64,000 nt of DNA. Source: an uncultured Oscillospiraceae bacterium. Its GTDB lineage: Bacteria; Bacillota; Clostridia; Oscillospirales; Oscillospiraceae. The position numbers and the translations under genes were made by a program. The notes below the pieces were generated by a model that was given only the letters and a program-made list of their open reading frames with translations, did not search any database and was not told the origin of the DNA. Position 1 is the stretch's first letter; each line of letters opens with the position of its first letter. Positions 1-64,000 of this stretch are shown here, in pieces. The stretch covers positions 16,562 through 80,561 of the forward strand of contig CALXDP010000010.1 in NCBI GenBank assembly GCA_944387095.1, read 5' to 3'.

Positions 1-39
1 CCTTACGCTTTATCCCTTTAGAGCATTGGAGGAATGTTC

Positions 40-990
40 ATGGATCTTCTGCTGTCCTTTTTTAACTCCCTACCCAACGCGGTGGGTCAGGGTCTGATCT
101 GGGGCATCATGGCCATTGGGGTGTACATCACCTACCGCATTCTGGACGTCGCCGACCTGACGGTGGACGGCTCCCTCACCACCGGCGGCGCGGTGTGCGC
201 GGTGTGTATCACCATGGGTTGGAACCCCTGGCTGTCCCTGCTGGCGGCGGTCCTTGCCGGCATGCTGGCCGGGCTGGTCACCGGCCTGCTCCACACCGCC
301 TGCGGCATCCCCGCCATCCTGGCCGGCATCCTCACCCAGCTGGCTCTGTACTCCCTCAACCTGCGCATCATGGCCATTGGGGATCCCAATGCCGCTACCA
401 AGGCCACCCTTGCCCTGAGCGTGGACAATGACCAGCTGCTCCTTTCCTCCCGGTACATCCGGTATACCACCCTGGAAAACCCCCTAGTCCTTTTGATCCC
501 TGTCACCCTGTTGGTCATCGCCCTGCTGTACTGGTTCTTCGGCACCGAGCTGGGCAGCGCCCTGCGGGCCACCGGCGCCAACCAGGCCATGGCCCGGGCC
601 CAGGGCATCAACACCAGCTTCGGCAAGGTGCTGGGCCTGGTGGTGTCCAACGGGCTGGTGGCCCTGTCCGGGGCCCTGCTGGCCCAGTATCAGGGCAGCG
701 CTACCAACGACATGGGTCGGGGTGCCATCGTCATCGGCCTGGCTGCGGTCATCATCGGCGAGGTGCTGCTCAGCCGCGTATTCCGAAACTTCGCCCTGAA
801 GCTGCTGTCCGCCGTCATCGGCGCCATCATCTACTATGCGGTCATTACCCTGGTGCTCCGGCTGGGCCTGGAGTCCACCGACCTGAAGCTGCTCACCGCC
901 CTGGTCGTGGCCATCTTCTTGGCCATCCCCTATTGGAAGGGCAGATACTTTTCCAAGCATTTCCGGAGAGGAGGGGCCAGCCATGCTTGA
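40..990 (+). CDS. ABC transporter permease (TrpY-like)
   Basis: Inner-membrane permease of an importer for a small molecule, of the family paired with TrpX-type binding proteins (tryptophan/tyrosine or related substrates). The protein is a series of hydrophobic helices; the N-terminal stretch with YITYRILDVADLTVDGS is typical of branched-chain/TrpY-type permeases. An ATG also occurs at 34, but it abuts the GGAGGA at 28-33, so the ATG at 40 (6-base spacing) is the better start, giving 316 residues. Its last 8 bases overlap the ATPase gene, so the two are one operon. The substrate cannot be told from sequence. The window begins just upstream, so a further operon member, possibly another binding protein, may lie outside. 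Confidence 0.88.
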   Translation: MDLLLSFFNSLPNAVGQGLIWGIMAIGVYITYRILDVADLTVDGSLTTGGAVCAVCITMGWNPWLSLLAAVLAGMLAGLVTGLLHTACGIPAILAGILTQLALYSLNLRIMAIGDPNAATKATLALSVDNDQLLLSSRYIRYTTLENPLVLLIPVTLLVIALLYWFFGTELGSALRATGANQAMARAQGINTSFGKVLGLVVSNGLVALSGALLAQYQGSATNDMGRGAIVIGLAAVIIGEVLLSRVFRNFALKLLSAVIGAIIYYAVITLVLRLGLESTDLKLLTALVVAIFLAIPYWKGRYFSKHFRRGGASHA

Positions 991-1777
991 CATCAAAGGG
1001 GTCAGCAAGACCTTCAACCCGGGCACCATCAATGAAAAAGCCGCTCTGCGCAGCGTCTCCCTCCATCTGGAGGACGGGGACTTTGTCACCGTCATCGGGG
1101 GCAACGGCGCGGGCAAGTCCACCCTGCTCAACACCGTGGCCGGCACCTACTTCCCCGACGCGGGCACCATCACCATCGGGGGGGTAGACGTAACCCGGCT
1201 TCCGGAACACAAGCGGGCCAAATACATCGGCCGGGTGTTCCAGGACCCCATGACCGGCACCGCCGCCACCATGCAGATTGAGGAAAACCTAGCTCTGGCC
1301 CGGCGGCGGGGGGCCTCCCGCACCCTCCGCCCTGGCATTACCCGGGCGGAACGGGGGGAGTACCGGGAGCTGTTGAAGACGCTGGACCTGGGCCTGGAGG
1401 ACCGGCTCACCGCCAAAGTGGGGCTGCTCTCCGGCGGCCAGCGCCAGGCCCTCACCCTGCTCATGGCCAGCCTGGTCAAGCCCAAACTGCTGTTGCTGGA
1501 TGAACACACTGCAGCCCTGGATCCCAAGACCGCTGCCAAGGTGCTGGACGCCACGGAGAAGATCGTCCAGCGGGACCATCTGACCACATTGATGATCACC
1601 CATAACATGCGGGACGCCATCGTCCACGGCAACCGTCTGATCATGATGTATGAGGGCCGGATCGCGCTGGACATCTCCGGCGAGGAGAAAAAGAAGCTCA
1701 CTGTGGAGGACCTGCTTGCCAAGTTCGGCCAGGCCACCGGCTCCGATGAGGCGGACGACAAGCTGCTTTTGGGGTAA
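983..1777 (+). CDS. ABC transporter ATP-binding protein
   Basis: ATPase subunit, 264 residues, powering the upstream permease. Walker A GGNGAGKST lies near residues 38-46, the signature LSGGQRQ in mid-protein and Walker B LLLLDEHTAALD after it; the D-loop and H-loop (ITHN) follow. The start ATG at 983 has GGAGAGGAGGGG just before it and overlaps the permease stop by 8 bases, implying translational coupling. Family: importer ATPases of the TrpZ/LivF type. Transcription probably ends at the GC-rich hairpin at 1809-1832. Confidence 0.93.
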   Translation: MLDIKGVSKTFNPGTINEKAALRSVSLHLEDGDFVTVIGGNGAGKSTLLNTVAGTYFPDAGTITIGGVDVTRLPEHKRAKYIGRVFQDPMTGTAATMQIEENLALARRRGASRTLRPGITRAERGEYRELLKTLDLGLEDRLTAKVGLLSGGQRQALTLLMASLVKPKLLLLDEHTAALDPKTAAKVLDATEKIVQRDHLTTLMITHNMRDAIVHGNRLIMMYEGRIALDISGEEKKKLTVEDLLAKFGQATGSDEADDKLLLG

Positions 1778-1808
1778 CACCCGGCGGCCCGGAATGGACA
1801 GAAACATG

Positions 1809-1832
1809 CCCCGGCTCGGTCGAGCCGGGGCA
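1809..1832 (+). terminator. Hairpin after the ABC importer operon
   Basis: CCCCGGCT and AGCCGGGG arms close a short loop shortly after the ATPase stop. The U-tract is poor (CATGTTCGG follows), so termination here is likely but not certain. Confidence 0.55.
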
Positions 1833-1845
1833 TGTTCGGCCATCA

Positions 1846-2024
1846 AAAAAGGCAACCCCTTTTCCAATGGGGAGGTTGCGGCCTGCCGCAGCGCACTCGA
1901 GGTCCGAAAAGGACGGATAGCTCGTATGTTTGCAGGCTGAGCAATGTTTTTCCCGACGCACATGTCGCTGGGAAAAACAGATCGCATTTGATTGGCGCTT
2001 GCGGGGGCGAACTCTGCAAGGCTT
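1846..2024 (+). repeat. Intergenic repeat, copy A (full length)
   Basis: First of three related intergenic elements. It has a perfect 10-bp inverted repeat, TGTTTTTCCC at 1945-1954 with GGGAAAAACA at 1970-1979, then a diverged second GCGC-type hairpin and the conserved block CTCTGCAAGGCT. Similarity to copy C (57190-57363, opposite strand) runs along the whole element, including GCCGCAGCGCAC. The element sits between convergent genes and directly next to the terminator at 2041-2066. Confidence 0.75.
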
Positions 2025-2040
2025 TTTTGAGAAGCAGCAA

Positions 2041-2066
2041 CTCCCCGGCCCGCTTGGGCCGGGGAG
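2041..2066 (-). terminator. Terminator of the binding-protein gene
   Basis: TCCCCGGCCC and GGGCCGGGGA form a strong short hairpin 40 bases past the stop of the lipoprotein gene read on the minus strand. Confidence 0.65.
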
Positions 2067-2104
2067 TTGCTGCTCATTTGAATCGGAAACCTCGTGTAAT
2101 GATT

Positions 2105-3097
2105 TTACTCGATGGGCTGGTAGCCTTCGGGCACGGTCAGGCCCAGGGCTTCGCAGTTGGCGGCGTTGTACAGCTTATCCAGGGTGGTATCGTACTCAAT
2201 CTCCATTTCGGACACGTCCTCCTCGCCGGTGAGGATGCGCACGGCCATCTCCCCGGTGATCTGGCCCAACTCATAGTAGTCGATGGACAGAGTGGCCACC
2301 CCGCAGCCGGCGCAGATGCCCGACTCTCCGGCCACCACGGGCACGCCGGCGGGAAGAACCACGTTGGCGATGACCTCGGTGTTGTTGGCGGCGGTGTTAT
2401 CGGTGGGGATATAGATGACGTCAGAGCCGTCACAGGCGGTCTGGGTCACGGCGGGCAGGTCGTTGGCATCGTTGAAGGCGTACTGGGTGCAGGTATACCC
2501 CATCTCCTCCAGATAGCTCTGGATGGTGGTCACCTGGTAGACGGAGTTGGGCTCGCCAGAGCAATAGAGCAGGCCAACGTTTTGGGCGTCGGGGAACAGC
2601 TCCTGGATCATGGCCGCCTGTTCGTCCAGGGGGGCCAGGTCAGAGGTGCCCGAGACATTGTCTCCCACGGTGCCCAGGGCGGTCTCGTAGTTGGTCACAG
2701 AGGTGCCCAGAATGGGAATGTCCGAGGTGGCGGAGGCGGCCGCCTGCAGGGGATAGGTGGCGTTAGCCAGGATCAGGTCCACACCCTCGGCAATAAATCC
2801 GTCCACAATGGTACCGCAGTTGGCAAACTCACCGGCGGCGTTTTCCAGCGCAAATCGCACGCCGTCCTCGCCAAAGGCCTCGATCAGCGCGTCCTGGAAT
2901 CCCTGGGTGGCGGCGTCCAGGGCGTCGTGGGTGGACTGCTGGCAGATGCCCACCACATAGGCCTCCCCTTCCCCGCCGGCGGCGGAGCTGTCCGCACCAG
3001 GATCGCTGGTTTCACCAGTTTCATTTGAGCAGGCCGCCAGGGCAAACACCATGGCCAGGGCCAGGAGCATGGCGGACAAACGCTTCCTTGTCTTCAT
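2105..3097 (-). CDS. ABC transporter substrate-binding lipoprotein (TrpX-like)
   Basis: Extracytoplasmic ligand-binding lipoprotein of the ABC_sub_bind/TrpX family, 330 residues. A lipoprotein signal ends in LAAC with the lipidated Cys at residue 23, then an acidic Ser/Gly linker. The body has the family's two-lobed pattern (VVGICQQSTHDALD, ILANATYPLQAAASAT, VPVVAGESG). The start ATG at 3097 is 8 bases from GGAGG; upstream TTG and ATG codons lie too close to that site. It faces the permease/ATPase pair, so it is transcribed from its own promoter (3194-3222), which is unusual because these three genes are normally co-directional. It probably feeds that transporter, but the substrate is unknown. 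Confidence 0.9.
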   Translation of the reverse strand: MKTRKRLSAMLLALAMVFALAACSNETGETSDPGADSSAAGGEGEAYVVGICQQSTHDALDAATQGFQDALIEAFGEDGVRFALENAAGEFANCGTIVDGFIAEGVDLILANATYPLQAAASATSDIPILGTSVTNYETALGTVGDNVSGTSDLAPLDEQAAMIQELFPDAQNVGLLYCSGEPNSVYQVTTIQSYLEEMGYTCTQYAFNDANDLPAVTQTACDGSDVIYIPTDNTAANNTEVIANVVLPAGVPVVAGESGICAGCGVATLSIDYYELGQITGEMAVRILTGEEDVSEMEIEYDTTLDKLYNAANCEALGLTVPEGYQPIE

Positions 3098-3193
3098 TCT
3101 CATTTCCTCCAAACACTTTGAACTGTCACTTTATCGCTTTCATGCAAAAAAGCAAGGAGGCGATAAAGAGGAGCCCCTTGGGCTCTTTTTGAG

Positions 3194-3222
3194 AGTATAC
3201 CCTTTTCCACTTCGCCTGTCAA
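3194..3222 (-). promoter_or_regulatory. Sigma-A promoter for the binding lipoprotein
   Basis: On the minus strand TTGACA is followed after 17 bases by TATACT, close to the vegetative consensus. The predicted leader of about 90 bases contains a GAGCCC-CTT-GGGCTC hairpin. Read on the plus strand that hairpin is followed by TTTTT, so it could stop antisense transcription. Confidence 0.75.
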
Positions 3223-3245
3223 GGGTTTTATCGCCCCTTCCTCTG

Positions 3246-3269
3246 CCCCGCCGCCAGATGGCGGCGGGG
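3246..3269 (-). terminator. Terminator after the FliB-like gene
   Basis: CCCCGCCGCC and GGCGGCGGGG arms lie just past the stop of the minus-strand gene ending at 3280. No clear U-tract follows. Confidence 0.45.
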
Positions 3270-3279
3270 ACAGGACAGC

Positions 3280-4395
3280 TCAGCGCTCTGGCTGCCCGGC
3301 AAAGGCGGAAAGAAAGGGCCACCGCTCCACATCGCAGAACGCCTGGATCAGGGCGGTCAGATTCTCCTCCAGGTGCTCCACCTCCCGGCTGAAGGCGGCC
3401 AGCAGGGCAATCTCCCTCGCCCGGTCTGCCCCGCCCGTCTCCATCCAATCCAGCAGCCGCAGATGATAGATCAGCAGACATCCCGCCCCCGCCATGGCCG
3501 CCCGGCCGTAGAGCAGGTCGTCGTTCACCGCCTTGTGCCAGTGGCGGAACACCAGGTAGCCGGCCAGGTTGGCCAAATGGCGCTCCCACTCCGGGCTTTC
3601 CCGCTCAAATCCGGCCCGGGCGGACTGATAGTCCCCCTCGTCCAACCCCTCCAGCTCCTCCTTCCTCCGGCGCAGCAGCGACCGCCAGGCCGGGCGCAGG
3701 GGCTCCAGCTGGGCGCAGGTCTCCATCAGGGCGGCGCACAGGGCCTTGAGGGAAACCCTCTCTTCCGTCTCCACCGGCTCCGGAGCGCACCGGACCAGTT
3801 CCCCATACAGGGCCAAATCCACGAAGCCCTGGCCCCAGTCCGCCAGCTCCAGCAGCCCGGCCAGCCTCCGCCACAGAGAGATTGCCCCATTCCCCAGCAG
3901 CGCCAATGCCCGTGCCCGGGTGGCCTCCAGGCCCGCCAGCAGCTCCGGATCCACCCCGTCGAAGGGGGGATCATCTTCCCCGTCGTCCGACTCCTCCAGG
4001 ACAAATTCCTCCGATTCCAGCAGCAGTCGGGCCGCCTCCGGACAGGAGACCGCCAGGGCGGTCTCCGTCAGGCAGCCATACTCCTCGGTGAAGCGGGGAT
4101 AGGCGGCGCAATGGGCGCACAGGTGACTCTCCCCCCAGTCCCGCTGGATGGCGCACAATCCCTCCGGGGTGAGCAGGGCGCACCGGCCGTCCCCCCGGAG
4201 GGCAAAGCAGACCTCCCCGTCCTCTCCCAGCCGCAGCCCCGCCTCCAGCGTCTCCCGCAGCGGCCGGGGGGCATGCCGGTAGTCCTCTAGCGCCCGCGCG
4301 TCCACCACAATCTCCCAGTCCCGGCAGCAGGTGTCCGGGCAGTCTCCTCCCACACACCGGAACTTTTGGTTGTAGCTGGGCTGTCTGTATATCAT
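3280..4395 (-). CDS. FliB-like Cys-cluster protein (flagellin lysine-N-methylase family)
   Basis: 371 residues. The N terminus carries an YkgJ/FliB-type cysteine cluster: CVGGDCPDTCC near residues 13-23, then CALL, CAI and CAHCAAYPR spaced over the first 110 residues, probably ligating a metal or Fe-S cluster. Family members are annotated as flagellin lysine N-methylases, but no flagellar gene is visible here and the family is common in non-motile Clostridia, so the true substrate is doubtful. The ATG at 4395 follows a GGGGGGA ribosome site; an upstream ATG has none. It stands alone between an unrelated lipoprotein and a divergent GTPase gene. Confidence 0.7.
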   Translation of the reverse strand: MIYRQPSYNQKFRCVGGDCPDTCCRDWEIVVDARALEDYRHAPRPLRETLEAGLRLGEDGEVCFALRGDGRCALLTPEGLCAIQRDWGESHLCAHCAAYPRFTEEYGCLTETALAVSCPEAARLLLESEEFVLEESDDGEDDPPFDGVDPELLAGLEATRARALALLGNGAISLWRRLAGLLELADWGQGFVDLALYGELVRCAPEPVETEERVSLKALCAALMETCAQLEPLRPAWRSLLRRRKEELEGLDEGDYQSARAGFERESPEWERHLANLAGYLVFRHWHKAVNDDLLYGRAAMAGAGCLLIYHLRLLDWMETGGADRAREIALLAAFSREVEHLEENLTALIQAFCDVERWPFLSAFAGQPER

Positions 4396-4566
4396 GGGAA
4401 TCCCCCCCATTCTCTTGATTCCATGCGCCTCACTATGTCCCATTATACCCTTTTTCCCCTCTATGGCAAGTGGGATTTCTGATTGCATTTCCCACAAAAA
4501 GTGGTATAATACCGTCAAATCACAGTTACGGGCCCTGTCCCGGCGAAAAGAGGTATTCCATCCACT

Positions 4567-5727
4567 ATGACCAAAATCGATATCATCTCCGGCTTTCTAG
4601 GGGCCGGCAAAACCACGCTCATCAAAAAGCTGCTGGCCGAGGCCTATCCCGGCCAGCGCCTGGCCCTCATCGAAAACGAGTTCGGCGAAATCAGCGTCGA
4701 CGGGGGCTTCCTGAAAGACTCCGGCGTGCAGATCTCCGAGATGTCCTCCGGATGCATCTGCTGCTCCCTGGTGGGCGACTTCACCCAGGCCCTGCAGGAG
4801 GTGCAGGAGCTGTTTCACCCCGACCGCATCCTCATCGAGCCCTCCGGGGTGGGCAAGCTGTCCGACGTAGTGGCCGCGGTGGAGAACACCGCCGCCCAGG
4901 TCCCGGAGCTGGAGCTCAACTGCTCCGTCGCCGTGGTGGACGCCACCAAAGTGCAGACCTACCTGAAGAACTTTGGCGAGTTTTACGCCGACCAGGTGCG
5001 CACCGCCGGGGCCATCCTCCTCTCCCGCACCCAGAAGCTCTCCCAGGAGAAGCTGGACCAGGCGGTGGCCCTGCTGCGCGGCGAGAACCCAAAGGCCCCC
5101 ATCCTCACCACCCCCTGGGAGGAGCTGGATGGTCATACCATCCTGGCAGCCATGGAGAACTCCGCCTCCCTGGAGGAGGAACTGCTGGCCGAGCTGCGGG
5201 TCCGGCGGAAGGAGGACCACGAGCACTGCTGCCATCACGGCCAGGAGCATAGCCACGGATGCTGTCATGACCATGGGCACGAGCATCCCCACGACCACAG
5301 CCATGAGCGCGGTCACGAACATGGGCATGAGTGCCATCATGATCCTGACCACGGCCATGGGTGCGGCTATGACCATGGGCACCACCCGCGCCATGAGCAC
5401 GAATGCTGCCGCGGCCATCATCACGGGCACAGCCATAAGGGACACCACCACGCCGACGAGGTGTTTGTCAGCTGGGGCCGGGAGACCGCCCACCCCTTTA
5501 CCGCCGCCCAGCTGGAGGACATCCTCTCCGCCCTGGACACCGGGGAATACGGTGCGGTGCTCCGGGCCAAGGGCATCCTGCCCCAGGCCGGCGGCGGCTG
5601 GCTCCACTTTGACTATGTGCCGGAGGAGCACAGCGTCCGCCCGGGCAACCCGGACTTCACCGGCCGGCTGTGCGTCATCGGCGCCCAGCTGAAGGGGGAC
5701 CGTCTGGCCCAGCTCTTCGGCCTGTAA
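4567..5727 (+). CDS. G3E-family GTPase (CobW/ZNG1-like) with His-rich metal-binding region
   Basis: 386 residues. Metallochaperone GTPase of the COG0523 family, which load or buffer zinc or other metals. Walker A GFLGAGKTT is at residues 8-16, the metal-binding CxCC motif (GCICC) near residue 60, and a CobW C-terminal domain closes the protein. Between them, roughly residues 216-300, lies a low-complexity block with over 30 His and many Cys residues, far richer than in most relatives and likely a metal reservoir. The start at 4567 lacks a strong ribosome site. A second G3E gene follows 13 bases later, so the two probably act together. No Zur-like site was recognised. Confidence 0.88.
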   Translation: MTKIDIISGFLGAGKTTLIKKLLAEAYPGQRLALIENEFGEISVDGGFLKDSGVQISEMSSGCICCSLVGDFTQALQEVQELFHPDRILIEPSGVGKLSDVVAAVENTAAQVPELELNCSVAVVDATKVQTYLKNFGEFYADQVRTAGAILLSRTQKLSQEKLDQAVALLRGENPKAPILTTPWEELDGHTILAAMENSASLEEELLAELRVRRKEDHEHCCHHGQEHSHGCCHDHGHEHPHDHSHERGHEHGHECHHDPDHGHGCGYDHGHHPRHEHECCRGHHHGHSHKGHHHADEVFVSWGRETAHPFTAAQLEDILSALDTGEYGAVLRAKGILPQAGGGWLHFDYVPEEHSVRPGNPDFTGRLCVIGAQLKGDRLAQLFGL

Positions 5728-5740
5728 GGGGGTGCGTCCC

Positions 5741-6676
5741 ATGCAGGAAATCCCCGTCTATCTCTTCACCGGTTTTCTGGACTCGGGTAAGACCACCTTC
5801 CTCAACGGCATCCTGGAGGACGGCTTCGCCAAGGACACGCCCACCCTGCTGCTGTGCTGTGAGGAGGGGGAGGCGGAATACGATCCCCGGTTCCTGGACA
5901 ACGTGACGGTGGTCACCATAGACAGCCGAGAGGACCTCAAGTGTTCCCTGCTCAAGGAGCTGGAGCGGAAGCACCGCCCTGCCCAGGTGGTCATCGAGTA
6001 CAACGGCATGTGGCCCCTGGCCGACCTGGAGCAGGAGATCCTCCCCTCCAACTGGATTCTGTACCAGGTGATGACCACCATCGATGCGGCCACCTTTGAC
6101 GTGTACGCCAAAAACATGGGGCAGATCATGATGGAAAAACTCACCGGCGCGGACATGATCGTCTTCAACCGCTGCACCCCGGCCCTGCGGGACGCCCTGC
6201 GAAAGCGCAACCTGCGCATGGTCAACCGCCGGGCGGATATCTTCCTGGAGAACACCGACGGCTCCGCCGAGCCCTACCTCACCGGGGACGAGTGCCCCTT
6301 CGACCTGAGCCAGGCCGTCATCCACATTCCCGACGACGACTTCGGCGTGTGGTACGTGGACGCCATGGAGCATCCAAACCGGTACGCCGGCAAGGACATC
6401 CACGCCAAGCTGGTCATGTGCCATGTGCCTCAGTACCCCGACGTGGCCATCCCGGGGCGGTTCGCCATGGTGTGCTGCGAGAACGACGTCACCTTCCTGG
6501 GGGTGGTCGCCAAGGGCAAGGTGTTGAACCAGTTTCCCAACCGGGCCTGGGTGGAGCTCACCGCCCGGGTGGAGCTGGGCAGGCACCCCGCCTACGGCGG
6601 GGAGGAGGGCCCCATTCTGGCCGTCACCTCCATCGCTCCCTGTGAGAGAGCACCCCGGGAGGTCCTCACCTTCTGA
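5741..6676 (+). CDS. Second G3E-family GTP-binding protein
   Basis: 311 residues. Walker A GFLDSGKTT lies near residues 9-17 and the CobW nucleotide-binding fold continues through NGILEDGF and VVIEYNGMW. It lacks the CxCC metal motif of the upstream paralogue, having only a CC pair in LLLCCEEGE, and has no His-rich tail, so its metal handling must differ. The ATG at 5741 follows AAGGGGG by about 7 bases; a GTG at 5732 lies inside that ribosome site. The tandem order suggests a two-component metal-delivery unit. Its C-terminal part (residues about 200-311) resembles CobW_C only weakly. Confidence 0.78.
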   Translation: MQEIPVYLFTGFLDSGKTTFLNGILEDGFAKDTPTLLLCCEEGEAEYDPRFLDNVTVVTIDSREDLKCSLLKELERKHRPAQVVIEYNGMWPLADLEQEILPSNWILYQVMTTIDAATFDVYAKNMGQIMMEKLTGADMIVFNRCTPALRDALRKRNLRMVNRRADIFLENTDGSAEPYLTGDECPFDLSQAVIHIPDDDFGVWYVDAMEHPNRYAGKDIHAKLVMCHVPQYPDVAIPGRFAMVCCENDVTFLGVVAKGKVLNQFPNRAWVELTARVELGRHPAYGGEEGPILAVTSIAPCERAPREVLTF

Positions 6677-6822
6677 TAAACAGAAGAATCCGGTGATTTT
6701 CTTCCCTTCCCCCCTTCCCTTGCTTCCTCCAATGTGGTATGATGGGGGCGTGAAATCTGTCTTTCTTTTGACGGGCCGCCCCATCCGCCGCCATATTGCG
6801 CGCCGAAACAGGAGGAATCGAA

Positions 6823-7173
6823 ATGACGCTGAGAGAGATCCGGGACATTCTGGAGGCCGAGGTGCTGTGCGGCGGGGATCTGCTGGACACCCATGTCCTG
6901 TCCGCCTGCGGCAGCGATTTCATGAGCGATGTGCTGGCCTATGTAAAAAACCAAGCGATGCTCCTCACCGGCCTGGTCAATCCCCAGGTGGTGCGCACCG
7001 CTGACATGATGGACATGAAGTGCATCGTCTTTGTCCGGGGCAAGCGCCCGGACGAGGCCATCCTGGCGCTGGCCAGAGAGCGGGACATGGTGGTTATGGC
7101 CACCCATCTGCCCATGTACCCCGCCTGCGGCAAGCTGTATTTGGCCGGCCTGCGGGGCGAGTCCGAAACTTGA
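6823..7173 (+). CDS. DRTGG-domain protein
   Basis: 116 residues. The whole protein matches the small DRTGG-domain proteins of Clostridia: TLREIRDILEAEVLCG at the start, LLTGLVNPQVVRTADM in the middle, and KCIVFVRGKRPDEAI with MYPACGKLYLAGL at the end. The family usually sits in operons with [FeFe]-hydrogenase, histidine kinase and anti-sigma-like genes; here it is an orphan. The biochemical role is not established. The ATG at 6823 has an ideal AGGAGG site. An upstream ATG at 6796 lacks one. Confidence 0.8.
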   Translation: MTLREIRDILEAEVLCGGDLLDTHVLSACGSDFMSDVLAYVKNQAMLLTGLVNPQVVRTADMMDMKCIVFVRGKRPDEAILALARERDMVVMATHLPMYPACGKLYLAGLRGESET

Positions 7174-7212
7174 TCCTCCTGCGCCAGACAGGGCCAGCCG
7201 GCAAGGTGGGCC

Positions 7213-7298
7213 GAGAAGTGTTTTCGGCCAGGTACACGCCCTGGGCGAAAACGGACTTTACCTCCTTCGCGCCTATGGGCGCAAACTCTGCAAGGCTT
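7213..7298 (+). repeat. Intergenic repeat, copy B (half-length)
   Basis: Second copy of the intergenic element, preserving only its 3' half. GTTTTCGGCC (7220-7229) pairs with GGGCGAAAAC (7243-7252) with one mismatch; a second hairpin TTCGCGCC-TAT-GGGCGCAA follows, then CTCTGCAAGGCTT identical to copy A. It again abuts a terminator (7310-7340) between convergent genes. Confidence 0.72.
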
Positions 7299-7309
7299 CC
7301 TGACAAGCT

Positions 7310-7340
7310 CAAGGGCCGCCCCGGTTCAGGGCGGCCCTTG
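7310..7340. terminator. Bidirectional terminator between convergent genes
   Basis: CAAGGGCCGCCC and GGGCGGCCCTTG form a perfect stem between the DRTGG gene (plus) and the ECF gene (minus). T-rich sequence follows on the plus side. Confidence 0.75.
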
Positions 7341-7357
7341 TTCGCTTTCAAACGTTT

Positions 7358-7945
7358 TCAGTGAGCGGCTTCCGGCTTCTTCTCCTTTTCCACGGCAAAG
7401 GGATCGCCGTGGATCAGGTAGCGGGACACCGTCTTATACACCACAAAGGTGACGGCGGAGTTGATGCCCGCCTTGAGCAGGTTGAAGGGCAGGATGCCGG
7501 GGATAAGCAGCGCGTCCACCTGCGCCACCGGCCAGCCGGTGAACGCGGGGGTGATGAAGTGATTGGCGGGCATCATCACCAGCCCCATGGCCAGGGTACC
7601 CAGCACCAGCCCCAGTACGCCGCCCATACGGGTATGGCGCAGGCGGTATACCCCGCCGGCCACCAGCACCAGAGTGGAGGTGGCAATGATGTGCATGATG
7701 ATGCCATAGGCCCCGCTGCCGGCGCTGACCGTGACGCCCTGGATGATACTCACCACCACTGTCAGAAACACCCCTGCCACAGGACCGTAGGCCAGGGAGG
7801 CAATGAGGATGGGGACGTCGGCAGGGTCGTACTCCAAAAAGGACACCACCGGGATCAGCGGCACATGAACCGCCCACACCAGCACCACCGAAATGGCCGC
7901 CAGCATGGCCATGACCACCAGTTTCTTCAGTCGCTCGTTTTTCAT
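7358..7945 (-). CDS. ECF transporter S component
   Basis: 195 residues, integral membrane substrate-capture subunit of an energy-coupling-factor vitamin transporter. About six hydrophobic helices and the family pattern LEYDPADVPILIASLAYGPVAG are visible. It lies 19 bases downstream of a RibU-type gene and in the same transcript, so it is under the same FMN riboswitch. A flavin or flavin-precursor substrate is therefore likely but not proven; tandem S components are unusual. No EcfA/EcfT genes are in the window, so it must share the ECF module encoded elsewhere. Confidence 0.82.
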   Translation of the reverse strand: MKNERLKKLVVMAMLAAISVVLVWAVHVPLIPVVSFLEYDPADVPILIASLAYGPVAGVFLTVVVSIIQGVTVSAGSGAYGIIMHIIATSTLVLVAGGVYRLRHTRMGGVLGLVLGTLAMGLVMMPANHFITPAFTGWPVAQVDALLIPGILPFNLLKAGINSAVTFVVYKTVSRYLIHGDPFAVEKEKKPEAAH

Positions 7946-7964
7946 CTCAATCGCCCCTTTCCGC

Positions 7965-8603
7965 TCATCTTTTCCGCCCGTGGAGAATGGGCGAGAGAGG
8001 CTTGTAGATCAGGAAGCACAGCAAGGCACACAGCAGTCCCTTGACGATGGTAAAGGGCAGATTGAAGATGAGCAGGCACTCCAATAGACCATCCACACTG
8101 GGCAGAATGATTTGATAAGCCTGGATGATCGGGTCCATCCCTCCAAAGGCGGTGGCATAGGCCGGGTAAACCAGGAAATAGTTCAGCGGGACGGAAAACA
8201 GCCCCATGGCCGCCGCGCCCACCAGGGCGCCCGCCACGGCCCCTTTACGGGTCTTGTGGGCCTTGTAGATCAGCCCGGCGGTAATGGCGTACACGGCGTT
8301 GAGGCCGAAGTTACACAGCTCACCTACACCGGCCGTAGTGGTTCCCTCAATGAGAAGGTTGAGCAAGTTCTTCGCCAGGGCGATGACCGCGCCGGCCACC
8401 GGCCCCAGGGAGAAGGCCCCCAGCAAGGAGGGCAGGTCGGACACATCCAGCTTGACGAAGTCCGGGATCAGCGCCGGGATAGGCACCTCCACAAACATCA
8501 GGGCGGCGGCCACGGCGGACAGCATGGCGGTAACCGCAAGGTAGCGCACGGACAGTTTGCGGCCGGACTTGGGCAGCACCGCCGCATGAGTTTTAAGGGA
8601 CAT
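7965..8603 (-). CDS. ribU: Riboflavin ECF transporter S component RibU
   Basis: 212 residues. Membrane protein binding riboflavin for uptake by the shared ECF module. The hallmark sequence is DFVKLDVSDLPSLLGAFSLGPVAG followed by ALAKNLLN, both typical of RibU, with about six membrane helices. The ATG at 8603 sits 7 bases from AGGAGG; a much longer N-terminal extension would read through the riboswitch and is not real. The FMN riboswitch directly upstream supports the substrate. First gene of a two-gene operon with a second S component. Confidence 0.92.
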   Translation of the reverse strand: MSLKTHAAVLPKSGRKLSVRYLAVTAMLSAVAAALMFVEVPIPALIPDFVKLDVSDLPSLLGAFSLGPVAGAVIALAKNLLNLLIEGTTTAGVGELCNFGLNAVYAITAGLIYKAHKTRKGAVAGALVGAAAMGLFSVPLNYFLVYPAYATAFGGMDPIIQAYQIILPSVDGLLECLLIFNLPFTIVKGLLCALLCFLIYKPLSPILHGRKR

Positions 8604-8610
8604 AACAAAA

Positions 8611-8675
8611 CCTCCTATGAAATTGTGAAACACCGGAAATAGGTCTTCCAGGCGCCACAACATACATGGGAGGAG
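8611..8675 (-). promoter_or_regulatory. Predicted ribosome-site sequestering stem of the ribU leader
   Basis: On the minus strand, CTCCTCCCATG (8665-8675) lies between the riboswitch and the gene and can pair with CATAGGAGG (8611-8619), which is the ribU ribosome site; 8 of 9 core positions match. No terminator hairpin is evident in this leader, so translational rather than transcriptional control is inferred. Confidence 0.6.
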
Positions 8676-8684
8676 CTGCGCGCA

Positions 8685-8797
8685 TCTTCTTCCATCCGGA
8701 CTATACCGTTGGTCCCGGAGTTTCACCGAGTCAGCCGCGCATACGCGCGGGTCGCGGACTTTACCGCCAGTGGGGAATTCCACCCCGCCCTGAAGAC
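8685..8797 (-). ncRNA. FMN riboswitch (RFN element)
   Basis: The minus strand shows all RFN landmarks in order: CTTCAGGGCGGGGTG, AATTCCCCACTGGCGGTAAA, GTCCGCGACCC, GCTGACTCGGTGAAACTCCG, GGACCAACGGTATAGTCC and the closing GGATGGAAGAAG that pairs with the 5' end. It senses FMN and controls the downstream ribU pair. Confidence 0.97.
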
Positions 8798-8821
8798 GTC
8801 TATTTGGTTGTTTCCGATCCC

Positions 8822-8849
8822 ATTATAGCAGAGAAAACAGAAAATGCAA
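8822..8849 (-). promoter_or_regulatory. Promoter of the FMN riboswitch-ribU operon
   Basis: TTGCAT, a 16-base spacer and TATAAT on the minus strand, placing the start of transcription shortly before the riboswitch. Confidence 0.7.
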
Positions 8850-8882
8850 GAGTATTTTTCTCGAACTTTTGTTCTATCCCTC

Positions 8883-8911
8883 TTGACGCGGCCACTGCCA
8901 TCAGGTAAAAT
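8883..8911 (+). promoter_or_regulatory. Promoter for the SLOG-fold gene
   Basis: TTGACG, a 17-base spacer and TAAAAT, followed 15 bases later by AAAGGAGG. Confidence 0.75.
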
Positions 8912-8938
8912 ACTCCAAACGGGAAAGGAGGCGCGCCC

Positions 8939-9472
8939 ATGACTGCGGATTGCACCTGCTGCTTCACTGGCCACCGCCCCAGCAAACTGCCCTGGGGCGT
9001 CAACGAGACGGATCCCCGGTGCGCCGCCCTGAAGGGCAGCATCGCCCGGGAGCTGGAGGGGCTGTACCGGCGGGGCTTCCGCCACTTCATCTCCGGCATG
9101 GCCCAGGGCTGCGACCTCTACTTTGCCGAGGGGGTACTGGCCCTGCGGTCGTCCCATCCGGACGTCACCCTGGAGGGGGCAGTCCCCTGCCCCGGCCAGG
9201 CTGACCGCTGGCCGGAGGAGGAGCGGCGGCGGTGGCGGGCCATCCTGGATGCCTGCGACGTGGAGACGGTGGTGCAGCAGCGCTATGACCGCTTCTGCAT
9301 GCACCGCCGGGACCGGTACATGGTGGACCGCTCCCAGTGCGTCCTGGCCGTCTTCGACGGATCCCCCGGCGGCACCAGGTATACACTGCACTACGCCATG
9401 GACCGGGGGCTGGACATCCTGCTCCTGGACCTGAACCGGCCCCAGGCCCCCGCCGTCCGGCTGGAGCTGTAG
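8939..9472 (+). CDS. SLOG-family (YpsA/DUF1273-like) protein
   Basis: 177 residues. It begins CCFTGHRPSKLPWG, the diagnostic motif of the DUF1273/YpsA branch of the SLOG Rossmann superfamily, and has HFISGMAQGCDLYFAE in the nucleotide-binding region and a C-terminal DRYMVDRS and GGTRYTLHYA segment. YpsA in Bacillus affects cell division, and other SLOG proteins sense nucleotide-derived ligands; the function here is unknown. Single-gene unit with its own promoter and an AAAGGAGG site. Confidence 0.85.
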   Translation: MTADCTCCFTGHRPSKLPWGVNETDPRCAALKGSIARELEGLYRRGFRHFISGMAQGCDLYFAEGVLALRSSHPDVTLEGAVPCPGQADRWPEEERRRWRAILDACDVETVVQQRYDRFCMHRRDRYMVDRSQCVLAVFDGSPGGTRYTLHYAMDRGLDILLLDLNRPQAPAVRLEL

Positions 9473-9513
9473 CCGCGGCGCCCCAGACTTTCCGGCTTTT
9501 TGCGAAATACCGC

Positions 9514-9542
9514 TTGACAGCGGCTAGGTGCTCTGATATACT
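9514..9542 (+). promoter_or_regulatory. Promoter of the infC-rpmI-rplT operon
   Basis: Perfect TTGACA, 17-base spacer, TATACT. Predicted transcription start near 9549, giving a leader of about 155 nt before infC. Confidence 0.85.
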
Positions 9543-9651
9543 GTCAGGGCAAAACAAAGCAGGAATGGTGCCGCCGTCCTCACCTCCAGCCCCGGGCGAA
9601 GAGGTCAACATGGAAAATGCCGCGCTGGTACAGTGCGTTATTTTGATGTGG

Positions 9652-9680
9652 ACGTGGGCGCCGTTGCGCTCACGTTTTTC
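9652..9680 (+). terminator. Attenuator in the infC leader
   Basis: ACGTG-GGCGC, loop CGTT, GCGCT-CACGT, then TTTTTC: an intrinsic terminator placed within the leader, nine bases before the infC ribosome site. In Firmicutes this operon is controlled by ribosomal protein L20 binding to the leader and promoting termination; the same arrangement is inferred here. Confidence 0.75.
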
Positions 9681-9703
9681 TTTTATTCAGGAGGTGCTTT
9701 GCC

Positions 9704-10231
9704 ATAGCTAACGCGACCCATCAAATCAATGAAGAGATCCGCGACCGAGAGGTTCGTCTGATCGGCGCCGACGGCAGCCAGCTGGGCATCATGTCCGCTG
9801 CCGAGGCCCAGCGCCGCGCCGATGAGGAGGGGCTGGATCTGGTGAAGATCTCCCCCAATGCCGTCCCCCCCGTGTGCAAGCTCATGGACTACGGCAAGTT
9901 CAAGTTCGAGCAGGCCAAGCGGGAGAAGGAGGCCAGAAAAAACCAGCACGTGGTGGAGATCAAGGAGATCCGCATGTCCCCGGGCATCGACATCGGCGAC
10001 TTCAACACCAAGCTGCGCAACGCCCAGAAGTTCCTGGCCGACGGCAACCGGGTCAAGGTCACGGTGCGCTTCCGGGGCCGTGAGATGGCCCACACCGATA
10101 TCGGCCGGGACCTGCTGCTGGACTTCGCCCAGCAGTGCTCCGAGCTGGCCGCCCTGGATAAAGACCCCAAGCTGGAGGGCCGGCACATGAGCATCTTCCT
10201 GTCCGCCAAAACCGGCAAGGCAAAAGCGTAA
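9704..10231 (+). CDS. infC: Translation initiation factor IF-3, AUA start codon
   Basis: 175 residues. IF-3 binds the 30S subunit and checks the initiator tRNA and start codon. The conserved N terminus (THQINEEIR, REVRLIGADGSQLGIMS) lies upstream of the first ATG (9791), and the only codon that can begin it is ATA at 9704, preceded by AGGAGG at 9689-9694 with 9-base spacing. No ATG, GTG or TTG is in frame there. Non-canonical starts in infC are known to allow autoregulation, since IF-3 rejects them. Both IF-3 domains and the linker KREKEARKNQHVVEIKEIRM are intact. First gene of infC-rpmI-rplT. Confidence 0.96.
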   Translation: MANATHQINEEIRDREVRLIGADGSQLGIMSAAEAQRRADEEGLDLVKISPNAVPPVCKLMDYGKFKFEQAKREKEARKNQHVVEIKEIRMSPGIDIGDFNTKLRNAQKFLADGNRVKVTVRFRGREMAHTDIGRDLLLDFAQQCSELAALDKDPKLEGRHMSIFLSAKTGKAKA

Positions 10232-10279
10232 CCCCGCGGCGTTTGCCGCCCCCATCACACTGTAAAGGAGCTAACCACC

Positions 10280-10483
10280 ATGCCTAAGATCAAAACCCAC
10301 AGCGGCGCCAAGAAGCGCTTCTCGCTGACCAAGACCGGCCGCGTCAAGCGGGCCCACGCCAATAAGCGCCATCTGCTCAACGGCCACGGCAAGACCACCA
10401 AGCTCAAGAGAGGCCTCCGCAAGGGCGCCTACGCCGACGTGACCAACGAGGCGACCGTCAAGCGCCTGATCCCCTACAAATAA
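10280..10483 (+). CDS. rpmI: 50S ribosomal protein L35
   Basis: 67 residues, full length. Starts [13 protein letters not shown], the family signature, and is strongly basic. Forms part of the large subunit. The start has AAAGGAG upstream. Lies 48 bases after infC and 35 before rplT in the classic operon. Confidence 0.97.
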
Positions 10484-10518
10484 GTTTACTTTTACCCAAT
10501 ATAGGAGGCTGAACTACC

Positions 10519-10875
10519 ATGGCAAGAGTCAAGGGCGCGATGATGACGCGCAAGAGAAGAAGTAAGATCCTCAAGCTGGCCAAGGGCTACTGGGGCGCCA
10601 AGAGCAAGCATTTCAAGATGGCCAACGAGCAGGTGATGAAGTCCCTGCAGTACGCCTATACCGGCCGCCGGCTGAAGAAGCGCGATTTCCGCCAGCTGTG
10701 GATCGCCCGCATCAGCGCCGCCTGCAAGATGAACGGGATGAACTACTCCACCTTCATGCACGGGCTGAAGCTGGCCAATGTGGAGATCAACCGCAAGATG
10801 CTCTCCGAGCTGGCCGTCAACGACAAGGCCGCCTTCACCCAGCTGGCTGAACTGGCCAAGGCGAAGCTGGCTTAA
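10519..10875 (+). CDS. rplT: 50S ribosomal protein L20
   Basis: 118 residues, full length. [28 protein letters not shown] is the conserved N-terminal extension, followed by [17 protein letters not shown]20 is an early-assembly 23S rRNA-binding protein and the usual repressor of its own operon by binding the infC leader. Ribosome site AGGAGG precedes the ATG. The operon ends at the terminator at 10885. Confidence 0.97.
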
Positions 10876-10884
10876 CAACTATCA

Positions 10885-10921
10885 CACAATGGGGAAGGCG
10901 CCGCCTTCCCCATTGTGCTTT
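10885..10921 (+). terminator. Terminator of the infC operon
   Basis: CACAATGGGGAAGGCG and CGCCTTCCCCATTGTG form a long perfect stem, followed by CTTTAT. Confidence 0.88.
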
Positions 10922-10924
10922 ATA

Positions 10925-10953
10925 TTGACCCATTATGACAATCACAATGTAAT
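10925..10953 (+). promoter_or_regulatory. Promoter ahead of the AT-rich orphan gene
   Basis: TTGACC, 17-base spacer, TGTAAT, starting directly after the rplT terminator and reading toward the gene at 11046. Confidence 0.55.
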
Positions 10954-11045
10954 TACAAAGGGAACCTTCCTACCGTGGCTGGATGTGTTGGTATGAGGTT
11001 TCCCTTGTCCGCTGAACCCTTACTTCTCCATATATCTACTTGTAG

Positions 11046-11573
11046 ATGCGCCAACCAGCAGTTCTACATTTTCTGTTTCAGTTCCTAAGCTGCTTTGATG
11101 AGGTACATCGTAATGAAGCAAAGACCCTTCTCTTATTTTTATGCATTATCTTCGCCATAGTAACTTTGCTTCTATATGTAAAGCAATCCACGCGGGAAGC
11201 TGCGTTAAATACACAGCTCCTCGCCTCATATTCTGAGGTGATTTCCAGTTTAGAATCCATTCACCAAAGCAAGCAGTTGACTGTATCCGATGTGCAAATG
11301 TTAAAAGCAAGTGTTGACCAATTCTGTGGGCAGTTGGAATTGTATGTGGACTGTTCTCCCTATGTTTCCAAACAAATCAATTTTGACGTTGCAACAGTTT
11401 ACCATGGATTCCTTCGTCTCTCTGCTGGTTTGTACGATGATATAAACAGCATTCAGGAAAGTCCGTCTGTTCTTGTCACACTGAAAGAAAAATTAGATGG
11501 GATATATACGGAAATAAGTAATATGGACAACATAGAATCTGCCGCTAAGCGCATTCGAAACAACTGGAATTGA
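11046..11573 (+). CDS. Hypothetical membrane-anchored protein (AT-rich orphan)
   Basis: Up to 175 residues; no family recognised. One strong transmembrane helix (TLLLFLCIIFAIVTLLLYV, residues about 27-45) is followed by a soluble, mostly helical domain (SLESIHQSKQLTVSDVQMLKAS, LKEKLDGIYTEISNMDNIESAAKRIR) that could form a coiled coil. Base composition is far more AT-rich than the neighbours, which suggests acquisition. The start is uncertain: a stop lies immediately before the ATG at 11046, and that ATG has no ribosome site, so the N terminus may be damaged or a non-ATG codon may be used. Confidence 0.5.
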   Translation: MRQPAVLHFLFQFLSCFDEVHRNEAKTLLLFLCIIFAIVTLLLYVKQSTREAALNTQLLASYSEVISSLESIHQSKQLTVSDVQMLKASVDQFCGQLELYVDCSPYVSKQINFDVATVYHGFLRLSAGLYDDINSIQESPSVLVTLKEKLDGIYTEISNMDNIESAAKRIRNNWN

Positions 11574-11635
11574 GTATCTCAAGATAGCAAATTTGCAGCA
11601 AAGTCGGGGTCAGCCAGTGAACTTCATCGAAACGG

Positions 11636-11669
11636 AAAAATTCCCCGCCCGGGAAACTCCCAGGCGGGA
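11636..11669 (-). terminator. corA terminator
   Basis: On the minus strand CCCGCCTGGGA, loop, TCCCGGGCGGG, then GAATTTTT, just past the corA stop. Confidence 0.8.
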
Positions 11670-11681
11670 AATGGGTGTGGC

Positions 11682-12608
11682 TCAGAACAGATCCTTCTTT
11701 TTCAAAATGATAGCCGCCAGCACAATGACCGCCACCGTCACCAGTAGTGGGAACCACCAGAAGTGGTCCATGGGCAGCCCGGCCACGTTCATACCGTAGA
11801 AGCCGAAGATGATGTTGGGGATGGCCAGCAGGATGGTGATGGAGCTGAGCACCTTCATGGTGACGTTCAGGTTGTTGGAGATGACCGAGGCGAAGGCGTC
11901 CATCATCCCCGAGATGATGGACGAGTAGATCTGTGCCATCTCGATGGCCTGGCGCACCTCGATGAGCACGTCCTCCAGCAGGTCGTGATCCTCCTCGTAC
12001 AGGGTGACGATGCGACCCCGGAGGATTTTCTCCAGGGTGACCTCGTTGGCCTTCAGGGAGGTGTTGAAGTACACCAGGGACTTCTCCAGGTCCAGCAGCT
12101 GGATCAGCTCCTTGTTCCGCTGGGACTTGTACAGCTGCCGCTCCATATAGTTATAGGTCTTGTCAATCTGCTTCAGGTATTGCAGGTAGCGCTTGGCCAC
12201 CAGCAGCAGGATGTTTAGGATGAACCGGGTGCGCTGCTGGGTGCGCACGTCCTTCACCAGCCCGTCCTGGAGATCCCGGACCACCGAGGTCTCCTTCAGG
12301 CAGACGGTGACGATATGCTTACCCGTCACCAGAATGCCCAGGGGGAGGGTGGAGTAGACCATGCCGGTCTCGTCCTTCTCCATGGCGGGGGTGTCCACGA
12401 TGATGAGGGTCTGGCCGTCCTCGCTGTCAATCCGGGAAGTCTCCTCTTCGTCCAGGGCAGCCCGCAGGAAGGCGGGTTCCACCCCCAGGGCGGTGGAGAC
12501 GGTTTTCAGCTCGTCCTCGCTGGGATAGACCAGGTTGACCCAGCAGCCCTCCTCCACAGCGTCCAGCTGGGTGATCTTTCCATCCACAGTTTTATAGATA
12601 TTCAGCAT
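11682..12608 (-). CDS. corA: CorA-family divalent-cation channel
   Basis: 308 residues. Homopentameric inner-membrane channel for Mg2+ or other divalent cations. The C terminus has two transmembrane helices with the selectivity motif YGMN (in FYGMNVAGLP) at the end of the first, then a basic KKKD tail. The N-terminal alpha/beta and long stalk-helix region (EVRQAIEMAQIYSSIISGMMDAFASVISNNLN) is typical. The start ATG at 12608 has a weak site (GAAGG); a GTG 9 bases upstream is an alternative. It stands alone under a long leader with a terminator, so metal-responsive attenuation is likely. Confidence 0.92.
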   Translation of the reverse strand: MLNIYKTVDGKITQLDAVEEGCWVNLVYPSEDELKTVSTALGVEPAFLRAALDEEETSRIDSEDGQTLIIVDTPAMEKDETGMVYSTLPLGILVTGKHIVTVCLKETSVVRDLQDGLVKDVRTQQRTRFILNILLLVAKRYLQYLKQIDKTYNYMERQLYKSQRNKELIQLLDLEKSLVYFNTSLKANEVTLEKILRGRIVTLYEEDHDLLEDVLIEVRQAIEMAQIYSSIISGMMDAFASVISNNLNVTMKVLSSITILLAIPNIIFGFYGMNVAGLPMDHFWWFPLLVTVAVIVLAAIILKKKDLF

Positions 12609-12643
12609 TGCCTTCACGCCTTTCCCGAAACCGGCAAAAGGGC

Positions 12644-12841
12644 AAAAAAAGCCCGTGCGGTTCCGCTTTTTTTCGCCCCAAAGAGGCATGGGTCAGCGGG
12701 CGCACGGGTGGCAGGCATGATGCCGCTCAGCGGGTGCGCCGCGCCAGGGATGTATAACTTCGACCTATGGGATCGCCTGTCACGACGCATTCCACTTCCT
12801 TTCCAGTCCGTCTCCGGCCAGGGGTGCCTTTCCCAGCCTGT
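12644..12841 (-). promoter_or_regulatory. Structured corA leader with terminator/antiterminator switch
   Basis: The transcript starting near 12841 runs more than 230 nt before corA. Reading the minus strand, GGCGCAC (12734-12740) pairs with GTGCGCC (12699-12705), enclosing two small hairpins (CCGC-TGA-GCGG and GGCA-TCA-TGCC). The 3' arm of that stem overlaps CCCGTGCG (12701-12708), which can instead pair with CGCACGGG (12652-12659) followed by a run of seven U (12644-12650), a classic terminator. The two folds exclude each other. The upstream part also has a CCG-GAGA-CGG hairpin. It does not match the M-box or other metal-sensing riboswitches I can recall. Confidence 0.65.
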
Positions 12842-12847
12842 CCTATT

Positions 12848-12876
12848 ATTATATGCCTTAGCCGGGCGCTTTGCAA
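12848..12876 (-). promoter_or_regulatory. corA promoter
   Basis: TTGCAA, 17-base spacer, TATAAT on the minus strand. Confidence 0.8.
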
Positions 12877-13053
12877 GTGCAAACCCGTGTAAAAGCTGTG
12901 AAAATTCCCTGCCTCGCCCTCCTTGCGCACCTTCTGCCAGAACGCTATAAGGGAGATCGGCAGGCCGGCACCGGTAAATACCGCATAAGAGTCCATAACC
13001 TTCAGCGCCCATTTCCCAAATCGCATGCTTCGTTTTCCCGCACCCGGCCCTTC

Positions 13054-13863
13054 TCACGGCTGGCCCACATTGCGCCGATTTGGAAACGACAGGCATCCGA
13101 GCGTCACCGTCAAAACGTCGGTTAAAGTGCGGAGGATCAGGTCGGGGATGTCGGCGTCAAACACCAACGGCATAAAGAAGTTGAAGAGGAACAGATCCAC
13201 CCCGAAGAGCAGACAGCCCAGCATCATGGCCCGCCTTCCCCGATTCCCATTGCCGATATGGAAGTTCAGCCATGCCGTCACGCAGGAAATTACAATCCCT
13301 GCCAGCAGACACCACAGCACCGTTTCCCACGGCTTCTCCTCAAAGGAGGAATAAATGCCCATGGCGCGGTATTGTATCATACGCCCGGCGAAAAAGCAGG
13401 CGGTCACGGTCAGCACCGGCAGAACGGGGAACGCCGTTTCCTTCCGGCCTGCCGAACCTTTGGATTCCCCCAACAGCCACCCAAGCAGCAGGCCCATCAC
13501 AATCAAGGCCAAACTGTCCGCCACCGGGTAGGTAATCCGGTCCAGGGCCGCCACATGGGGCAGGGGCTCTAACAGGTATACGATCCACACGGCGCAGCAG
13601 GAAAGGCCATATTTCAATCCCTGTAAAATCCGATTCCCGCCCAACCGGCTTCGGATGAGCAGGAACAGCGAGGCGATCAGGGCGTAAGCAAGTATTCCAT
13701 AGACCGTAAAAGCCAGCGGCATGGTGCCGTTTTGCGCGAAGACGCTGGGCGCCAGAACCGTCTGCGCTCCGGCCGGGATGGAAAGCTGCCCGATGATGCG
13801 CACGATGGTGGTGGCAAGCCCGATGAGAAGAATTTTCAGGATAATTTTCACAACGCTGTTCAT
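13054..13863 (-). CDS. Hypothetical polytopic membrane protein
   Basis: 269 residues; no family recognised with confidence. At least six hydrophobic helices (ILKILLIGLATTIVRIIG, GILAYALIASLFLLI, SLALIVMGLLLGWLLGE, VLWCLLAGIVISCVTAWL, MLGCLLFGVDLFLFNFFM) suggest a transporter-like or modulator membrane protein. Its ATG overlaps the stop of the upstream flavodoxin gene as ATGA, so the two are translationally coupled and likely act together, perhaps in membrane redox. A GAGGG site precedes the start. Confidence 0.6.
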   Translation of the reverse strand: MNSVVKIILKILLIGLATTIVRIIGQLSIPAGAQTVLAPSVFAQNGTMPLAFTVYGILAYALIASLFLLIRSRLGGNRILQGLKYGLSCCAVWIVYLLEPLPHVAALDRITYPVADSLALIVMGLLLGWLLGESKGSAGRKETAFPVLPVLTVTACFFAGRMIQYRAMGIYSSFEEKPWETVLWCLLAGIVISCVTAWLNFHIGNGNRGRRAMMLGCLLFGVDLFLFNFFMPLVFDADIPDLILRTLTDVLTVTLGCLSFPNRRNVGQP

Positions 13864-14402
13864 ATTGTTTCCCTCTGTATCTCCCAAATAATCGGTTCCA
13901 ACGCACCGAAATCTGTGAAATCCACCTGTTTCCCATAGGTTTCCATGAGCGCCCGGTCCTCCGCCGTTTGTTTTTCCGGGGGCGTTCTGCGCAGGGACTG
14001 GTATAGCAGCTTCATCATCGTCCGGTGTCCGAGAGAGAGCTTTTGATAATCGATCCCGCCGCGAAGATGAAATATCTTCGCCTGGCTCAGCAGCTCCGGG
14101 GAAAGCTGCCTTTGCAGATAAGCGCGGATGTTGTCCCGGTTCTCCGGTTCGTTGGGGTCAGCCAGCCCCACGGTAACAAGGAGCAGTTTTTGCCCATCCT
14201 GAAAAGAAAAGCTCCGCAGGGTTTTTGCAAGGCCCAGGACGCCGCCAGCATACAATCCCCCCAGACAGATGATCGTCTTTTTATCTGAAAGAACCGGGGC
14301 GTCTTTGCAATTGATCGCGGGAATGCCGGTTTGTTCGGACAGCTTTTCCGCATATCGGCGTGTGCTTCCATACCGGCTGCCGTAGACAATGATGTGTTCC
14401 AT
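13860..14402 (-). CDS. Flavodoxin-domain protein
   Basis: 180 residues. FMN-binding flavodoxin fold, of the menaquinone-dependent protoporphyrinogen oxidase (HemG)-like branch. The phosphate-binding loop IIVYGSRYGSTRRYAEKL is at the N terminus and ICLGGLYAGGVLGLAKTL marks the second flavin-contact loop. No haem genes are nearby, so a general redox role is as likely. The ATG at 14402 is 6 bases after AGGAGGG. First gene of a two-gene unit with the membrane protein. Confidence 0.78.
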   Translation of the reverse strand: MEHIIVYGSRYGSTRRYAEKLSEQTGIPAINCKDAPVLSDKKTIICLGGLYAGGVLGLAKTLRSFSFQDGQKLLLVTVGLADPNEPENRDNIRAYLQRQLSPELLSQAKIFHLRGGIDYQKLSLGHRTMMKLLYQSLRRTPPEKQTAEDRALMETYGKQVDFTDFGALEPIIWEIQRETI

Positions 14403-15022
14403 GACCGCCCTCCTATTCACTCTGCCATTTATCTCATTTCAAACGTGCGAAAAAACTGCCTTGAACGAGAGCAGATAAAATCATAAACATGTCCGCGATT
14501 GGGGTAAGCAGACAAGAGGATACCGTGATCCGCGCAAATTGGCCGGCCAATCCTCGCTGCCTGCAAGCACCCGGCAAAGATGATTTTTACCGTATCCTTC
14601 CGTTTGGATGAAAAGTTCCAACACACGGGATGAGAACCCCAGAAAAGCGTGCTGCGTGTTTCAGTCCATCATGAATACACCAATCCATTTTGATTCTATA
14701 CCATTCAGCATAGCACGGCTATCCGTTTTCTGTGAAGCCTGTGTAAAGAAAATATATATGGCGCTTTGTCTGGCAGAAAACAGGGATTGCCAGACGGATA
14801 CAGGTGGAGCGCGGAACCCGAAAGGGGACGCAACGGCAGACAGCCATTGCCGCGCCACCGATCAACGCGCGGTCCGCCTGCGGGAGGTTCCACGGCGGGC
14901 AGCTGGTTTCTGAAGCTACAGGCCGCTCCATCGTTTTGTCCAAAGAAATCGGAAAGAACGCTCCCGCTGGTCTGGTGATCCTATGCATCGACGCTTCCTG
15001 TTTCCTACGAGGCTGCAAAAGC
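14403..15022. other. Intergenic stretch without a supported gene
   Basis: No reading frame of convincing length, start context or family similarity on either strand. The left part is comparatively AT-rich and probably holds the promoter of the flavodoxin unit on the minus strand (candidate TTCACA with TATGCT, near 14708-14737). The right part (14790-14990) is GC-rich, open in several frames, and could be a decayed gene. Confidence 0.4.
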
Positions 15023-15058
15023 CTTTGGGGCACCTTCCTTACAGAGGGTGCCCCAAAG
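15023..15058 (-). terminator. Terminator of the dipicolinate synthase operon
   Basis: CTTTGGGGCACC and GGTGCCCCAAAG arms, then GCTTTT on the minus strand, 11 bases past spoVFB. Confidence 0.75.
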
Positions 15059-15069
15059 AAGATCATTTT

Positions 15070-15651
15070 TCATTTGGCCCCCAGCAGCAGAGGCTGTATT
15101 TGCTCCCCTTGCCGGGCGGCCTCCAGTGTCTGGGGCACCAGGGAGAAGTCGGCCACCAGAGAGGTGGGCTTTCCCCTGCAATCATCCTGCCGGAAGGGCA
15201 CGAAGTAGACGTTCTTCCGCGCCAGCAGAATTCCGATGTTGGGGGCCGCCGCGCTCAGCCCGTCGTTGGTGGCCACGGCAATCACCAATGGTTTCCCGTT
15301 GCGCAGGTGGGCCTTGGCCGCCATGGTCACACTGCTGTCCGTCACCCCATGGGCCAGTTTGGCAAGGGTGTTGCCCGTGCAGGGGCAGATCACCAGCACG
15401 TCCAGCAGCCCCTTGGGGCCAATGGGCTCCGCCTGTTCCACAGTGGCAATGACCCGCCGGCCACAGATGCGCTCCATCTCCCGCATAAAGTCGTGGGCGT
15501 TTCCAAACCGGGTGTCGGTGGCAGCCACCCGTTCAGAGACGATGGGCACCAGGTGGGTGTACCGGGCAGCCACCTCCTCCAGAGCGTCCAGTCCCCGGCT
15601 CAGGGTGCAAAAGGATCCGCAAAAGGCGAATCCTACCTTCAGCTGTTCCAT
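15070..15651 (-). CDS. spoVFB: Dipicolinate synthase subunit B
   Basis: 193 residues. Flavoprotein-like subunit that with SpoVFA makes dipicolinic acid from a tetrahydrodipicolinate precursor in the mother cell, for spore heat resistance. GFAFCGSFCTL and ICPCTGNTLAKLAHGVTDSSVTMAAKAHLR are characteristic. The ATG at 15651 lies 7 bases from AGGAG; a GTG 6 bases earlier overlaps the spoVFA stop as GTGA and is an alternative. Second gene of the operon; expected to be sigma-K or late mother-cell controlled. Confidence 0.95.
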   Translation of the reverse strand: MEQLKVGFAFCGSFCTLSRGLDALEEVAARYTHLVPIVSERVAATDTRFGNAHDFMREMERICGRRVIATVEQAEPIGPKGLLDVLVICPCTGNTLAKLAHGVTDSSVTMAAKAHLRNGKPLVIAVATNDGLSAAAPNIGILLARKNVYFVPFRQDDCRGKPTSLVADFSLVPQTLEAARQGEQIQPLLLGAK

Positions 15652-15653
15652 GC

Positions 15654-16517
15654 TCACACTCCTAACTCTTCCATGATATGATAGACGGTATCCTTAATGT
15701 ACCGGCCCGAGGTGACGGGAGCCACCTTGCCCGGCAGGGACAGCGCCCAGATCACCCGCACCCCCAGGGCGGCCGCCACCGGCAGGTCTACGCCCCCCGG
15801 CCGGGAGGCCAGGTCGATGACCAGCGCTCCCTCCTTCAACGCGGCCAGCTCCTCCACACCTAAGATGGGGGCGGGCACAGTGTTTATCACCAAATCGAAG
15901 CTGCAAAGCCACTCCCGCAGCCGCTCCAGCCCCTCGGCCTCCACCCCCGCGCCCTCGGCCATGGCCCGCTGGGCGTAGCTGCGGGCTGCCACCCAGACGC
16001 GGGCCCCCAGGGCCCGCAGCCGGGGAGCCAGCGCCCGGCCCAGGCGGCCAAACCCCACCACCAGTACCCGTGCGTCGTGGAGGGTAACAGGCAGTTCCTC
16101 CAGGGCGATCTGGATGGCCCCCTCCGCCGTGGGAATGGCGTTGAGCACCGCCAATTCCTCCCGGGCGAAATAGTCCCGCAAAATCAGCCTATGTCCCTCC
16201 GCCAGCTCCTTCAGGCCGGTCCCGGCCATTCCCGCGCACAAAAGCTGCCCGGGCCGCATGGCCTCCAGAATCTCCCCCAGTTCGTAAGTCCCGGCGGACA
16301 GCGGCGTGTTCAGCCGCCCCTCCCCGTCCACGGCGGGCAGGGGCAGAATGACGCAGTCGGCCAGTCCTATCCCTTCCAATGTCTTTTCACAGGCCAATCC
16401 CTCCCCCTGCTCCAGGGCAAAGGTATGTACCCCATGTCCATCGTCGGCCAGCAGCCCCGCCAGCGCCGCCTGACGGGGATCCCCTCCGATAACCCAGAAA
16501 TTTTTTGTCCGCAGCAT
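15654..16517 (-). CDS. spoVFA: Dipicolinate synthase subunit A
   Basis: 287 residues. NAD(P)-dependent oxidoreductase subunit of dipicolinate synthase. A Rossmann motif VLVVGFGRLGRALAPRL occupies the C-terminal half (about residues 150-165), preceded by the SpoVFA N-terminal domain beginning FWVIGGDPRQAALA. The catalytic partner gene overlaps or abuts downstream. The start at 16517 has GGGAGG 6 bases upstream. The pair marks the organism as a true endospore former. Confidence 0.96.
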   Translation of the reverse strand: MLRTKNFWVIGGDPRQAALAGLLADDGHGVHTFALEQGEGLACEKTLEGIGLADCVILPLPAVDGEGRLNTPLSAGTYELGEILEAMRPGQLLCAGMAGTGLKELAEGHRLILRDYFAREELAVLNAIPTAEGAIQIALEELPVTLHDARVLVVGFGRLGRALAPRLRALGARVWVAARSYAQRAMAEGAGVEAEGLERLREWLCSFDLVINTVPAPILGVEELAALKEGALVIDLASRPGGVDLPVAAALGVRVIWALSLPGKVAPVTSGRYIKDTVYHIMEELGV

Positions 16518-16708
16518 AAAAACCTCCCTGTCAGACGGTGGAATGGACCCCATCCGGGCCCTCAAGCCAGTGTATTCCCTCCTGGAAAAAAAGTTCCCCC
16601 CTGCCTTGCCCGGCCGATCTGCCAGGGGCGGGCGTTCTGGGCAAAGCCGCCCCCCCTGCTTCTGGGCGGCACCACTTCGTCCGCCAGATCCGCGCCCCCC
16701 TTACTGTT

Positions 16709-16755
16709 AAAAGGCGCAGGCCGCCGCGGAAATCCGCGGCGGCCTGCGCCTTTTT
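16709..16755 (+). terminator. Strong hairpin in the divergent spoVFA-pncB spacer
   Basis: AAAAGGCGCAGGCCGCCGCGG, loop AAAT, and its exact complement followed by TTTTT. It points along the plus strand directly before the pncB promoter, although no plus-strand gene lies upstream; it may insulate pncB from antisense transcription of spoVFA. Confidence 0.8.
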
Positions 16756-16757
16756 GC

Positions 16758-16786
16758 TTGCTTTTCCTTCCAAGTCAGCATATAAT
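16758..16786 (+). promoter_or_regulatory. Promoter of the pncB-luxS operon
   Basis: TTGCTT, 17-base spacer, TATAAT, 30 bases before the pncB GTG. Confidence 0.75.
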
Positions 16787-16816
16787 ATGCCTTAATATTG
16801 TAAAGGGGGCATCCCT

Positions 16817-18247
16817 GTGAAACACGACGTAAACTACACCATGCTGGCCGACTTCTATGAGCTGACCATGGGGAACGGCTACTTTCAGACCGGGCTGAAG
16901 GATCGGATCTGCTACTTTGACGTATTCTTCCGCAACGTCCCCGACGGGGGCGGCTTCGCCATCGCCGCGGGACTGGAACAGGTCATTGCATACATTGAAA
17001 CGCTGCGCTTTGACCCCGAGGACGTAGACTTTCTGCGCACCAAGGGGCTGTTCAGCGAGGAGTTTTTGCAGTTCCTGCTGGACTTCCGATTCACCGGGGA
17101 CATCTGGGCGGTGCCCGAGGGCACCCCCATCTTCCCCCGGGAGCCCATCCTCACCGTCCGGGCCCCCGCCATCCAGGCCCAGTTCATCGAGACCTACCTG
17201 CTGTTGGCCTTGAACCACCAGTCGCTGATTGCCACCAAATCCAACCGCATCGTCCGGGCCGCGGAGGGCCGGTCGGTGTCCGAGTTCGGCTCCCGCCGGG
17301 CCCAGGGGGCGGACGGGGCCCTTCTGGGGGCCCGGGCCAGCTATATCGCCGGGTGCTCCGGCACCGCCTGCGCCATGGCCGACCAGATGTTCCACACCCC
17401 CGCCACCGGAACCATGGCCCACTCCTGGGTGCAGATGTTCCCCGACGAGTACACCGCCTTCAAAACCTACTGTCAGGTGTATCCCAACTCCCCCACTCTG
17501 CTGGTGGACACCTACAGCGTGCTCCACTCCGGTGTGCCCAACGTGATCCGGGTATTTCGGGAACTGGGCATTTCCAAAGGGGCTATCCGCATTGACTCGG
17601 GGGATCTGGCCTACCTGTCCCGGAAGGCCCGGAAGCTGCTGGATGACGCGGGTCTGACCGGGGTGAAAATCATCGCCTCCAACTCCCTGGACGAGTATCT
17701 CATCCGGGACCTGATCACCCAAGGGGCCCGGATCGATGGCTTTGGCGTGGGGGAGCGGCTGATCACCTCCAAGAGCGAGCCTGTGTTCGGCGGGGTCTAT
17801 AAGCTGGCCGCCATTGAGGACGGGGACGGACAAATCATCCCCAAGATCAAGATCAGCGAAAATCCCGCCAAAGTGACCATCCCCCATTTTAAAAAGGTCT
17901 ACCGCTTGTTTGAGAACGCCACCGGCAAAGCCATGGCCGACTATGTGTGCCTGTTTGAGGAACAGCCTGATTTTACCCAGCCCTTGGAGCTGTTTGATCC
18001 GGAGGCCACCTGGAAACGCAAGACGGTAAGCGACTTCACCGCCGTTCCCCTGCTGGTGCCCATTTTCCAGAAGGGACGGCTGGTGTACCAAAAGCCGTCC
18101 ATCGACGACATCCGGGCCTACTGCGTGCGCCAGGTGGACACCCTCTGGGACGAGGTCAAGCGGTTTGAAAACCCCCACAACTACTACGTGGACCTGTCCC
18201 AGAAGCTGTGGGATGTGCGCGCCCAGCTGCTGGCCCCCCGCCGCTGA
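16817..18247 (+). CDS. pncB: Nicotinate phosphoribosyltransferase
   Basis: 476 residues. Converts nicotinate and PRPP to nicotinate mononucleotide in the NAD salvage (Preiss-Handler) pathway, in the cytoplasm. Typical blocks: LADFYELTMGNGYF at the N terminus, YFDVFFRNVPDGGGFAIAAGL, EFGSRRAQG with the active-site loop, GTMAHSWVQMF, and RIDSGDLAYLSRKARKLLDDAGL. The start is GTG at 16817 after AAAGGGGG. First gene of a unit with MTA/SAH nucleosidase and luxS. Confidence 0.95.
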   Translation: MKHDVNYTMLADFYELTMGNGYFQTGLKDRICYFDVFFRNVPDGGGFAIAAGLEQVIAYIETLRFDPEDVDFLRTKGLFSEEFLQFLLDFRFTGDIWAVPEGTPIFPREPILTVRAPAIQAQFIETYLLLALNHQSLIATKSNRIVRAAEGRSVSEFGSRRAQGADGALLGARASYIAGCSGTACAMADQMFHTPATGTMAHSWVQMFPDEYTAFKTYCQVYPNSPTLLVDTYSVLHSGVPNVIRVFRELGISKGAIRIDSGDLAYLSRKARKLLDDAGLTGVKIIASNSLDEYLIRDLITQGARIDGFGVGERLITSKSEPVFGGVYKLAAIEDGDGQIIPKIKISENPAKVTIPHFKKVYRLFENATGKAMADYVCLFEEQPDFTQPLELFDPEATWKRKTVSDFTAVPLLVPIFQKGRLVYQKPSIDDIRAYCVRQVDTLWDEVKRFENPHNYYVDLSQKLWDVRAQLLAPRR

Positions 18248-18254
18248 TGCGCCC

Positions 18255-18914
18255 ATGAGAGCTTTACTCTTCGCCATGCATAAGGAGGTTGCGCCCCCCT
18301 TTACCGGCGGCCGGCCGGTGGAAAACCGGGCGGGGCTCACCCTGCGCCGGGTCAGGGAAGATCTGCTGGTGTGCATCTCCGGGGTGGGCAAGGTGAACGC
18401 CGCCCTGGCCGCCCAACTGCTCATCGACCAGTTTCAGGTTCAGGCGCTGTGGAATGCCGGGGTGGCCGGCTGCTTTCAGCCCCTACCGGTGGGCACGCTG
18501 ATCTCCGCCACCGCCTGCGTGCAGCATGATCTGGATATATTTGGCGATCCTCCAGGGCAGGTTCCCGTCTTGGATCAGGTCTTCCTGCCCTGTGCCGCCC
18601 CGGAAGAGGCCGCCGCCCGGCTGGAGGTGGCAGGCCTGCCCTGCGCCACCGGCGTGGTGGCCACCGGGGACTGGTTCGGCCGGGATTTCCAGCGGGCGCG
18701 GCACATCCGGGAGCAGTTTGGCGCCCTGGTGTGCGACATGGAGGCGGGGGCCGCCGCCCAGGTATGTCTGCGCAGCCAGGTTCCCTTTCACTGCCTGAAG
18801 GTGGTGTCCGACCACTTGGATCACCCCACCCAGTACGATCAATACCAAAACAATCTTCCGGCCGCGGTGGCAGGGCTGAACCGGGCGCTGGAAGTTCTCT
18901 TGCGGGAGGTATAA
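18255..18914 (+). CDS. mtnN: MTA/SAH nucleosidase-like phosphorylase-fold enzyme
   Basis: 219 residues. Predicted 5'-methylthioadenosine/S-adenosylhomocysteine nucleosidase, which cleaves adenine from SAH and gives the S-ribosylhomocysteine used by LuxS. The fold shows VCISGVGKVNAALAAQLLI, NAGVAGCFQPLPVGTLI, CDMEAGAAAQVC (the conserved Glu of the ribose site) and VVSDHLD with the catalytic Asp region. Divergent from textbook MtnN, but its position 3 bases before luxS supports the role. ATG at 18255, 7 bases after pncB. Confidence 0.85.
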   Translation: MRALLFAMHKEVAPPFTGGRPVENRAGLTLRRVREDLLVCISGVGKVNAALAAQLLIDQFQVQALWNAGVAGCFQPLPVGTLISATACVQHDLDIFGDPPGQVPVLDQVFLPCAAPEEAAARLEVAGLPCATGVVATGDWFGRDFQRARHIREQFGALVCDMEAGAAAQVCLRSQVPFHCLKVVSDHLDHPTQYDQYQNNLPAAVAGLNRALEVLLREV

Positions 18915-18917
18915 TGC

Positions 18918-19376
18918 ATGGATCCCATTGCCAGTTTTCAGGTGGATCACCGCACCCTGCGCCCTGGGCTGTACCTGTCCCGGCGGGACGGCAGCGTGAT
19001 CACCTTTGACCTTCGCTTCAAGGCCCCCAACACGGGAGATCTGCTCTCCAACGCCCAGATGCACTCGGTGGAGCATATCGTCGCCACTCTGCTGCGCAAC
19101 AGTCCTCAGAAGGACGCAGTGGTCTACTTCGGCCCCATGGGCTGTCAGACCGGGTTCTATTTCCTGTTTGACGGGGACAAGCTGTCTCTGGCGCAGGCCG
19201 TGGCGCTTTTGCAGGACATTTTTTCCGCCGGTGCCGACTGGCAGGGGGAGATGCCCGGAAAGAGCGCGGCCGAGTGCGGCAACTACCGCAACCTCAGCAT
19301 GGCGCTGGCCCGGGAGCAGTGCGGCCAGTACGCCCGGCTGATCCGAGGCTGGAGTGTGGAGCAGCTGTCCTATTGA
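18918..19376 (+). CDS. luxS: S-ribosylhomocysteine lyase
   Basis: 152 residues. Cleaves S-ribosylhomocysteine to homocysteine and DPD, the autoinducer-2 precursor. Metal ligands H49 and H53 lie in HSVEH, with Glu52 between, and C120 lies in AECGNYRN; C76 in GCQTGFY matches the catalytic Cys. Length is normal. GGGAGGT precedes the ATG by 7 bases. Follows the SAH nucleosidase, completing SAH recycling. The operon ends at the hairpin at 19400. Confidence 0.96.
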   Translation: MDPIASFQVDHRTLRPGLYLSRRDGSVITFDLRFKAPNTGDLLSNAQMHSVEHIVATLLRNSPQKDAVVYFGPMGCQTGFYFLFDGDKLSLAQAVALLQDIFSAGADWQGEMPGKSAAECGNYRNLSMALAREQCGQYARLIRGWSVEQLSY

Positions 19377-19399
19377 GCCGTTTTTTCCGCTAAGGAAAG

Positions 19400-19447
19400 C
19401 CATGAACGGCTGCTTTCTGTCTGGCAGCCGTTCATGGTCTCTTTTTC
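19400..19447 (+). terminator. Terminator after luxS
   Basis: CCATGAACGGCTGC and GCAGCCGTTCATGG, 14 bp perfect, then TCTCTTTTT. Confidence 0.9.
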
Positions 19448-19470
19448 CTTTTTGCGCTATGGCGCAGAGC

Positions 19471-20232
19471 TCAGCCCGCCTTCTTGCTGCGCTCCAGGGA
19501 GATGCGGTCGGCAATCATGGCGATGAACTCGCTGTTGGTTGGCTTGCCTTTCGCGTTGGAGACGGTGTAGCCAAAATACTTTTGCAGTGTCTCCAGGTCC
19601 CCTCGGTCCCAGGCCACCTCAATGGCGTGGCGAATCGCCCGCTCCACCCGGCTGGCGGTGGTGCCGTATTTCTTGGCTACCGCCGGGTACAATACCTTGG
19701 TCACGGCATTGATTACATCCATGTCCGCCACCGCCAGTCCAATGGCCTCCCGGAGGTACTGGTAGCCTTTGATGTGGGCAGGTACGCCGATGTCGTGGAT
19801 GATGGCCGTCACCCGGCGCTCCAGCTCCCGGTCATCCCCGTCCCCAGAATGATCCTGGACAGCCTGACCATGGGCCAGCTGCCGCACCCGCTCGGCCACC
19901 GCGGACAGCCGGCAGGGCTTGAGCATGCAGTAGTCACCACCCCGGGCGGCCACCTCCTCGGCCAGGGAAGGGGTCGCAAAGGCGGAGAGCACCAGCACCC
20001 GGGGCCGCTCTTTACCCAAACGCTCCAATACCTCCAGGCCGTCCACTCCGGTGAGCAGCAGATCCATCACCAACACATCCGGCCGGAGCTGTTGGACCAG
20101 ACGCAGCAGCTGCTCTCCGTCCCCGGTCTGTCCCACCATTGTCAAATCCGATTCCCCGTCCACCATATCTTGAAACATCCCGCGAAACTCCTCGGATGCG
20201 TCTGCCAGCACAACCTTGATTTGCTCGTCCAT
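19471..20232 (-). CDS. spo0A: Sporulation master regulator Spo0A
   Basis: 253 residues. Response regulator that, when phosphorylated, starts sporulation. Receiver domain at residues 1-125 with phospho-acceptor D57 ([13 protein letters not shown]) and the conserved Lys in CMLKPC; the C-terminal DNA-binding domain (about 145-253) has [19 protein letters not shown] and [18 protein letters not shown], nearly invariant in Spo0A. The ATG at 20232 is 8 bases from GGAAAGGG; another ATG 6 bases earlier is too close. Downstream of spoIVB, the conserved order in spore formers. No sporulation phosphorelay gene is in the window. Confidence 0.97.
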
Positions 20233-20291
20233 TACCATAACCCTTTCCGGTCATCGACCTGTGATATTTTCCAGTTTTTTACTGTATTTCT

Positions 20292-20320
20292 AAAATACCA
20301 CAAGATGTTCCACCTGACAA
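20292..20320 (-). promoter_or_regulatory. Candidate vegetative promoter of spo0A
   Basis: TTGTCA, 17-base spacer, TATTTT on the minus strand, about 55 bases before the start codon. Confidence 0.6.
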
Positions 20321-20350
20321 GGTCATTTTACCAATTTCTAGTAATTATTT

Positions 20351-20368
20351 TTCGACACCCCTGTCGGA
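20351..20368. promoter_or_regulatory. Candidate 0A boxes upstream of spo0A
   Basis: TGTCGAA, the core of the Spo0A-binding box, reads on the minus strand at 20351-20357, and an inverted near-copy TGTCGGA lies at 20362-20368. Placed between spoIVB and the spo0A promoter, they suggest autoregulation as known in other spore formers. Confidence 0.55.
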
Positions 20369-20397
20369 AAATGGCCTCTACTGGGCCATCGTGCCAC

Positions 20398-21414
20398 TTA
20401 CAGCGCCCCGCATTCTTGGAGCATCCGCCCGGCATAGATGCCGTAGCCACTGGTGGGGTCGTCCACCATGACATGGGTCACCGCCCCCACCAATTTTCCA
20501 TCTTGCAGGATGGGGCTTCCACTCATCCCCTGGACAATGCCGCCGGTGGCTTCCAGCAGCCGCTGGTCTGTCACCTGGATGAGAAAGTCCCGGCAGTCGC
20601 TCTCACTCTCGGGGTAGACTTTGACAATCTGGATGGAGTACTCCTCCACCGCGTCACCGGAGATGTTGCTCAAAATGGTGGCCGCGCCCGCCTTCACCTC
20701 GTTGCGGGGGGCCACCTCCACCTCCTGCCCGGTCCATGGGCTGCCGCCGGACAGAGTTCCAAACACTCCGTTGTCGGTGTTCACCGCCAGCTGGCCCAGG
20801 GTGACGGAGGTGTCAAAGATCCCCTTGAGCTGCCCCGGCGTTCCCGCCTTGCCCGGCTCCACGCCGCTGACACTGGCCGGCAGGATGGAGCCGCTCTCCA
20901 GAGGCATGAGCAGGGCGGTATCCACGTCGCTGATGCCGTGGCCCAGCGCGCCAAAGGCTCCGGTGTCAGGGCAGTAGAAGGTCACGGTGCCGATACCCGC
21001 CATGGAGTCCCGGATCCAGGCCCCCAGCTTATAGGCCCCATCAGAGGCACACAGCGCCGCCTGGGCGGTCAGCTGCACCTGTTTGTCGTCCCGGATCGCC
21101 CGGATGCGCATAGACTGCCCTTCCAGCTGCTGGAGCAGGGCGGACACTTCTTCAATGGTATCCACCTCGGTGGAGTTGATGTGGGTGATCACATCTCCTT
21201 CCTTCAGCCCGCAGTCCTTGGCCGGGTTGACCAGGCCGTTTTGGGTGTCGATCTCCGAAGTGCCCACCACCACAACGCCATCGGAGAACAGCTTGATACC
21301 CACGGCACGGCCCACTGGCACCACGGTAAGCGCGTCGGCTCGGGCCGTTAGCGGCCACAGGAGCATCAGCCCCAGAAGTCCCAGCAGAACCACCCGGAGC
21401 AGCGCCATGCCCAT
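20398..21414 (-). CDS. spoIVB: SpoIVB serine peptidase
   Basis: 338 residues. Secreted from the forespore, this S55 peptidase triggers pro-sigma-K processing through SpoIVFA. An N-terminal membrane anchor (LLRVVLLGLLGLMLLW) is followed by a PDZ domain (NPAKDCGLKEGDVITHINSTEV) and the peptidase domain with the catalytic Ser in GMSGSPI and a His in GALGHGISD. The ATG at 21414 has AAGG 6 bases upstream; an upstream TTG (21438) immediately follows a stop and has a distant site. Lies upstream of spo0A as in most spore formers; expected to be sigma-G dependent. Confidence 0.95.
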   Translation of the reverse strand: MGMALLRVVLLGLLGLMLLWPLTARADALTVVPVGRAVGIKLFSDGVVVVGTSEIDTQNGLVNPAKDCGLKEGDVITHINSTEVDTIEEVSALLQQLEGQSMRIRAIRDDKQVQLTAQAALCASDGAYKLGAWIRDSMAGIGTVTFYCPDTGAFGALGHGISDVDTALLMPLESGSILPASVSGVEPGKAGTPGQLKGIFDTSVTLGQLAVNTDNGVFGTLSGGSPWTGQEVEVAPRNEVKAGAATILSNISGDAVEEYSIQIVKVYPESESDCRDFLIQVTDQRLLEATGGIVQGMSGSPILQDGKLVGAVTHVMVDDPTSGYGIYAGRMLQECGAL

Positions 21415-21748
21415 CCAGGTCCTTGTCTCGTCGTTCAATCACAATCACCGCCTTTCCCAAAAAATCGCGGGACTTGCCCCGCATGGTTAATATGCCGGGG
21501 AAGCGGCTCTTCCACCGTGGCAAAGTCAGGGGCAGCTGGCAAGGGGAGATTTCCAGCGCACCCGCTTTCGCGTCGTTGGAGTTTTATGCTGGGAAAGATA
21601 TGGTTTCCATCCTATTTTTTCTTCTTTCCATTTGAGAACGTCCGCCCGGTATGCATAGCCTGCCCAATCCGCCGCATAAACTGATCCTGTAAACAGGATG
21701 CAATGTTTCCCGGCGGCCAGCGGCCGCTTCATTTTCGGAGGTGGCGCT

Positions 21749-22270
21749 GTGAAAAAAATTTCATGGAACTTGTGGATCACGTTTTTTGCCGCCCTCGCCC
21801 TGGGGGTGCTGCTTCATTTTCTGTACCAGTGGTTCCCCAATCCCCTCACCGCCCTGCTCTCTCCGGTGCGGGAAAGCCTGTGGGAGCATGAGAAAATTCT
21901 GTTTTACCCCCTGTTGGCCGCCGCCCTGTTGCTCACCCGGGGCCAGCCCGCCCTGCGGACCGCCCGGCTGCTGGCCATGCTGCTGGTATGCGCCCTCATG
22001 CTGGCCGTTGGCTGGGTGTACCACATCGTCCTGCGGGGGGAGGCCATGACCTTTGACCTAGCCCTCTACGGCTTTCTCATGGCCCTGGCCTTCCTGCTGC
22101 CCCGGCTGCTGTGGCCGCTAGGGGAGCGGGCCTGGATGCGGCGGGCAGTCAGCTTGCTCACCGCGCTGCTGTGGGTGCTCCTGGTGTGGTTCACCTTCTT
22201 CCCCCCGGATCACCCTCTGTTCGCGGATCTGCATGGCGCGGTACGTACATTTTTTACCATTCCAGTGTAA
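21749..22270 (+). CDS. Hypothetical membrane protein (DUF6512-like)
   Basis: 173 residues; five to six predicted transmembrane helices and little else. The N-terminal WITFFAALALGVLLHFLYQWFPNPLTALLSPVRESLWEHEKILFYPLL resembles a small family of uncharacterised Clostridial membrane proteins. Starts with GTG at 21749 after GGAGGTGG. Stands alone, ending at a strong bidirectional terminator. Confidence 0.65.
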   Translation: MKKISWNLWITFFAALALGVLLHFLYQWFPNPLTALLSPVRESLWEHEKILFYPLLAAALLLTRGQPALRTARLLAMLLVCALMLAVGWVYHIVLRGEAMTFDLALYGFLMALAFLLPRLLWPLGERAWMRRAVSLLTALLWVLLVWFTFFPPDHPLFADLHGAVRTFFTIPV

Positions 22271-22282
22271 AAAGACAGGAGA

Positions 22283-22317
22283 CACGGGCCGCCCGGCAAA
22301 CAGCCGGGCGGCCCGTG
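22283..22317. terminator. Bidirectional terminator
   Basis: CACGGGCCGCCCGGC and GCCGGGCGGCCCGTG, 15 bp perfect, between convergent genes. Confidence 0.8.
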
Positions 22318-22325
22318 TTCAGCTT

Positions 22326-23210
22326 TTACGGCAATACCCCTGTCAGGTCAAAGGCGGGGATGAAGCCCTCCCCCGCCGAGGACTGCTCCTGGACGTATCC
22401 GGGCAGACCCAGGTTTTCCATGTACGCCCGGGCGGCGCGCAGCTCGGAAGGACGCAGGGTGCGGCTGAGCTCGGGGCAGTTCTTCAGCTCCCCCACGGGG
22501 GTGTACTGGGCCATGAGGGAGAACAGTACCGTCCCCCGGGAAAAGGTCTCCGACACCCAATCCATCACCCGCTTGGCCTCCGACACCTGCCCGGGGAGGA
22601 TGAGGTGGCGGATGATCACCCCGCTCTTCAAAAGCCCACCCTCCAGGCGTACCGGCCCCCGCTGGCGGACCATCTCCGTGATGGCGGCCATGGCCGCCCG
22701 GGGGTAGTCCGCCGCTCCGGAGTACCGCTTTGCCAGCTCCGGGGTCACATATTTCAGGTCGGGCAGATACACATCCACCTTGCCCTCCAGGGCCCGAAGG
22801 GTTTCCACCCGCTCATACCCTCCGCTGTTCCACACCACCGGCAGGCCGCCGGGGGTTGGCCTGCCCAGCACCCGAGCCAGGATGTGGCTGTACTGGGTGG
22901 GGGTGACCAGCTCGATGTTGTGGGCCCCCTGGTCCGCCAGGCGCTGGAAAATATCCAGCAGACCGTCCTCGCTCACCGGTTCGCCGAAGTTCCCGTGGCT
23001 GATGGGGCCGTTCTGGCAGAACACACAGCCCAGAGTACACCCGGAGAAAAACACGGTGCCCGCCCCCCGGGTTCCCGAAATGCAGGGCTCCTCCCAGTGG
23101 TGCAGGGCCGCCCGGGCAATCCGCAGGCCCTCGGGCAGGCGGCACCAGCCCGCCGCCCCAACCTCATCCCGCAACGCCCTGCATTTTCTGGGACAGAGCG
23201 CGCAGATCAT
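22326..23210 (-). CDS. Radical SAM protein, PflA-like
   Basis: 294 residues. COG1313-type radical SAM enzyme related to pyruvate formate-lyase activases; the substrate is unknown. The [4Fe-4S] motif CTLGCVFC is near residues 58-65 with a preceding N-terminal Cys set (MICALCPRKC, WCRLPEG) that could bind a second cluster. HNIELVTPTQYSHIL and VYLPDLKYVTPELAKRYSGA are characteristic. Its ATG overlaps the tdk stop (ATGA), so it is coupled to tdk and mutY in one operon. Confidence 0.88.
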   Translation of the reverse strand: MICALCPRKCRALRDEVGAAGWCRLPEGLRIARAALHHWEEPCISGTRGAGTVFFSGCTLGCVFCQNGPISHGNFGEPVSEDGLLDIFQRLADQGAHNIELVTPTQYSHILARVLGRPTPGGLPVVWNSGGYERVETLRALEGKVDVYLPDLKYVTPELAKRYSGAADYPRAAMAAITEMVRQRGPVRLEGGLLKSGVIIRHLILPGQVSEAKRVMDWVSETFSRGTVLFSLMAQYTPVGELKNCPELSRTLRPSELRAARAYMENLGLPGYVQEQSSAGEGFIPAFDLTGVLP

Positions 23211-23794
23211 GCCTTCCGCTCCGGCCCGTCCGGCCCCAGGTCCCCCGCCTTCCAGTGCTTCCGGCACAGGCCGATGTAACAGTCGTTGGCCCCCAGCACC
23301 ACCTGAGCGCCCTCCTTAAGCACCACGCCGTGCTCGTCGAACCGGGCGTTGCAGGTGGCCTTCTTGCCGCACCAGCAGATGGTCTTGACCTCCTCGATCA
23401 CATCCGCCCAGGCCAACAGCGCCTCTGATCCGGGGAACAGATCCCCCTTAAAGTCCGCCCGCAGGCCGTAGCAGATGACGGGCACGTTCATACCGTCCAC
23501 AATATCCGTCAGGTACTTCACCTGCTCCCGCGTAAGGAACTGGGCCTCGTCCACGATGACGCACTGATAGGAGCAGATCTCCTCCCGGCTCATCTGCTCC
23601 AATTCCTCAAACCACACACAGGGGTAGCGCAGGCCGATGCGGGAATTGACAATCTGCTCCCCCTCCCGCTGGTCCAGCATGGGCTTGACCATCAGGGCCC
23701 GCTGGCCCCGCTCCTCGTAATTATAGCGCACCATCAGGGCGTTGGCCGACTTGCTGGAGCCCATCACCCCGTAACGAAAATACAACTTTGCCAT
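23207..23794 (-). CDS. tdk: Thymidine kinase
   Basis: 195 residues. Phosphorylates thymidine for dTTP salvage. P-loop region YFRYGVMGSSKSANAL, the active-site DEAQFL, and the zinc-binding CWCGKKATC with a C-terminal CRKHW mark the type II enzyme. ATG at 23794 overlaps nothing but lies 3 bases from the mutY stop. Confidence 0.96.
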   Translation of the reverse strand: MAKLYFRYGVMGSSKSANALMVRYNYEERGQRALMVKPMLDQREGEQIVNSRIGLRYPCVWFEELEQMSREEICSYQCVIVDEAQFLTREQVKYLTDIVDGMNVPVICYGLRADFKGDLFPGSEALLAWADVIEEVKTICWCGKKATCNARFDEHGVVLKEGAQVVLGANDCYIGLCRKHWKAGDLGPDGPERKA

Positions 23795-23797
23795 CTC

Positions 23798-24856
23798 TCA
23801 CGCTCTCCCTCTGTGTCCCATTTTCAACCGCTCCTCCACCAGCGCTGCCCCGCTTTGAAAAGCATTGGGGATGGCGTAGCGGCCTTGCCAATCCTCCAAA
23901 TCGGCCCACACCCAGCCCTGGGGCAGGGGTTGCGTTTTTGTCTCCACCTTATGGTAGGCAAGGCGCCACTCCACATGGGTGAAGATGTGCTTCCCCTGTC
24001 CGCCATATTCCATGGACAGGGGTTCGATGCCCCACGCCGGGGGAAGGGAGCTGTCCCCCAGCTCATTGGGGTACTCCCACAGCCCAGCCAGCAGTCCCTT
24101 CTCCGGGCGGCGGCGCAGGGCCACCAGATTCTCCCGGAAGATGAGCCACACGGTGCGCGCCTCCACCCGGCGCTCCTTTTTGGGCGCCTTCACCGGAAGC
24201 TCCGCCGTGCACCCTTCCAGATGGGCTACACAGAAATCCCTGGCGGGGCATTTTTCGCACAATGGCGCGCCGTTGGGCAGGCACACCGTAGCCCCCAGCT
24301 CCATCATGGCCTGGGTAAAGCTCCCTGGGGCCTGGAGCGGGATCACCCGCTCCAGCGCTTGGGTCACCCGCCGCTTGGTGGCCGGAGCGGTGATGTCCCC
24401 GGTATCTCCCGTCAGGCGGGCCACCACCCGCAGCACATTGCCGTCCACCGCCGCCCGTGGCTGCCCAAAGGCGATGGAGCAGATGGCTCCGGCAGTGTAG
24501 TCCCCCACTCCCTTCAGCGCCCGGACACTGTCATAGTCCGAGGGAAATACCCCGCCGTGCTCTTCCATGATCTGCCGGGCGGCTCCCTGGAGGTTCCGGG
24601 CCCGGTTGTAGTAGCCCAGCCCCTGCCACAGTTTCATCAGACGTTCCTCACTCAGGGCAGCCAGCGCCGCCACATCGGGCACTTCAGCCAGGAAGCGCCT
24701 GTAGTAGCCCAGCACGGCGGCCACCCGGGTCTGCTGGAGCATGATCTCAGACACCCACACATGGTAAGGGGTGGGATCCTCCCGCCAGGGCAGGGTGCGG
24801 GCATTGTCCCGGTACCACTCCAGCAGGGGGATGGGCAGTTGTTCCAGCTCCGTCAT
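23798..24856 (-). CDS. mutY: Adenine DNA glycosylase
   Basis: 352 residues. Removes adenine paired with 8-oxoguanine. The glycosylase core has EIMLQQTRVAAVLGYY, the helix-hairpin-helix LKGVGDYTAGAICSIAFGQPRAAVDGNV with the catalytic Asp, a [4Fe-4S] set of four Cys in CLPNGAPLCEKCPARDFC, and a C-terminal NUDIX-like domain recognising oxoG. First gene of mutY-tdk-radical SAM. Confidence 0.96.
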   Translation of the reverse strand: MTELEQLPIPLLEWYRDNARTLPWREDPTPYHVWVSEIMLQQTRVAAVLGYYRRFLAEVPDVAALAALSEERLMKLWQGLGYYNRARNLQGAARQIMEEHGGVFPSDYDSVRALKGVGDYTAGAICSIAFGQPRAAVDGNVLRVVARLTGDTGDITAPATKRRVTQALERVIPLQAPGSFTQAMMELGATVCLPNGAPLCEKCPARDFCVAHLEGCTAELPVKAPKKERRVEARTVWLIFRENLVALRRRPEKGLLAGLWEYPNELGDSSLPPAWGIEPLSMEYGGQGKHIFTHVEWRLAYHKVETKTQPLPQGWVWADLEDWQGRYAIPNAFQSGAALVEERLKMGHRGRA

Positions 24857-25001
24857 AGGTCACCTCCCGGCGATACTCCGGCGTGGCTTCCCCCGCCGGG
24901 CATTGCAGTCATGGTACCACATTTCCCCCGGTTTTGCAATCGTGGTGCCTCTGCCCCCTTCCCCCCCAAGGCGTGTTTTTTTCATTCCTTCCCCGGGTTT
25001 C

Positions 25002-25032
25002 AGCAAAATTTTCCCATGGGCCGGTATATAAT
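25002..25032 (+). promoter_or_regulatory. Candidate promoter of the spoIIA operon
   Basis: AGCAAAATT and TATAAT, 30 bases before spoIIAA. The upstream box looks more like a sigma-H element than TTGACA, fitting the sigma-H control known in Bacillus, but the -10 box is vegetative; the assignment is tentative. Confidence 0.4.
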
Positions 25033-25061
25033 CCGCTCAAACCAACTCAGGAGGACAAGCC

Positions 25062-25367
25062 ATGCCCATCACAGTGAACAGCCAGGCCGGCAGCGCCACC
25101 ATCGCCCTGTCCGGCGAGATCGACCACCACGGCGCCCGGACCATGATGGGGCAGCTGGAGGACGCCATCGCCCAGATTTTGCCCATGCGCCTGACTCTGG
25201 ACTTGTCCGGCGTCACCTTTATGGACAGCTCTGGCATCGCCGTGCTGCTGCGGGCCCTGCGGCAGATGCAGCAGCTGGGGGGCTCCCTGCGGGTGACCGC
25301 CATTCCTGTCCAGGCCCGCCGGGTACTGGACGCGGCCGGCGTGGGCCGGCTCATCCCATTGGAATAA
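25062..25367 (+). CDS. spoIIAA: Anti-sigma F factor antagonist
   Basis: 101 residues, a single STAS domain. When dephosphorylated it binds SpoIIAB and frees sigma-F in the forespore. The phosphorylatable Ser lies in LDLSGVTFMDSSGIAVLLR (FMDSSG). Slightly short for the family. GGAGGAC precedes the ATG. First gene of spoIIAA-spoIIAB-sigF. Confidence 0.95.
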   Translation: MPITVNSQAGSATIALSGEIDHHGARTMMGQLEDAIAQILPMRLTLDLSGVTFMDSSGIAVLLRALRQMQQLGGSLRVTAIPVQARRVLDAAGVGRLIPLE

Positions 25368-25380
25368 GGAGGGCTACATA

Positions 25381-25824
25381 GTGAAAGCCATTGATCAGAC
25401 CACCATTGTCTTTTCCTCCCGCTCGGCCAACGAGGGGTTTGCCCGCTCCTGTGCCGCCTGCTTCGCCGCCCAGCTGGACCCCACTCTGGACGAGGTGGCG
25501 GACATCAAAACCGCGGTGAGCGAGGCGGTGACCAACTCCATTGTCCACGCCTACCCCGACCGCCTGGGCCGCATCACCCTGCGCCTCCGGCTGCTGGAGG
25601 GCAATGTACTGGAGGTACAGGTCAAAGACTCCGGCGTGGGCATCCCCGACGTGGAGCGGGCCCGCACCCCCCTGTTCACCACCGGCAGCGAGGAGCGCTC
25701 GGGCATGGGTTTTACCATCATGGAGAGTTTTATGGACAGCCTGAAGGTGCGCTCCGCCATTGGCAAGGGCACCACCGTCACCATGCGCAAACGCATCGCC
25801 CGGCGCACGGGCGGGGCACGGTGA
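25381..25824 (+). CDS. spoIIAB: Anti-sigma F factor / SpoIIAA kinase
   Basis: 147 residues. Holds sigma-F inactive and phosphorylates SpoIIAA. The GHKL fold shows the N-box EAVTNSIVHAY, G1 box KDSGVGIPD and G2 SGMGFTIMESF. Start is GTG at 25381 after GGAGG. Its last bases overlap the sigF start as GTGA. Confidence 0.95.
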   Translation: MKAIDQTTIVFSSRSANEGFARSCAACFAAQLDPTLDEVADIKTAVSEAVTNSIVHAYPDRLGRITLRLRLLEGNVLEVQVKDSGVGIPDVERARTPLFTTGSEERSGMGFTIMESFMDSLKVRSAIGKGTTVTMRKRIARRTGGAR

Positions 25825-26549
25825 AGGGGCTGGACACCCCCTCCCTACTGGAGGCGGCCCAGGCGGGCGACAACGACGCCTGCGAGCGGCTGCTCATCGA
25901 TAACAGCGGCCTGATCTGGTCGGTGGCCCGGCGCTACTACGGCAGGGGGGTGGACCCGGAGGATTTGTACCAGCTGGGCTGCCTGGGCTTTCTCAAGGCG
26001 GTGCGGGGATTTGACTTAAACTACGGCACCCAGTTCTCCACCTACGCCGTACCAAAGATCGCCGGGGAGATCCGCCGGTTTCTCCGAGACGACGGGATGG
26101 TGAAGGTCAGCCGGGGGATTAAAGAGCGCTCCGCCGCCCTGCGGCAGGCCCGGCAGGATTTGAGCCAGCGCCTGGGCCGGGAGCCCACCCTTTCCGAGCT
26201 GGGCGCCGCCACCGGGCTGGAGCCGGAGGATATCGCCGCGGCGGACACCGCCGCCCTCACCGTGGCCTCCCTCCAGAGCGAGACGGGCGAGGACGGCTTC
26301 ACCCTGGAGTCGGTGCTGGGCTCGGACGGCATGGAGGAGGAAGTGGTGGAGCGGCTCACCCTGCGCGCGGCCATCGACGCGCTGCCCGAGCGGGAGCGGA
26401 AGGTCATTTTGTTGCGTTTTTACAAAAATCTCACCCAGGACCGGGTGTCCCGGGTGCTGGGTGTGAGCCAGGTACAGGTGTCTCGCATCGAGCGCCGGGC
26501 CATCGGCCGGTTGAGGGAGGCGTTGTCGGAGAAACAGGAGACTGGATAG
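25821..26549 (+). CDS. sigF: RNA polymerase sigma factor F
   Basis: 242 residues. First forespore-specific sigma factor. Region 2 (VDPEDLYQLGCLGFLKAVRGFD, FSTYAVPKIAGEIRRFLRDDG) and region 4 (ERERKVILLRFYKNLTQDRVSRVLGVSQVQVSRIERRA) are complete. GTG start overlapping spoIIAB. Ends at a strong terminator. Confidence 0.96.
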   Translation: MKGLDTPSLLEAAQAGDNDACERLLIDNSGLIWSVARRYYGRGVDPEDLYQLGCLGFLKAVRGFDLNYGTQFSTYAVPKIAGEIRRFLRDDGMVKVSRGIKERSAALRQARQDLSQRLGREPTLSELGAATGLEPEDIAAADTAALTVASLQSETGEDGFTLESVLGSDGMEEEVVERLTLRAAIDALPERERKVILLRFYKNLTQDRVSRVLGVSQVQVSRIERRAIGRLREALSEKQETG

Positions 26550-26592
26550 CCGGGCGGCGGAAAGGGCGCGCTTTCCGCCGCCCGGCTTTTTC
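26549..26592 (+). terminator. spoIIA operon terminator
   Basis: GCCGGGCGGCGGAAAG and CTTTCCGCCGCCCGGC, 16 bp perfect, then TTTTT. Confidence 0.92.
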
Positions 26593-26628
26593 CGGATTTC
26601 ATTTATTTGTGTAATTTCCCTGATTTTG

Positions 26629-26657
26629 TTGACATGAAACAGGTTTTGCTGTATAAT
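26629..26657 (+). promoter_or_regulatory. Consensus promoter of the AT-rich cassette
   Basis: TTGACA, exactly 17 bases, TATAAT: a perfect vegetative promoter, 60 bases upstream of the 10-codon ORF. Confidence 0.9.
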
Positions 26658-26718
26658 ATTTTTGTAAGCTTTTAGATTTTCATATATGGTAAAACCGGTT
26701 GCAAAGGAGAGGGTTCCA

Positions 26719-26751
26719 ATGGCTTATTCTCATTCTTCCTTTATGTACTAA
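26719..26751 (+). CDS. 10-residue peptide ORF
   Basis: Encodes MAYSHSSFMY then TAA. The start is 9 bases after AAAGGAG (26703-26709), as good a ribosome site as any in the window. The peptide is neutral to hydrophobic, with Ser/Tyr/Phe and no charge except His. It could be a leader peptide controlling the secreted protein gene 40 bases downstream, or a product in its own right. It has no signal sequence or processing site. Confidence 0.5.
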   Translation: MAYSHSSFMY

Positions 26752-26790
26752 CCCAACCATTACGGCTGCGACTAGTAAGGAGGGCGCCAT

Positions 26791-28086
26791 ATGAAATCAT
26801 CACGAAAAGGCTTTCGAATTTTTGTTCTGGCAATAACCCTTTTCCTATGTATTGGGCTAAACTTCGCATCCGCAACCTCTGGTACATTGACATTTCCTTA
26901 CTCTACATCTCTATCTGCAAGCGCCGCATCTTCTTCGCTGTTTCAAGTAAGACTTTTGGGTATCGTAGATCCGGATGGAGGTGACCGTACCTCTTGGCAA
27001 TCATCAGCTTCTAGCTATTTACGTAATATAAATAATTCCTCAATTTCTCGCTATACTGCTTTCACTGCAAGTCAGTTCTTAACTTATCTAAAATCCTCCG
27101 ATTTTTTTGTTGTGCATACACACGGCAATCAAACTGAACTAAAAGCTGTTGCTTCAAACGGAAATATATCTACCGTACGGCTTTCTGACATCACTTCATT
27201 GAGTAACAGTTCACTTGACGATTTGGATGTGGCTTTTATCGCCGCTTGCTTATGCGGCAAAGGTGGTAGTTCCGCAAGCAACATAATAAACGCTATTTTT
27301 CAGAAAGGTGCTAGATGTGTAATTGGTTATAAAGACAGTGTCTATACCAACGCTAATTACATTATGATAAAGTCATTCTGTCAAGCGATCGGCTCTGGGT
27401 ATACGATAAGTGCAGCCCTTGCTTTTGGTGATACAATGGTATTATCACAATATGGTTCAAGTGGGAAAACTAATGACCGCCTTGTGCGTGGTGATACAAG
27501 CACAAGTTTCGTTGACCGCTCTGTTATTCTCGGTCTAACGAGCGACACGGTTTCCGATGTGATTTATCTGACCGATTCCGCTGGTGACACTGTTGGCTTC
27601 TTTGATCCTTCAAAACTATCAGCTACCTCTGATGCCCCCAAAGTCAATGTTGCTTCAGAATTCCCAGGGAATCATGCTCAATCGTCTATCATTTATCCAT
27701 TTAATCAAGATAAATATGCTTTAGTTGAAAATTATTATACTGCTGATACTGGGCTGTGGACAAAAATTTATAATTATAGCATCAATGGCATAAAAACCAG
27801 TGATTCCGTTATCTTTGTTCAGAATAGTAGCGGTGATATTGTATCCTATATGCATAACAATGCAGGAGCATTTGATGACATTTCTATTGACAATATTGCT
27901 GTCGATGCAGCAATTTCCCAACTTGAACAACAACTATCCAGTGCCGAAATGAGTGGTTACTCCATTGCAGATATTCGGCTTGTCATTCAGAATGAGGCCC
28001 CTGCATTTCGTTTTTCTATTCAAACTAGTTCCACGGCTGAAATTCAAGATTACTACGTTCCCCTGACAGGAGGTTCTACGCTATGA
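26791..28086 (+). CDS. Secreted protein with caspase/CHAT-like His-Cys domain
   Basis: 431 residues. A signal peptide (basic KSSRKGFR, hydrophobic core, cut near ASA, residue about 28) sends it out of the cell. Residues about 50-215 look like a caspase-fold (C25/CHAT) peptidase: VVHTHGNQ offers a catalytic His at 111 before Gly, and VAFIAACLCG a Cys at 153 (or 155), followed by the family's NIINAIFQKGARCVIGY and a helix GYTISAALAFGDTM. The remaining 200 residues are unassigned and Ser/Asn-rich. Composition is distinctly AT-rich compared with the flanking spoIIA genes, indicating transfer. Good AAGGAGG site. The lipoprotein gene overlaps its stop. The fold assignment rests on motif reading only. 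Confidence 0.65.
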   Translation: MKSSRKGFRIFVLAITLFLCIGLNFASATSGTLTFPYSTSLSASAASSSLFQVRLLGIVDPDGGDRTSWQSSASSYLRNINNSSISRYTAFTASQFLTYLKSSDFFVVHTHGNQTELKAVASNGNISTVRLSDITSLSNSSLDDLDVAFIAACLCGKGGSSASNIINAIFQKGARCVIGYKDSVYTNANYIMIKSFCQAIGSGYTISAALAFGDTMVLSQYGSSGKTNDRLVRGDTSTSFVDRSVILGLTSDTVSDVIYLTDSAGDTVGFFDPSKLSATSDAPKVNVASEFPGNHAQSSIIYPFNQDKYALVENYYTADTGLWTKIYNYSINGIKTSDSVIFVQNSSGDIVSYMHNNAGAFDDISIDNIAVDAAISQLEQQLSSAEMSGYSIADIRLVIQNEAPAFRFSIQTSSTAEIQDYYVPLTGGSTL

Positions 28087-28544
28087 AACGGACCCGATTT
28101 CTGGCTATTTTGACCGGCTTCGTCCTGCTGGCGGGATGCACCTCCCCCGCCCCTACCGGTTCTGGGCCTCCCGCCCTTGCAGACAATCCGCTTTTTGAGA
28201 ACGCTGAAGAAGACGTCCGCACCTTCTCTGTAACCCGGCTGGCTGGCAGCCTCATCCCAGATGAATATCTAGAAGGGGAAGTGGAGCTCTACGCCACCCA
28301 GGACGCCGCCCTGGTCCGGGAGCTGATGGCCATGTTCAACGGCTGGAACCCGGAGGACCACGATGATTTCGGCGGGGTTGACGGGCCTCCCAGCCACGCC
28401 GTCCATTTTGGAAATGAAGTGACGATCCTATATTTCTACCATGCGGGGGAGCCTTACCCCTGCATCATAGACGGCACATACTACTGTCTTCCCCAGGCGT
28501 TTGGGCGGTATTTAGACAATCTTTTGGCCGAGTATGAGCTATGA
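28083..28544 (+). CDS. Small lipoprotein coupled to the secreted protease-like gene
   Basis: 153 residues. Lipoprotein signal LLAGC with lipid-attached Cys19, then a Pro/Gly linker and a compact domain of unknown family (EVELYATQDAALVRELMAMFNGWNPEDHDDF and YFYHAGEPYPCIIDGTYYCLP, with two Cys that could pair). The ATG overlaps the preceding stop (ATGA), so the two proteins are probably made in ratio. Its base composition is closer to the host than the preceding gene. An inhibitor or membrane tether for the protease-like protein is an inference. Confidence 0.7.
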   Translation: MKRTRFLAILTGFVLLAGCTSPAPTGSGPPALADNPLFENAEEDVRTFSVTRLAGSLIPDEYLEGEVELYATQDAALVRELMAMFNGWNPEDHDDFGGVDGPPSHAVHFGNEVTILYFYHAGEPYPCIIDGTYYCLPQAFGRYLDNLLAEYEL

Positions 28545-28588
28545 CCTATAACCTATGACCATGGAAAAACTGCCTGAACAGGAATCTC

Positions 28589-28658
28589 TTTCAAATTCCT
28601 CCATTCCGTACTATGATGTTGATACCGGGCGGAGAGGGGCGACCTTCCGGCCCTCTCC
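28589..28658 (+). promoter_or_regulatory. Orphan promoter-plus-hairpin, copy 1
   Basis: TTTCAA, 17 bases, TATGAT, then a GGAGAGGG...CCCTCTCC hairpin. The arrangement and wording (CCGTACTATGAT...GGCGGAGAGGG...CTTTCCGGCC) are repeated at 30879-30949 ahead of the glycosyltransferase gene, but here no gene follows. Confidence 0.5.
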
Positions 28659-28732
28659 CCCGCCCAGTTCCCGGCCTCAGAGGAAGAGGAAAAGAGCCCG
28701 TTGCAACAAAAATTGCAAAAAACAGGCCAAAG

Positions 28733-28780
28733 AAAAAGCTGCTGAGAAACCGTCGTTTTGGCGGTTCTTAGCAGCTTTTT
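28733..28780. terminator. Bidirectional terminator
   Basis: AAGCTGCTGAGAAACCG and CGGTTCTTAGCAGCTT arms with A and T tracts on both sides, serving the lipoprotein unit and the kinase gene. Confidence 0.85.
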
Positions 28781-28785
28781 ATGCG

Positions 28786-30051
28786 TCAATTTTTTGCTTG
28801 AGTCAGAAAACTGCATTTTGCAACAGGTTCTTCTGTCTCCTCCGGCGCAACCGTCTGGGGCGGCGGCTGCTCCTCCTGCTCCTGCCGGCCGGTCTCCTCC
28901 TCCAGAGGCAGGAACACCGCAAAGGTAGTTTCCCGGTCTGCGCTCAGAGCCTGGATGGCGCCTCCGTGGAGTCGAATGATCTCCTGGGCAATGGCCAGCC
29001 CCAGCCCCGCCCCGCCGGTGCCGGTCCCCCTGGCCTCATCCCCCCGGTAGAACTTTTCAAAGATAGCCTCCAGCTTTTCCCGGGGGATGGTGGGCCCCTG
29101 GTTGCGGATGGTAACCACCGCCTTGTCCCCCTGCCGCTCAGCGGAAATCACGATCTGTGTGTCCGGATCGCTGTAAGACGCGGCGTTCTTCAACAGGTTG
29201 TTGAACACCCGGGCCAGCTTGTCTCCATCGCCCCACACCGCCAGCTCATCCCGAAGGTTCAGCACGGCGGTGTTCCCCCGCTGGGACAGCAGGGGATAGA
29301 ACTCATCGGCCATCTGCACCAGTAGATAGCTCAGGTCCACCCGCCCCTTGCTGAGCTGGATCTGCTGCAGGTTGTAGCGGGTGATCTCAAAGAATTCGTC
29401 CACCAGATGCTCCAGCCGTTCTGCCTTATTCAGGGCGATGCCGGTGTACTTCTCTCTCTGGACCGCCGGCATATCCGCCGCCTCGCCCAACAGGCTGAGG
29501 TAACCGATCACCGAGGTCAGTGGCGTCTTCAGGTCGTGGGCCAGGTAGGTGATCAGATCGCTCTTCCTGCGCTCCTCCTCCCGCAGCCGCTTCTCCTGGA
29601 GCACCGCCTTGGTCTTCAGTTCGGCCACCTGGACCCCGATCTCCCCGTACTCCTCCCGAAAGATGTCTGAGGCCTCCCGGTCGGAGGCAAGGTACTCCCG
29701 GATCTTCTCCCCCAGCTCCTGGACGGTTTCCCGCAGCTGCCTTCGTCGGGCCCGCCGGGCGGCCAGAAAGCAGAAGATCACCCAGCTCACGCACACAGCG
29801 GCCAGAGCCGCCAGCAGCAGGTATTTGATCTGCGTCCAGTCCGGCCGAACTATCACATATTCCCTGCCGCCCGGGCCCGAATAGTCCAGCGTGAGCATGA
29901 AGTTATCGTAGAACCAGTTGGACACCGCGCCCGACAGGTCCATGCCGTCCACAACAGCGAACAGGATTGCGCACATCAGCACCACAACGATCACCACCAT
30001 GCGCAGATCATATGCCCGTTTTCTCTCTTTATCCTTCAATTTTATATCCAC
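28786..30051 (-). CDS. VanS-like sensor histidine kinase
   Basis: 421 residues. Two N-terminal transmembrane helices (MVVIVVVLMCAILFAV and LLLAALAAVCVSWVIFCFL) enclose a short outer loop, then a long helical linker, the H-box LAHDLKTPLTSVIGYL, N-box NNLLKNAASYS and G boxes GTGGAGLGLAIAQEIIRLHGG. Layout and sequence fit the VanS/envelope-stress group. The start is taken as GTG at 30051 near GGGGG, overlapping the response-regulator gene by 23 bases. The acidic Gln/Glu-rich C-terminal tail is atypical. Its partner regulator is frameshifted here. Confidence 0.85.
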   Translation of the reverse strand: MDIKLKDKERKRAYDLRMVVIVVVLMCAILFAVVDGMDLSGAVSNWFYDNFMLTLDYSGPGGREYVIVRPDWTQIKYLLLAALAAVCVSWVIFCFLAARRARRRQLRETVQELGEKIREYLASDREASDIFREEYGEIGVQVAELKTKAVLQEKRLREEERRKSDLITYLAHDLKTPLTSVIGYLSLLGEAADMPAVQREKYTGIALNKAERLEHLVDEFFEITRYNLQQIQLSKGRVDLSYLLVQMADEFYPLLSQRGNTAVLNLRDELAVWGDGDKLARVFNNLLKNAASYSDPDTQIVISAERQGDKAVVTIRNQGPTIPREKLEAIFEKFYRGDEARGTGTGGAGLGLAIAQEIIRLHGGAIQALSADRETTFAVFLPLEEETGRQEQEEQPPPQTVAPEETEEPVAKCSFLTQAKN

Positions 30052-30729
30052 ACCCCCATACGGTTTTGATGTATTTGGGCTGTTCAAAGCTGTCCCCCAT
30101 CTTCTCCCGGAGATGGCGCACATGCACTGTGATGGTGCTGCTGTTCTTGGCATAGTACACGTCCCCCCAGATGGCCCGGAACAGCGCCTCGGCGTTCACC
30201 ACCTCCCCCTTGTGCTCCAGCAGGATGCGCAGGATGGTAAACTCCGTAGGGGTCAGGTTCAGCTCCCGGTCCCCCAGCAGGCACTGGTGCGCCCGCGGGT
30301 CCAGCTCCAGCTCCCCGCAGGCCAGCAGCCCGTCGGGCTGCTGTGTCTGGGCGGGATTGTAGCGTTTGTACCGCCGCAGCTGGGCTTTACCCGTGCCACC
30401 AGCTCCAGGGGGCGGAAGGGTTTGGTGACGTAGTCGTCCGCCCCTAAGGTGAGCCCTGTGATCTTGTCCATCTCCCCGTCCTTGGCGGTGAGCATGATCA
30501 CGGGGTAGTTTCCCCCCAGCTCCCGCAGGCTGCGGCACAGGGCAAAGCCGTCCATACCGGGCAGCATCAGATCCAGGATAGCCAGGTCCAAAGGCGTGCT
30601 CTGGATGCAGTCCCAGGCCTCCTGCGCCGTATAGAACTTGCACACCTCAAAGCCCTCGTTTTTCAGGTACACCTCCACCAGGTCGGAGATCTCCCTCTCG
30701 TCGTCCACAATCAGAATCCTGTCCGCCAT
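30029..30729 (-). pseudogene. OmpR/VanR-family response regulator, frameshifted
   Basis: Receiver domain intact: ILIVDDEREISD with acceptor Asp in LAILDLMLPGMDG and the conserved Lys in VTKPFRP. The reading frame then leaves the family sequence at LVARVK, and the winged-helix domain (AQLRRYKRY through TILRILLEHKGEVV, RHLREKMGD, KTVWGCGYKIEG) continues in another frame. Adding one G at about 30384 restores a 233-residue protein. Either a recent 1-base loss that inactivates the system or a sequencing error; the kinase downstream is intact. Confidence 0.85.
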
Positions 30730-30878
30730 CCACGCCCTCCTTTCTCCGGGGTCTTCCCCGGGACAACCGGTTGTACCTATACTATATCAGAATACCGCTC
30801 CCATGTCCTTGCTTTTTTCCTGTTTTCCCCTTAAGATTCTCCTAAGAGCCCCCCTCCCCCGTCCCGGAAAGAATCCTC

Positions 30879-30949
30879 TTGCAAATCCTGCCTCTTCGTA
30901 CTATGATAATGGTACTGGCGGAGAGGGCCGTCTTTCCGGCCCGCTCCGC
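30879..30949 (+). promoter_or_regulatory. Promoter and leader hairpin of the glycosyltransferase pair
   Basis: TTGCAA, 17 bases, TATGAT, then GCGGAG-GGGCC and GGCCC-CTCCGC arms (30918-30949). Same design as 28589-28658. Confidence 0.65.
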
Positions 30950-30979
30950 ACTTCTTTGCGCTGTGACGGAGAGAACGAC

Positions 30980-31948
30980 ATGGACAATGTGCTTTATATC
31001 GTCGTGCCCTGCTACAATGAGGAGGAGGTTTTGCCCGAGACCTCCAAACGCTTGAAGGAAAAGCTGGAGCGGCTCATGGCCTCCGGCAAAATCAGCCCCA
31101 AAAGCCGGGTGCTGTTTGTCAACGACGGCTCCAAGGACCGCACCTGGGAGCTGATCTGTCAGCTGCACCGGCAGTCCCACCTGCTTTGCGGGGTGGATCT
31201 GAGCCGGAACCGGGGCCATCAGAACGCGCTGCTGGCGGGACTGATGACCGCCAGGGAGAGGGCGGACATGGTCATCTCTATGGACGCCGACCTCCAGGAC
31301 GACGTGGAGGCCGTAGACAAGATGGTGGACAAGTTCCTGGAGGGGGTGGACATCGTCTACGGGGTGCGCTCCTCCCGGAAACGGGACAGCTTCTTCAAGC
31401 GTACCACTGCCGAGGGTTTTTACCGCCTGATGAACGCCATGGGGGCGGATACGGTGTTCAATCACGCCGACTACCGGCTGATGTCCCGCCGGGCGCTGGA
31501 CGGTCTGGCCCAGTTCCAGGAGGTCAATCTGTTCCTGCGGGGCATCGTACCCCTGATTGGCTACCGCACCGACGTGGTGGAGTACGAGCGGGGAGATCGG
31601 TTTGCCGGGGAGAGCAAGTACCCTTTGAAAAAAATGCTGGCCTTCGCCCTGGAGGGTATCACCTCCTTGTCAGTCAAGCCCCTGCGGATGATCACCGCCC
31701 TGGGCTTTCTGGTCTTTCTGATCTCCCTGGTGATGATCGCCTACAACATTGTCCGCTGGATCGGCGGCAACACCATCACCGGCTGGGCCAGCCTGGCCTG
31801 CTCCATCTGGCTCATCGGAGGGCTGATCCTGCTGGCCCTGGGGGTAATCGGCGAATATATGGGCAAGCTGTACCTGGAGAGCAAGCACCGGCCCAGGTTT
31901 CTCATCCGGCAGGTGCTGGAGGATGACGGGGATGAAAAAGCTGTTTGA
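30980..31948 (+). CDS. GtrB/DPM1-like glycosyltransferase
   Basis: 322 residues. GT2-family enzyme that moves a sugar onto a polyprenyl phosphate carrier. VVPCYNEEEVLPET starts the catalytic domain; DGSKDRTWEL and the DxD-like MDADLQDD bind the sugar nucleotide; LSRNRGHQNALLAGL is conserved. Two C-terminal membrane helices (ALGFLVFLISLVMIAYNIV, SIWLIGGLILLALGVIGEYMGKLYLE). ATG at 30980 follows GGAG by 9 bases. The GtrA gene overlaps its end. Confidence 0.93.
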   Translation: MDNVLYIVVPCYNEEEVLPETSKRLKEKLERLMASGKISPKSRVLFVNDGSKDRTWELICQLHRQSHLLCGVDLSRNRGHQNALLAGLMTARERADMVISMDADLQDDVEAVDKMVDKFLEGVDIVYGVRSSRKRDSFFKRTTAEGFYRLMNAMGADTVFNHADYRLMSRRALDGLAQFQEVNLFLRGIVPLIGYRTDVVEYERGDRFAGESKYPLKKMLAFALEGITSLSVKPLRMITALGFLVFLISLVMIAYNIVRWIGGNTITGWASLACSIWLIGGLILLALGVIGEYMGKLYLESKHRPRFLIRQVLEDDGDEKAV

Positions 31949-32345
31949 CGCCACAGTGTGGAAGTTTTTGCTGGTGGGGGCGGCCAACACCCTGGTGGGC
32001 TCCGGGGTCATGTTTTTGCTGTACAACCTGGCCCATGTGAACTATTGGGTGGCGGTATGCGCCAACTATGTGGCGGGGGGCATTCTGAGCTTTTTCCTCA
32101 ATAAGTATTTCACCTTCCGGAATCAGGAGCGCTCCGCCGCCCAGGTGCTGCGCTTTATCCTGACGGTGGCCGTGTGCGCCGCTATCGCCTATGGCCTGGC
32201 CCGGCCCGCGGTGCGCTGGGCCCTGGCGGGGTATGGCTCCACCATCCAGGAAAACGTGGCCATGCTGGCGGGTATGGTGCTGTACACCGGTCTGAACTAC
32301 TTTGGCCAGCGGTTCTTCGCCTTCCGGGAGAGCGGCGAATCTTAA
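31932..32345 (+). CDS. GtrA-family membrane protein
   Basis: 137 residues. Four-helix membrane protein thought to flip polyprenyl-linked sugars. KFLLVGAANTLVGSGVMFLLY and NYVAGGILSFFLNKYFTFR are the family signatures. The ATG at 31932 lies 9 bases from GGAGG inside the glycosyltransferase gene; the ATG at 31923 directly abuts that site. Functions with the preceding enzyme in glycosylation of a surface polymer. Confidence 0.92.
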   Translation: MKKLFDATVWKFLLVGAANTLVGSGVMFLLYNLAHVNYWVAVCANYVAGGILSFFLNKYFTFRNQERSAAQVLRFILTVAVCAAIAYGLARPAVRWALAGYGSTIQENVAMLAGMVLYTGLNYFGQRFFAFRESGES

Positions 32346-32373
32346 CGGTTTGTGAATTCTCCCCGCCTACCCC

Positions 32374-32402
32374 TTGCAATTTCCCCTTTGCCAGCATAAA
32401 AT
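32374..32402 (+). promoter_or_regulatory. Promoter of the gene at 32461
   Basis: TTGCAA, 17-base spacer, TAAAAT. Confidence 0.75.
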
Positions 32403-32460
32403 GTGTGCAAGGATCCACGTAAAACACTCCCCCACAAGACATGATAAGGAGGCTGTCAAT

Positions 32461-32856
32461 ATGAGCATTGATTTTGACCGTTTGAAGGAGCGGGCCGGCG
32501 AGTTGGCCCAGGCCGGGGTGGCCAAGGCCAAGGAGATCACTGACGCCGGTATGGCCAAAGCCAAGCAGCTGACCGAGATCGGCAAGCTGAAGGTGCAGAA
32601 TTCCAGCGAGCGGGATTCCATCCGCCGGGCCTATCTGGAGCTGGGCAAGCTGTACTACGCCGAGCGGGGCTCCGCCCCTGAGCCTGGCTATGCCGACCTG
32701 TGCCAGAAGGTGACCAGCGCCATGGCCAAGATCGAGTACAACAACGAGCGCATTGCCGACATCAAGGCCGCCGGCCACCTCACTGACCAGGAGGTGGAGG
32801 ACGCCTCCTACGAGGAAACGGAGGACGGCCAGGCCGAGAATGACGGCCAAGAGTAA
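32461..32856 (+). CDS. Hypothetical helical protein
   Basis: 131 residues; no family recognised. The first 45 residues hold imperfect heptad-like repeats (ERAGELAQAGVAKAKEIT, DAGMAKAKQLTEIGKLKVQ) suggesting amphipathic helices; the middle RDSIRRAYLELGKLYYAERG resembles segments of small Clostridial proteins that in relatives end in a zinc ribbon, absent here. The C terminus is very acidic. Own promoter, AAGGAGG site and terminator, so an independent small gene. Confidence 0.7.
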   Translation: MSIDFDRLKERAGELAQAGVAKAKEITDAGMAKAKQLTEIGKLKVQNSSERDSIRRAYLELGKLYYAERGSAPEPGYADLCQKVTSAMAKIEYNNERIADIKAAGHLTDQEVEDASYEETEDGQAENDGQE

Positions 32857-32870
32857 GCAGAAAAACGAGA

Positions 32871-32912
32871 AAGGCCCCCGCGCTCTCCCATCTGGGAGAG
32901 CGCGGGCCTTTT
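32871..32912 (+). terminator. Terminator
   Basis: CGCGCTCTCCCA and TGGGAGAGCGCG within GGCCC/GGGCC arms, then TTTT. Confidence 0.88.
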
Positions 32913-32932
32913 GTCCCTGAGTCAGACTGTTT

Positions 32933-33280
32933 TCAGGCAAAAAACTTCCCCTTGAAAAAATTTTCGTTCCCCAAAGGTCTGGCCGTCAGCCGGAACAGGA
33001 CGCATCCATCGGGGCACACGATATCCTTGATATACCTCCCGCTGCCGCCGATTCTCTCCAAGTCGCCGCCGCTGCGCACCGCCTCCATGATGGGATAGAG
33101 CAGCATCATGGTCTTGGAGCAGATGCCATACCCCTGGGCGTTGACCGGGCAGCCGTAGGTGCAGGTATACCGGTCTCCCACCTCTTCGCCGTTGCGGCAG
33201 CAGCGCTCCGTGCGCTCTCCCCGGAGAAAGCCGGTTACCTCAATCTCAAACTCATATTCCTCGTCATACCACTTTTTCAT
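32933..33280 (-). CDS. TIGR04076-family protein
   Basis: 115 residues. Small cytoplasmic protein of a family with conserved Cys residues (CCRNGEEVGD, CTYGCPVNAQGYGICSKT, IVCPDGCVLFRL) that may bind metal; function unknown. ATG at 33280 with GGAGGAG upstream. Lies ahead of nothing on its strand; the recR gene is 40 bases upstream and may be co-transcribed. Confidence 0.78.
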   Translation of the reverse strand: MKKWYDEEYEFEIEVTGFLRGERTERCCRNGEEVGDRYTCTYGCPVNAQGYGICSKTMMLLYPIMEAVRSGGDLERIGGSGRYIKDIVCPDGCVLFRLTARPLGNENFFKGKFFA

Positions 33281-33320
33281 GGTTCTCCTCCCCTCAGGCC
33301 CCACCTTTCTGTATGGGTCC

Positions 33321-33923
33321 TCACATCTCCCGGCGGCCCTCCAGCGCCCGGGTTAGGGTGGCGTCGTCGGCAAACTCCAAGTGACTGCCCACCGGGATAC
33401 CGTAGGCCAGCCGGGTCACCTTCACCCCGAAGGGCTTGAGCAGGCGGGACAGATACATGGCCGTGGTCTCCCCCTCGGTGTCCGGGTTGGTGGCCATGAT
33501 GACCTCCTGGACGTCTCCGGCGGACAAGCGCTCCACCAGCTGGGGGATGCGCAGATCGTCCGGGCCCACATGGTTCATGGGAGAAATCACCCCGTGGAGC
33601 ACGTGGTACACCCCCTGGTACTCCCGGGATCGCTCCAGGGCCACCACGTCCTTGGGGTCGGCCACCACGCAGATCACACCGTGGTCCCGCCGGGGGGAGG
33701 CACAGATGGGACAGGGCCCCTCCCCCTGCGTCAGGTTCTGGCATACGGGGCAGCAGGAGATGCCGGCCTTGGCCTGCAAAATGGCGTCGGCGAAGGCCTT
33801 GGCCGCCTCCTCCGGCTGGTTGAGCAGGTAGAAGGCCAGGCGCTGGGCGCTCTTGCGGCCTACGCCGGGCAGCTTGGCAAACTGCTCCACCAGGTTTTCA
33901 AGGGCAGGGGGAAAATAGTCCAT
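33321..33923 (-). CDS. recR: Recombination protein RecR
   Basis: 200 residues. Part of the RecFOR pathway for gap repair. N-terminal helix-hairpin-helix (LAKLPGVGRKSAQRLA-like), the four-Cys zinc finger CCPVCQNLTQGEGPCPIC and a Toprim domain (VVADPKDVVALERS, ATNPDTEGETTAMYL) are complete. ATG at 33923 is 6 bases after GGAGG. Its usual partners dnaX and ybaB are not here. Confidence 0.97.
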   Translation of the reverse strand: MDYFPPALENLVEQFAKLPGVGRKSAQRLAFYLLNQPEEAAKAFADAILQAKAGISCCPVCQNLTQGEGPCPICASPRRDHGVICVVADPKDVVALERSREYQGVYHVLHGVISPMNHVGPDDLRIPQLVERLSAGDVQEVIMATNPDTEGETTAMYLSRLLKPFGVKVTRLAYGIPVGSHLEFADDATLTRALEGRREM

Positions 33924-33960
33924 GGGAACCTCCAAAGGTGTGAAAATTCAAGCGTGACAA

Positions 33961-34623
33961 TCAGGGATTGGAGTCCGGGCCACCCCGCAGAATCTGGATG
34001 GCCAGATCAATATCCGGCGCGCCGTACACCGACGAGCCGGCCACCAACACGCTGGCCCCCGCCTCCACCGCCCGGCGGGCGGTGACAGGGTTGATCCCCC
34101 CGTCCACCTCCAGCTCACAGGCGGGGTTGTACTGGTCGATCAGCTGCCGCACCCGGCGGATGGTGTCCAGCTGGTGTTCCAAAAACGCCTGGCCGCCAAA
34201 GCCGGGCTCCACCGTCATCACCAGCACCATATCCAGCTGTTCCAGGTAGGGCAGCACTGCCTCCGGGGCAGTGATGGGCCGCAGGGCCACCGCCTTTTTC
34301 ACCCCGCACTCCCCCATAATTTCCAGCGCCCGGGCGATGCGGGTGGGGTGGTCGGCCTCCAGATGGACGCTGAGCAGGTCTGCCCCCGCCTGGGCAAAGG
34401 CCCTGACGTACCGCTCCGGTTTGTCAATCATCAGGTGGACGTCCAGAAACATATCCGTGTGGCTGCGGATGGACTTTACCACCGGCACCCCGACGGTGAG
34501 GTTGGGCACAAAGGCCCCGTCCATCACGTCCACATGGACCCAGTCGGCGGTGCGGACCCGGTAGATCTCCTGCGCTAAATTGCAAAAATCCGCCGACAGG
34601 ATGGAAGGCGCGATCTTAACCAT
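33961..34623 (-). CDS. rpe: Ribulose-phosphate 3-epimerase
   Basis: 220 residues, TIM barrel. Interconverts ribulose and xylulose 5-phosphate in the pentose phosphate pathway. IAPSILSADF, HVDVMDGAFVPNLT, DVHLMI, MTVEPGFGGQ and EVDGGIN carry the metal and catalytic residues. ATG at 34623 follows GGAAAG. recR lies 37 bases downstream. Confidence 0.97.
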   Translation of the reverse strand: MVKIAPSILSADFCNLAQEIYRVRTADWVHVDVMDGAFVPNLTVGVPVVKSIRSHTDMFLDVHLMIDKPERYVRAFAQAGADLLSVHLEADHPTRIARALEIMGECGVKKAVALRPITAPEAVLPYLEQLDMVLVMTVEPGFGGQAFLEHQLDTIRRVRQLIDQYNPACELEVDGGINPVTARRAVEAGASVLVAGSSVYGAPDIDLAIQILRGGPDSNP

Positions 34624-34883
34624 GTGATTTTCTTCCTTTCCGCCCCAAAGGGGGTCTTTCGCTGGCCGGGCGGCGGGCCGGACGGCGCACCGTCCCGCCC
34701 CGAGGCACATAGGATACACCGAGCGGAAGTCGCCGCCGGCAGGCCGGGGGGCTTCCCACCTCTCCCGCTCGCCCCCGGCACTGGCCGCCAGGCGTGCCGC
34801 ACCGAAATAGCCGTCCGGCAGGGTCTCAGCCCTGCCGGGCGGCACTGTGATATTTCAGGCAGGGCTCACCAGGCTCTCTCCGC
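34624..34883. other. GC-rich spacer between rpe and ilvA with a hairpin
   Basis: No gene supported. CCGGCAGGG and CCCTGCCGG (34815-34838) form a stem about 45 bases past the ilvA stop, probably its terminator, though without a U-tract. The rest is very GC-rich and shows no promoter I can defend. Confidence 0.45.
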
Positions 34884-36104
34884 TCAGGAGAACGTCCCGG
34901 TGTAGGCCACTTCCCGCACATCGTAGCCCGCATCCCGCAGACTGCCCAGGATCTCCTCCTTGTGGGCCTTTCCAAAGGCCTCCAGGGTCACCTTCAGCTC
35001 CACGCCGGACTGGCGGTTGATATTGACAAACTGATTATGGTCCAACTTGATGATATTGCCGCTCTGCCGGGCCACCAGCTCGGCCACCCGCAGCAGCTCA
35101 CCGGGCCGGTCTGGCAGTTGCACCGAGAAGGTAAAGATGCGGCTGCGGTTGATCAGCCCGTGCTGCACCAGGGAGGAGATGGTGATCACGTCCATATTGC
35201 CCCCCGACAGGACAGGCACTACGTTGCACCCCTTGCAGTCCAGATGGTACAGCGCCGCCATGGGCAACAGCCCGGCGTTCTCCACAATCATCTTGTGCCG
35301 CTCCATCACGTCCAGGAAGGCGTCCACCAACTCATCGTCCTCAATGGTGAGAATGTCGTCCACATTCTGCTGGATGTAGGGAAACACCTTCTCCCCCGGA
35401 GTCTTCACCGCCACGCCGTCGGCAATGGTCTCCACCCGGGGCAGGGTGACCACATGGCCCGCCTCCAGGCTGGCCTTCATGGAGGCCGCCCCCGCCGGCT
35501 CCACCCCGATCACCTTCACATGGGGGTTGAGCAGCTTGGCCAGGGTGGCCACCCCGGAGGCCAGCCCACCGCCCCCGATGGGCACCAGGATCACATCCAC
35601 ATCAGGCAGGTCCTTGAAGATCTCATAGGCGATGGTGCCCTGCCCCGTGGCCACGGTGAGATCGTCAAAGGGATGGACGTAGGTCAGTCCCTCCTGCTCG
35701 CTCAGCTGGGCGGCCAGGGCGGCCGCGTCGTCAAAGGTCTCCCCCTGTAGGATGACCCGGGCGCCGTAGTCCTTGGTGTTGTTCACCTTCACCAGGGGGG
35801 TGGTGGTGGGCATGACCACAGTGGCGGGGATGCCCGCGGCCTGGGCTGCGTAGGCCACCCCCTGGGCGTGGTTGCCGGCGGAGGCGGTGATCAGGCCCCT
35901 GGCCTTTTCCTCGTCGGTGAGGGTGGAGCATTTGAAGTAGGCCCCCCGGATCTTATAGGCCCCGGTGACCTGCATATTTTCCGGCTTGATGTACACGTTA
36001 TTCCCTGTTGCCTTGGAGAAAAAAGGGCTGTATATCAGGTCGGTGGTGTGCAGCACCCCGTCCAACACCCGACGGGCCGCTTTAAAATCTTCCAATGCCA
36101 TCAT
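34884..36104 (-). CDS. ilvA: Threonine ammonia-lyase with ACT domain
   Basis: 406 residues. PLP enzyme turning threonine into 2-oxobutyrate, for isoleucine synthesis or threonine fermentation. The PLP Lys lies in VTGAYKIRGAYFK; the Gly-rich phosphate loop is VPIGGGGLASGVATL; SAGNHAQGVAYAA is conserved. A C-terminal ACT domain (VQLPDRPGELLRVAELVA, about residues 330-406) gives allosteric control. The single ACT domain and length match the IlvA/TdcB catabolic-type form. GAGGAGG precedes the start. Confidence 0.95.
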   Translation of the reverse strand: MMALEDFKAARRVLDGVLHTTDLIYSPFFSKATGNNVYIKPENMQVTGAYKIRGAYFKCSTLTDEEKARGLITASAGNHAQGVAYAAQAAGIPATVVMPTTTPLVKVNNTKDYGARVILQGETFDDAAALAAQLSEQEGLTYVHPFDDLTVATGQGTIAYEIFKDLPDVDVILVPIGGGGLASGVATLAKLLNPHVKVIGVEPAGAASMKASLEAGHVVTLPRVETIADGVAVKTPGEKVFPYIQQNVDDILTIEDDELVDAFLDVMERHKMIVENAGLLPMAALYHLDCKGCNVVPVLSGGNMDVITISSLVQHGLINRSRIFTFSVQLPDRPGELLRVAELVARQSGNIIKLDHNQFVNINRQSGVELKVTLEAFGKAHKEEILGSLRDAGYDVREVAYTGTFS

Positions 36105-36214
36105 GGCAACCAGGCCTCCTCGCCCATCGGCGGCCCAGTCCCCTGAGCGCTGATGAAAGCAAAATAAATGCTGGTTTGTATTTTAACCCAACGCAGGATA
36201 GAAGTCAATGCCGT

Positions 36215-36254
36215 GGGGCCGGCTCCTTCCCCGGCCGGGGAAGGAGCCGGCCCC
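36215..36254 (+). terminator. 40-bp perfect palindrome upstream of xpaC
   Basis: GGGGCCGGCTCCTTCCCCGG at 36215-36234 is followed at once by its exact complement. GCCCTTTTTC follows on the plus strand, so it can act as a terminator, yet no plus-strand gene lies upstream. It sits just before the xpaC promoter. Confidence 0.7.
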
Positions 36255-36265
36255 CGCCCTTTTTC

Positions 36266-36295
36266 TTGACAGCGCGTGCCCCGCTGGGGTACAAT
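36266..36295 (+). promoter_or_regulatory. Promoter of the xpaC-telA operon
   Basis: TTGACA, 18-base spacer, TACAAT. Confidence 0.8.
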
Positions 36296-36365
36296 AAGTG
36301 CAATGAAAAACACTGTCCTGGGCTGTCAGCCCCCTGCACTTTTCATTCGGGAGGGATTCCATCGC

Positions 36366-37085
36366 ATGGCTTATGTGCGGAAAAAGAGCGTATTGCCCAT
36401 CTATTTCGTGGGCTTTGTGTGGCTTTTGTGGGCCGTCTTCGGCTCTCTGCGCCGCCCCGCTGACTATATCATGGCCGCCCTGGTGTCTATCATCGCCTAC
36501 CTCTTGGGCAAGCTGATCTTCCCTGACCGGGGATACGCTCTGCCCGACGAGGATGAGGAACGGGACGCACCTCCCCATCCGGAGGCCCAGGCGGCGAAGG
36601 AGCCCCGCTCCCAGGCCCAGGCCAAACCCCAGTCCACCGGCAACCCGGAGATCGACAAGCTGATTGCCGAGCGGGATCGGGCCCTGGGCGAGATGCGCCG
36701 GCTCAACAACACCATCGAGGACGAGGTTATCTCCCAGCAGATTGACCACCTGGAGGCAGTGACAGAGAAAATCATCGGCGCGGTGATTGATAAGCCCGCC
36801 AAGCTGCCCCAACTGCGCCGCTTCCTCAACTACTATCTGCCCACCACCCTGAAGCTGCTCAACGCCTATGACCGGATGGACGCCGCTGGAGTGTCAGGTA
36901 CCAACATCGACGGCACCAAAGGTAAAATCGAGAACATCATGGGCACCATCTGCACCGCCTTTGACAAGCAGCTGGACGCCCTTTACGGCGAGGAGGCGCT
37001 GGACATCTCCACGGACATCGCCGTGCTGGAAAACCTGCTGGCCCAGGAGGGGCTGGGCGGGACAACCCTCGGTTCTCAGCCGTGA
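36366..37085 (+). CDS. XpaC-family membrane-associated protein
   Basis: 239 residues. N-terminal hydrophobic hairpin (VLPIYFVGFVWLLWAVFG, YIMAALVSIIAYLLGKLIF), a Pro/Ala-rich linker, then the XpaC domain (NPEIDKLIAERDRALGEMRRLN through ALYGEEALDISTDIAVLENLLAQEGL). The family name comes from X-phosphate hydrolysis in Bacillus but no enzymatic residues are known; it regularly pairs with TelA, as here. GGGAGGGATT precedes the ATG at 36366. Confidence 0.88.
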   Translation: MAYVRKKSVLPIYFVGFVWLLWAVFGSLRRPADYIMAALVSIIAYLLGKLIFPDRGYALPDEDEERDAPPHPEAQAAKEPRSQAQAKPQSTGNPEIDKLIAERDRALGEMRRLNNTIEDEVISQQIDHLEAVTEKIIGAVIDKPAKLPQLRRFLNYYLPTTLKLLNAYDRMDAAGVSGTNIDGTKGKIENIMGTICTAFDKQLDALYGEEALDISTDIAVLENLLAQEGLGGTTLGSQP

Positions 37086-37166
37086 CGGCCCACCCGGGCC
37101 GCAGGCTTTTCCCCATAATGAAGCACAGGATCCCGACAACACGATCACAATGAGGAGGAAACCACC

Positions 37167-38366
37167 ATGTCCGACAAGATTGACATGACCCCGGAGCTGA
37201 CCTTAGACCCCTCCGGCGCCGCTGCCCAGGCCCAGGCGCCCGCCGCCCCCGAGGCTCCCACCCTCACCCTGGAGAACAACCTGACCCCCGCCGACGTGGC
37301 CGCCGCCCAGGCCGCCCGGGACGCTCAGGCGGTGCAGCTGGACGAGAGCCAGCTGAGCGACGCGGAGCGGAAAATGGTGGACGACTTTGCCCAGAAGATT
37401 GACATTACCGACTCCACTGTGGTGCTTCAGTACGGCGCGGCGGCCCAGAAGAACATCGCCAGTTTCTCGGAGAACGCCCTGAACAACGTGCGCACCAAGG
37501 ACTTGGGGGAGGTGGGCCAGGCCCTGTCCGCCCTGGTGGTGGAGCTGAAGAGCTTCGGCCAGGAGGAGAAGAGCGGCATCTTTGGCTTCTTCCAGAAAAA
37601 GAAGAACGAGGCCATGGCCCTGAAGGCCAGCTACGATAAGGCTGAGGTCAACGTGGACAAGATCGCCTCCATTTTGGAGAACCATCAGGTGACCCTGATG
37701 AAGGACATTGCCATGTTGGACCAGATGTATGACCTGAACACCAAGTATTACAAGGAACTGACCATGTATATCCTGGCGGGCAAAAAGGCGCTGAACAAGG
37801 CCCGGACCGAGACGCTGGAAGCCCTGCGCAAGAAAGCCGCCGAGACCAGCGCTCAGGAGGACGCCCAGGCCTATAACGACTACGCCAACCTGTGCAGCCG
37901 CTTTGAGAAGAAGATCCACGACCTAGAGCTGACCCGGATGATCTCCATCCAAATGGGCCCCCAGACCCGGATGATCCAGAACAACGACACCCTGATGCTG
38001 GAGAAAATCCAGTCCTCCCTGGTCAACACCATCCCCCTGTGGAAGAGCCAGATGGTGCTGGCCCTGGGGCTGGAGCACTCCCGCCAGGCCACCGCCGCCC
38101 AGTCCGCGGTGACCAACATGACCAACGAGCTGCTGCAAAAGAACGCGGAAATGCTCAAGATGGGCACCATCGAGACCGCCAAGGAGGCCGAGCGGAGCGT
38201 GGTGGACATCGAGACCCTCCAGCACACCAACCAGCAACTCATCTCCACGCTGGACGAGGTCATGCAGATCCAGAAGGACGGCGCCCAAAAGCGCAAGGAG
38301 GCCGAGCTGGAGCTGGGCCGCATTGAGGGTGAGCTAAAGCAGAAGCTGCTGGAACTGAGAGGCTGA
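37167..38366 (+). CDS. TelA-family toxic anion resistance protein
   Basis: 399 residues. Cytoplasmic, almost wholly helical protein of the TelA/KlaA family (tellurite or colicin resistance in other hosts; envelope-stress role in Firmicutes). LTLENNLTPADVAAAQ starts the domain; LELTRMISIQMGPQTRMIQNNDTLMLEKIQSSLVNTIPLWKSQMVLALGL is the most conserved segment. Coiled coil near the C terminus. AGGAGG precedes the ATG. Follows xpaC in the same operon. Confidence 0.92.
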   Translation: MSDKIDMTPELTLDPSGAAAQAQAPAAPEAPTLTLENNLTPADVAAAQAARDAQAVQLDESQLSDAERKMVDDFAQKIDITDSTVVLQYGAAAQKNIASFSENALNNVRTKDLGEVGQALSALVVELKSFGQEEKSGIFGFFQKKKNEAMALKASYDKAEVNVDKIASILENHQVTLMKDIAMLDQMYDLNTKYYKELTMYILAGKKALNKARTETLEALRKKAAETSAQEDAQAYNDYANLCSRFEKKIHDLELTRMISIQMGPQTRMIQNNDTLMLEKIQSSLVNTIPLWKSQMVLALGLEHSRQATAAQSAVTNMTNELLQKNAEMLKMGTIETAKEAERSVVDIETLQHTNQQLISTLDEVMQIQKDGAQKRKEAELELGRIEGELKQKLLELRG

Positions 38367-38446
38367 CTGCCGGCCAGCCCGGGCCCCGCCGCAGACGGGA
38401 TGGCAGTTGATGCCGCCGTACAATTGTTTTGCCCAGCAAAATCTTA

Positions 38447-38476
38447 GCGCAAGGGCGGATGAATCCGCCCTTGCGC
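38447..38476 (+). other. Inverted repeat between telA and the TPM gene
   Basis: GCGCAAGGGCGGAT and ATCCGCCCTTGCGC, 14 bp perfect with a 2-base gap, without a U-tract. It may be a weak stop or an RNA-processing point separating the two halves of the operon. Confidence 0.6.
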
Positions 38477-38515
38477 AAATCAAATCCGGGTCCCTAGGGC
38501 GGAAAGGAGCACCCC

Positions 38516-39034
38516 ATGAATTTTCTCAAGAAGCAGAGCGTGGCCTGGGTCATCACCATCCTGATGATCCTGTTTTCCGTTGGCTTCGGTCTGGCCAAAT
38601 CCCCGGACAACCAGCCCAGCAGCTATTCCGACGGTTCTGACAGCTGGTACGTCTATGACGATGCCAATGTGCTCTCCGACAGCACACAGCGCGTCCTCCG
38701 GGAGCGTAACCGCCAGCTCTATGAGCGTATGGACGTGGTTATCGCCTGCGTCACCACCAATTATGGCCGGAACGATCTGGGCTCTTTCACCATGGACTAC
38801 GCCGAAACTATCGGTTTGGGTTCCTATGACTTCATCGTGGTGCTGGATATTGCAGGAGAAAACTACTGGCTGACCCAAGGCAGCGGCCTGGTGGAGCTCT
38901 TCTCCGACGACGACTGCCAGGCTTACGCCTGGAACTATATGGAGGATGCCTTCGCCCGGGGAGACTATGACTCCGCCCTGCTCGACCTGACCCAGCAGTT
39001 GGCGAACTGGTATGCCGACCACTATTTGACCTGA
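38516..39034 (+). CDS. TPM-domain membrane protein
   Basis: 172 residues. An N-terminal hydrophobic segment (VAWVITILMILFSVGFGLA) anchors or exports a TPM (TLP18.3/Psb32/MOLO-1) domain: VYDDANVLSDSTQRVLRERN, DVVIACVTTNYGR, YDFIVVLDIAGENYWLTQGSGL. TPM domains are extracytoplasmic phosphatase-like or chaperone modules of unknown substrate. GGAAAGGAG precedes the ATG. A Gly-rich gene follows 22 bases later, a pairing recalling TPM proteins with C-terminal Gly-rich tails, here split in two. Confidence 0.82.
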   Translation: MNFLKKQSVAWVITILMILFSVGFGLAKSPDNQPSSYSDGSDSWYVYDDANVLSDSTQRVLRERNRQLYERMDVVIACVTTNYGRNDLGSFTMDYAETIGLGSYDFIVVLDIAGENYWLTQGSGLVELFSDDDCQAYAWNYMEDAFARGDYDSALLDLTQQLANWYADHYLT

Positions 39035-39056
39035 CCGCACACAAGGAGCGCTGCAT

Positions 39057-39458
39057 ATGGAAATTCTCATCATCATTCTTTTGGCCATTGTGGTAATTGC
39101 CCTGTTGGAGGGCACTCACCGCCGCCGCTATCACAACGGCTACTATGGCCCCAACTACGTATACCGTCCCTTCTTCATCTTTCGGCCCCGGCCTCCACGG
39201 CCGCCCAGACCCCGGCCCCACGGCCGGCCCTTTGGCGGCCCACGGCCCGGCCCCGGTCCACGCCCCGGGCCCAGACCCGGCAGTTTTAGCGGCAACCGCT
39301 CCTTCGGCGGTGGCGGACGCCCCTCCGGCGGCTTCGGCGCCAAGCGTCCTGGCGGTTCCTTTGGCGGCGGCCGGCGGGGCGGCAGCTTTGGCGGGGGGCG
39401 CTCCTTTGGCGGGGGCGGGCGCGCCGGCGGCGGCCCCCGGGGCGGTGGACGGCGCTGA
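39057..39458 (+). CDS. Membrane-anchored Pro/Arg/Gly-rich low-complexity protein
   Basis: 133 residues. One transmembrane helix (EILIIILLAIVVIALLEG) followed by a basic segment, a PRPPRP-rich stretch (residues about 42-72) and a Gly-rich tail with SFGGG and PRGGG repeats. No enzymatic domain. Such Gly-rich tails normally end TPM proteins (LemA/TPM clusters), so it is probably the functional tail of the upstream TPM protein. The extreme GC content is a by-product of the Pro/Arg/Gly codons. Confidence 0.7.
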   Translation: MEILIIILLAIVVIALLEGTHRRRYHNGYYGPNYVYRPFFIFRPRPPRPPRPRPHGRPFGGPRPGPGPRPGPRPGSFSGNRSFGGGGRPSGGFGAKRPGGSFGGGRRGGSFGGGRSFGGGGRAGGGPRGGGRR

Positions 39459-39600
39459 GCTCCCCTCTCCTTCCTTATTACCCCCTGCGCCGCCCCAGTC
39501 CACAAAAATACACACCGCGCCGTCAGGGACTTCCCTGGCGGCGCGGCCTGTTTCCGGCAAAATGGCGTTTCTTTCTCCCAATGGGCGGGCGTCCCCTGCC

Positions 39601-40344
39601 CTACTGGCCGCTCAACGACCTTCTCCGGTACTCCCGGGGCTTCCACTCGGGCAGAGGCAGGCGCTGCATGGCGCCAAACACATAGTCTTTCAGCCGGGGA
39701 TAGGTCTTGGACAGTTCCACCACCAGCTCCTTCACCTCCTGCCGCCGGGTGGAACCGTCGGCAGGGCAGGGATTGTGGACGATGGGCAGGCGGTGGCGCA
39801 GGGCGGCGTTGCGGACCATTCCCTCCCCGCAGTACAGCAGGGGCCGGATCTGGGTGATGCCCGTCCGGTCCAGCCAGGTCACCGGCTGAAAGCAGGAGAT
39901 GCGCCCCTCGTAGAACAGGGACAAAAAGAAAGTCTCCACCGCGTCGTCAAAGTGATGGCCCAGGGCGATCTTGTTCAGCCCCAGCTCTCCCATGGCGTTG
40001 TGGATGGCCCCCCGGCGCATCTTGGCGCACAGGGAGCAGGGGTTCTTCTCCTTCCGCACATCGAAGATGATGGGAAAGATCTCAGTCTGGATCAGATGGT
40101 AGGGCACCTCCAGCTCCTCACACAGCCGGGCCACCTGGGAAAAGTCCATGTCCGGGTTGCCGGGATGCACAGTGATGGCATGCAGCTCGAAAGGCAGAGG
40201 ATAAAATTTCTTGAGCTTGGCCATGGCATACAGCAGGGTGAGGGAATCCTTGCCCCCGGACACCCCCACAGCGATCCGGTCCCCCGCCTGAATCATGTCA
40301 TAGTCCTCTACGCACCGGCGCAGGTGGGACAAAATCACTTCCAT
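39601..40344 (-). CDS. TtcA-like tRNA thiolation PP-loop ATPase
   Basis: 247 residues. Adenylates and thiolates a tRNA base (TtcA makes 2-thiocytidine 32). PP-loop motif VSGGKDS near residues 29-35, central CSLCAKMRR providing Cys for catalysis or an Fe-S cluster, LGHHFDDAVET, and NPCPADGSTRR. ATG at 40344 is 7 bases after GGAGG; an upstream ATG 27 bases away has no site. Single-gene unit. Confidence 0.88.
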   Translation of the reverse strand: MEVILSHLRRCVEDYDMIQAGDRIAVGVSGGKDSLTLLYAMAKLKKFYPLPFELHAITVHPGNPDMDFSQVARLCEELEVPYHLIQTEIFPIIFDVRKEKNPCSLCAKMRRGAIHNAMGELGLNKIALGHHFDDAVETFFLSLFYEGRISCFQPVTWLDRTGITQIRPLLYCGEGMVRNAALRHRLPIVHNPCPADGSTRRQEVKELVVELSKTYPRLKDYVFGAMQRLPLPEWKPREYRRRSLSGQ

Positions 40345-40454
40345 GAAAAGGCCTCCAAAAAAGAAAATCAAAACGAGAATTTCAGAGATTATCTGAGATA
40401 TTAAGAGAATAAGCGAGGATTCTCTTCCAAATATAAAAAAAGTCGTTTTCCCCG

Positions 40455-40483
40455 TTGACAGGGTGGAACGAAGGCATTATAAT
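40455..40483 (+). promoter_or_regulatory. rplM-rpsI promoter and leader
   Basis: TTGACA, 17 bases, TATAAT: perfect. The leader of about 75 nt has a GCTCCG...CGGAGC hairpin (40491-40512), reminiscent of the L13 leader found in Firmicutes. Confidence 0.85.
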
Positions 40484-40565
40484 ACATCATGCTCCGTTTT
40501 GTAAAGCGGAGCTTTCCCTATGTTTTCAAAAGAAACTATCACATAAATAATGGAGGAACCCCATC

Positions 40566-40997
40566 ATGTCTACCTTTATGGCAAACAAGGGCAACATCCA
40601 GCGCAAGTGGTACGTGCTGGATGCCGCCGGCAAGCCTCTGGGCAAGACTGCCGCCACCGCTGCCGTGCTGCTGCGTGGCAAGCACAAGCCCGAGTACACC
40701 CCCCACGCCGACTGCGGCGACTTTGTGGTCATCATCAATGCGGAGAAGGCCATCCTCACCGGCAAGAAGCTGGACCAGAAGTACTACCGCACCCACTCCG
40801 GCTGGGTGGGCGGCCTGAAAGAGACCAAGTACCGCACCCTGATGCAGAGCCGGCCCGAGCTGGCCATGAAGGTGGCCGTGCGCGGCATGATGCCCCGCAA
40901 CATCATCACCAAGGATTCCCTGACCCGCCTGAAGGTCTACCGTGGCGCTGAGCACAAGCACGCCGCTCAGAAACCCGAGGCCTGGACCGCGGAATAA
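40566..40997 (+). CDS. rplM: 50S ribosomal protein L13
   Basis: 143 residues, full length. [33 protein letters not shown] and [10 protein letters not shown]-type sequence ([19 protein letters not shown]) identify L13. Followed 14 bases later by rpsI, the universal pair. GGAGG precedes the ATG. Confidence 0.98.
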
Positions 40998-41011
40998 GGA
41001 GGTAAGCGACC

Positions 41012-41416
41012 ATGTACAAGAGCAAGAAGCCTTATCATTACGGCACCGGCCGCCGGAAGTCCTCCGTGGCCCGTGTCCACCTCATCCCCAACGGCACCGG
41101 CACCATCACCATCAACGGCCGGGACATTGAGGAGTACTTCGGTCTGGAGACCCTGAAGATGGTGGTTCGCCAGCCTTTGAACACCACCAGCACCATCGGC
41201 AAGGTGGACGTGGAAGCCACTGTCACCGGCGGCGGCGTCACCGGCCAGGCCGGCGCCCTGCGCCACGGCATCGCCCGTGCTCTGCTGGAAATGGATCCTG
41301 AGTTCCGCGCCTCTCTGAAGGCCGCTGGTTTCCTCACCCGCGATCCCCGTATGAAGGAGCGTAAGAAGTACGGCCTCAAGGCTGCCCGTCGCGCGCCTCA
41401 GTTCAGCAAGCGCTGA
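41012..41416 (+). CDS. rpsI: 30S ribosomal protein S9
   Basis: 134 residues. [20 protein letters not shown] at the N terminus and the basic [17 protein letters not shown] tail that reaches the P site are diagnostic. AAGGAGG precedes the ATG. Ends at the terminator at 41437. Confidence 0.98.
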
Positions 41417-41436
41417 GTCTTATCCCCATGCCCTTC

Positions 41437-41468
41437 AAACTGCCGTCCAAATGGACGGCAGTTTTTTT
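41437..41468 (+). terminator. rplM-rpsI terminator
   Basis: AAACTGCCGTCC, loop AAAT, GGACGGCAGTTT, then a run of T. Confidence 0.95.
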
Positions 41469-41630
41469 ATGCTCCTTTCGGCCCCATGACAAGTGGTCCT
41501 TGAAGCGCGTCGGCGCCAATTTTTTCGTCCGCTGACGGTTCTTTTCCAGGAAAGCCAGCAGATCCCGCGCATAGAACCGGCGGAAACTTCACATGCTGAA
41601 TCCAAACCCTGAGGAAAAGAGGTTTACGTC

Positions 41631-42785
41631 ATGAAACGAATCACCGCCCTGGTGCTGGCCGCCGCCCTGCTGTGGCTGGCCCCGGCGTATGCCCACGCGG
41701 ACGCCGGCGGCGCTGTGGCCATCACCGCACCCAGCGCCATTCTGATGGAAAAGTCCACCGGCACCGTACTCTATGAGCAGGAGGCCCACGCCCAGTACGA
41801 GCCCGCCTCGGTAACCAAGGTGATGACCCTGCTGCTGGTCATGGAGGCCATCGACTCCGGCGCCCTGTCCTGGAACGACATGGTCACCGCCTCCGCCTAC
41901 GCCTGCTCCATGGGCGGCTCCCAGATTTGGCTGAAAGAGAACGAGCAGATGAGCGTATCCGACATGGTCAAGGCCGTGGCGGTGGCCTCCGCCAACGACT
42001 GCGCCGTGGCCCTGGCCGAACACATCGCCGGCAGCGAGGGGGCCTTTGTGGAGCGGATGAACCAGCGGGCCCAGGAGCTGGGTATGGAGCACACGGTGTT
42101 TCTCAACTGCACCGGCCTTCCGGCAGACGGGCATGTGTCCTGCGCCTATGACATCGCCCTGATGAGCCGGGAACTCATCCTCAACCACCCGGACATCCGG
42201 CAGTACACCACCATCTGGATGGACACTCTGCGGGACGGCCAGTTTCAGCTGTCCAACACCAACCGGCTCATCTTCTACTACGAAGGGGCCACAGGGCTGA
42301 AAACCGGCTCCACCGATTCGGCCCTGTACTGCCTGTCTGCCACGGCGGAGCGGGAGGGCATGGAGCTGATCGCCGTGGTCATGCACGCGGCCACCTCCAA
42401 CGACCGGTTTGAGAGCGCCAAGGCCCTTCTGAGCTACGGTTTTGCCAACTGGGCCCTCACTCCCGTCTACCCAGACCAGGCCATTCCCCCGGTGCGGGTG
42501 GCCCTGGGTCAGGCGGACACCGTCCAGCCTCTCCCCGCCCGGGAGTGCGTCATTCTGCTGGCGAAAAATCAGGCCGGAGCCGTCACCACCCAAGTGACCC
42601 TGGCCGACAGCGTGGAAGCCCCCGTGGAGACGGGTCAAAAACTGGGCGAGATCGCCGTCTTTGTGGACGGGCAGCAGGTGGACACCATTGATCTGGTGGC
42701 CCTGGAGGGCGTGGAGCGGCTCACCGTGGGCGCCATCTTCAAGGGGCTGCTGGGCCGGCTGTTCCTCCAGGGAGAGGGCAGCTGA
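41631..42785 (+). CDS. dacF: D-alanyl-D-alanine carboxypeptidase (DacF/PBP5 type)
   Basis: 384 residues. Secreted penicillin-binding protein trimming the stem peptide. Signal peptide ending AHA (about residue 23); active-site S60-V-T-K63, S120-A-N122 and K224-T-G226 complete the triad; a C-terminal PBP5-like beta domain follows (from about residue 280). The closing hydrophobic/amphipathic stretch (LTVGAIFKGLLGRLFL) probably anchors it to the membrane. DacF-type enzymes are often sporulation-linked; nothing here proves that. Confidence 0.93.
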   Translation: MKRITALVLAAALLWLAPAYAHADAGGAVAITAPSAILMEKSTGTVLYEQEAHAQYEPASVTKVMTLLLVMEAIDSGALSWNDMVTASAYACSMGGSQIWLKENEQMSVSDMVKAVAVASANDCAVALAEHIAGSEGAFVERMNQRAQELGMEHTVFLNCTGLPADGHVSCAYDIALMSRELILNHPDIRQYTTIWMDTLRDGQFQLSNTNRLIFYYEGATGLKTGSTDSALYCLSATAEREGMELIAVVMHAATSNDRFESAKALLSYGFANWALTPVYPDQAIPPVRVALGQADTVQPLPARECVILLAKNQAGAVTTQVTLADSVEAPVETGQKLGEIAVFVDGQQVDTIDLVALEGVERLTVGAIFKGLLGRLFLQGEGS

Positions 42786-42800
42786 ACCCACCCCCATTTT

Positions 42801-42834
42801 CCCCCCAGCCGGCCGGGTCCGGCTGGGGGGTTTT
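42801..42834 (+). terminator. Terminator after the carboxypeptidase gene
   Basis: CCCCCCAGCCGG and CCGGCTGGGGGG, then TTTT. Confidence 0.92.
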
Positions 42835-43031
42835 CTCGCCCCGGCTCAGTCAGAAAAATTCAAAAAACTCCATTTCCCCCCTTGCTTTTTTCCCGTTTTT
42901 GATATATGCTTGGGATGAGCTGGAAGTAAACACCGGGCTTGGTAAAGCGGTCTTTTCCCGTATCCAATTTCCCTCTCCCTTTCCCTCTCCCTCCTGTGTG
43001 CTTCCGGCCAATTTTAAAGGAGGAGAAATAT

Positions 43032-46000
43032 ATGAAAAAACGCATTTTGTCCTCATTGTTGGCGCTGGCCATGGTGCTGTCTCTGGTGCCATTTTCGCTG
43101 GCGGCAGATGCCACAGGGGAAAAGGGTACTGAAAGCAACCCATATACCACTGTGGAAGAGTACAATACCGCCATTGCAGATGATAGCAAAAATGGCGAAG
43201 ACGTCTACTTAACCATTGATGGGGAGGAATTCAGCAGCACTAATCTGTTTAATCTGACCAATGTGCAGTCAAGACAAGATCCCCCAAAACTGCACCTGAC
43301 GCTTACATACTGTACTTTTACTGGCAATACAGCCAATGACAACACAAATAGTTCCTTCATGTATCTGCCCAACTGCCAGTCCCTGGTGATTGACAACTGC
43401 ACCTTTGATACTGGCGATACTATATTAAAGTATGGCATTAACTGGAACCTGATTCAAATTCAGGGTGCTGAGGTGTCTATCACCAACAGCACATTCAGCG
43501 GCAATTATGAGAACAACGCCGTCAAGCTGAACCAGCGCAACGGCGAAGATGACGCGGCGACAGATGTGAAGCCTACAGGAAATTCCGCAACACCTGCCAC
43601 CATCGCTTCCGCTACCATTTCGAACTGCACCTTCAATGGTGATAGCGCCATCATTGCCCTGGGCAGCAAGGGTAAGGGCACGGATGGTGCCGCCTCCCCC
43701 TCCACCGGCGCGTTCCCTGTGACCATTACGGCCGCTGAGGGTTCCGGCGTCACAGTGAAGCTGGACTACCAGGCGGAAGAGAATGCCACAGTCCAGACCA
43801 TCCAGCTGGATGCTGGCGAGACCGGTGAAAAGACGGCGAGCGGTGATTTCGGCTCTGAGGACGATTTTGTGGCCGAGATCAATGGTGAGAAGTATGTCTC
43901 CCTGCCCTATGCCGTGTCCCAGGCCGGGGATGGCGACACCATCACCCTGCTGAAGGATGTGACGCTGGACGCTACTGGCGTTGAGAATACTACCGGCGGG
44001 GCCGTTCTGGTCATTGACAAGGGCCTCACCATCAACGGCAATGGAAATACCATTTCTGGCGCGAACTTCACTACATCTCAGGGCAATCTCAGCCTGATCA
44101 ACATCCTGAATGGCGCCGACGTCACCCTGGACAATGTGATCATCGACGGAGGAAAGAGCGGAGCTGATGACCAGGAGGTTGGCCCCCGCCACGGCTTGAA
44201 TATCTGGGAAGCGGGCACGGTGACCCTGAATGATGTTACAGTCCAGAATAACCGCTGGTACGGCGTGGTGAGCAACGGCTCTGATTTGGTGATCAATGGC
44301 CTGACCACCACCGGAAATGCCTGGGGCGTCAACGTGGACGGCGACTCCACGGTCACCGTCAACGACGCCAATATCGGCGAGACCTCCTCCATCGTTTATG
44401 AGAACACTGGGAGTGATGGTTCTCTGACGGTGAACGACGGCACCTTCCAGAATATCGTCGTGAAGGCGGAAAATTCCGGTGACACCAACACCGGCACCAT
44501 TCGCCTGACCGGCGGTACTTTCAACGGCGTCACCACTGAAGGCTCAGGCACGACCAATGTCGGCGGCAACAGCAACATCGTCACCATCACTGGCGGTACC
44601 TATACACATACCGAAGCCAACACGGAAGAGGGCACCACCTATGCTGGCATTGAAGGCCTCCTGGCCGATGGCAGCGACCTGAACGACGAGGGCACGGTCG
44701 TTCCCGCTGAAGGTTCCGTGGCCAGCATCAACGGCCAGGGCTTTGATTCCCTCCAGGAAGCGATTGCCGCTGCCCAGGACGGCAATACCATCGTTCTGAT
44801 GGAGAATATCACCAATGATAATGTCGGCACTTCCACCCAAAGCGATGCTGTTTTGTCTATCGATAAGAGCATCACGATTCAGGGCAATGGCAACAGCATT
44901 ACCGTGGATCTTTCTGTGCCCAATACCTTTGGAGACAGAGACCAGATCTTCAGCATCGGCGAGACCAGAGATAGCACTGCGGAAGTGACATTGGACAATG
45001 TTACGATGACTCTGACCGGCAAAGATGATGGAAAGGGCGACATCTTTGATATGTATGGCACCCTGAACATCAACAACGGCTCCAACATCACCATCAGCAA
45101 CGCCCAGAGCGCGTTCACCATGCAGGGCGGCACGAACGCCAAGGTCAACCTGAATGCGTCCACCGTCACCGCCAATGATATCACCGGCAACTTCTCCAAC
45201 GGCGGCGTGTGGGAAATTAAGGATCAATCTACTCTCAGCATCGACGGCTGCGGCAGCCACGGCCTGAGCGTGGAAACCCTGACTGTGGACAACTCCACTG
45301 TCACTGTGAATGGCGCTGCTTACTCCGGCATCGTGGCGGCGGATCTGACCCTGGCGAATGGCGCCACCGTGAACGTCACCAACAGCGGCAACCAGTTGCC
45401 CTATCCGGATGGTGGCGGCAGCCAGTGGGCTCCGGATGGCGAGAGCTACAAGAACGCCGTGGAGATCAAGGCAGACGGCAGCCTGAACGTCTCCAATTCC
45501 ACTCTGTCCCTCACGGGCAACGTGGACAAAAACAACCAGGCCATCAACACCGTATATGTGGGCGAGATTCAGGATACGGATGGCGCTATCTCCATCACCA
45601 ACTCCACCTTCAACGGCGAGCTGGTGTATAAGGAGGCAGACCCCGATGCCACTGCTCCCCTGACGGTCTACTTCAAGGACAGCAATGGCCTCACTTACAC
45701 CACCTTGGTGGTGAATGCTGCGGACGAGAAGTACACCTTCCAGGCGGCCGCTGGCCCCCTGAAGTCCGGGTATACCTTCCAGCACTGGGCCTATAACGGA
45801 CAGACCTATGCAGAGCAGGCATCCGTCGAACTGGCAGTTGCGGATATCACCACCACCTCCATCACCTTCACCGCGGTGTGGACGTCTGGCGGCGGCACCC
45901 CCAGCGACCCCGGCACTCCCGGCGACTCCTACACCATTACCGTGCCCACCCCGGTCAACGGTACCGTGACCGTCTCCCCCTCCGGCTCCGCCCAGGCGGG

Positions 46001-46718
46001 TACCACTGTCACCGTCACCGTCCAGCCCAACACTGGCTACACCCTGGGCACCCTGTCCATCCGGGACAGCCAGAACAACACCGTGAATTACACCTCTCTG
46101 GGCAACAACCGCTACTCCTTCACCATGCCTGAGAGCGGCGTCACCGTGCTAGCCGTCTTTACCCAGGCCTCCCTGCCCTTCACCGATGTGGCCACTACCA
46201 ACTGGTACTACGAGGCGGTGCGTTACGTCTGGGAGAACGATCTGATGCAGGGCACCAGCAGCACCACCTTTGGTCCCAACGTCACCACCACCCGCGCTAT
46301 GGTGGTCACCATCCTGTGGCGGCTGGAGGGTGAGCCCACTGTCGACTACACCCTGAACTACAATGACGTGGCCAGCGGCGTGTGGTATACCGAGGCAGTG
46401 CGCTGGGCCACGGCAAACGACATCGTGCTGGGCTATGACGGCGGTTTCCACCCCAGCGACTCCATCACCCGGGAGCAGATGGCCGCCATCCTGTACCGCT
46501 ACGCGGACTACAAGGGCTATGACCTCACCGCCAACGGCGATCTGTCCGGCTTCGCGGACGGCAGCCAGGTGTCCAGCTGGGCCCAGACCAATCTGGAGTG
46601 GGCCGTGGGCAAGGGCCTGCTGGTGGGCTCCGCCAATCAGGTGGATCCCCAGGGTTTTGCCACCCGCGCCCAGGTCGCCCAGATTCTGATGCGGTTCTGC
46701 GAGACCATCGTGCGCTAA
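43032..46718 (+). CDS. S-layer-anchored surface protein with beta-helix repeats
   Basis: 1228 residues. Signal peptide (MKKRILSSLLALAMVLSLVPFSLA) then a very long region of right-handed beta-helix type sequence (residues about 35-870; repeated LTINGNGN, ITISNA, VTVNDA rungs; two GDTITLLKD/GNTIVLMEN blocks), an InlB/Listeria-type repeat (about 885-950, SGYTFQHWAYNG), a repeat domain (965-1045) and three SLH domains (from about 1046: FTDVATTNWYYEAV, NDVASGVWYTEAV, FADGSQVSSWAQ) that bind pyruvylated wall polymer. Probable adhesin or polysaccharide-binding surface protein. Start 43032 after AAAGGAGGAG. Composition is Asn/Thr-rich, less GC than neighbours. Leader has a striking CT-rich tract (42968-42992). 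Confidence 0.9.
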   Translation: MKKRILSSLLALAMVLSLVPFSLAADATGEKGTESNPYTTVEEYNTAIADDSKNGEDVYLTIDGEEFSSTNLFNLTNVQSRQDPPKLHLTLTYCTFTGNTANDNTNSSFMYLPNCQSLVIDNCTFDTGDTILKYGINWNLIQIQGAEVSITNSTFSGNYENNAVKLNQRNGEDDAATDVKPTGNSATPATIASATISNCTFNGDSAIIALGSKGKGTDGAASPSTGAFPVTITAAEGSGVTVKLDYQAEENATVQTIQLDAGETGEKTASGDFGSEDDFVAEINGEKYVSLPYAVSQAGDGDTITLLKDVTLDATGVENTTGGAVLVIDKGLTINGNGNTISGANFTTSQGNLSLINILNGADVTLDNVIIDGGKSGADDQEVGPRHGLNIWEAGTVTLNDVTVQNNRWYGVVSNGSDLVINGLTTTGNAWGVNVDGDSTVTVNDANIGETSSIVYENTGSDGSLTVNDGTFQNIVVKAENSGDTNTGTIRLTGGTFNGVTTEGSGTTNVGGNSNIVTITGGTYTHTEANTEEGTTYAGIEGLLADGSDLNDEGTVVPAEGSVASINGQGFDSLQEAIAAAQDGNTIVLMENITNDNVGTSTQSDAVLSIDKSITIQGNGNSITVDLSVPNTFGDRDQIFSIGETRDSTAEVTLDNVTMTLTGKDDGKGDIFDMYGTLNINNGSNITISNAQSAFTMQGGTNAKVNLNASTVTANDITGNFSNGGVWEIKDQSTLSIDGCGSHGLSVETLTVDNSTVTVNGAAYSGIVAADLTLANGATVNVTNSGNQLPYPDGGGSQWAPDGESYKNAVEIKADGSLNVSNSTLSLTGNVDKNNQAINTVYVGEIQDTDGAISITNSTFNGELVYKEADPDATAPLTVYFKDSNGLTYTTLVVNAADEKYTFQAAAGPLKSGYTFQHWAYNGQTYAEQASVELAVADITTTSITFTAVWTSGGGTPSDPGTPGDSYTITVPTPVNGTVTVSPSGSAQAGTTVTVTVQPNTGYTLGTLSIRDSQNNTVNYTSLGNNRYSFTMPESGVTVLAVFTQASLPFTDVATTNWYYEAVRYVWENDLMQGTSSTTFGPNVTTTRAMVVTILWRLEGEPTVDYTLNYNDVASGVWYTEAVRWATANDIVLGYDGGFHPSDSITREQMAAILYRYADYKGYDLTANGDLSGFADGSQVSSWAQTNLEWAVGKGLLVGSANQVDPQGFATRAQVAQILMRFCETIVR

Positions 46719-46750
46719 CCCTCCCCCGCGGAGAAAACAGCCGAAACTAA

Positions 46751-46786
46751 GGGCCCGCCCCGGCATTCGCCGGGGCGGGCCCTTTT
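46751..46786. terminator. Bidirectional terminator
   Basis: GGGCCCGCCCCGGC and GCCGGGGCGGGCCC, then TTTT, between the surface protein and the ABC exporter. Confidence 0.9.
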
Positions 46787-46807
46787 CCTGTCCTTTTGCG
46801 GGGAAAC

Positions 46808-48610
46808 TTACGACACCCGCTCAAACTGGCTGTTGTACAAATCCGCGTAAAAGCCGCCCTGATCCAGCAGCTGCTGGTGGGTGCCCTGCTCGATGATGTC
46901 CCCATCCTTGAGCACCAGAATCAGGTCTGCATTGCGGATGGTGGACAACCGGTGGGCGATGACGAAGCTGGTGCGATGCTGGGTGAGCTGGTCCATGGCC
47001 TGCTGGGTGATGAGCTCAGTGCGGGTGTCCACCGAGGAGGTGGCCTCGTCCAGGATGAGCATGGGGTGATTCTGCACCATGGCCCGGGCGATGGTGAACA
47101 GCTGCTTCTGCCCGGCAGAAATGGCCACGCTGTCATCCAGCACCGTGTCAAAACCCTGGGGCAGGGTCTGGATAAAGTGATAGATGCCGCAGGCCTTGCA
47201 GGCCTCCTCCAGCTGCTGGTCGGAGACGTTGGGGTTGTTATACACCAAGTTTTCCCGCACAGTGCCCTCAAACAGCCAGGTGTCCTGAAGCACCATGCTG
47301 AACAGGTTGTGAACGCTCTGCCGGGTCATCTGGGTGGTGGGGATTCCGTCGATCTTGATGGTTCCCGAGTTCACCTCGTAAAACCGCATGAGCAGATTGA
47401 CCAGGGTGGTCTTGCCCGCGCCGGTGGGCCCAACGATGGCCACCTTTTGCCCGGGCTGCACATGGGCGGAGAAGTCCTTGATGATGGTCTTTTCCGGGTT
47501 GTCCGGGTAGCTGAAGCGCACATGGTCAAACTTCACTTCCCCCCGGATCTGCTCCGGGACGGGGCGGCAGTCCACTTCCTGGGACATCTCCTGCTCCTGG
47601 AGAAAGTCGAAAATGTGGTCGCCGGCAGCAGCGGCGGTCTGCATCTGGGTCATGCCCTGGGCCAAGGTGCTCAGGGGGGAGGTGAAAAGGCGCACATACA
47701 TGATAAAAGACACGATGACGCCAAAGGAAATCTCCCCACCCATCACCAGGGCGGAACCCAGCACGCACACCACCACATAGCCCAAGTTGCCCACAATATT
47801 CATCAGCGGCTGCATTACCCCGGACAGGAACTGGCTCTTCCAGTCCGCATTGTACAGTTCGCTGTTCATGCCGTTGAACGTGTCCTTGATCTTCTTATTG
47901 GCCCGGGAGATGCGCACCACGTCGTGACCGGAGTACATCTCCTCGATATACCCGTTTAGCTCGCTCAGCCCCTTCTGCCGGGCAGTAAAGAATTTCTGGG
48001 AACGGAGCATCACCAGGGCCATAATGGCAAAGCCCAGGACGGTCACCCCGATGGCCGCCAGGGCCATGCGCCACTCGGTGACAAACATCATGATCAGGCA
48101 GCCGACAAACTGGGCCAAGGCGCTGATGATGGAGGGCATACTGTTGGCCAGGGCCTGCTGAAGGGTACTCACGTCGTTGGTGACCCGGCTGAGGATGTCA
48201 CCGTGGGACACGCGGTTGAAGTACTCCATGGGGACACAGTTGATCTTCCGGGACAGGTCCCGGCGCAGGTCTCGGGACAGGCCCAGGGTGATGGTGGACA
48301 TGATGTAGTGCTCGGCATAGGTGAACAGGGCGCTCAGCCCGTAAATCGCCAGCAAAATGGCGCCAATACGGCCAATGGCTGCCAGGTCGATCTCCCCTGC
48401 CAGGGAGTCCTCAATCAGGTTGGTGATCTGGCCCAGGAAATCCGGCCCGATGATGGTGAGCACCGCCCCCACGGCGGCAAAGATCAGGGCAACGGCAGTG
48501 GGAACCACCAGCTTGCGAGAGTAACCGAACAGCTCCCGCAGCACTCCCAGGATGCCCCGCTTGCTCTTTTCCGTAACGCCCATCCCTCGATGGGCAAATC
48601 TACTGCTCAT
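46808..48610 (-). CDS. ABC exporter half-transporter, second subunit
   Basis: 600 residues. Six-helix membrane domain and C-terminal ATPase. Walker A VGPTGAGKTT and canonical Walker B LILDEATSSVD carry the catalytic Glu, but the signature is ISAGQKQ instead of LSGGQ. Partner of the upstream subunit, 15 bases away, which is degenerate at the other site; together they form a heterodimer of the YheI/YheH (BmrCD-like) class exporting drugs or lipids. ATG at 48610 after GGAGGTGGAG. Confidence 0.93.
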   Translation of the reverse strand: MSSRFAHRGMGVTEKSKRGILGVLRELFGYSRKLVVPTAVALIFAAVGAVLTIIGPDFLGQITNLIEDSLAGEIDLAAIGRIGAILLAIYGLSALFTYAEHYIMSTITLGLSRDLRRDLSRKINCVPMEYFNRVSHGDILSRVTNDVSTLQQALANSMPSIISALAQFVGCLIMMFVTEWRMALAAIGVTVLGFAIMALVMLRSQKFFTARQKGLSELNGYIEEMYSGHDVVRISRANKKIKDTFNGMNSELYNADWKSQFLSGVMQPLMNIVGNLGYVVVCVLGSALVMGGEISFGVIVSFIMYVRLFTSPLSTLAQGMTQMQTAAAAGDHIFDFLQEQEMSQEVDCRPVPEQIRGEVKFDHVRFSYPDNPEKTIIKDFSAHVQPGQKVAIVGPTGAGKTTLVNLLMRFYEVNSGTIKIDGIPTTQMTRQSVHNLFSMVLQDTWLFEGTVRENLVYNNPNVSDQQLEEACKACGIYHFIQTLPQGFDTVLDDSVAISAGQKQLFTIARAMVQNHPMLILDEATSSVDTRTELITQQAMDQLTQHRTSFVIAHRLSTIRNADLILVLKDGDIIEQGTHQQLLDQGGFYADLYNSQFERVS

Positions 48611-48625
48611 GACAACTCCACCTCC

Positions 48626-50386
48626 TTATGCCCCCAGCTCTTCGCTGGAGAGCTGAGAGCGGGCAATTTCCTGATAGACCGGACAGGTCTTCATCAGCTC
48701 CTCGTGGGTACCCATACCCACGGCCCTGCCCTCGTCCAGCACAAGGATCTGATCCGCATCCCGGATGGTGCCGATGCGCTGGGCCACAATGATCCGGGTG
48801 GTATCCTTCAGATCCCGGGCCAGCCCCCCGCGCAGCCGTGCGTCGGTGCGGTAGTCCAGAGCGGAAAAGGAGTCATCGAAAATTAAAATCTCCGGCTGCC
48901 GGGCCAGGGCCCGGGCAATGGAAAGCCGCTGCTTCTGGCCCCCGGACACATTGGCGCCCGCCTGGGCAATGGGGGCGTGGATGCCCTGGGGCAGTTTGGC
49001 CACAAATTCCGTGGCCTGGGCCAGGTTCAGGGCTTTGTATACCGCCTGCTCCGAGCTGTCCCCCTTGCTTTCGCCAAACAGCACATTCCCTTCAATATCC
49101 CCGGAGAACAGCACCGCCCGCTGAGTCACATAGCCCAGCCGGTCGTACAGCGCGTCAAAAGTGTACTCCTTTACGTTGACTCCGTCCACCAGCACCTCTC
49201 CCCCAGTGGCGTCGTAAAACCGAGCGATGAGGCTGATGAGGGTGGTCTTGCCGCTGCCGGTGGCCCCGATGATGGCCAGGGTACCGCCCTGCTCCACCCG
49301 GAAACTGATATGGCTGAGCACATCCTTCGGGGAATTGGGATAGTGAAAAGACACGTCTTTAAACTCCACGCTGCCCCGTTCCGGCGCGCCGGTCCGGCTG
49401 CCCTGGACTAGGTTGGGGGTGGTGTCCAGCACGGCGTTGATGCGCTGGGCGGACACCTGGGCAGAGGGCAGCAGCATGATTATCATGACCATCATCATAA
49501 TGGTCATAACCACATAGGTGGCGTAGGTGCCAAATACCACCACATCGCTGAAGGCGGTCAGCCGCCGGGTCAGATCCGCCGCCGGCACGTTGTTGACAAT
49601 GGAAGCCCCCACCCAGTAGATCACCAGGGACAGCGCGTTCATGGCCAGAGTCACCCCGGGCAGCAGAAGGGCAAAGGCCCGCTGGTTGAAAAGCTGGGTC
49701 TTCATCAGCGTCTCATTGGTCCGGCCAAACTTCTCATTCTGATAGTCCTCAGCATTGTAAGCGTGGACCACGTGGATGCCCGTGAGGTTTTCCCGGGCCA
49801 CCAGGTTGATCTGGTCCATAAGCCGCTGTACCCGCTTCACCCGGGGCAGCACCACCACAATGATCACCGCCATCATGGCCAGAAGCGCCACCACAAATCC
49901 GGCGGTGATGGCCGACAGGGTCCAGCTCTTGTTGACAATTTTAATGATGGCCCAGACCGCCATAACAGGGGCCTTGATCAGAATCTGGTTGCCCATGGCC
50001 ACCAGCATTTGGACCTGGGTGATGTCGTTGGTGGTGCGGTTGATGAGGCTGGGCACGGAAAAGACCATCATCTCCTGCTGTCCGAAGTCGGCGATTTTGT
50101 GAAAGACCTCCTCCCGGATGGCATAGCCGTACCCCGCCGCCACCTTGGCGGTGAGGTAGCCGCAGATCACCGCCAGCAGGGCGCTGGCCAGGGCGCAGCC
50201 CAGCATCTGCACCCCGGTGTTCAGAATATCCGCGGTGGTGCTCCCCGGCGTATTGATGAGCACCGTGAGATTGCTCATATAGTCCGGCAGACTCAGATCG
50301 AAGTAAATCTGGCCCAGGATCAGCACGGCGCAGACGATGGCCATCCCCCACTCCCTGGGCCGCATTTTACCAAGCAGTTTCAGCAT
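48626..50386 (-). CDS. ABC exporter half-transporter, first subunit
   Basis: 586 residues. Membrane domain (six helices, residues about 15-310) then ATPase with Walker A IGATGSGKTT, signature VSGGQKQR and Walker B ILIFDDSFSALD, where the catalytic Glu is replaced by Asp. That is the degenerate-site subunit of a heterodimeric exporter; the canonical Glu is on the partner. ATG at 50386 is 7 bases after GAGGAG; an ATG 6 bases earlier lies too close. Operon order and asymmetry match YheI/YheH. Confidence 0.93.
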   Translation of the reverse strand: MLKLLGKMRPREWGMAIVCAVLILGQIYFDLSLPDYMSNLTVLINTPGSTTADILNTGVQMLGCALASALLAVICGYLTAKVAAGYGYAIREEVFHKIADFGQQEMMVFSVPSLINRTTNDITQVQMLVAMGNQILIKAPVMAVWAIIKIVNKSWTLSAITAGFVVALLAMMAVIIVVVLPRVKRVQRLMDQINLVARENLTGIHVVHAYNAEDYQNEKFGRTNETLMKTQLFNQRAFALLLPGVTLAMNALSLVIYWVGASIVNNVPAADLTRRLTAFSDVVVFGTYATYVVMTIMMMVMIIMLLPSAQVSAQRINAVLDTTPNLVQGSRTGAPERGSVEFKDVSFHYPNSPKDVLSHISFRVEQGGTLAIIGATGSGKTTLISLIARFYDATGGEVLVDGVNVKEYTFDALYDRLGYVTQRAVLFSGDIEGNVLFGESKGDSSEQAVYKALNLAQATEFVAKLPQGIHAPIAQAGANVSGGQKQRLSIARALARQPEILIFDDSFSALDYRTDARLRGGLARDLKDTTRIIVAQRIGTIRDADQILVLDEGRAVGMGTHEELMKTCPVYQEIARSQLSSEELGA

Positions 50387-50474
50387 ATCCATTCTCCTCG
50401 TCAGGTTTTCAGGCGCCGGGACGGGGTGGAATGCTCCGCCCCGTCCCGGCTCCATGGATGAACTTCGGAACCAT

Positions 50475-52304
50475 TCAGCCGGAAGTGGCCTTCCGGTTGA
50501 GGATCTCCATAAACTCCTCCCCGGTGATGGTCTCCTTCTCATAAAGATGCGCTGCCAGCTCGTCCAGCTTGGCCCGGTTCTCCTTTAAAATGTTGGCGGC
50601 CTTCTCATGCTGCCCCTTTACCAGCTCCACCACCTCCTGGTCAATCTGGGCAGCGGTCTCGGCGGAGCAGACCATCGTGGCATCCCCGCCCAGGTACTGG
50701 TTGTTCACCGTCTCCATGGCCACCATGTCAAACCTGCGGCTCATGCCGTACCGGGTGATCATGGCTCGGGCCAGCTTGGTAGCCTGCTCAATGTCATTAG
50801 ACGCCCCGGTGGACGCGGAGTGGAACACCAGCTCCTCGGCGGCCCGGCCGCCGGTGAGGGTGGCGATCTTATTTTCCAGCTCCTCCCGGCTCATAAGGTA
50901 GTGGTTGCCCTCGTCCACCTGCATGGTGTAACCCAGGGCGCCGGAGGTGCGGGGCACAATGGTAATCTTCTGCACTGGGGCGGAGTTGGACTGTCTGGCC
51001 GCCACCAGGGCGTGGCCCACTTCGTGATAGGCCACCACCTTCTTCTCCTGGTCAGTGAGGATGGCGTTCTTCTTCTGATATCCGGCGATGACCACCTCGA
51101 TGCTCTCCTCCAGGTCAGACTGGGTCGCAAAACGCCGCCCATCCCGCACCGCCCGCAGGGCAGCCTCATTGACGATATTGGCCAGCTCCGCGCCGCTGGC
51201 GCCCGCGGCCATCCGGGCGACCTTGTTCCAGTCCACGTCCTCCGCCACCTTGACCTTTTTGGCGTGTACCTTGAGGATATCTTCCCGGCCCTTCAGGTCG
51301 GGCAGCTCCACCGGTACCCGTCGATCGAACCGGCCGGGGCGCGTGAGGGCGGGATCCAAGGATTCGGGGCGGTTGGTAGCAGCCAGAATGATGACACCGG
51401 TGTTTTCCTCAAAGCCATCCATCTCGGTCAGCAGCTGATTGAGGGTCTGCTCCCGCTCGTCGTTGCTGCCGTATGCGCCGGAGTTCCTCTTCTGGCCGAT
51501 GGCGTCGATCTCGTCGATGAACACGATGCAGGGGGCCTTCTCCTTGGCCTGCTTGAACAGATCCCGTACCTTGGAGGCGCCCATGCCCACAAACATTTCC
51601 ACAAACTCCGACCCGGACATGGAGAAGAAGGGCACGTTAGCCTCCCCGGCCACCGCCTTGGCCAGCATCGTCTTACCTGTACCCGGCGGCCCCACCAGCA
51701 GCACACCCTTGGGCATATGGGCACCGATCTCCCGGTACTTGCCGGGGTCGTGGAGGTACTCCACGATCTCCTGCAAGCTCTCCTTCGCCTCGTCCTCCCC
51801 GGCCACATCGGAGAACCTGATGCCCTCAGAGGACTTCACATACACCTTGGCGCTGGACTTGCCGAACATCATGGCATTGGGCCCCCCGGCATTCTTCATC
51901 AGCCGCTTGGACATGTACTGACCAATGGCCACAAAGATAACGATGGGCAGCACCCAGGTGAGCAGAAAGCTAAGCAGCGGGTCAGTCTGCTGGATCTCCT
52001 CCCCGTAAAAGGACACCTGCGCATCCAGCAGCCGCTGGGTCAGCGTATCATCTGGGACCATGGGGGTCTTATATACCCTGGTCTCGTCCGTGTCGGTGAA
52101 CAGGATGCGGTTCTCCTGCTCCTGGAGTTCCACGCGGCCCACCTGGCCCTGCTCCACCATAGAAATGAACGTGTTGTAGTCCACCTCCACGATCTGTCGC
52201 TGGGCCATCCAGGGCATGGCCAGGAAATTGAACAGCATCAGCGCCAGAAGCACAATGATATAGTAGTAGATCAGCGGCTTCTTTGGCTTTTTCACCTCTT
52301 GCAT
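50475..52304 (-). CDS. ftsH: ATP-dependent zinc metalloprotease FtsH
   Basis: 609 residues. Membrane-anchored AAA+ protease for membrane-protein quality control. Two N-terminal helices ([18 protein letters not shown] and [19 protein letters not shown]) flank an extracytoplasmic domain; AAA module with Walker A GPPGTGKT, Walker [13 protein letters not shown] and [11 protein letters not shown]; peptidase with zinc site HEVGH. ATG at 52304, 7-8 bases after AAAGGAG. Confidence 0.97.
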
Positions 52305-52486
52305 CTCGTTTCTCTCCTTTCCCAAAGTAAGTTGGCTGTGATATTATATCATCCAAATATGAATAAATAGTTTCCGGTCATCAGGATTCTTCTGACAAAA
52401 AAGGAAGTATGTCAATCTTGCCCCTCTATATCAGGACAAATATTCCAAAAACACAAAATCACGGACATATGCCCCCACCTCTGGAA

Positions 52487-52518
52487 AGCAAAAGCGGACG
52501 GCCTTCAGCCGTCCGCTT
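52487..52518 (-). terminator. Terminator overlapping the pantothenate kinase stop
   Basis: AAGCGGACGGC and GCCGTCCGCTT with TTTTGCTTT after it on the minus strand. The gene's stop codon (52505) lies in the hairpin loop. Confidence 0.85.
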
Positions 52519-53353
52519 GGATTTCTACTTGATTTTCCTTTGGGCACAGCACAGCGCCCAGGGCCGTGGCGAAAGAGGGGCGCTGCGGGATGTGGAAACG
52601 CAGGCCAAACAGATCGCCCATCAGTCTAAACTGCTCCCCCGCCTGTTGGAGCAGCGCCAAGGTTCCGGTGAGCACCACGTCCTTTACCGTGGTGTACTCC
52701 AGGGCGAAGGCCGCCTGCCGGCCCACGCTCTGCAAGATCAACGTGACCAGCCCCAGGGCGATGTCCCCCCGGGTGGCGTCAGAGGCCAGCTTGCCAAAGT
52801 TAGCCGCCGTCAGGTTGAGTTGCAGCGTGGGGATATCGGAGCGGCAGATGTCCCCCACCAGCAGGTCCACCTTCTCCGGCCGTCCCTGGGCGGCCAGAGC
52901 GCCGATTTTCTCCATATCACTCTCCCCCAGCAGTAGCCGGCCCAGCCCACACAGGGTGCCCCCGCCGATACCGCTGCCTCCCAGGTGCGTACATGTCCCG
53001 TCCCGGGCCATCACAAGGGCAGTGCCCGTGCCCATGCTCACCACCAGAGCCTCTTCCAACCCAGAGACGTACAGGCCGCCCCGGCCAATGGCCTCAAACT
53101 CGGGCACCGTAAAGGTGGGCAGATTCAAAATGGGCCGGGTCAAAAAGGAGGTGCGCACTCCGGTGAGCACAATACGGCCGATGTCCTGCCGGGCAATCCC
53201 CGCCCCGGCCAGAAAATCCTCTGCCGCCCGCTGGGCAAAGCCCAGATCAGGCTGGGTGCGCAGTTGTTTTCTTGCAATCAGGCCGCCCTGCCGGTCTCCG
53301 GCCACCAGTTTGGTGGTGGTGCCGCCCAGGTCGATCCCCAGGGTATAGCCCAC
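52505..53353 (-). CDS. coaW: Type II pantothenate kinase
   Basis: 282 residues. First step of coenzyme A synthesis; acetate-and-sugar-kinase (Fumble/BadF) fold. LGIDLGGTTTKLVAGD binds the phosphate, VVSMGTGTALVM and GGSGIGGGTLCGLGRLLLG are type II signatures. GTG at 53353 is 8 bases after GGAGG; the ATG at 53359 immediately abuts the site, so GTG is preferred. Type II kinases are uncommon in bacteria apart from staphylococci and some Clostridia. Confidence 0.9.
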   Translation of the reverse strand: MGYTLGIDLGGTTTKLVAGDRQGGLIARKQLRTQPDLGFAQRAAEDFLAGAGIARQDIGRIVLTGVRTSFLTRPILNLPTFTVPEFEAIGRGGLYVSGLEEALVVSMGTGTALVMARDGTCTHLGGSGIGGGTLCGLGRLLLGESDMEKIGALAAQGRPEKVDLLVGDICRSDIPTLQLNLTAANFGKLASDATRGDIALGLVTLILQSVGRQAAFALEYTTVKDVVLTGTLALLQQAGEQFRLMGDLFGLRFHIPQRPSFATALGAVLCPKENQVEIQADG

Positions 53354-53377
53354 TGTCATCCCCTCCCCGCTCTTTCT

Positions 53378-54778
53378 CTATCCCTTCTCTTCGGCGTCGG
53401 GCTTCCTTCCCGCTTTCACCAGCGCCTCGCCCGCCAAATAGATGTCCCCCGCCCCCACAGTGAGGATCAGGTCACCAGGCCGGGCAATCTCCTTGAGCTT
53501 TTCCGCCACGTCCTCCAAGGTGTGGCAGTAGATGCTGCCCGGAATTTGATCCACCAGGTCCTTGGAGGAAATCCCAATGGTGTTGTCCTCCCGGGCGGCG
53601 AAGATCTCCGCCAACAGGGTGACATCCGGCTTTTTCAGCACCCGAACAAAATCGTCAAACAGTTCGTGAGTGCGGGAGTAAGTGTGAGGCTGAAAGGCCA
53701 CCACCACCCGCTGGTAGTTCAGCTGCCGGGCGGTGTCCAGCAGGGCCTCTACCTCACTGGGGTGGTGGGCGTAGTCGTCGCACACCTCCGCGCCATGGTA
53801 GCTGCCCTTGTACTCAAACCGCCGTCCGGGCAGACGGAAGTCCCGCATGCCCTGCTCCACCGCCTGGCCGGGCACCCCCAGCACAATGGCCGCCGCCGCA
53901 GTAGCCATGGCGTTCTTCACATTGTGCATCCCCGGTACAGACAGCTCCAGGTGCGCGTATTTCTCCCCCCGGTAGACCACGTCAAAGCTGGCAAAGCCTC
54001 CCCGCACCGTAAGGTTGGCCCCATGCACGTCCCCCTGTTCCACCCCAAAGGTGAGCATGGGCCGCTTTTCCCCCTCCAGGGCCTTCATGGTGTTGGCGTC
54101 CTCACAGTTGGCCACGATCATGCCGCTGTCCGGCACCCGGTCGGCAAAGGCCCGGAAGGAGTGCTCCACATCATCCAGATCCTTGAAAAAGTCCAGGTGA
54201 TCGGCCTCGATGTTCAAGATCACCGCCACTGTGGGGTAGAAGGACAGGAAAGAGTTGCAGTACTCGCAGGATTCCAGAATGATGGTGTCCCCGTGGCCCA
54301 CCCGGTGCCCCGCCTCCAGCAGGGGCAGGGTACCGCCGATCATGACCGTCGGATCCATCCCAGCGGCCATGAATACATGGGTACACATGGAGGTGGTGGT
54401 GGTCTTCCCGTGAGTGCCCGAGATACACAGGGCGTTCTTGTACCCCCGCATGATGGCCCCCCAGGCCTGGGCCCGCTCAAATACGGGAATGCCGGCGGCA
54501 TGGGCCGCGGCGATCTCCGGGTTGTTGTCGTGCACGGCGGCGGTGCGCACCACGCAGTCCGCCCCGGCCATATTCTCCGGGAAGTGACCGATGGCTACTG
54601 GAATGCCCAGGGCCCGCAGGTGGAGTACCGTAGCACTCTCCCGCTGGTCGGAACCGGTGATAGCCACCCCGGAGCCCATCAGCACCTCGGCCAAGGAGGC
54701 CATGGACACGCCCCCAATGCCCACCAGGTGGACCCGCTTCCCCGGCTGAATATAGTCGTAGATGTTGTTGACTGACAT
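53378..54778 (-). CDS. murC: UDP-N-acetylmuramate--L-alanine ligase
   Basis: 466 residues. Adds L-Ala to UDP-MurNAc in peptidoglycan synthesis. Rossmann start HLVGIGGVSMASLAEVL, ATP loop ISGTHGKTTTTSM, DDYAHHPSEVEALL and AFQPHTYSRT are all present. Start ATG 54778 in a GGGG context. Upstream sigma-A promoter. Confidence 0.97.
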   Translation of the reverse strand: MSVNNIYDYIQPGKRVHLVGIGGVSMASLAEVLMGSGVAITGSDQRESATVLHLRALGIPVAIGHFPENMAGADCVVRTAAVHDNNPEIAAAHAAGIPVFERAQAWGAIMRGYKNALCISGTHGKTTTTSMCTHVFMAAGMDPTVMIGGTLPLLEAGHRVGHGDTIILESCEYCNSFLSFYPTVAVILNIEADHLDFFKDLDDVEHSFRAFADRVPDSGMIVANCEDANTMKALEGEKRPMLTFGVEQGDVHGANLTVRGGFASFDVVYRGEKYAHLELSVPGMHNVKNAMATAAAAIVLGVPGQAVEQGMRDFRLPGRRFEYKGSYHGAEVCDDYAHHPSEVEALLDTARQLNYQRVVVAFQPHTYSRTHELFDDFVRVLKKPDVTLLAEIFAAREDNTIGISSKDLVDQIPGSIYCHTLEDVAEKLKEIARPGDLILTVGAGDIYLAGEALVKAGRKPDAEEKG

Positions 54779-54866
54779 GCAAACACCCCATATAATAAAA
54801 CCATGGAGGCCCGCAAACCGGAACCCCCGTACGCGAAGCAGAAATCTCTTTTGTGTAAAGCAATTT

Positions 54867-54895
54867 ATTATACTACAAGGCGGAAAAAATGGCAA
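54867..54895 (-). promoter_or_regulatory. murC promoter
   Basis: TTGCCA, 17 bases, TATAAT on the minus strand. Confidence 0.75.
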
Positions 54896-54991
54896 CCTCA
54901 ATTTGCCCTACCCCCTCCCGCAGCTGAGGTCCGGCAAACTCCTAATTCAGTATAGTCACCCCCTCGGAGATTTAGACAGGAGGGACAGCCC

Positions 54992-56143
54992 ATGAGAAAA
55001 ATATCCTCTCTGCCCAGCCCCGTGGCAGCGTGCTGCGCGGCTCTGCGCCGGGCGGGGTTCTCCGCCTATCCCGTGGGAGGCGGAGTTCGGGACTTGCTGC
55101 TGGGCCGCACTCCGGAGGACTGGGACGTGGCCACCTCCGCCTCTCCCCGGCAGGTGATGGCGCTCTTCCCCCACGCAGTCCCCACCGGCCTGCCCCACGG
55201 CACTGTCACCCTACCCACAGACAGCGGCCCCATTGAGGTGACCACCTTCCGCCGGGAGGGAGGTTACTCCGACGGCCGGCATCCGGATCAGGTTTCTTTT
55301 GGCGTCGGGCTGGAGGAGGACCTGGCCCGGCGGGACTTTACCATCAATGCCATGGCCCTTTCCCCCGACGGCGCAGTCATCGACCCTTGGGGTGGCCTGA
55401 AAGACCTGGAAGCCGGGGTGCTGCGGTGCGTGGGCGACCCGGTCAAACGCTTTTCGGAGGACCGGCTGCGGCTGTTCCGGGTCCTGCGCTTTGCCGCCCA
55501 ACTGGGCTTTGCACTGGACGCGTCCGTCACGGACGCCCTGGCCCATGCTTCCTCTTCCGCCCCCTTGGCCGCGGAGCGAGTGGGGAGCGAGGTGGAGAAA
55601 ACCCTTCTCTCCCCCCGTCCAGCCTGGGTGGGGGAGATGCTCCGGTACGGCCTGCTGTCACCCTGGCTGGGGGCCGCCCGGGCGGACACCGCCCCCCTGG
55701 CATCCCTCCACGCCCGGCCTCTTCCCCGCTGGGCGGGGCTGGCCGCCCTGCTGGACGACAGGGCCCTGCCGGAAACCCTCCGCCGACCCCAGGCGGTGGC
55801 CCGCCCCGTGGCGGCGGGGCTGGAACTGCTCCACAACGGGCTGCCGGAGGATGCCCGTCAGTGGCGTCACGCCCTGGCAACGTATGGCCTGGACTGCTGC
55901 CGGGCGGCAGCCTATATGGCCATGGCCATGGGGGACATGGAACCGGAGCGAAGGTTGGTGTCCACCCTGGCCGCGCGCCCCTGCCTCACCGTCAAGCAGC
56001 TGGCCCTGTCCGGGGGGGAATTGGCCGCCCTGGGCCTGTCCGGCCCAGCCATCGGGGCGACCCAGACCAGGCTACTCACCCATGTGCTGGACCGGCCGGA
56101 GGACAACCGCCGGGAGACGCTGCTGGAACTGCTGGGGCGGTGA
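54992..56143 (+). CDS. cca: CCA tRNA nucleotidyltransferase / poly(A) polymerase-family protein
   Basis: 383 residues. Adds or repairs the 3'-CCA of tRNA. N-terminal nucleotidyltransferase with AYPVGGGVRDLLLGRTPEDWDVATSA holding the catalytic Asp pair, RRDFTINAMA and the RNA-binding RFSEDRLRLFRVLRFAAQLGF. The C terminus is short and lacks an HD domain. ATG after GGAGGG. Whether it adds CCA or only A cannot be judged here. Confidence 0.93.
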   Translation: MRKISSLPSPVAACCAALRRAGFSAYPVGGGVRDLLLGRTPEDWDVATSASPRQVMALFPHAVPTGLPHGTVTLPTDSGPIEVTTFRREGGYSDGRHPDQVSFGVGLEEDLARRDFTINAMALSPDGAVIDPWGGLKDLEAGVLRCVGDPVKRFSEDRLRLFRVLRFAAQLGFALDASVTDALAHASSSAPLAAERVGSEVEKTLLSPRPAWVGEMLRYGLLSPWLGAARADTAPLASLHARPLPRWAGLAALLDDRALPETLRRPQAVARPVAAGLELLHNGLPEDARQWRHALATYGLDCCRAAAYMAMAMGDMEPERRLVSTLAARPCLTVKQLALSGGELAALGLSGPAIGATQTRLLTHVLDRPEDNRRETLLELLGR

Positions 56144-56202
56144 GCCCCGGCGGCATCCCGGTCGGTATCCCCTGCTATACCAGGTATTTTTCAGAATCGC
56201 AC

Positions 56203-56230
56203 TTGTCTTTGCCGCTCATTCCGCTATAAT
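56203..56230 (+). promoter_or_regulatory. Promoter of the flavin-oxidase/HxlR pair
   Basis: TTGTCT, 16 bases, TATAAT, about 90 bases before the first gene. Confidence 0.65.
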
Positions 56231-56322
56231 TGGTTCAGGCTCAAAAAAGTAAACCACGACAGAAAATCATCCTGCTCTTTTCTTTGAACCGGGCGCAGGA
56301 TAGCATCAGGAGTGAAGTTGGA

Positions 56323-56727
56323 ATGACAGGCGCAGAAAAGATCAACGAGTTTCTTAACCGGGCTGGAGTGTGGTACTTTTTGACCACAGACGGGGATCAG
56401 CCCAAGGGCCGCCCCTTTCGTTTCCACCTTTTGCGGGATGGGACGCTCTATTTCGGAACGGGGACGTTCAAGCAAGTCTATCAGCAGATGAGAGCCAACC
56501 CCCGCGTGGAAATTCTGGCTGTGGCCGGAGACGAGTTTCTCCGCTATGACGGGGTGGTCGTCCTAGAGGAGGACGAGCGTCTTGCCCAGGCAGTCCTGGC
56601 CAAAGCCCCGGCGATGCGGAAGCTGTACAACGATGATACAGGCTTTCAGCTGGGCATGTTCCACCTGGCCGATGGAAGGGCAGAGATCTGTACTGCCATG
56701 GGGCGGATGGAATCCTTTGACGTATAA
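56323..56727 (+). CDS. Pyridoxamine 5'-phosphate oxidase-fold protein
   Basis: 134 residues. Split-barrel flavin-binding fold: VWYFLTTDGDQPKGRPFRF, LYFGTGTFKQVYQQMRANPRVEILAVAG. FMN or F420 reductase, substrate unknown. ATG at 56323, 10 bases after AGGAG. Next to an HxlR regulator 29 bases downstream, suggesting redox- or electrophile-induced expression. Confidence 0.85.
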   Translation: MTGAEKINEFLNRAGVWYFLTTDGDQPKGRPFRFHLLRDGTLYFGTGTFKQVYQQMRANPRVEILAVAGDEFLRYDGVVVLEEDERLAQAVLAKAPAMRKLYNDDTGFQLGMFHLADGRAEICTAMGRMESFDV

Positions 56728-56756
56728 AAACTTCTCTTGAAGGGAGAAAGAGATCC

Positions 56757-57101
56757 ATGGAGGAACGGTTTGGGCGATGTCCCTTCTACACCACCCAGAA
56801 GCTGATCCAGGGCAAGTGGGCCATTCTGATTCTTCACCACTTGAGCGACGGCCCCGTCCGGTTCAATGCGCTGCAGCGGAAAATGCCCAAAATGACCCAT
56901 GCCACTCTGTCCAACCAGCTCAAACAGCTGGAGGCCGATGGGCTTGTCTGCCGGACGGTCTACGGCGACATTCCTCCGAAGGTGGAGTACTCTCTCACCG
57001 CACTGGGGGAGAGATTTCAGCCGGTGCTGGACAGCATCCGGGCCTTTGGCCAAGCGTATATCAAAGCGACTGGGGCAGACCAGAGATCAGAGCCATCCTA
57101 A
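56757..57101 (+). CDS. HxlR-family transcriptional regulator
   Basis: 114 residues. Winged helix-turn-helix of the MarR-like HxlR family: CPFYTTQKLIQGKWAILILHHL, RFNALQRKMPKMTHATLSNQLKQLEADGLV, VEYSLTALG. A Cys near residue 8 is the usual redox sensor of this family. GGAGAAAGAGAT precedes the ATG. Likely controls its own operon. Confidence 0.92.
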   Translation: MEERFGRCPFYTTQKLIQGKWAILILHHLSDGPVRFNALQRKMPKMTHATLSNQLKQLEADGLVCRTVYGDIPPKVEYSLTALGERFQPVLDSIRAFGQAYIKATGADQRSEPS

Positions 57102-57153
57102 CCCAGCTCGCTACCTCTGCCGCCAAAGCGCAAACACCCTGAGTACGTCAAAA

Positions 57154-57180
57154 CGCCCACCTGGTAAAACCAGGTGGGCG
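57154..57180. terminator. Terminator between HxlR gene and repeat C
   Basis: CGCCCACCTGG, loop TAAAA, CCAGGTGGGCG; T-rich sequence follows. Confidence 0.75.
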
Positions 57181-57189
57181 TTCCCGTCA

Positions 57190-57363
57190 AACAGCCTTGC
57201 AGAATTTGCGCCCACAGGCGCGAATCAAATGCAATTTGTTTTTCCCGGCGACATACGCATCGGGAAAAACACTCCTCACCTCCGCAAACGTGTGCCGCCA
57301 CGCGCTTTGCAGCGGTGTGCGCTGCGGCGGACTGCGTTCCCGTTTGGAATGGCGCTGCCTTTT
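57190..57363 (-). repeat. Intergenic repeat, copy C (full length, inverted)
   Basis: Minus-strand copy matching A end to end. TGTTTTTCCCG at 57237-57247 pairs perfectly with CGGGAAAAACA at 57261-57271; the GCGCCCACAGGCGCG hairpin and GCCTTGCAGAA block follow on the plus strand. It abuts a terminator and lies between the HxlR and mreB-like genes. Confidence 0.8.
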
Positions 57364-57373
57364 CAAATAGCTC

Positions 57374-58396
57374 TTACAACATCTGCCGGCTCCGGGAGAT
57401 GTTCATGGTGCCGTCCTGCATGTCCCCGATCCACTCCAGGCTCTTGCCGGTGCCGTGGGCCACGCAGGAGATGGCGTCGTCCGCCACATAGGTCTCGATG
57501 CCGGTGTGGGACTCGATGAGCTTGTCAAAGCCCCACACCAGGGAGCCGCCGCCAGTCATGACGATGCCGTTGGTGGAGATGTCAGCCACCAGCTCGGGGG
57601 GAGTGCGCTCCAGCACGCCGTGGATGGCCTCCAGGATACGGGCACAGGGCTCCTCAAAGGCCTCGATCATCTCGCTGGAGCTCACCGAGAACACCCGGGG
57701 CAGCCCGGTCATCAGGCACCGCCCTTTGATCTCCATGGTGATCTCCTCCGGCCGGGGGAACACACAACCAATGGTCATCTTCAGCTCCTCCGCGGTGCGG
57801 TCCCCGATGAGCACGTTGTGCCGCTTGCGGATGTATTTCACCACCGCCTCGCTGAAGGCGTCGCCAGCCACCTTGATGGAGGCGGACTCCACAATGCCGG
57901 ACAGGGAGATGACAGCGATGTCCGCGGTACCGCCGCCGATATCCACCACCATGTGACCGTCGGGCTGGGTGATGTCGATGCCCGCGCCGATGGCGGCGGC
58001 CAGAGGCTCCTCGATGAGGTACACCCGCCGGGCGCCGGCCTGGATACCCGCGTCGATGACCGCGCGCTCCTCCACCTCGGTAATGCCCGAGGGGACGCAG
58101 ATGACCACCCGGGGCTTGAACAGCCGGATGGGGGCAACTTTGCGGATAAACTCCCGGAGCATCCGCTCGGTCATGTCGTAGTCGGAGATGACCCCCTCCC
58201 GCAGCGGGCGGATGGCCACGATATTGCCGGGGGTACGCCCCAGCATCTGCTGGGCTTCGGTGCCCACCTTGAGCAGCTTGCCGGTGTTCTTATCCAGCGC
58301 CACCACGGAGGGTTCCCGCAGCACAATCCCCTTGTCTTTCAAATACACCAGCACGCTGGCGGTGCCCAGGTCAATTCCAATATCTTTCGCGAACAT
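57374..58396 (-). CDS. MreB/Mbl-family rod-shape protein
   Basis: 340 residues. Actin-like cytoskeletal protein guiding wall synthesis. Phosphate loops IGIDLGTASVLVYLKDKG and VVDIGGGTADIAVISL, connect EEPLAAAIGAG and adenosine motif IVMTGGGSLVWGF are complete. ATG at 58396 follows GGGGTGA; a GTG 9 bases earlier is an alternative. mreC/mreD are not adjacent, favouring an Mbl-type paralogue. The preceding transcript is the free-standing RNA; mreB has its own promoter. Confidence 0.94.
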   Translation of the reverse strand: MFAKDIGIDLGTASVLVYLKDKGIVLREPSVVALDKNTGKLLKVGTEAQQMLGRTPGNIVAIRPLREGVISDYDMTERMLREFIRKVAPIRLFKPRVVICVPSGITEVEERAVIDAGIQAGARRVYLIEEPLAAAIGAGIDITQPDGHMVVDIGGGTADIAVISLSGIVESASIKVAGDAFSEAVVKYIRKRHNVLIGDRTAEELKMTIGCVFPRPEEITMEIKGRCLMTGLPRVFSVSSSEMIEAFEEPCARILEAIHGVLERTPPELVADISTNGIVMTGGGSLVWGFDKLIESHTGIETYVADDAISCVAHGTGKSLEWIGDMQDGTMNISRSRQML

Positions 58397-58489
58397 AGCT
58401 TTCACCCCATGAAGATATGACTGCTCCGCGCCGGCCCATTCAGCCGCAAGGCACGGGAAATAGACAATTTCAACGCCATTATGTTACCC

Positions 58490-58518
58490 ATTATACTGAA
58501 CATTTTTCCATTTTGCAA
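58490..58518 (-). promoter_or_regulatory. Promoter of the MreB/Mbl gene
   Basis: TTGCAA, 17 bases, TATAAT on the minus strand. Confidence 0.78.
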
Positions 58519-58626
58519 TGGTGTTTCTCATATTTCTTTGCCATCGGGCCCATGGGGCTTTGCACGTCCGGCGCAGACCGCTCCCCTCTCCGCCGCAAGC
58601 TGGGTACCGCCACAGAAAAAATCCCG

Positions 58627-58972
58627 AAAAAAACACCAGGCCCCCAGCTGTCCCACACGCAGCTGGGGGCCTACTTCTGATTCGGATTTTCCAATGGACT
58701 GTTACCTCTTTTCCTCAAGTTGCTTTGGGGATCCGCCTGAAATGCACGCTTCCCGTTTCCTCAAACCCTTGGACCCTTCCGGAATTCCCGTCCTTCACGA
58801 ACCTGCCGATCAGAGGCATTTCCTTCGGTCCTGACGCTTACTCAAGCCTGTTTGGAACGAAGTAAGACTTCATTTCACTTTGCGTTCCCAATCGCCAAAA
58901 GTTGGTGTTTCTTGCCTTCCTTTTTCTTGGAAAGCTGTACTGCTTAGTACATTGGACTCACCCTTCCTTTCT
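58627..58972 (-). ncRNA. Predicted free-standing structured RNA (about 346 nt), identity unknown
   Basis: Minus-strand transcript between a consensus promoter (58979-59007) and a strong terminator (GGCCCCCAGCTG and CAGCTGGGGGCC, then U-rich TGGTGTTTTTTT). No frame within is plausible as protein. The RNA folds: TCCAATG near its 5' end pairs with CATTGGA near its 3' end, closing the domain; GTAC-TAAGCA-GTAC, GAAGT-CTT-ACTTC inside GGAACG-CGTTCC, and other stems lie between. It has neither tmRNA nor RNase P landmarks. A raiA-type or other large Firmicute RNA is possible; I cannot name it. Confidence 0.65.
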
Positions 58973-58978
58973 GTCTGT

Positions 58979-59007
58979 ATTGTACTACACCCACCTGTTT
59001 TTGTCAA
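58979..59007 (-). promoter_or_regulatory. Promoter of the structured RNA
   Basis: TTGACA, 17 bases, TACAAT on the minus strand. Confidence 0.85.
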
Positions 59008-59233
59008 TGCTTTATTATACAATTTTTATAAATTTTTTTGGTGCAGTTCGCTGAAACAGGAAGTATTCGGGATCCGTCGGGGCGAGTTTCCTTTTGTGCA
59101 CTTGCACTTATGTTGTAAATGCTGGCGTGGCAAAAGAAACCCGCCCCGCGGGTAAAACCGCACCCCGATGGGACGCCGCCCGGCGGCCTGAACGAGGAGC
59201 CAGCCCTCCAGGTGAAGCGGGAACAAGAACCCC
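59008..59233. other. Spacer between tail operon and structured RNA
   Basis: AT-rich left part (59008-59045), GC-rich right part continuing past the last tail gene with no supported start. No terminator with a U-tract is clear here. Confidence 0.4.
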
Positions 59234-59803
59234 CTACGGCTTCCAGGTGGCCAACTCGTACCAGGTCTTTCCGGTGTCCATCGCCCCGCCCCAGGTGTCC
59301 ACCAGCCCGGCCAGCTCATCCCAGCTGTTGTACCAGAACACATAGGTGATCTCCAGGTGGCAGGGCAGAATCTCTTCGATAATCAGGCGCAGCTTTTCAA
59401 ACCCCTCCGGGATGCCCGCCACGTCGGGGAAGTACACCTCCACATACCCCGGGGTGTCCGTCTCCGCTGCCTTGGCGTTGATACCGCACCCAGCCAGGGT
59501 GTCATTGATGGCCTTCAAAGTAAAACTGTCTCCCCCGATGCGCAGCAGCGCTGCCAGGGCCGCTCGGCGCTCTTCCACTGTGGGGCTCACCGGCCGATAG
59601 GGCAGCAGGGCCTCCACCAATTCTAGGCCGAAGCTCTCCGCCGTGTTCAAAGACATCTCCCGGGCAGTCTCCCCAATTTCTTCTAGGCCGCCATCCAGTA
59701 CCCGGCCATATGCCTCAAGCTCTGCCCTGTTCCGGGTGCCGGAGCGCAGGTCATACACCCCTAGGGGCCGCAGCAGCCCCACCAAAAATTCAATGTGGTT
59801 CAC
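59234..59803 (-). CDS. Phage-tail protein of the YmfQ/XkdU (DUF2313) family
   Basis: 189 residues. Distal baseplate component of contractile tails; sequence LRPLGVYDLRSGTRNRAELEAYGRVLDGG and the C-terminal TYVFWYNSWDELAGLVDTWGGAMDTGKTWYEL fit the family. It follows the baseplate J gene by 14 bases, the standard order, and is the last tail gene. Confidence 0.82.
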   Translation of the reverse strand: MNHIEFLVGLLRPLGVYDLRSGTRNRAELEAYGRVLDGGLEEIGETAREMSLNTAESFGLELVEALLPYRPVSPTVEERRAALAALLRIGGDSFTLKAINDTLAGCGINAKAAETDTPGYVEVYFPDVAGIPEGFEKLRLIIEEILPCHLEITYVFWYNSWDELAGLVDTWGGAMDTGKTWYELATWKP

Positions 59804-59817
59804 CGCTCTCCCTCCCG

Positions 59818-60873
59818 TCAGGTGGCCTTCGTCACAGTGAGCTGCCCCAGTTTAGGCAGGGTGACGCTGTCCACCGTCACATCCGCAGCGGGCTGGGTGA
59901 CGGCGCAGTTGGCCACCCCCTCGATCTGAAACAGCAGGGCGGTGAGCTGGGCCCGCAGTATACTTTGCCCCAGCCTCTGGCCGGTGAACCAGCCCTGAAG
60001 GGCAGTCTCCACCGCCTGAGCCACCGCGTCAAAATCGCGGTCCGTGTCCACTGTCAGGGTGACGGCCACGTCCACTGTCTCCACCTCGGGCGCTTGCACC
60101 TGTACATCCACGGCGATCTCCCGCACCTCATTGAAATAGTCCTGCACCGCGGCCACCAGCGGCTCATCAGGCAGACCTCCCTGGGCGGCGATGACCACAT
60201 CCACCGTGCCCACACCCCGGCTGCGGGGCAGCACCGTCACCGCCGCCACCCCGTCAAATGACATGGCCTGCTGTTCGTAGAATACCTTGTTCGCCCCATT
60301 TGCCAGCCGCCGGAAGGTTTCCATCACCCGTTCCCGCAGGGCCTCGTCACTCTCTGTGTCCTGGCCATTGGAAAAGGCCTCCAGATTGGCGCACGCCGTC
60401 ACCCCCACCGGAGGCACCGCCAAAAATACCACGCTGCCAGCCGGCACATTGCCCGATGCCCCCGGCTCCGCCGCCTCCACGCTCAGGTCGATCTGGGTTC
60501 CTCCCGCTTCCACGCTGCCCCCCTGGGTCGTGACGAACCGCACCCCGTCTGCGGTCATGCATACGGTACCCTGAGGCACCTGGGTGGCAAAGGTGCGCTC
60601 CCCATCTATATAGAACCGCACAGTGCCCGTCGCCTTGGCCGCCTGGCGGCGGCTCAGGCCCCGCAGCTGGGCGTGGCCGTCCAGCTGCTCCCCTTGGGCG
60701 CTCTGGGGAAAGCATTGCCTGCGAGTCCAGTCCGCCTGGACATACAGGCCGTAAATCTGGGCAGCCACCGCGTAGAATCGGGCCGCCAGGTCGCCGTTTC
60801 CCCCCGCGGCCACACCAGTTCCGGTGAGAAAATCCGCCGCTAGCGCCTGATAAATTTCCTCCACTGTCCTCAT
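59818..60873 (-). CDS. Baseplate J-like protein
   Basis: 351 residues. Wedge protein of the contractile-tail baseplate (gpJ/XkdT). TVEEIYQALAADFL, LRGLSRRQAAKATGTVRFYIDG, VFLAVPPVGVTACANLEAFSNGQDTESDEALRERVMETFRRLANG and GTVDVVIAAQGG are typical. The ATG at 60873 is preferred over a GTG 6 bases earlier; it lies 2 bases past the previous gene. Confidence 0.9.
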   Translation of the reverse strand: MRTVEEIYQALAADFLTGTGVAAGGNGDLAARFYAVAAQIYGLYVQADWTRRQCFPQSAQGEQLDGHAQLRGLSRRQAAKATGTVRFYIDGERTFATQVPQGTVCMTADGVRFVTTQGGSVEAGGTQIDLSVEAAEPGASGNVPAGSVVFLAVPPVGVTACANLEAFSNGQDTESDEALRERVMETFRRLANGANKVFYEQQAMSFDGVAAVTVLPRSRGVGTVDVVIAAQGGLPDEPLVAAVQDYFNEVREIAVDVQVQAPEVETVDVAVTLTVDTDRDFDAVAQAVETALQGWFTGQRLGQSILRAQLTALLFQIEGVANCAVTQPAADVTVDSVTLPKLGQLTVTKAT

Positions 60874-60875
60874 GT

Positions 60876-61217
60876 TCACGCCTCACATTCCACACTCAAT
60901 GGCAGTCCCTGCCACGTCAGGGCAAAGGCCAGCCGGATCCGGTCTCCCTCCCGGGTGACCACCGCCCCCGTCACCGCCACCTCCAGCCCGCTCAGGGCCT
61001 CGGCGGCATACTGGAGGGCCAGACTCTCCCACTGCCCTGGCTTCTCGCCGCGCAGCAAGTACATCCGGCTGCCCAGCTCTGGCAGGAAGGGGAAACTGCC
61101 CCGCCGGGCGGCAAGCCGGAACAGCACCTCATGGAGCAGCTCTTCCGCCCCGGTCACAGAGCGCAGTTCCCCTGCTTCATTCAACGCATAGTCCCTGTCT
61201 TTTAAAAGCAGCGCCAT
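60876..61217 (-). CDS. Tail protein of the gp25/DUF2634 (XkdS) type
   Basis: 113 residues. Baseplate wedge component next to gpJ; RDYALNEAGELRSVTGAEELLHEVLFRLAARRGSFPFLPELGSRMY is characteristic. ATG at 61217 is 6 bases after GGAGG; a GTG overlapping the previous stop is an alternative. Confidence 0.82.
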   Translation of the reverse strand: MALLLKDRDYALNEAGELRSVTGAEELLHEVLFRLAARRGSFPFLPELGSRMYLLRGEKPGQWESLALQYAAEALSGLEVAVTGAVVTREGDRIRLAFALTWQGLPLSVECEA

Positions 61218-61219
61218 GC

Positions 61220-61570
61220 TCACCCTCCCATCATGCCGGCCAAAATTGTCGCGATGTAGGTCTCCAGCGGGATGCCGTCAATGAGCACCTGTCCTTTCAG
61301 ATCCACCACATCCGCCGCCACCGTCACCCGTTCCGGCGCGTCCTCCCCCTGCCTGACTCCAATCACGCAGGGATCCTCTCCCTGATTCTTCAGCACCAGT
61401 ACCCGCTGCCCCACTTTGGGCGTCCACCGATATCCGCCGGGGCCGTACAGCTCCAGGTTGCGCCGCTCGCTGTCCAACTGTACCGCCAGACCCGTCCCGC
61501 TGATGGTCACCGTGCCCGTCTGCCCCTCTCCGGTGGGGTTTGGCCGCTTCTGCTGTCCGCTTAACCACAT
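61220..61570 (-). CDS. Baseplate assembly (gpV-like) protein
   Basis: 116 residues. Beta-rich spike-type protein: TGTVTISGTGLAVQLD, GYRWTPKVGQRVLVL, PCVIGVRQGEDAP, then a short helical tail (VLIDGIPLETYIATIL). Likely spike or hub. Overlaps the next gene at its stop. Confidence 0.7.
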   Translation of the reverse strand: MWLSGQQKRPNPTGEGQTGTVTISGTGLAVQLDSERRNLELYGPGGYRWTPKVGQRVLVLKNQGEDPCVIGVRQGEDAPERVTVAADVVDLKGQVLIDGIPLETYIATILAGMMGG

Positions 61571-61580
61571 AAAAATCCCC

Positions 61581-62537
61581 CTAAATCATGCTGTCCGGCT
61601 CACCTAAAACCAAGGTGGTGGTCAGCCCCTCCTGACCGCAGGCCGCCTCCGCCTGGGCCACCCGATACAGACCATTGGCCCCAAAGTCGGGCAGAGCCAC
61701 CTGCACCAGCTGCCCTGGCCAGGCCAGAAACGCCCCCGCCACCGTCATGGTCAGCCGCACCCTGCCGCTGCGGGAGGCCCGCAGCTGATAGTCTCCGGAG
61801 TACCGCATGGCCGCCGAGCCGGTGGCGTTTGGTACTGTCACCACCCGCCGAGCGTTTCCTCCCTCAGCAAGGAAGGCCGGGTCAGACACCCACTGCGTGT
61901 CCCAGGAGGAACGGCGGCGCACCGCCACCTGGCTGAGTACACCGTGGCGCTCCTCCCGATATTCCCATCCGGACACCGCGGTGCCCTCTCCAATGCGCAG
62001 CGTGCCCTGGCCGTTGTCGTGTCCATTTAGTACCAGCCGCCCCAGCCGGTCAAAGCGGGGCATTACTCCGCCATAGTAGCAGGCAAACTCCTGCACCACG
62101 CTCCACTCGCTCACACCGCTGGTCACCGTAAACTCGCTCACCGCCGGCAAGCTCCAGCCACCCACGGTCTCAATTCCATAGGGAGCCACATGATCGGCCA
62201 CAATGTCCGATCGGGTGGCCATCTGATACTGGGCGGGCATGGCCTCGTTGTCCAACAGCAGCGCCGCCATTCCCCGCCCCGATATCTCCAGGTACAACCC
62301 CTCTTGGCCGCATACGCAGGAGAACTCGTCCACTACGCCGGTGAACACCCGTTCCCCCTCCCATTTGGCGCAGAACCGGCAGGCCTTGGACAGTATCCGT
62401 TCCTTTCCGCTCTCCCACAGGCACCGGACAAAAAAGCTGTCGCAGGGCACGCCGGTACCATAGCAGAACTCCCAGCGTACCGCCTGGGGCAGCGTCACCA
62501 CGCTGCCGTCTCCCAAAATGACCCAACACGTTATCAT
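61581..62537 (-). CDS. Late control gene D-like (XkdQ) tail protein
   Basis: 318 residues. Tail hub protein: VTLPQAVRWEFCYGTGVPCDSFFVRCLWE, a central YGIETVGGWSLPA block and the C-terminal YRVAQAEAACGQEGLTTTLVLGEPDSMI. Several Cys residues are unusual for the family. The ATG overlaps the LysM gene stop as ATGA. Confidence 0.8.
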   Translation of the reverse strand: MITCWVILGDGSVVTLPQAVRWEFCYGTGVPCDSFFVRCLWESGKERILSKACRFCAKWEGERVFTGVVDEFSCVCGQEGLYLEISGRGMAALLLDNEAMPAQYQMATRSDIVADHVAPYGIETVGGWSLPAVSEFTVTSGVSEWSVVQEFACYYGGVMPRFDRLGRLVLNGHDNGQGTLRIGEGTAVSGWEYREERHGVLSQVAVRRRSSWDTQWVSDPAFLAEGGNARRVVTVPNATGSAAMRYSGDYQLRASRSGRVRLTMTVAGAFLAWPGQLVQVALPDFGANGLYRVAQAEAACGQEGLTTTLVLGEPDSMI

Positions 62538-63112
62538 GTGACCCTCACCCTCTGTCCCGGATAGATGAGATTGGGGTTGCGGATGGACGGGTTGAGGCCC
62601 ACAATGTCCTCCACCGTCACCCCATACTGAACCGACAACCCCCAGATGGTCTCTCCGCGGGCCACCGTGTGCCAGATCTGCTCCGCTGGGGCGGCCGCTT
62701 CCCCGCTGCCGCCTGTCCCGCCCTCCTGGAGGGCCGTCTGCTCCAGGGATGCAGTCACCGTGGTCACCACATCCCAAAACTCAAAGGAATATCGCACATA
62801 ATCCGGCCTGGGCTCCTGGAGCACCTCCAGATGGACAAACCAGGCCACGCTGGTCATCCACACCGGATGGATCAGCATCCCCGGCGTCTCCTCATAGAAG
62901 ACGTTGGCCAACCGCTTAAAGGTGTCGTAAGCTCCCTCGCCCACGAACTCTCCCTCCCCCCGGAGCACCCGCCGGGTCTGCCCCAGGCTCTGGAGGTAAT
63001 ACCGGCCAAAGGGCACCTTGTGTACCGCCATGTTCCGCTCAAAGGTGATGGCATAAGTCTGTGGGTTGTGAGGCCAGACAAAGCTCTTAAACCGCATGGG
63101 TGAAAGAAGCAC
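62534..63112 (-). CDS. LysM-domain tail protein (XkdP/gpX-like)
   Basis: 192 residues. The C-terminal LysM (HTVARGETIWGLSVQYGVTVEDIVGLNP...YPGQRVRV) sits on a tail-specific N-terminal domain beginning FKSFVWPHNPQTYAITFERN. Contacts peptidoglycan or joins tube to hub. Starts at GTG 63112 after GGAGGGGTGG. Confidence 0.82.
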   Translation of the reverse strand: MLLSPMRFKSFVWPHNPQTYAITFERNMAVHKVPFGRYYLQSLGQTRRVLRGEGEFVGEGAYDTFKRLANVFYEETPGMLIHPVWMTSVAWFVHLEVLQEPRPDYVRYSFEFWDVVTTVTASLEQTALQEGGTGGSGEAAAPAEQIWHTVARGETIWGLSVQYGVTVEDIVGLNPSIRNPNLIYPGQRVRVT

Positions 63113-63128
63113 GCTCCCACCCCTCCTC

Positions 63129-63725
63129 TCAATATATGCTCATACCGCCATCATACCGCCGGCTGTCCCGGCGCATGGCCCGGTCCAGCTGACCCATGGT
63201 CAACCCCGCCTCGGGCAGCGCCGACTCCCGGGTCACCGCCACCCCGGCCTTCTGCACAGCGTTCTCCCGCCAGGTCTCCGCCCGCACTTGATGATACAGC
63301 ATCCGCAGTCCGGCGTTCTCCTCCCCAGTCTTTCCACCGGGCCGAGCCTCCGGCACCGGGGCGGACACGGCAGTCCGGCTGAGCTGGGCCGCTGTGCTCT
63401 CCCCCGCAGACGGCAGAAGGAGCTGTGCCTGCTCCAGCAGCGTCTCCGCCACCCCGCCGACCGGCGCTCCCGGCGCCGCCGGGCTGGGCAGGGTCACACC
63501 GCGGTCGATGGCCCGCCATACATCTGTTCCGGCATTTTCGGACAGGGCCTCCGGACTATGGCCAGCGGTCTGGGGTGGCTGTGCCCCGGCTTTCTCCCGG
63601 CCATCAGGGCCGGAGCGCACCCGCTCCAGGTGCCCCTCTTCCAGGATGGGAAGGGTTTCCTCTTCCTCATCCCGCTCCTGCGCCGTCCTGGCCTCCTGAA
63701 GTAGTTGCTCCAGATAGTCCACCAC
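63129..63725 (-). CDS. Hypothetical protein of the tail operon
   Basis: 198 residues; no family recognised. Disordered and Ala/Gly/Pro-rich in the middle, helical at both ends (DYLEQLLQEARTAQERDEEEE; MLYHQVRAETWRENAVQKAG). It sits where a tape-measure gene would be expected but is far too short. GTG start at 63725 overlapping the previous gene by 59 bases. Its C terminus (RRDSRRYDGGMSIY) is unusual. Confidence 0.6.
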   Translation of the reverse strand: MVDYLEQLLQEARTAQERDEEEETLPILEEGHLERVRSGPDGREKAGAQPPQTAGHSPEALSENAGTDVWRAIDRGVTLPSPAAPGAPVGGVAETLLEQAQLLLPSAGESTAAQLSRTAVSAPVPEARPGGKTGEENAGLRMLYHQVRAETWRENAVQKAGVAVTRESALPEAGLTMGQLDRAMRRDSRRYDGGMSIY

Positions 63726-63924
63726 TGGTCATCCCCCCTCTCATCCTCTCAAAGCGGCCCAGATCAAAGGCGGGGTTATCCCCCCAGTTCTCCCGCCGCT
63801 GGCCGCACCCCGGGCAGGGCTCCTCCTGGGCCCGTGCCCGGCAGTCAGGACACAGCCGGGCCAATTCCTCCTCCTGATCCAGCAGCAGGTTCAACGCGCA
63901 CCACAGGTAATCCCGGTCGGTCAT
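63667..63924 (-). CDS. Small zinc-ribbon protein of the tail operon
   Basis: 85 residues. Two Cys pairs, CPDC and CPGC about 13 residues apart, form a predicted zinc ribbon; the rest is helical then Gly/Ser-rich. No tail role is known for such a protein. ATG at 63924, only 10 bases past the preceding gene, with a weak site. The 3' end overlaps the next gene. Confidence 0.65.
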   Translation of the reverse strand: MTDRDYLWCALNLLLDQEEELARLCPDCRARAQEEPCPGCGQRRENWGDNPAFDLGRFERMRGGMTSGGLSGATTSGGQDGAGAG

Positions 63925-63933
63925 TTGCTGGGG

Positions 63934-64000
63934 TTAGATAGCGATACTTTTTACATCTACCATGTTACGGCGGTCATGGTTGACAACTTGCGTCGGCTCC
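63934..64000 (-). CDS. 3' end of a further tail-operon gene (partial)
   Basis: Only the last 21 codons lie in the window, ending NMVDVKSIAI and stop TAA (63934-63936). By gene order it would be a tube or tube-chaperone gene, but the fragment is too short to identify. Confidence 0.5.
   Translation of the reverse strand, partial: EPTQVVNHDRRNMVDVKSIAI

What the first reader, a model, noticed from the sequence alone, without database searches (positions are those of the whole stretch)
26629..28544. Candidate secreted-protease cassette: consensus promoter, 10-residue ORF, caspase-like exoprotein, coupled lipoprotein
Seen: an AT-rich block sharply different from the flanking spoIIA genes. The large protein has a signal peptide, a His-Gly motif (H111) and a Cys motif (VAFIAACLCG) at caspase/CHAT-like spacing, and its stop overlaps a lipoprotein start. 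Known: C25/CHAT/caspase peptidases are often kept in check by a coupled partner. Inference: an acquired extracellular protease with a membrane-tethered inhibitor or substrate, not a system I can name.
Basis: partly seen in the sequence, partly recalled or inferred. Interest (0 to 1): 0.78.

Follow-up and report, generated by a model that had tools for sequence, protein, structure and literature searches.

The report
Secreted CHAT protease with fused regulator
A bacterium carries a foreign-looking gene for a secreted caspase-like (CHAT) protease with a regulator-like domain fused to its end; that domain resembles separate surface proteins encoded right beside related protease genes in other bacteria, so the two look like an undescribed enzyme-plus-keeper pair.

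Summary
The sequence observation largely holds. Window 26791-28086 encodes a 431-aa exported protein with a CHAT-type cysteine-peptidase domain (25.4 bits, cutoff 24; 28.2 for the domain alone). H111 is conserved in 30 of 32 readable copies, C153 in 31 of 34, C155 in 1 of 34.

In related Clostridia CHAT is the C-terminal domain and the next gene encodes a YcdB/PepSY-like lipoprotein or signal-anchored protein (28 of 34 CHAT places). That family is in 27 of 29 CHAT-bearing and 1 of 43 CHAT-lacking genomes. In the window its second module is fused to the CHAT protein's C-terminus (34.0 bits; best of 1000 shuffles 10.0), the only such fusion among the 34. The coupled 153-aa lipoprotein is an orphan matching no family above cutoff.

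Most likely: a secreted CHAT protease controlled by a propeptide-like PepSY regulator, usually tethered in trans, here in cis. Catalysis and regulation are inferred. The gene lies in a ~4.3-kb segment absent from two relatives. The 10-codon ORF is not shown to belong. My searches listed no paper on this pair.

The parts
26580..30868 (.). Accessory segment absent from the same site in two close relatives; holds the CHAT gene, the lipoprotein and a convergent histidine kinase with a response-regulator-like frame
   Evidence: BLAST of the window to 29 genus loci: in L091 and L092 window 26579 or 26566 is followed after 36 or 49 nt by window 30869
26629..26657 (+). Sigma-A-type promoter-like site, exact TTGACA-17-TATAAT
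   Evidence: 2 in the window, 0 in 100 shuffles
26719..26751 (+). 10-codon ORF with a Shine-Dalgarno; role in the system not shown
   Evidence: enrichment test p = 0.058; leader RNA folds no better than shuffles, z 0.87
26791..28086 (+). 431-aa exported CHAT-type cysteine peptidase fused to a PepSY/YcdB-like module
26935..27525 (+). CHAT/C25-like peptidase domain, residues 49-245; H111 at 27121-27123, C153 at 27247-27249
   Evidence: Pfam CHAT 28.2 bits (cutoff 24) and Peptidase_C25 26.1 bits (cutoff 23) for this stretch; dyad columns
27751..28041 (+). Residues 321-417: second module of the YcdB/PepSY-like partner, fused in cis
   Evidence: partner HMM 34.0 bits for residues 236-431, best of 1000 shuffles 10.0; hhalign probability 87.6, P 3.5e-6
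28083..28544 (+). 153-aa orphan lipoprotein, start overlapping the CHAT stop by 4 nt
   Evidence: no family above cutoff, no close relative found, GC nearer the host's

Best explanation
The gene encodes an exported CHAT-type (clan CD) cysteine peptidase whose catalytic dyad is H111 and C153. In the wider family in Clostridia the peptidase is the C-terminal domain of a secreted protein, often behind ricin-type lectin, CBM96, Big_2 or PPC-like domains, and the next gene makes a lipoprotein or signal-anchored protein of the YcdB/PepSY-like kind. I propose that this partner works like a protease propeptide supplied in trans: it helps the CHAT domain fold and holds it inactive at the producer's own surface until it is released. 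In the window the second module of that partner is fused to the peptidase, so the regulator acts in cis as a C-terminal prodomain. The coupled 153-aa lipoprotein is a lineage-specific addition that may supply the lost tether. Shown: domain identity by profile, conserved dyad, gene pairing, genome co-occurrence, fusion, insertion. Inferred: catalysis, inhibition, folding help, target, role of the small lipoprotein.
For: CHAT and C25 Pfam matches above gathering for the window domain. H at position 111 in 30 of 32 readable copies and C at 153 in 31 of 34. The five PDB matches of the window model with E <= 0.001 are all chains of SAVED-CHAT 8tl0 (best 5.9e-5); DdvA, separase and Craspase follow. 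Adjacent same-strand partner ORF at 28 of 34 CHAT places, 8 of 12 for the class-level places. Partner family in 27 of 29 CHAT-bearing and 1 of 43 CHAT-lacking genomes (Fisher 2e-16). In the window genome the only match to the partner profile at E <= 1e-6 is the CHAT protein's own C-terminus, 34.0 bits against at most 10.0 in 1000 shuffles; 33 of 34 CHAT ORFs end within 24 residues of the domain, the window's continues for 190. 10 of 21 partners match YcdB/YcdC PF16244 at E 0.1 or better; one each matches PepSY and YycI. Partner model (pLDDT 62.1, pTM 0.61): of the 50 PDB matches listed only YycI 2o3o and vibriolysin 3nqz_A have probability 0.99. CHAT and partner trees correlate, r = 0.49, permutation maximum 0.324 of 5000, 25 pairs.
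Against: No biochemistry. The CHAT model has pLDDT 44.7. The partner model has no PDB match at E <= 0.001; its two high-probability matches have E 2.6e-3 and 1.3e-2 and query TM-scores of only 0.28 and 0.31, with unrelated low-probability folds ranked between them. Three CHAT copies have lost the Cys (D, E, A), two of them the His too; two of the three keep an intact neighbouring partner, so the partner may be kept for something other than restraining catalysis. Some genomes hold more partner than CHAT matches (G885: 7 against 2). No adjacent partner: L078, L082 (its CHAT match stops at model position 164 of 197), L075 and L076 (broken ORFs), L073 (contig end), and L030, which is outside the 34. 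In YpeB, inhibition of SleB is ascribed to the N-terminal domain, not to the PepSY region (PMC6660665 passages). The tree correlation may only reflect shared descent. The window C-terminus does not itself reach PF16244.
Confidence: 0.56

Rival explanations
1. Polymorphic-toxin-like antibacterial system: the C-terminal CHAT domain is a secreted toxin aimed at neighbouring cells and the downstream lipoprotein is its immunity protein; varied N-terminal lectin and CBM domains aim it.
For: [quoted passage not shown] the partner follows immediately at 28 of 34 places; extra partner copies occur beside or away from the pair; scattered occurrence (22 of 394 order genomes; 8 of 391 class genomes), with GC below the surroundings in 28 of 34 CHAT ORFs. 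PMC3482391 (passages) describes C-terminal caspase-like toxin domains and one lipoprotein immunity family, Imm65.
Against: A fused immunity domain, as in the window, would be odd for a toxin meant to act on others unless it is cleaved off. No toxicity data. The partner's closest folds are regulators and a propeptide (weak).
Confidence: 0.23
2. Signalling pair: the CHAT peptidase cuts its cognate surface lipoprotein, and cleavage or release, sensed by an envelope system, is the signal.
For: Partner model's top PDB match is YycI, titled a sensor histidine kinase regulator. CHAT-bearing PDB matches include DdvA, titled a transmembrane anti-sigma factor. A histidine kinase and a response-regulator-like frame lie in the same inserted segment of the window.
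Against: I noticed no recurring kinase gene in the 12 neighbourhoods listed, of which only the first 70 residues of each ORF were seen. The window's response regulator looks frameshifted.
Confidence: 0.12
3. Plain secreted nutritional or adhesion protein in which CHAT is only a binding fold, with the partner as a dedicated lipoprotein chaperone or anchor.
For: Natural loss of catalytic residues with the partner kept in two copies; carbohydrate-binding N-termini in several relatives.
Against: The dyad is conserved in most copies, and the window protein lacks such binding domains.
Confidence: 0.09

Closest known systems
CHAT peptidases (Pfam PF12770; SAVED-CHAT, TPR-CHAT/Csx29)
   Same: Domain match above gathering, His-Cys dyad, PDB matches to 8tl0, 8rw5/8rot and 7zoq
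   Different: Those are intracellular signal-activated enzymes (recalled); this one has an export signal, no sensor domain found, and is paired with or fused to a PepSY-like protein; no PADLOC match
Gingipain-type peptidase family C25 (PF01364)
   Same: Secreted clan-CD cysteine peptidase (recalled); 26.1 bits for the window domain against a cutoff of 23
   Different: Only 3 of 18 family members match C25 at E 0.1 or better; the full-length window protein gives no C25 match at E 1 or better
M4 metalloprotease FTP-PepSY propeptide (recalled) and YpeB/SleB
   Same: PepSY-like protein that keeps company with and controls or stabilises an enzyme; partner model matches 3nqz chain A at probability 0.99, TM-score 0.31; the YpeB region beyond its first PepSY domain is needed to keep SleB in the spore (PMC6660665 passages)
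   Different: Enzyme here is a CHAT domain; the partner is a separate lipoprotein or fused C-terminally; in YpeB the inhibition was mapped to the N-terminal domain and no cross-link of the PepSY domains to SleB was seen
YcdB/YcdC (PF16244, DUF4901) and YycI
   Same: 10 of 21 partners match PF16244; fold match to YycI
   Different: No linked peptidase is known to me for YcdB/YcdC; the library holds no paper with DUF4901 and none with both YcdB and PepSY

Membership tests
CHAT peptidase (PF12770) | Score above Pfam's gathering cutoff | tested here: met
   25.4 bits full length, 28.2 for the domain, cutoff 24; 12 of 18 family members match at E 0.1 or better
CHAT peptidase (PF12770) | Catalytic His and Cys conserved among homologues | tested here: met
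   H111 in 30 of 32 readable copies (two fragments do not reach it), C153 in 31 of 34
CHAT peptidase (PF12770) | Caspase-type alpha/beta fold | tested here: inconclusive
   Foldseek top hits are CHAT structures, but the model's mean pLDDT is 44.7
CHAT peptidase (PF12770) | Proteolytic activity | not testable with these tools
   needs purified protein
Peptidase C25 (gingipain) | Family-wide match to PF01364 | tested here: not met
   Window domain 26.1 bits (cutoff 23), but only 3 of 18 members at E 0.1 or better
YcdB/YcdC (PF16244), for the downstream partners | Match to PF16244 | tested here: met
   10 of 21 at E 0.1 or better, best 2.9e-9; of the ten scanned one by one only L012 exceeds the cutoff (29.4 against 27)
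YcdB/YcdC (PF16244), for the window C-terminus | Direct match to PF16244 | tested here: not met
   No PF16244 hit at E 1 or better; homology rests on the partner profile
Partner family, for the 153-aa lipoprotein | Match to the partner profile outside the signal peptide | tested here: not met
   hhalign aligned the signal peptide only; -2.0 and -1.5 bits with the half models
Polymorphic toxin-immunity system | C-terminal effector domain behind varied N-termini plus adjacent downstream gene | tested here: met
   the window itself is an exception on both counts
Polymorphic toxin-immunity system | Toxicity to cells lacking the downstream gene | not testable with these tools
   no experiment possible
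Anti-phage defence (Craspase, SAVED-CHAT) | Match to PADLOC models | tested here: not met
   0 of 5 proteins match at E 0.1 or better

The most novel reading that the evidence does not exclude
A previously undescribed surface system of Clostridia: a secreted CHAT peptidase with a propeptide delivered in trans as a separate PepSY-like lipoprotein. Scattered, variably armed cassettes of it may serve in contests between bacteria or on glycan-coated surfaces. The window is a natural fusion that exposes the regulatory contact.
Probability: 0.35. Interest if true: 0.82.

Novelty: new variant of a known kind. Interest (0 to 1): 0.66.

Why it matters
The CHAT proteases I know of are intracellular switches in immunity or cell death (recalled). 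An exported branch with its own PepSY-like keeper would extend the family to the bacterial surface. It would also give a testable case of a propeptide-like module that is separate in most lineages and fused in one, and a function for uncharacterised YcdB-like lipoproteins. The fusion gives a single-chain construct in which the regulatory contact could be solved.

Tried and rejected
The 10-codon ORF as a peptide gene: a 7-residue degenerate pattern from it occurs once in the genome, a reading of it gave no NCBIfam match, leader ORFs upstream of other CHAT genes differ in sequence, and their excess is not significant (7 of 26 against 31 of 268, p 0.058). My start-site caller missed some likely true starts, so the 7 may be an undercount.

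Leader RNA structure: z 0.87, 164 of 200 shuffles fold as well. No Rfam family at the locus at gathering scores.

The 153-aa lipoprotein as the partner, or as kin of a third gene seen near some pairs: not supported.

Phage or plasmid origin: no tblastn match in the two collections at E 0.01; none in viral contigs with profile A4.

NCBIfam on the partners gave nothing useful. PDB by sequence: weak CHAT hits, E 0.067 and 0.23; the partner profile's best PDB hits align at its N-terminal signal region.

Rows left out of counts: L025 (paired), L030 (CHAT match, no partner, G321) and L029 (CHAT fragment next to a partner) are not in the 34; G321 was not put. Two short fragments and one near-duplicate were dropped from the tree test (25 of 28 pairs). 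The 43 CHAT-lacking genomes were picked by me from listed high-completeness genomes without a match, not drawn at random. A2 was built from neighbours of CHAT genes, so its hits at those loci are by construction; the absence elsewhere, the class-level loci and the window fusion are not.

Full report
What is in the window. Between the spoIIA operon and a glycosyltransferase-like gene (named by eye) lies an exact sigma-A-type promoter site (26629-26657), a 10-codon ORF with a Shine-Dalgarno (26719-26751), a 431-codon ORF (26791-28086) and a 153-codon lipoprotein ORF whose start overlaps its stop by four bases (28083-28544). The spoIIA genes are followed by a GC-rich inverted repeat with a T-run (read by eye), so the block looks like a separate transcription unit. 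The large ORF has GC 0.403 and GC3 0.306, against 0.672 and 0.885 for spoIIAC and 0.576 and 0.656 for the lipoprotein: only the large ORF is foreign-looking.

Insertion. BLAST of the window against 29 genus loci around spoIIAC shows that in two relatives (L091, L092; SpoIIAC 91 and 89 percent identical) window 26579 or 26566 is followed after 36 or 49 nt by window 30869. Seven more loci (L100, L101, L106, L114, L115, L117, L118) likewise join spoIIA, within 171 nt, to the gene at 30.98-31.0 kb. The other 20 loci show nothing of the window beyond spoIIA within their 1.5-kb flanks. The window therefore carries a segment of about 4.3 kb that holds the CHAT gene, the lipoprotein and a convergent histidine kinase (Pfam) with a response-regulator-like frame (by eye). 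The CHAT protein is found in 1 of 42 genus genomes, its own, and in 2 of 250 family genomes, its own included.

The peptidase. Pfam CHAT matches above its cutoff (25.4 bits full length; 28.2 for residues 49-245), and Peptidase_C25 matches that stretch with 26.1 bits (cutoff 23). A two-row profile (A1) matched 22 of 394 order genomes at E 1e-5; an 18-row profile (A5) matched 8 of 391 class genomes and 1 of 299 phylum genomes at E 1e-7; the window's own genome is included in each tally. Across 34 CHAT places in the fetched wide regions, H111 is kept in 30 of 32 readable copies (fragments L055 and L059 do not reach it), C153 in 31 of 34, C155 in 1 of 34. The AlphaFold model of the window protein rests on four sequences and is poor (mean pLDDT 44.7). 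Its five PDB matches at E <= 0.001 are all chains of a SAVED-CHAT filament (best 5.9e-5, query TM-score 0.27), followed by a biliverdin reductase of low probability, then DdvA, separase and Craspase. I take this as support, not proof.

The partner. At 28 of the 34 CHAT places an ORF just downstream on the same strand matches one profile (A2). Of the other six, one is the window, one ends at a contig edge with a partial partner (L073), two have broken ORFs (L075, L076; L076 has a partner further on), and two have no match (L078, L082). For the 12 places found at class level with the CHAT profile, 8 have the adjacent partner by the same rule. The partners are lipoproteins or signal-anchored proteins of about 250-370 aa; 10 of 21 match YcdB/YcdC PF16244 at E 0.1 or better, and one each matches PepSY and YycI near E 0.001. 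A model of one partner (three sequences, pLDDT 62.1, pTM 0.61) has two modules of a helix followed by antiparallel strands. It has no PDB match at E <= 0.001; among the 50 listed, the only two with high probability (0.99) are YycI (2o3o, E 2.6e-3, query TM-score 0.28) and chain A, 175 residues, of autoprocessed vibriolysin (3nqz, E 0.013, TM-score 0.31). That this chain is the PepSY-bearing propeptide is my recall.

Co-occurrence. The partner profile matches 27 of 29 CHAT-bearing genomes and 1 of 43 CHAT-lacking genomes (G303, E 7e-9, partial) (Fisher 2e-16). The genomes were chosen by me, and G321 (a CHAT match without a partner at its locus) was left out. CHAT and partner trees correlate with r = 0.49; the largest of 5000 permutations was 0.324 (25 pairs); this can also come from shared descent.

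The fusion. The same profile, built without the window, matches the window protein at residues 321-417: hhalign probability 87.6, P 3.5e-6; 34.0 bits for residues 236-431 against a best of 10.0 in 1000 shuffles, of which 971 gave a score. It is the only match in the window's genome at E 1e-6. In 33 of 34 CHAT ORFs the domain match ends within 24 residues of the ORF's end; in the window 190 residues follow. Only the second partner module is present: the first-half model does not match residues 239-325 (-0.5 bits, 631 of 1000 shuffles as good).

The small lipoprotein. It has no Pfam or NCBIfam match above cutoff and no PADLOC match, no match in 41 genus mates, two weak partial matches in 393 other order genomes, and no similarity to the partner or to a third gene seen near some pairs. 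It may be a tether, an inhibitor of its own, or a bystander.

Proposed working. Shown: exported CHAT-domain protein (export signal by eye), dyad, pairing, co-occurrence, fusion, insertion. Inferred: the PepSY-like partner folds and restrains the peptidase at the producer's surface; in the window it does so in cis. A known relative case is YpeB and SleB: the passages I saw (PMC6660665) ascribe in-vitro inhibition of SleB to YpeB's N-terminal domain and stabilisation to the region beyond its first PepSY domain, with no cross-link of the PepSY domains to SleB, so the analogy supports a keeper role more than direct inhibition. Against a simple reading: three CHAT copies have lost the Cys, two of them the His as well, and two of the three keep an intact partner. 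A polymorphic-toxin reading is the main rival; PMC3482391 (passages) describes C-terminal caspase-like toxin domains and one lipoprotein immunity family.

In print. Searches for CHAT domain with secreted/lipoprotein/caspase/PepSY, PepSY with peptidase inhibitor or YpeB, YcdB with PepSY (none), CHAT with secreted proteases (20 of 282 listed), TPR-CHAT and gasdermin (20 of 60 listed), DUF4901 (none) and PepSY with caspase-like, C25 or CHAT listed no paper on this pair. Only listings and the passages named above were seen, and the library lacks most subscription papers.

Noticed in passing
window 30029-30729, minus strand: The response regulator beside the histidine kinase seems split between two frames (receiver-like part in 30259-30729, DNA-binding-like part in 30029-30643; by eye), a frameshift or an assembly error.
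   Followed up: no
window 40455-40483: A second exact TTGACA-N17-TATAAT site in a GC-rich window where shuffles give none.
   Followed up: no
window 8680-8801, minus strand: FMN riboswitch, the only Rfam match above gathering in the window.
   Followed up: no
L062 and L065: CHAT-partner pairs with repeated copies of a partner gene and of a roughly 195-aa signal-anchored gene that overlap by 44 bases; looks like local amplification.
   Followed up: partly
L067 9688-10743, L081 8270-9469, L073 251-2287: CHAT copies that lost one or both catalytic residues; L067 and L081 keep an intact neighbouring partner, L073 runs into a contig end.
   Followed up: partly
L057, L070, L063 upstream of the CHAT gene: Very short ORFs (MGC and MGR found by script; MKNRLV read by eye) with ribosome-binding-like sites in the leaders of CHAT genes; significance not established.
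   Followed up: partly
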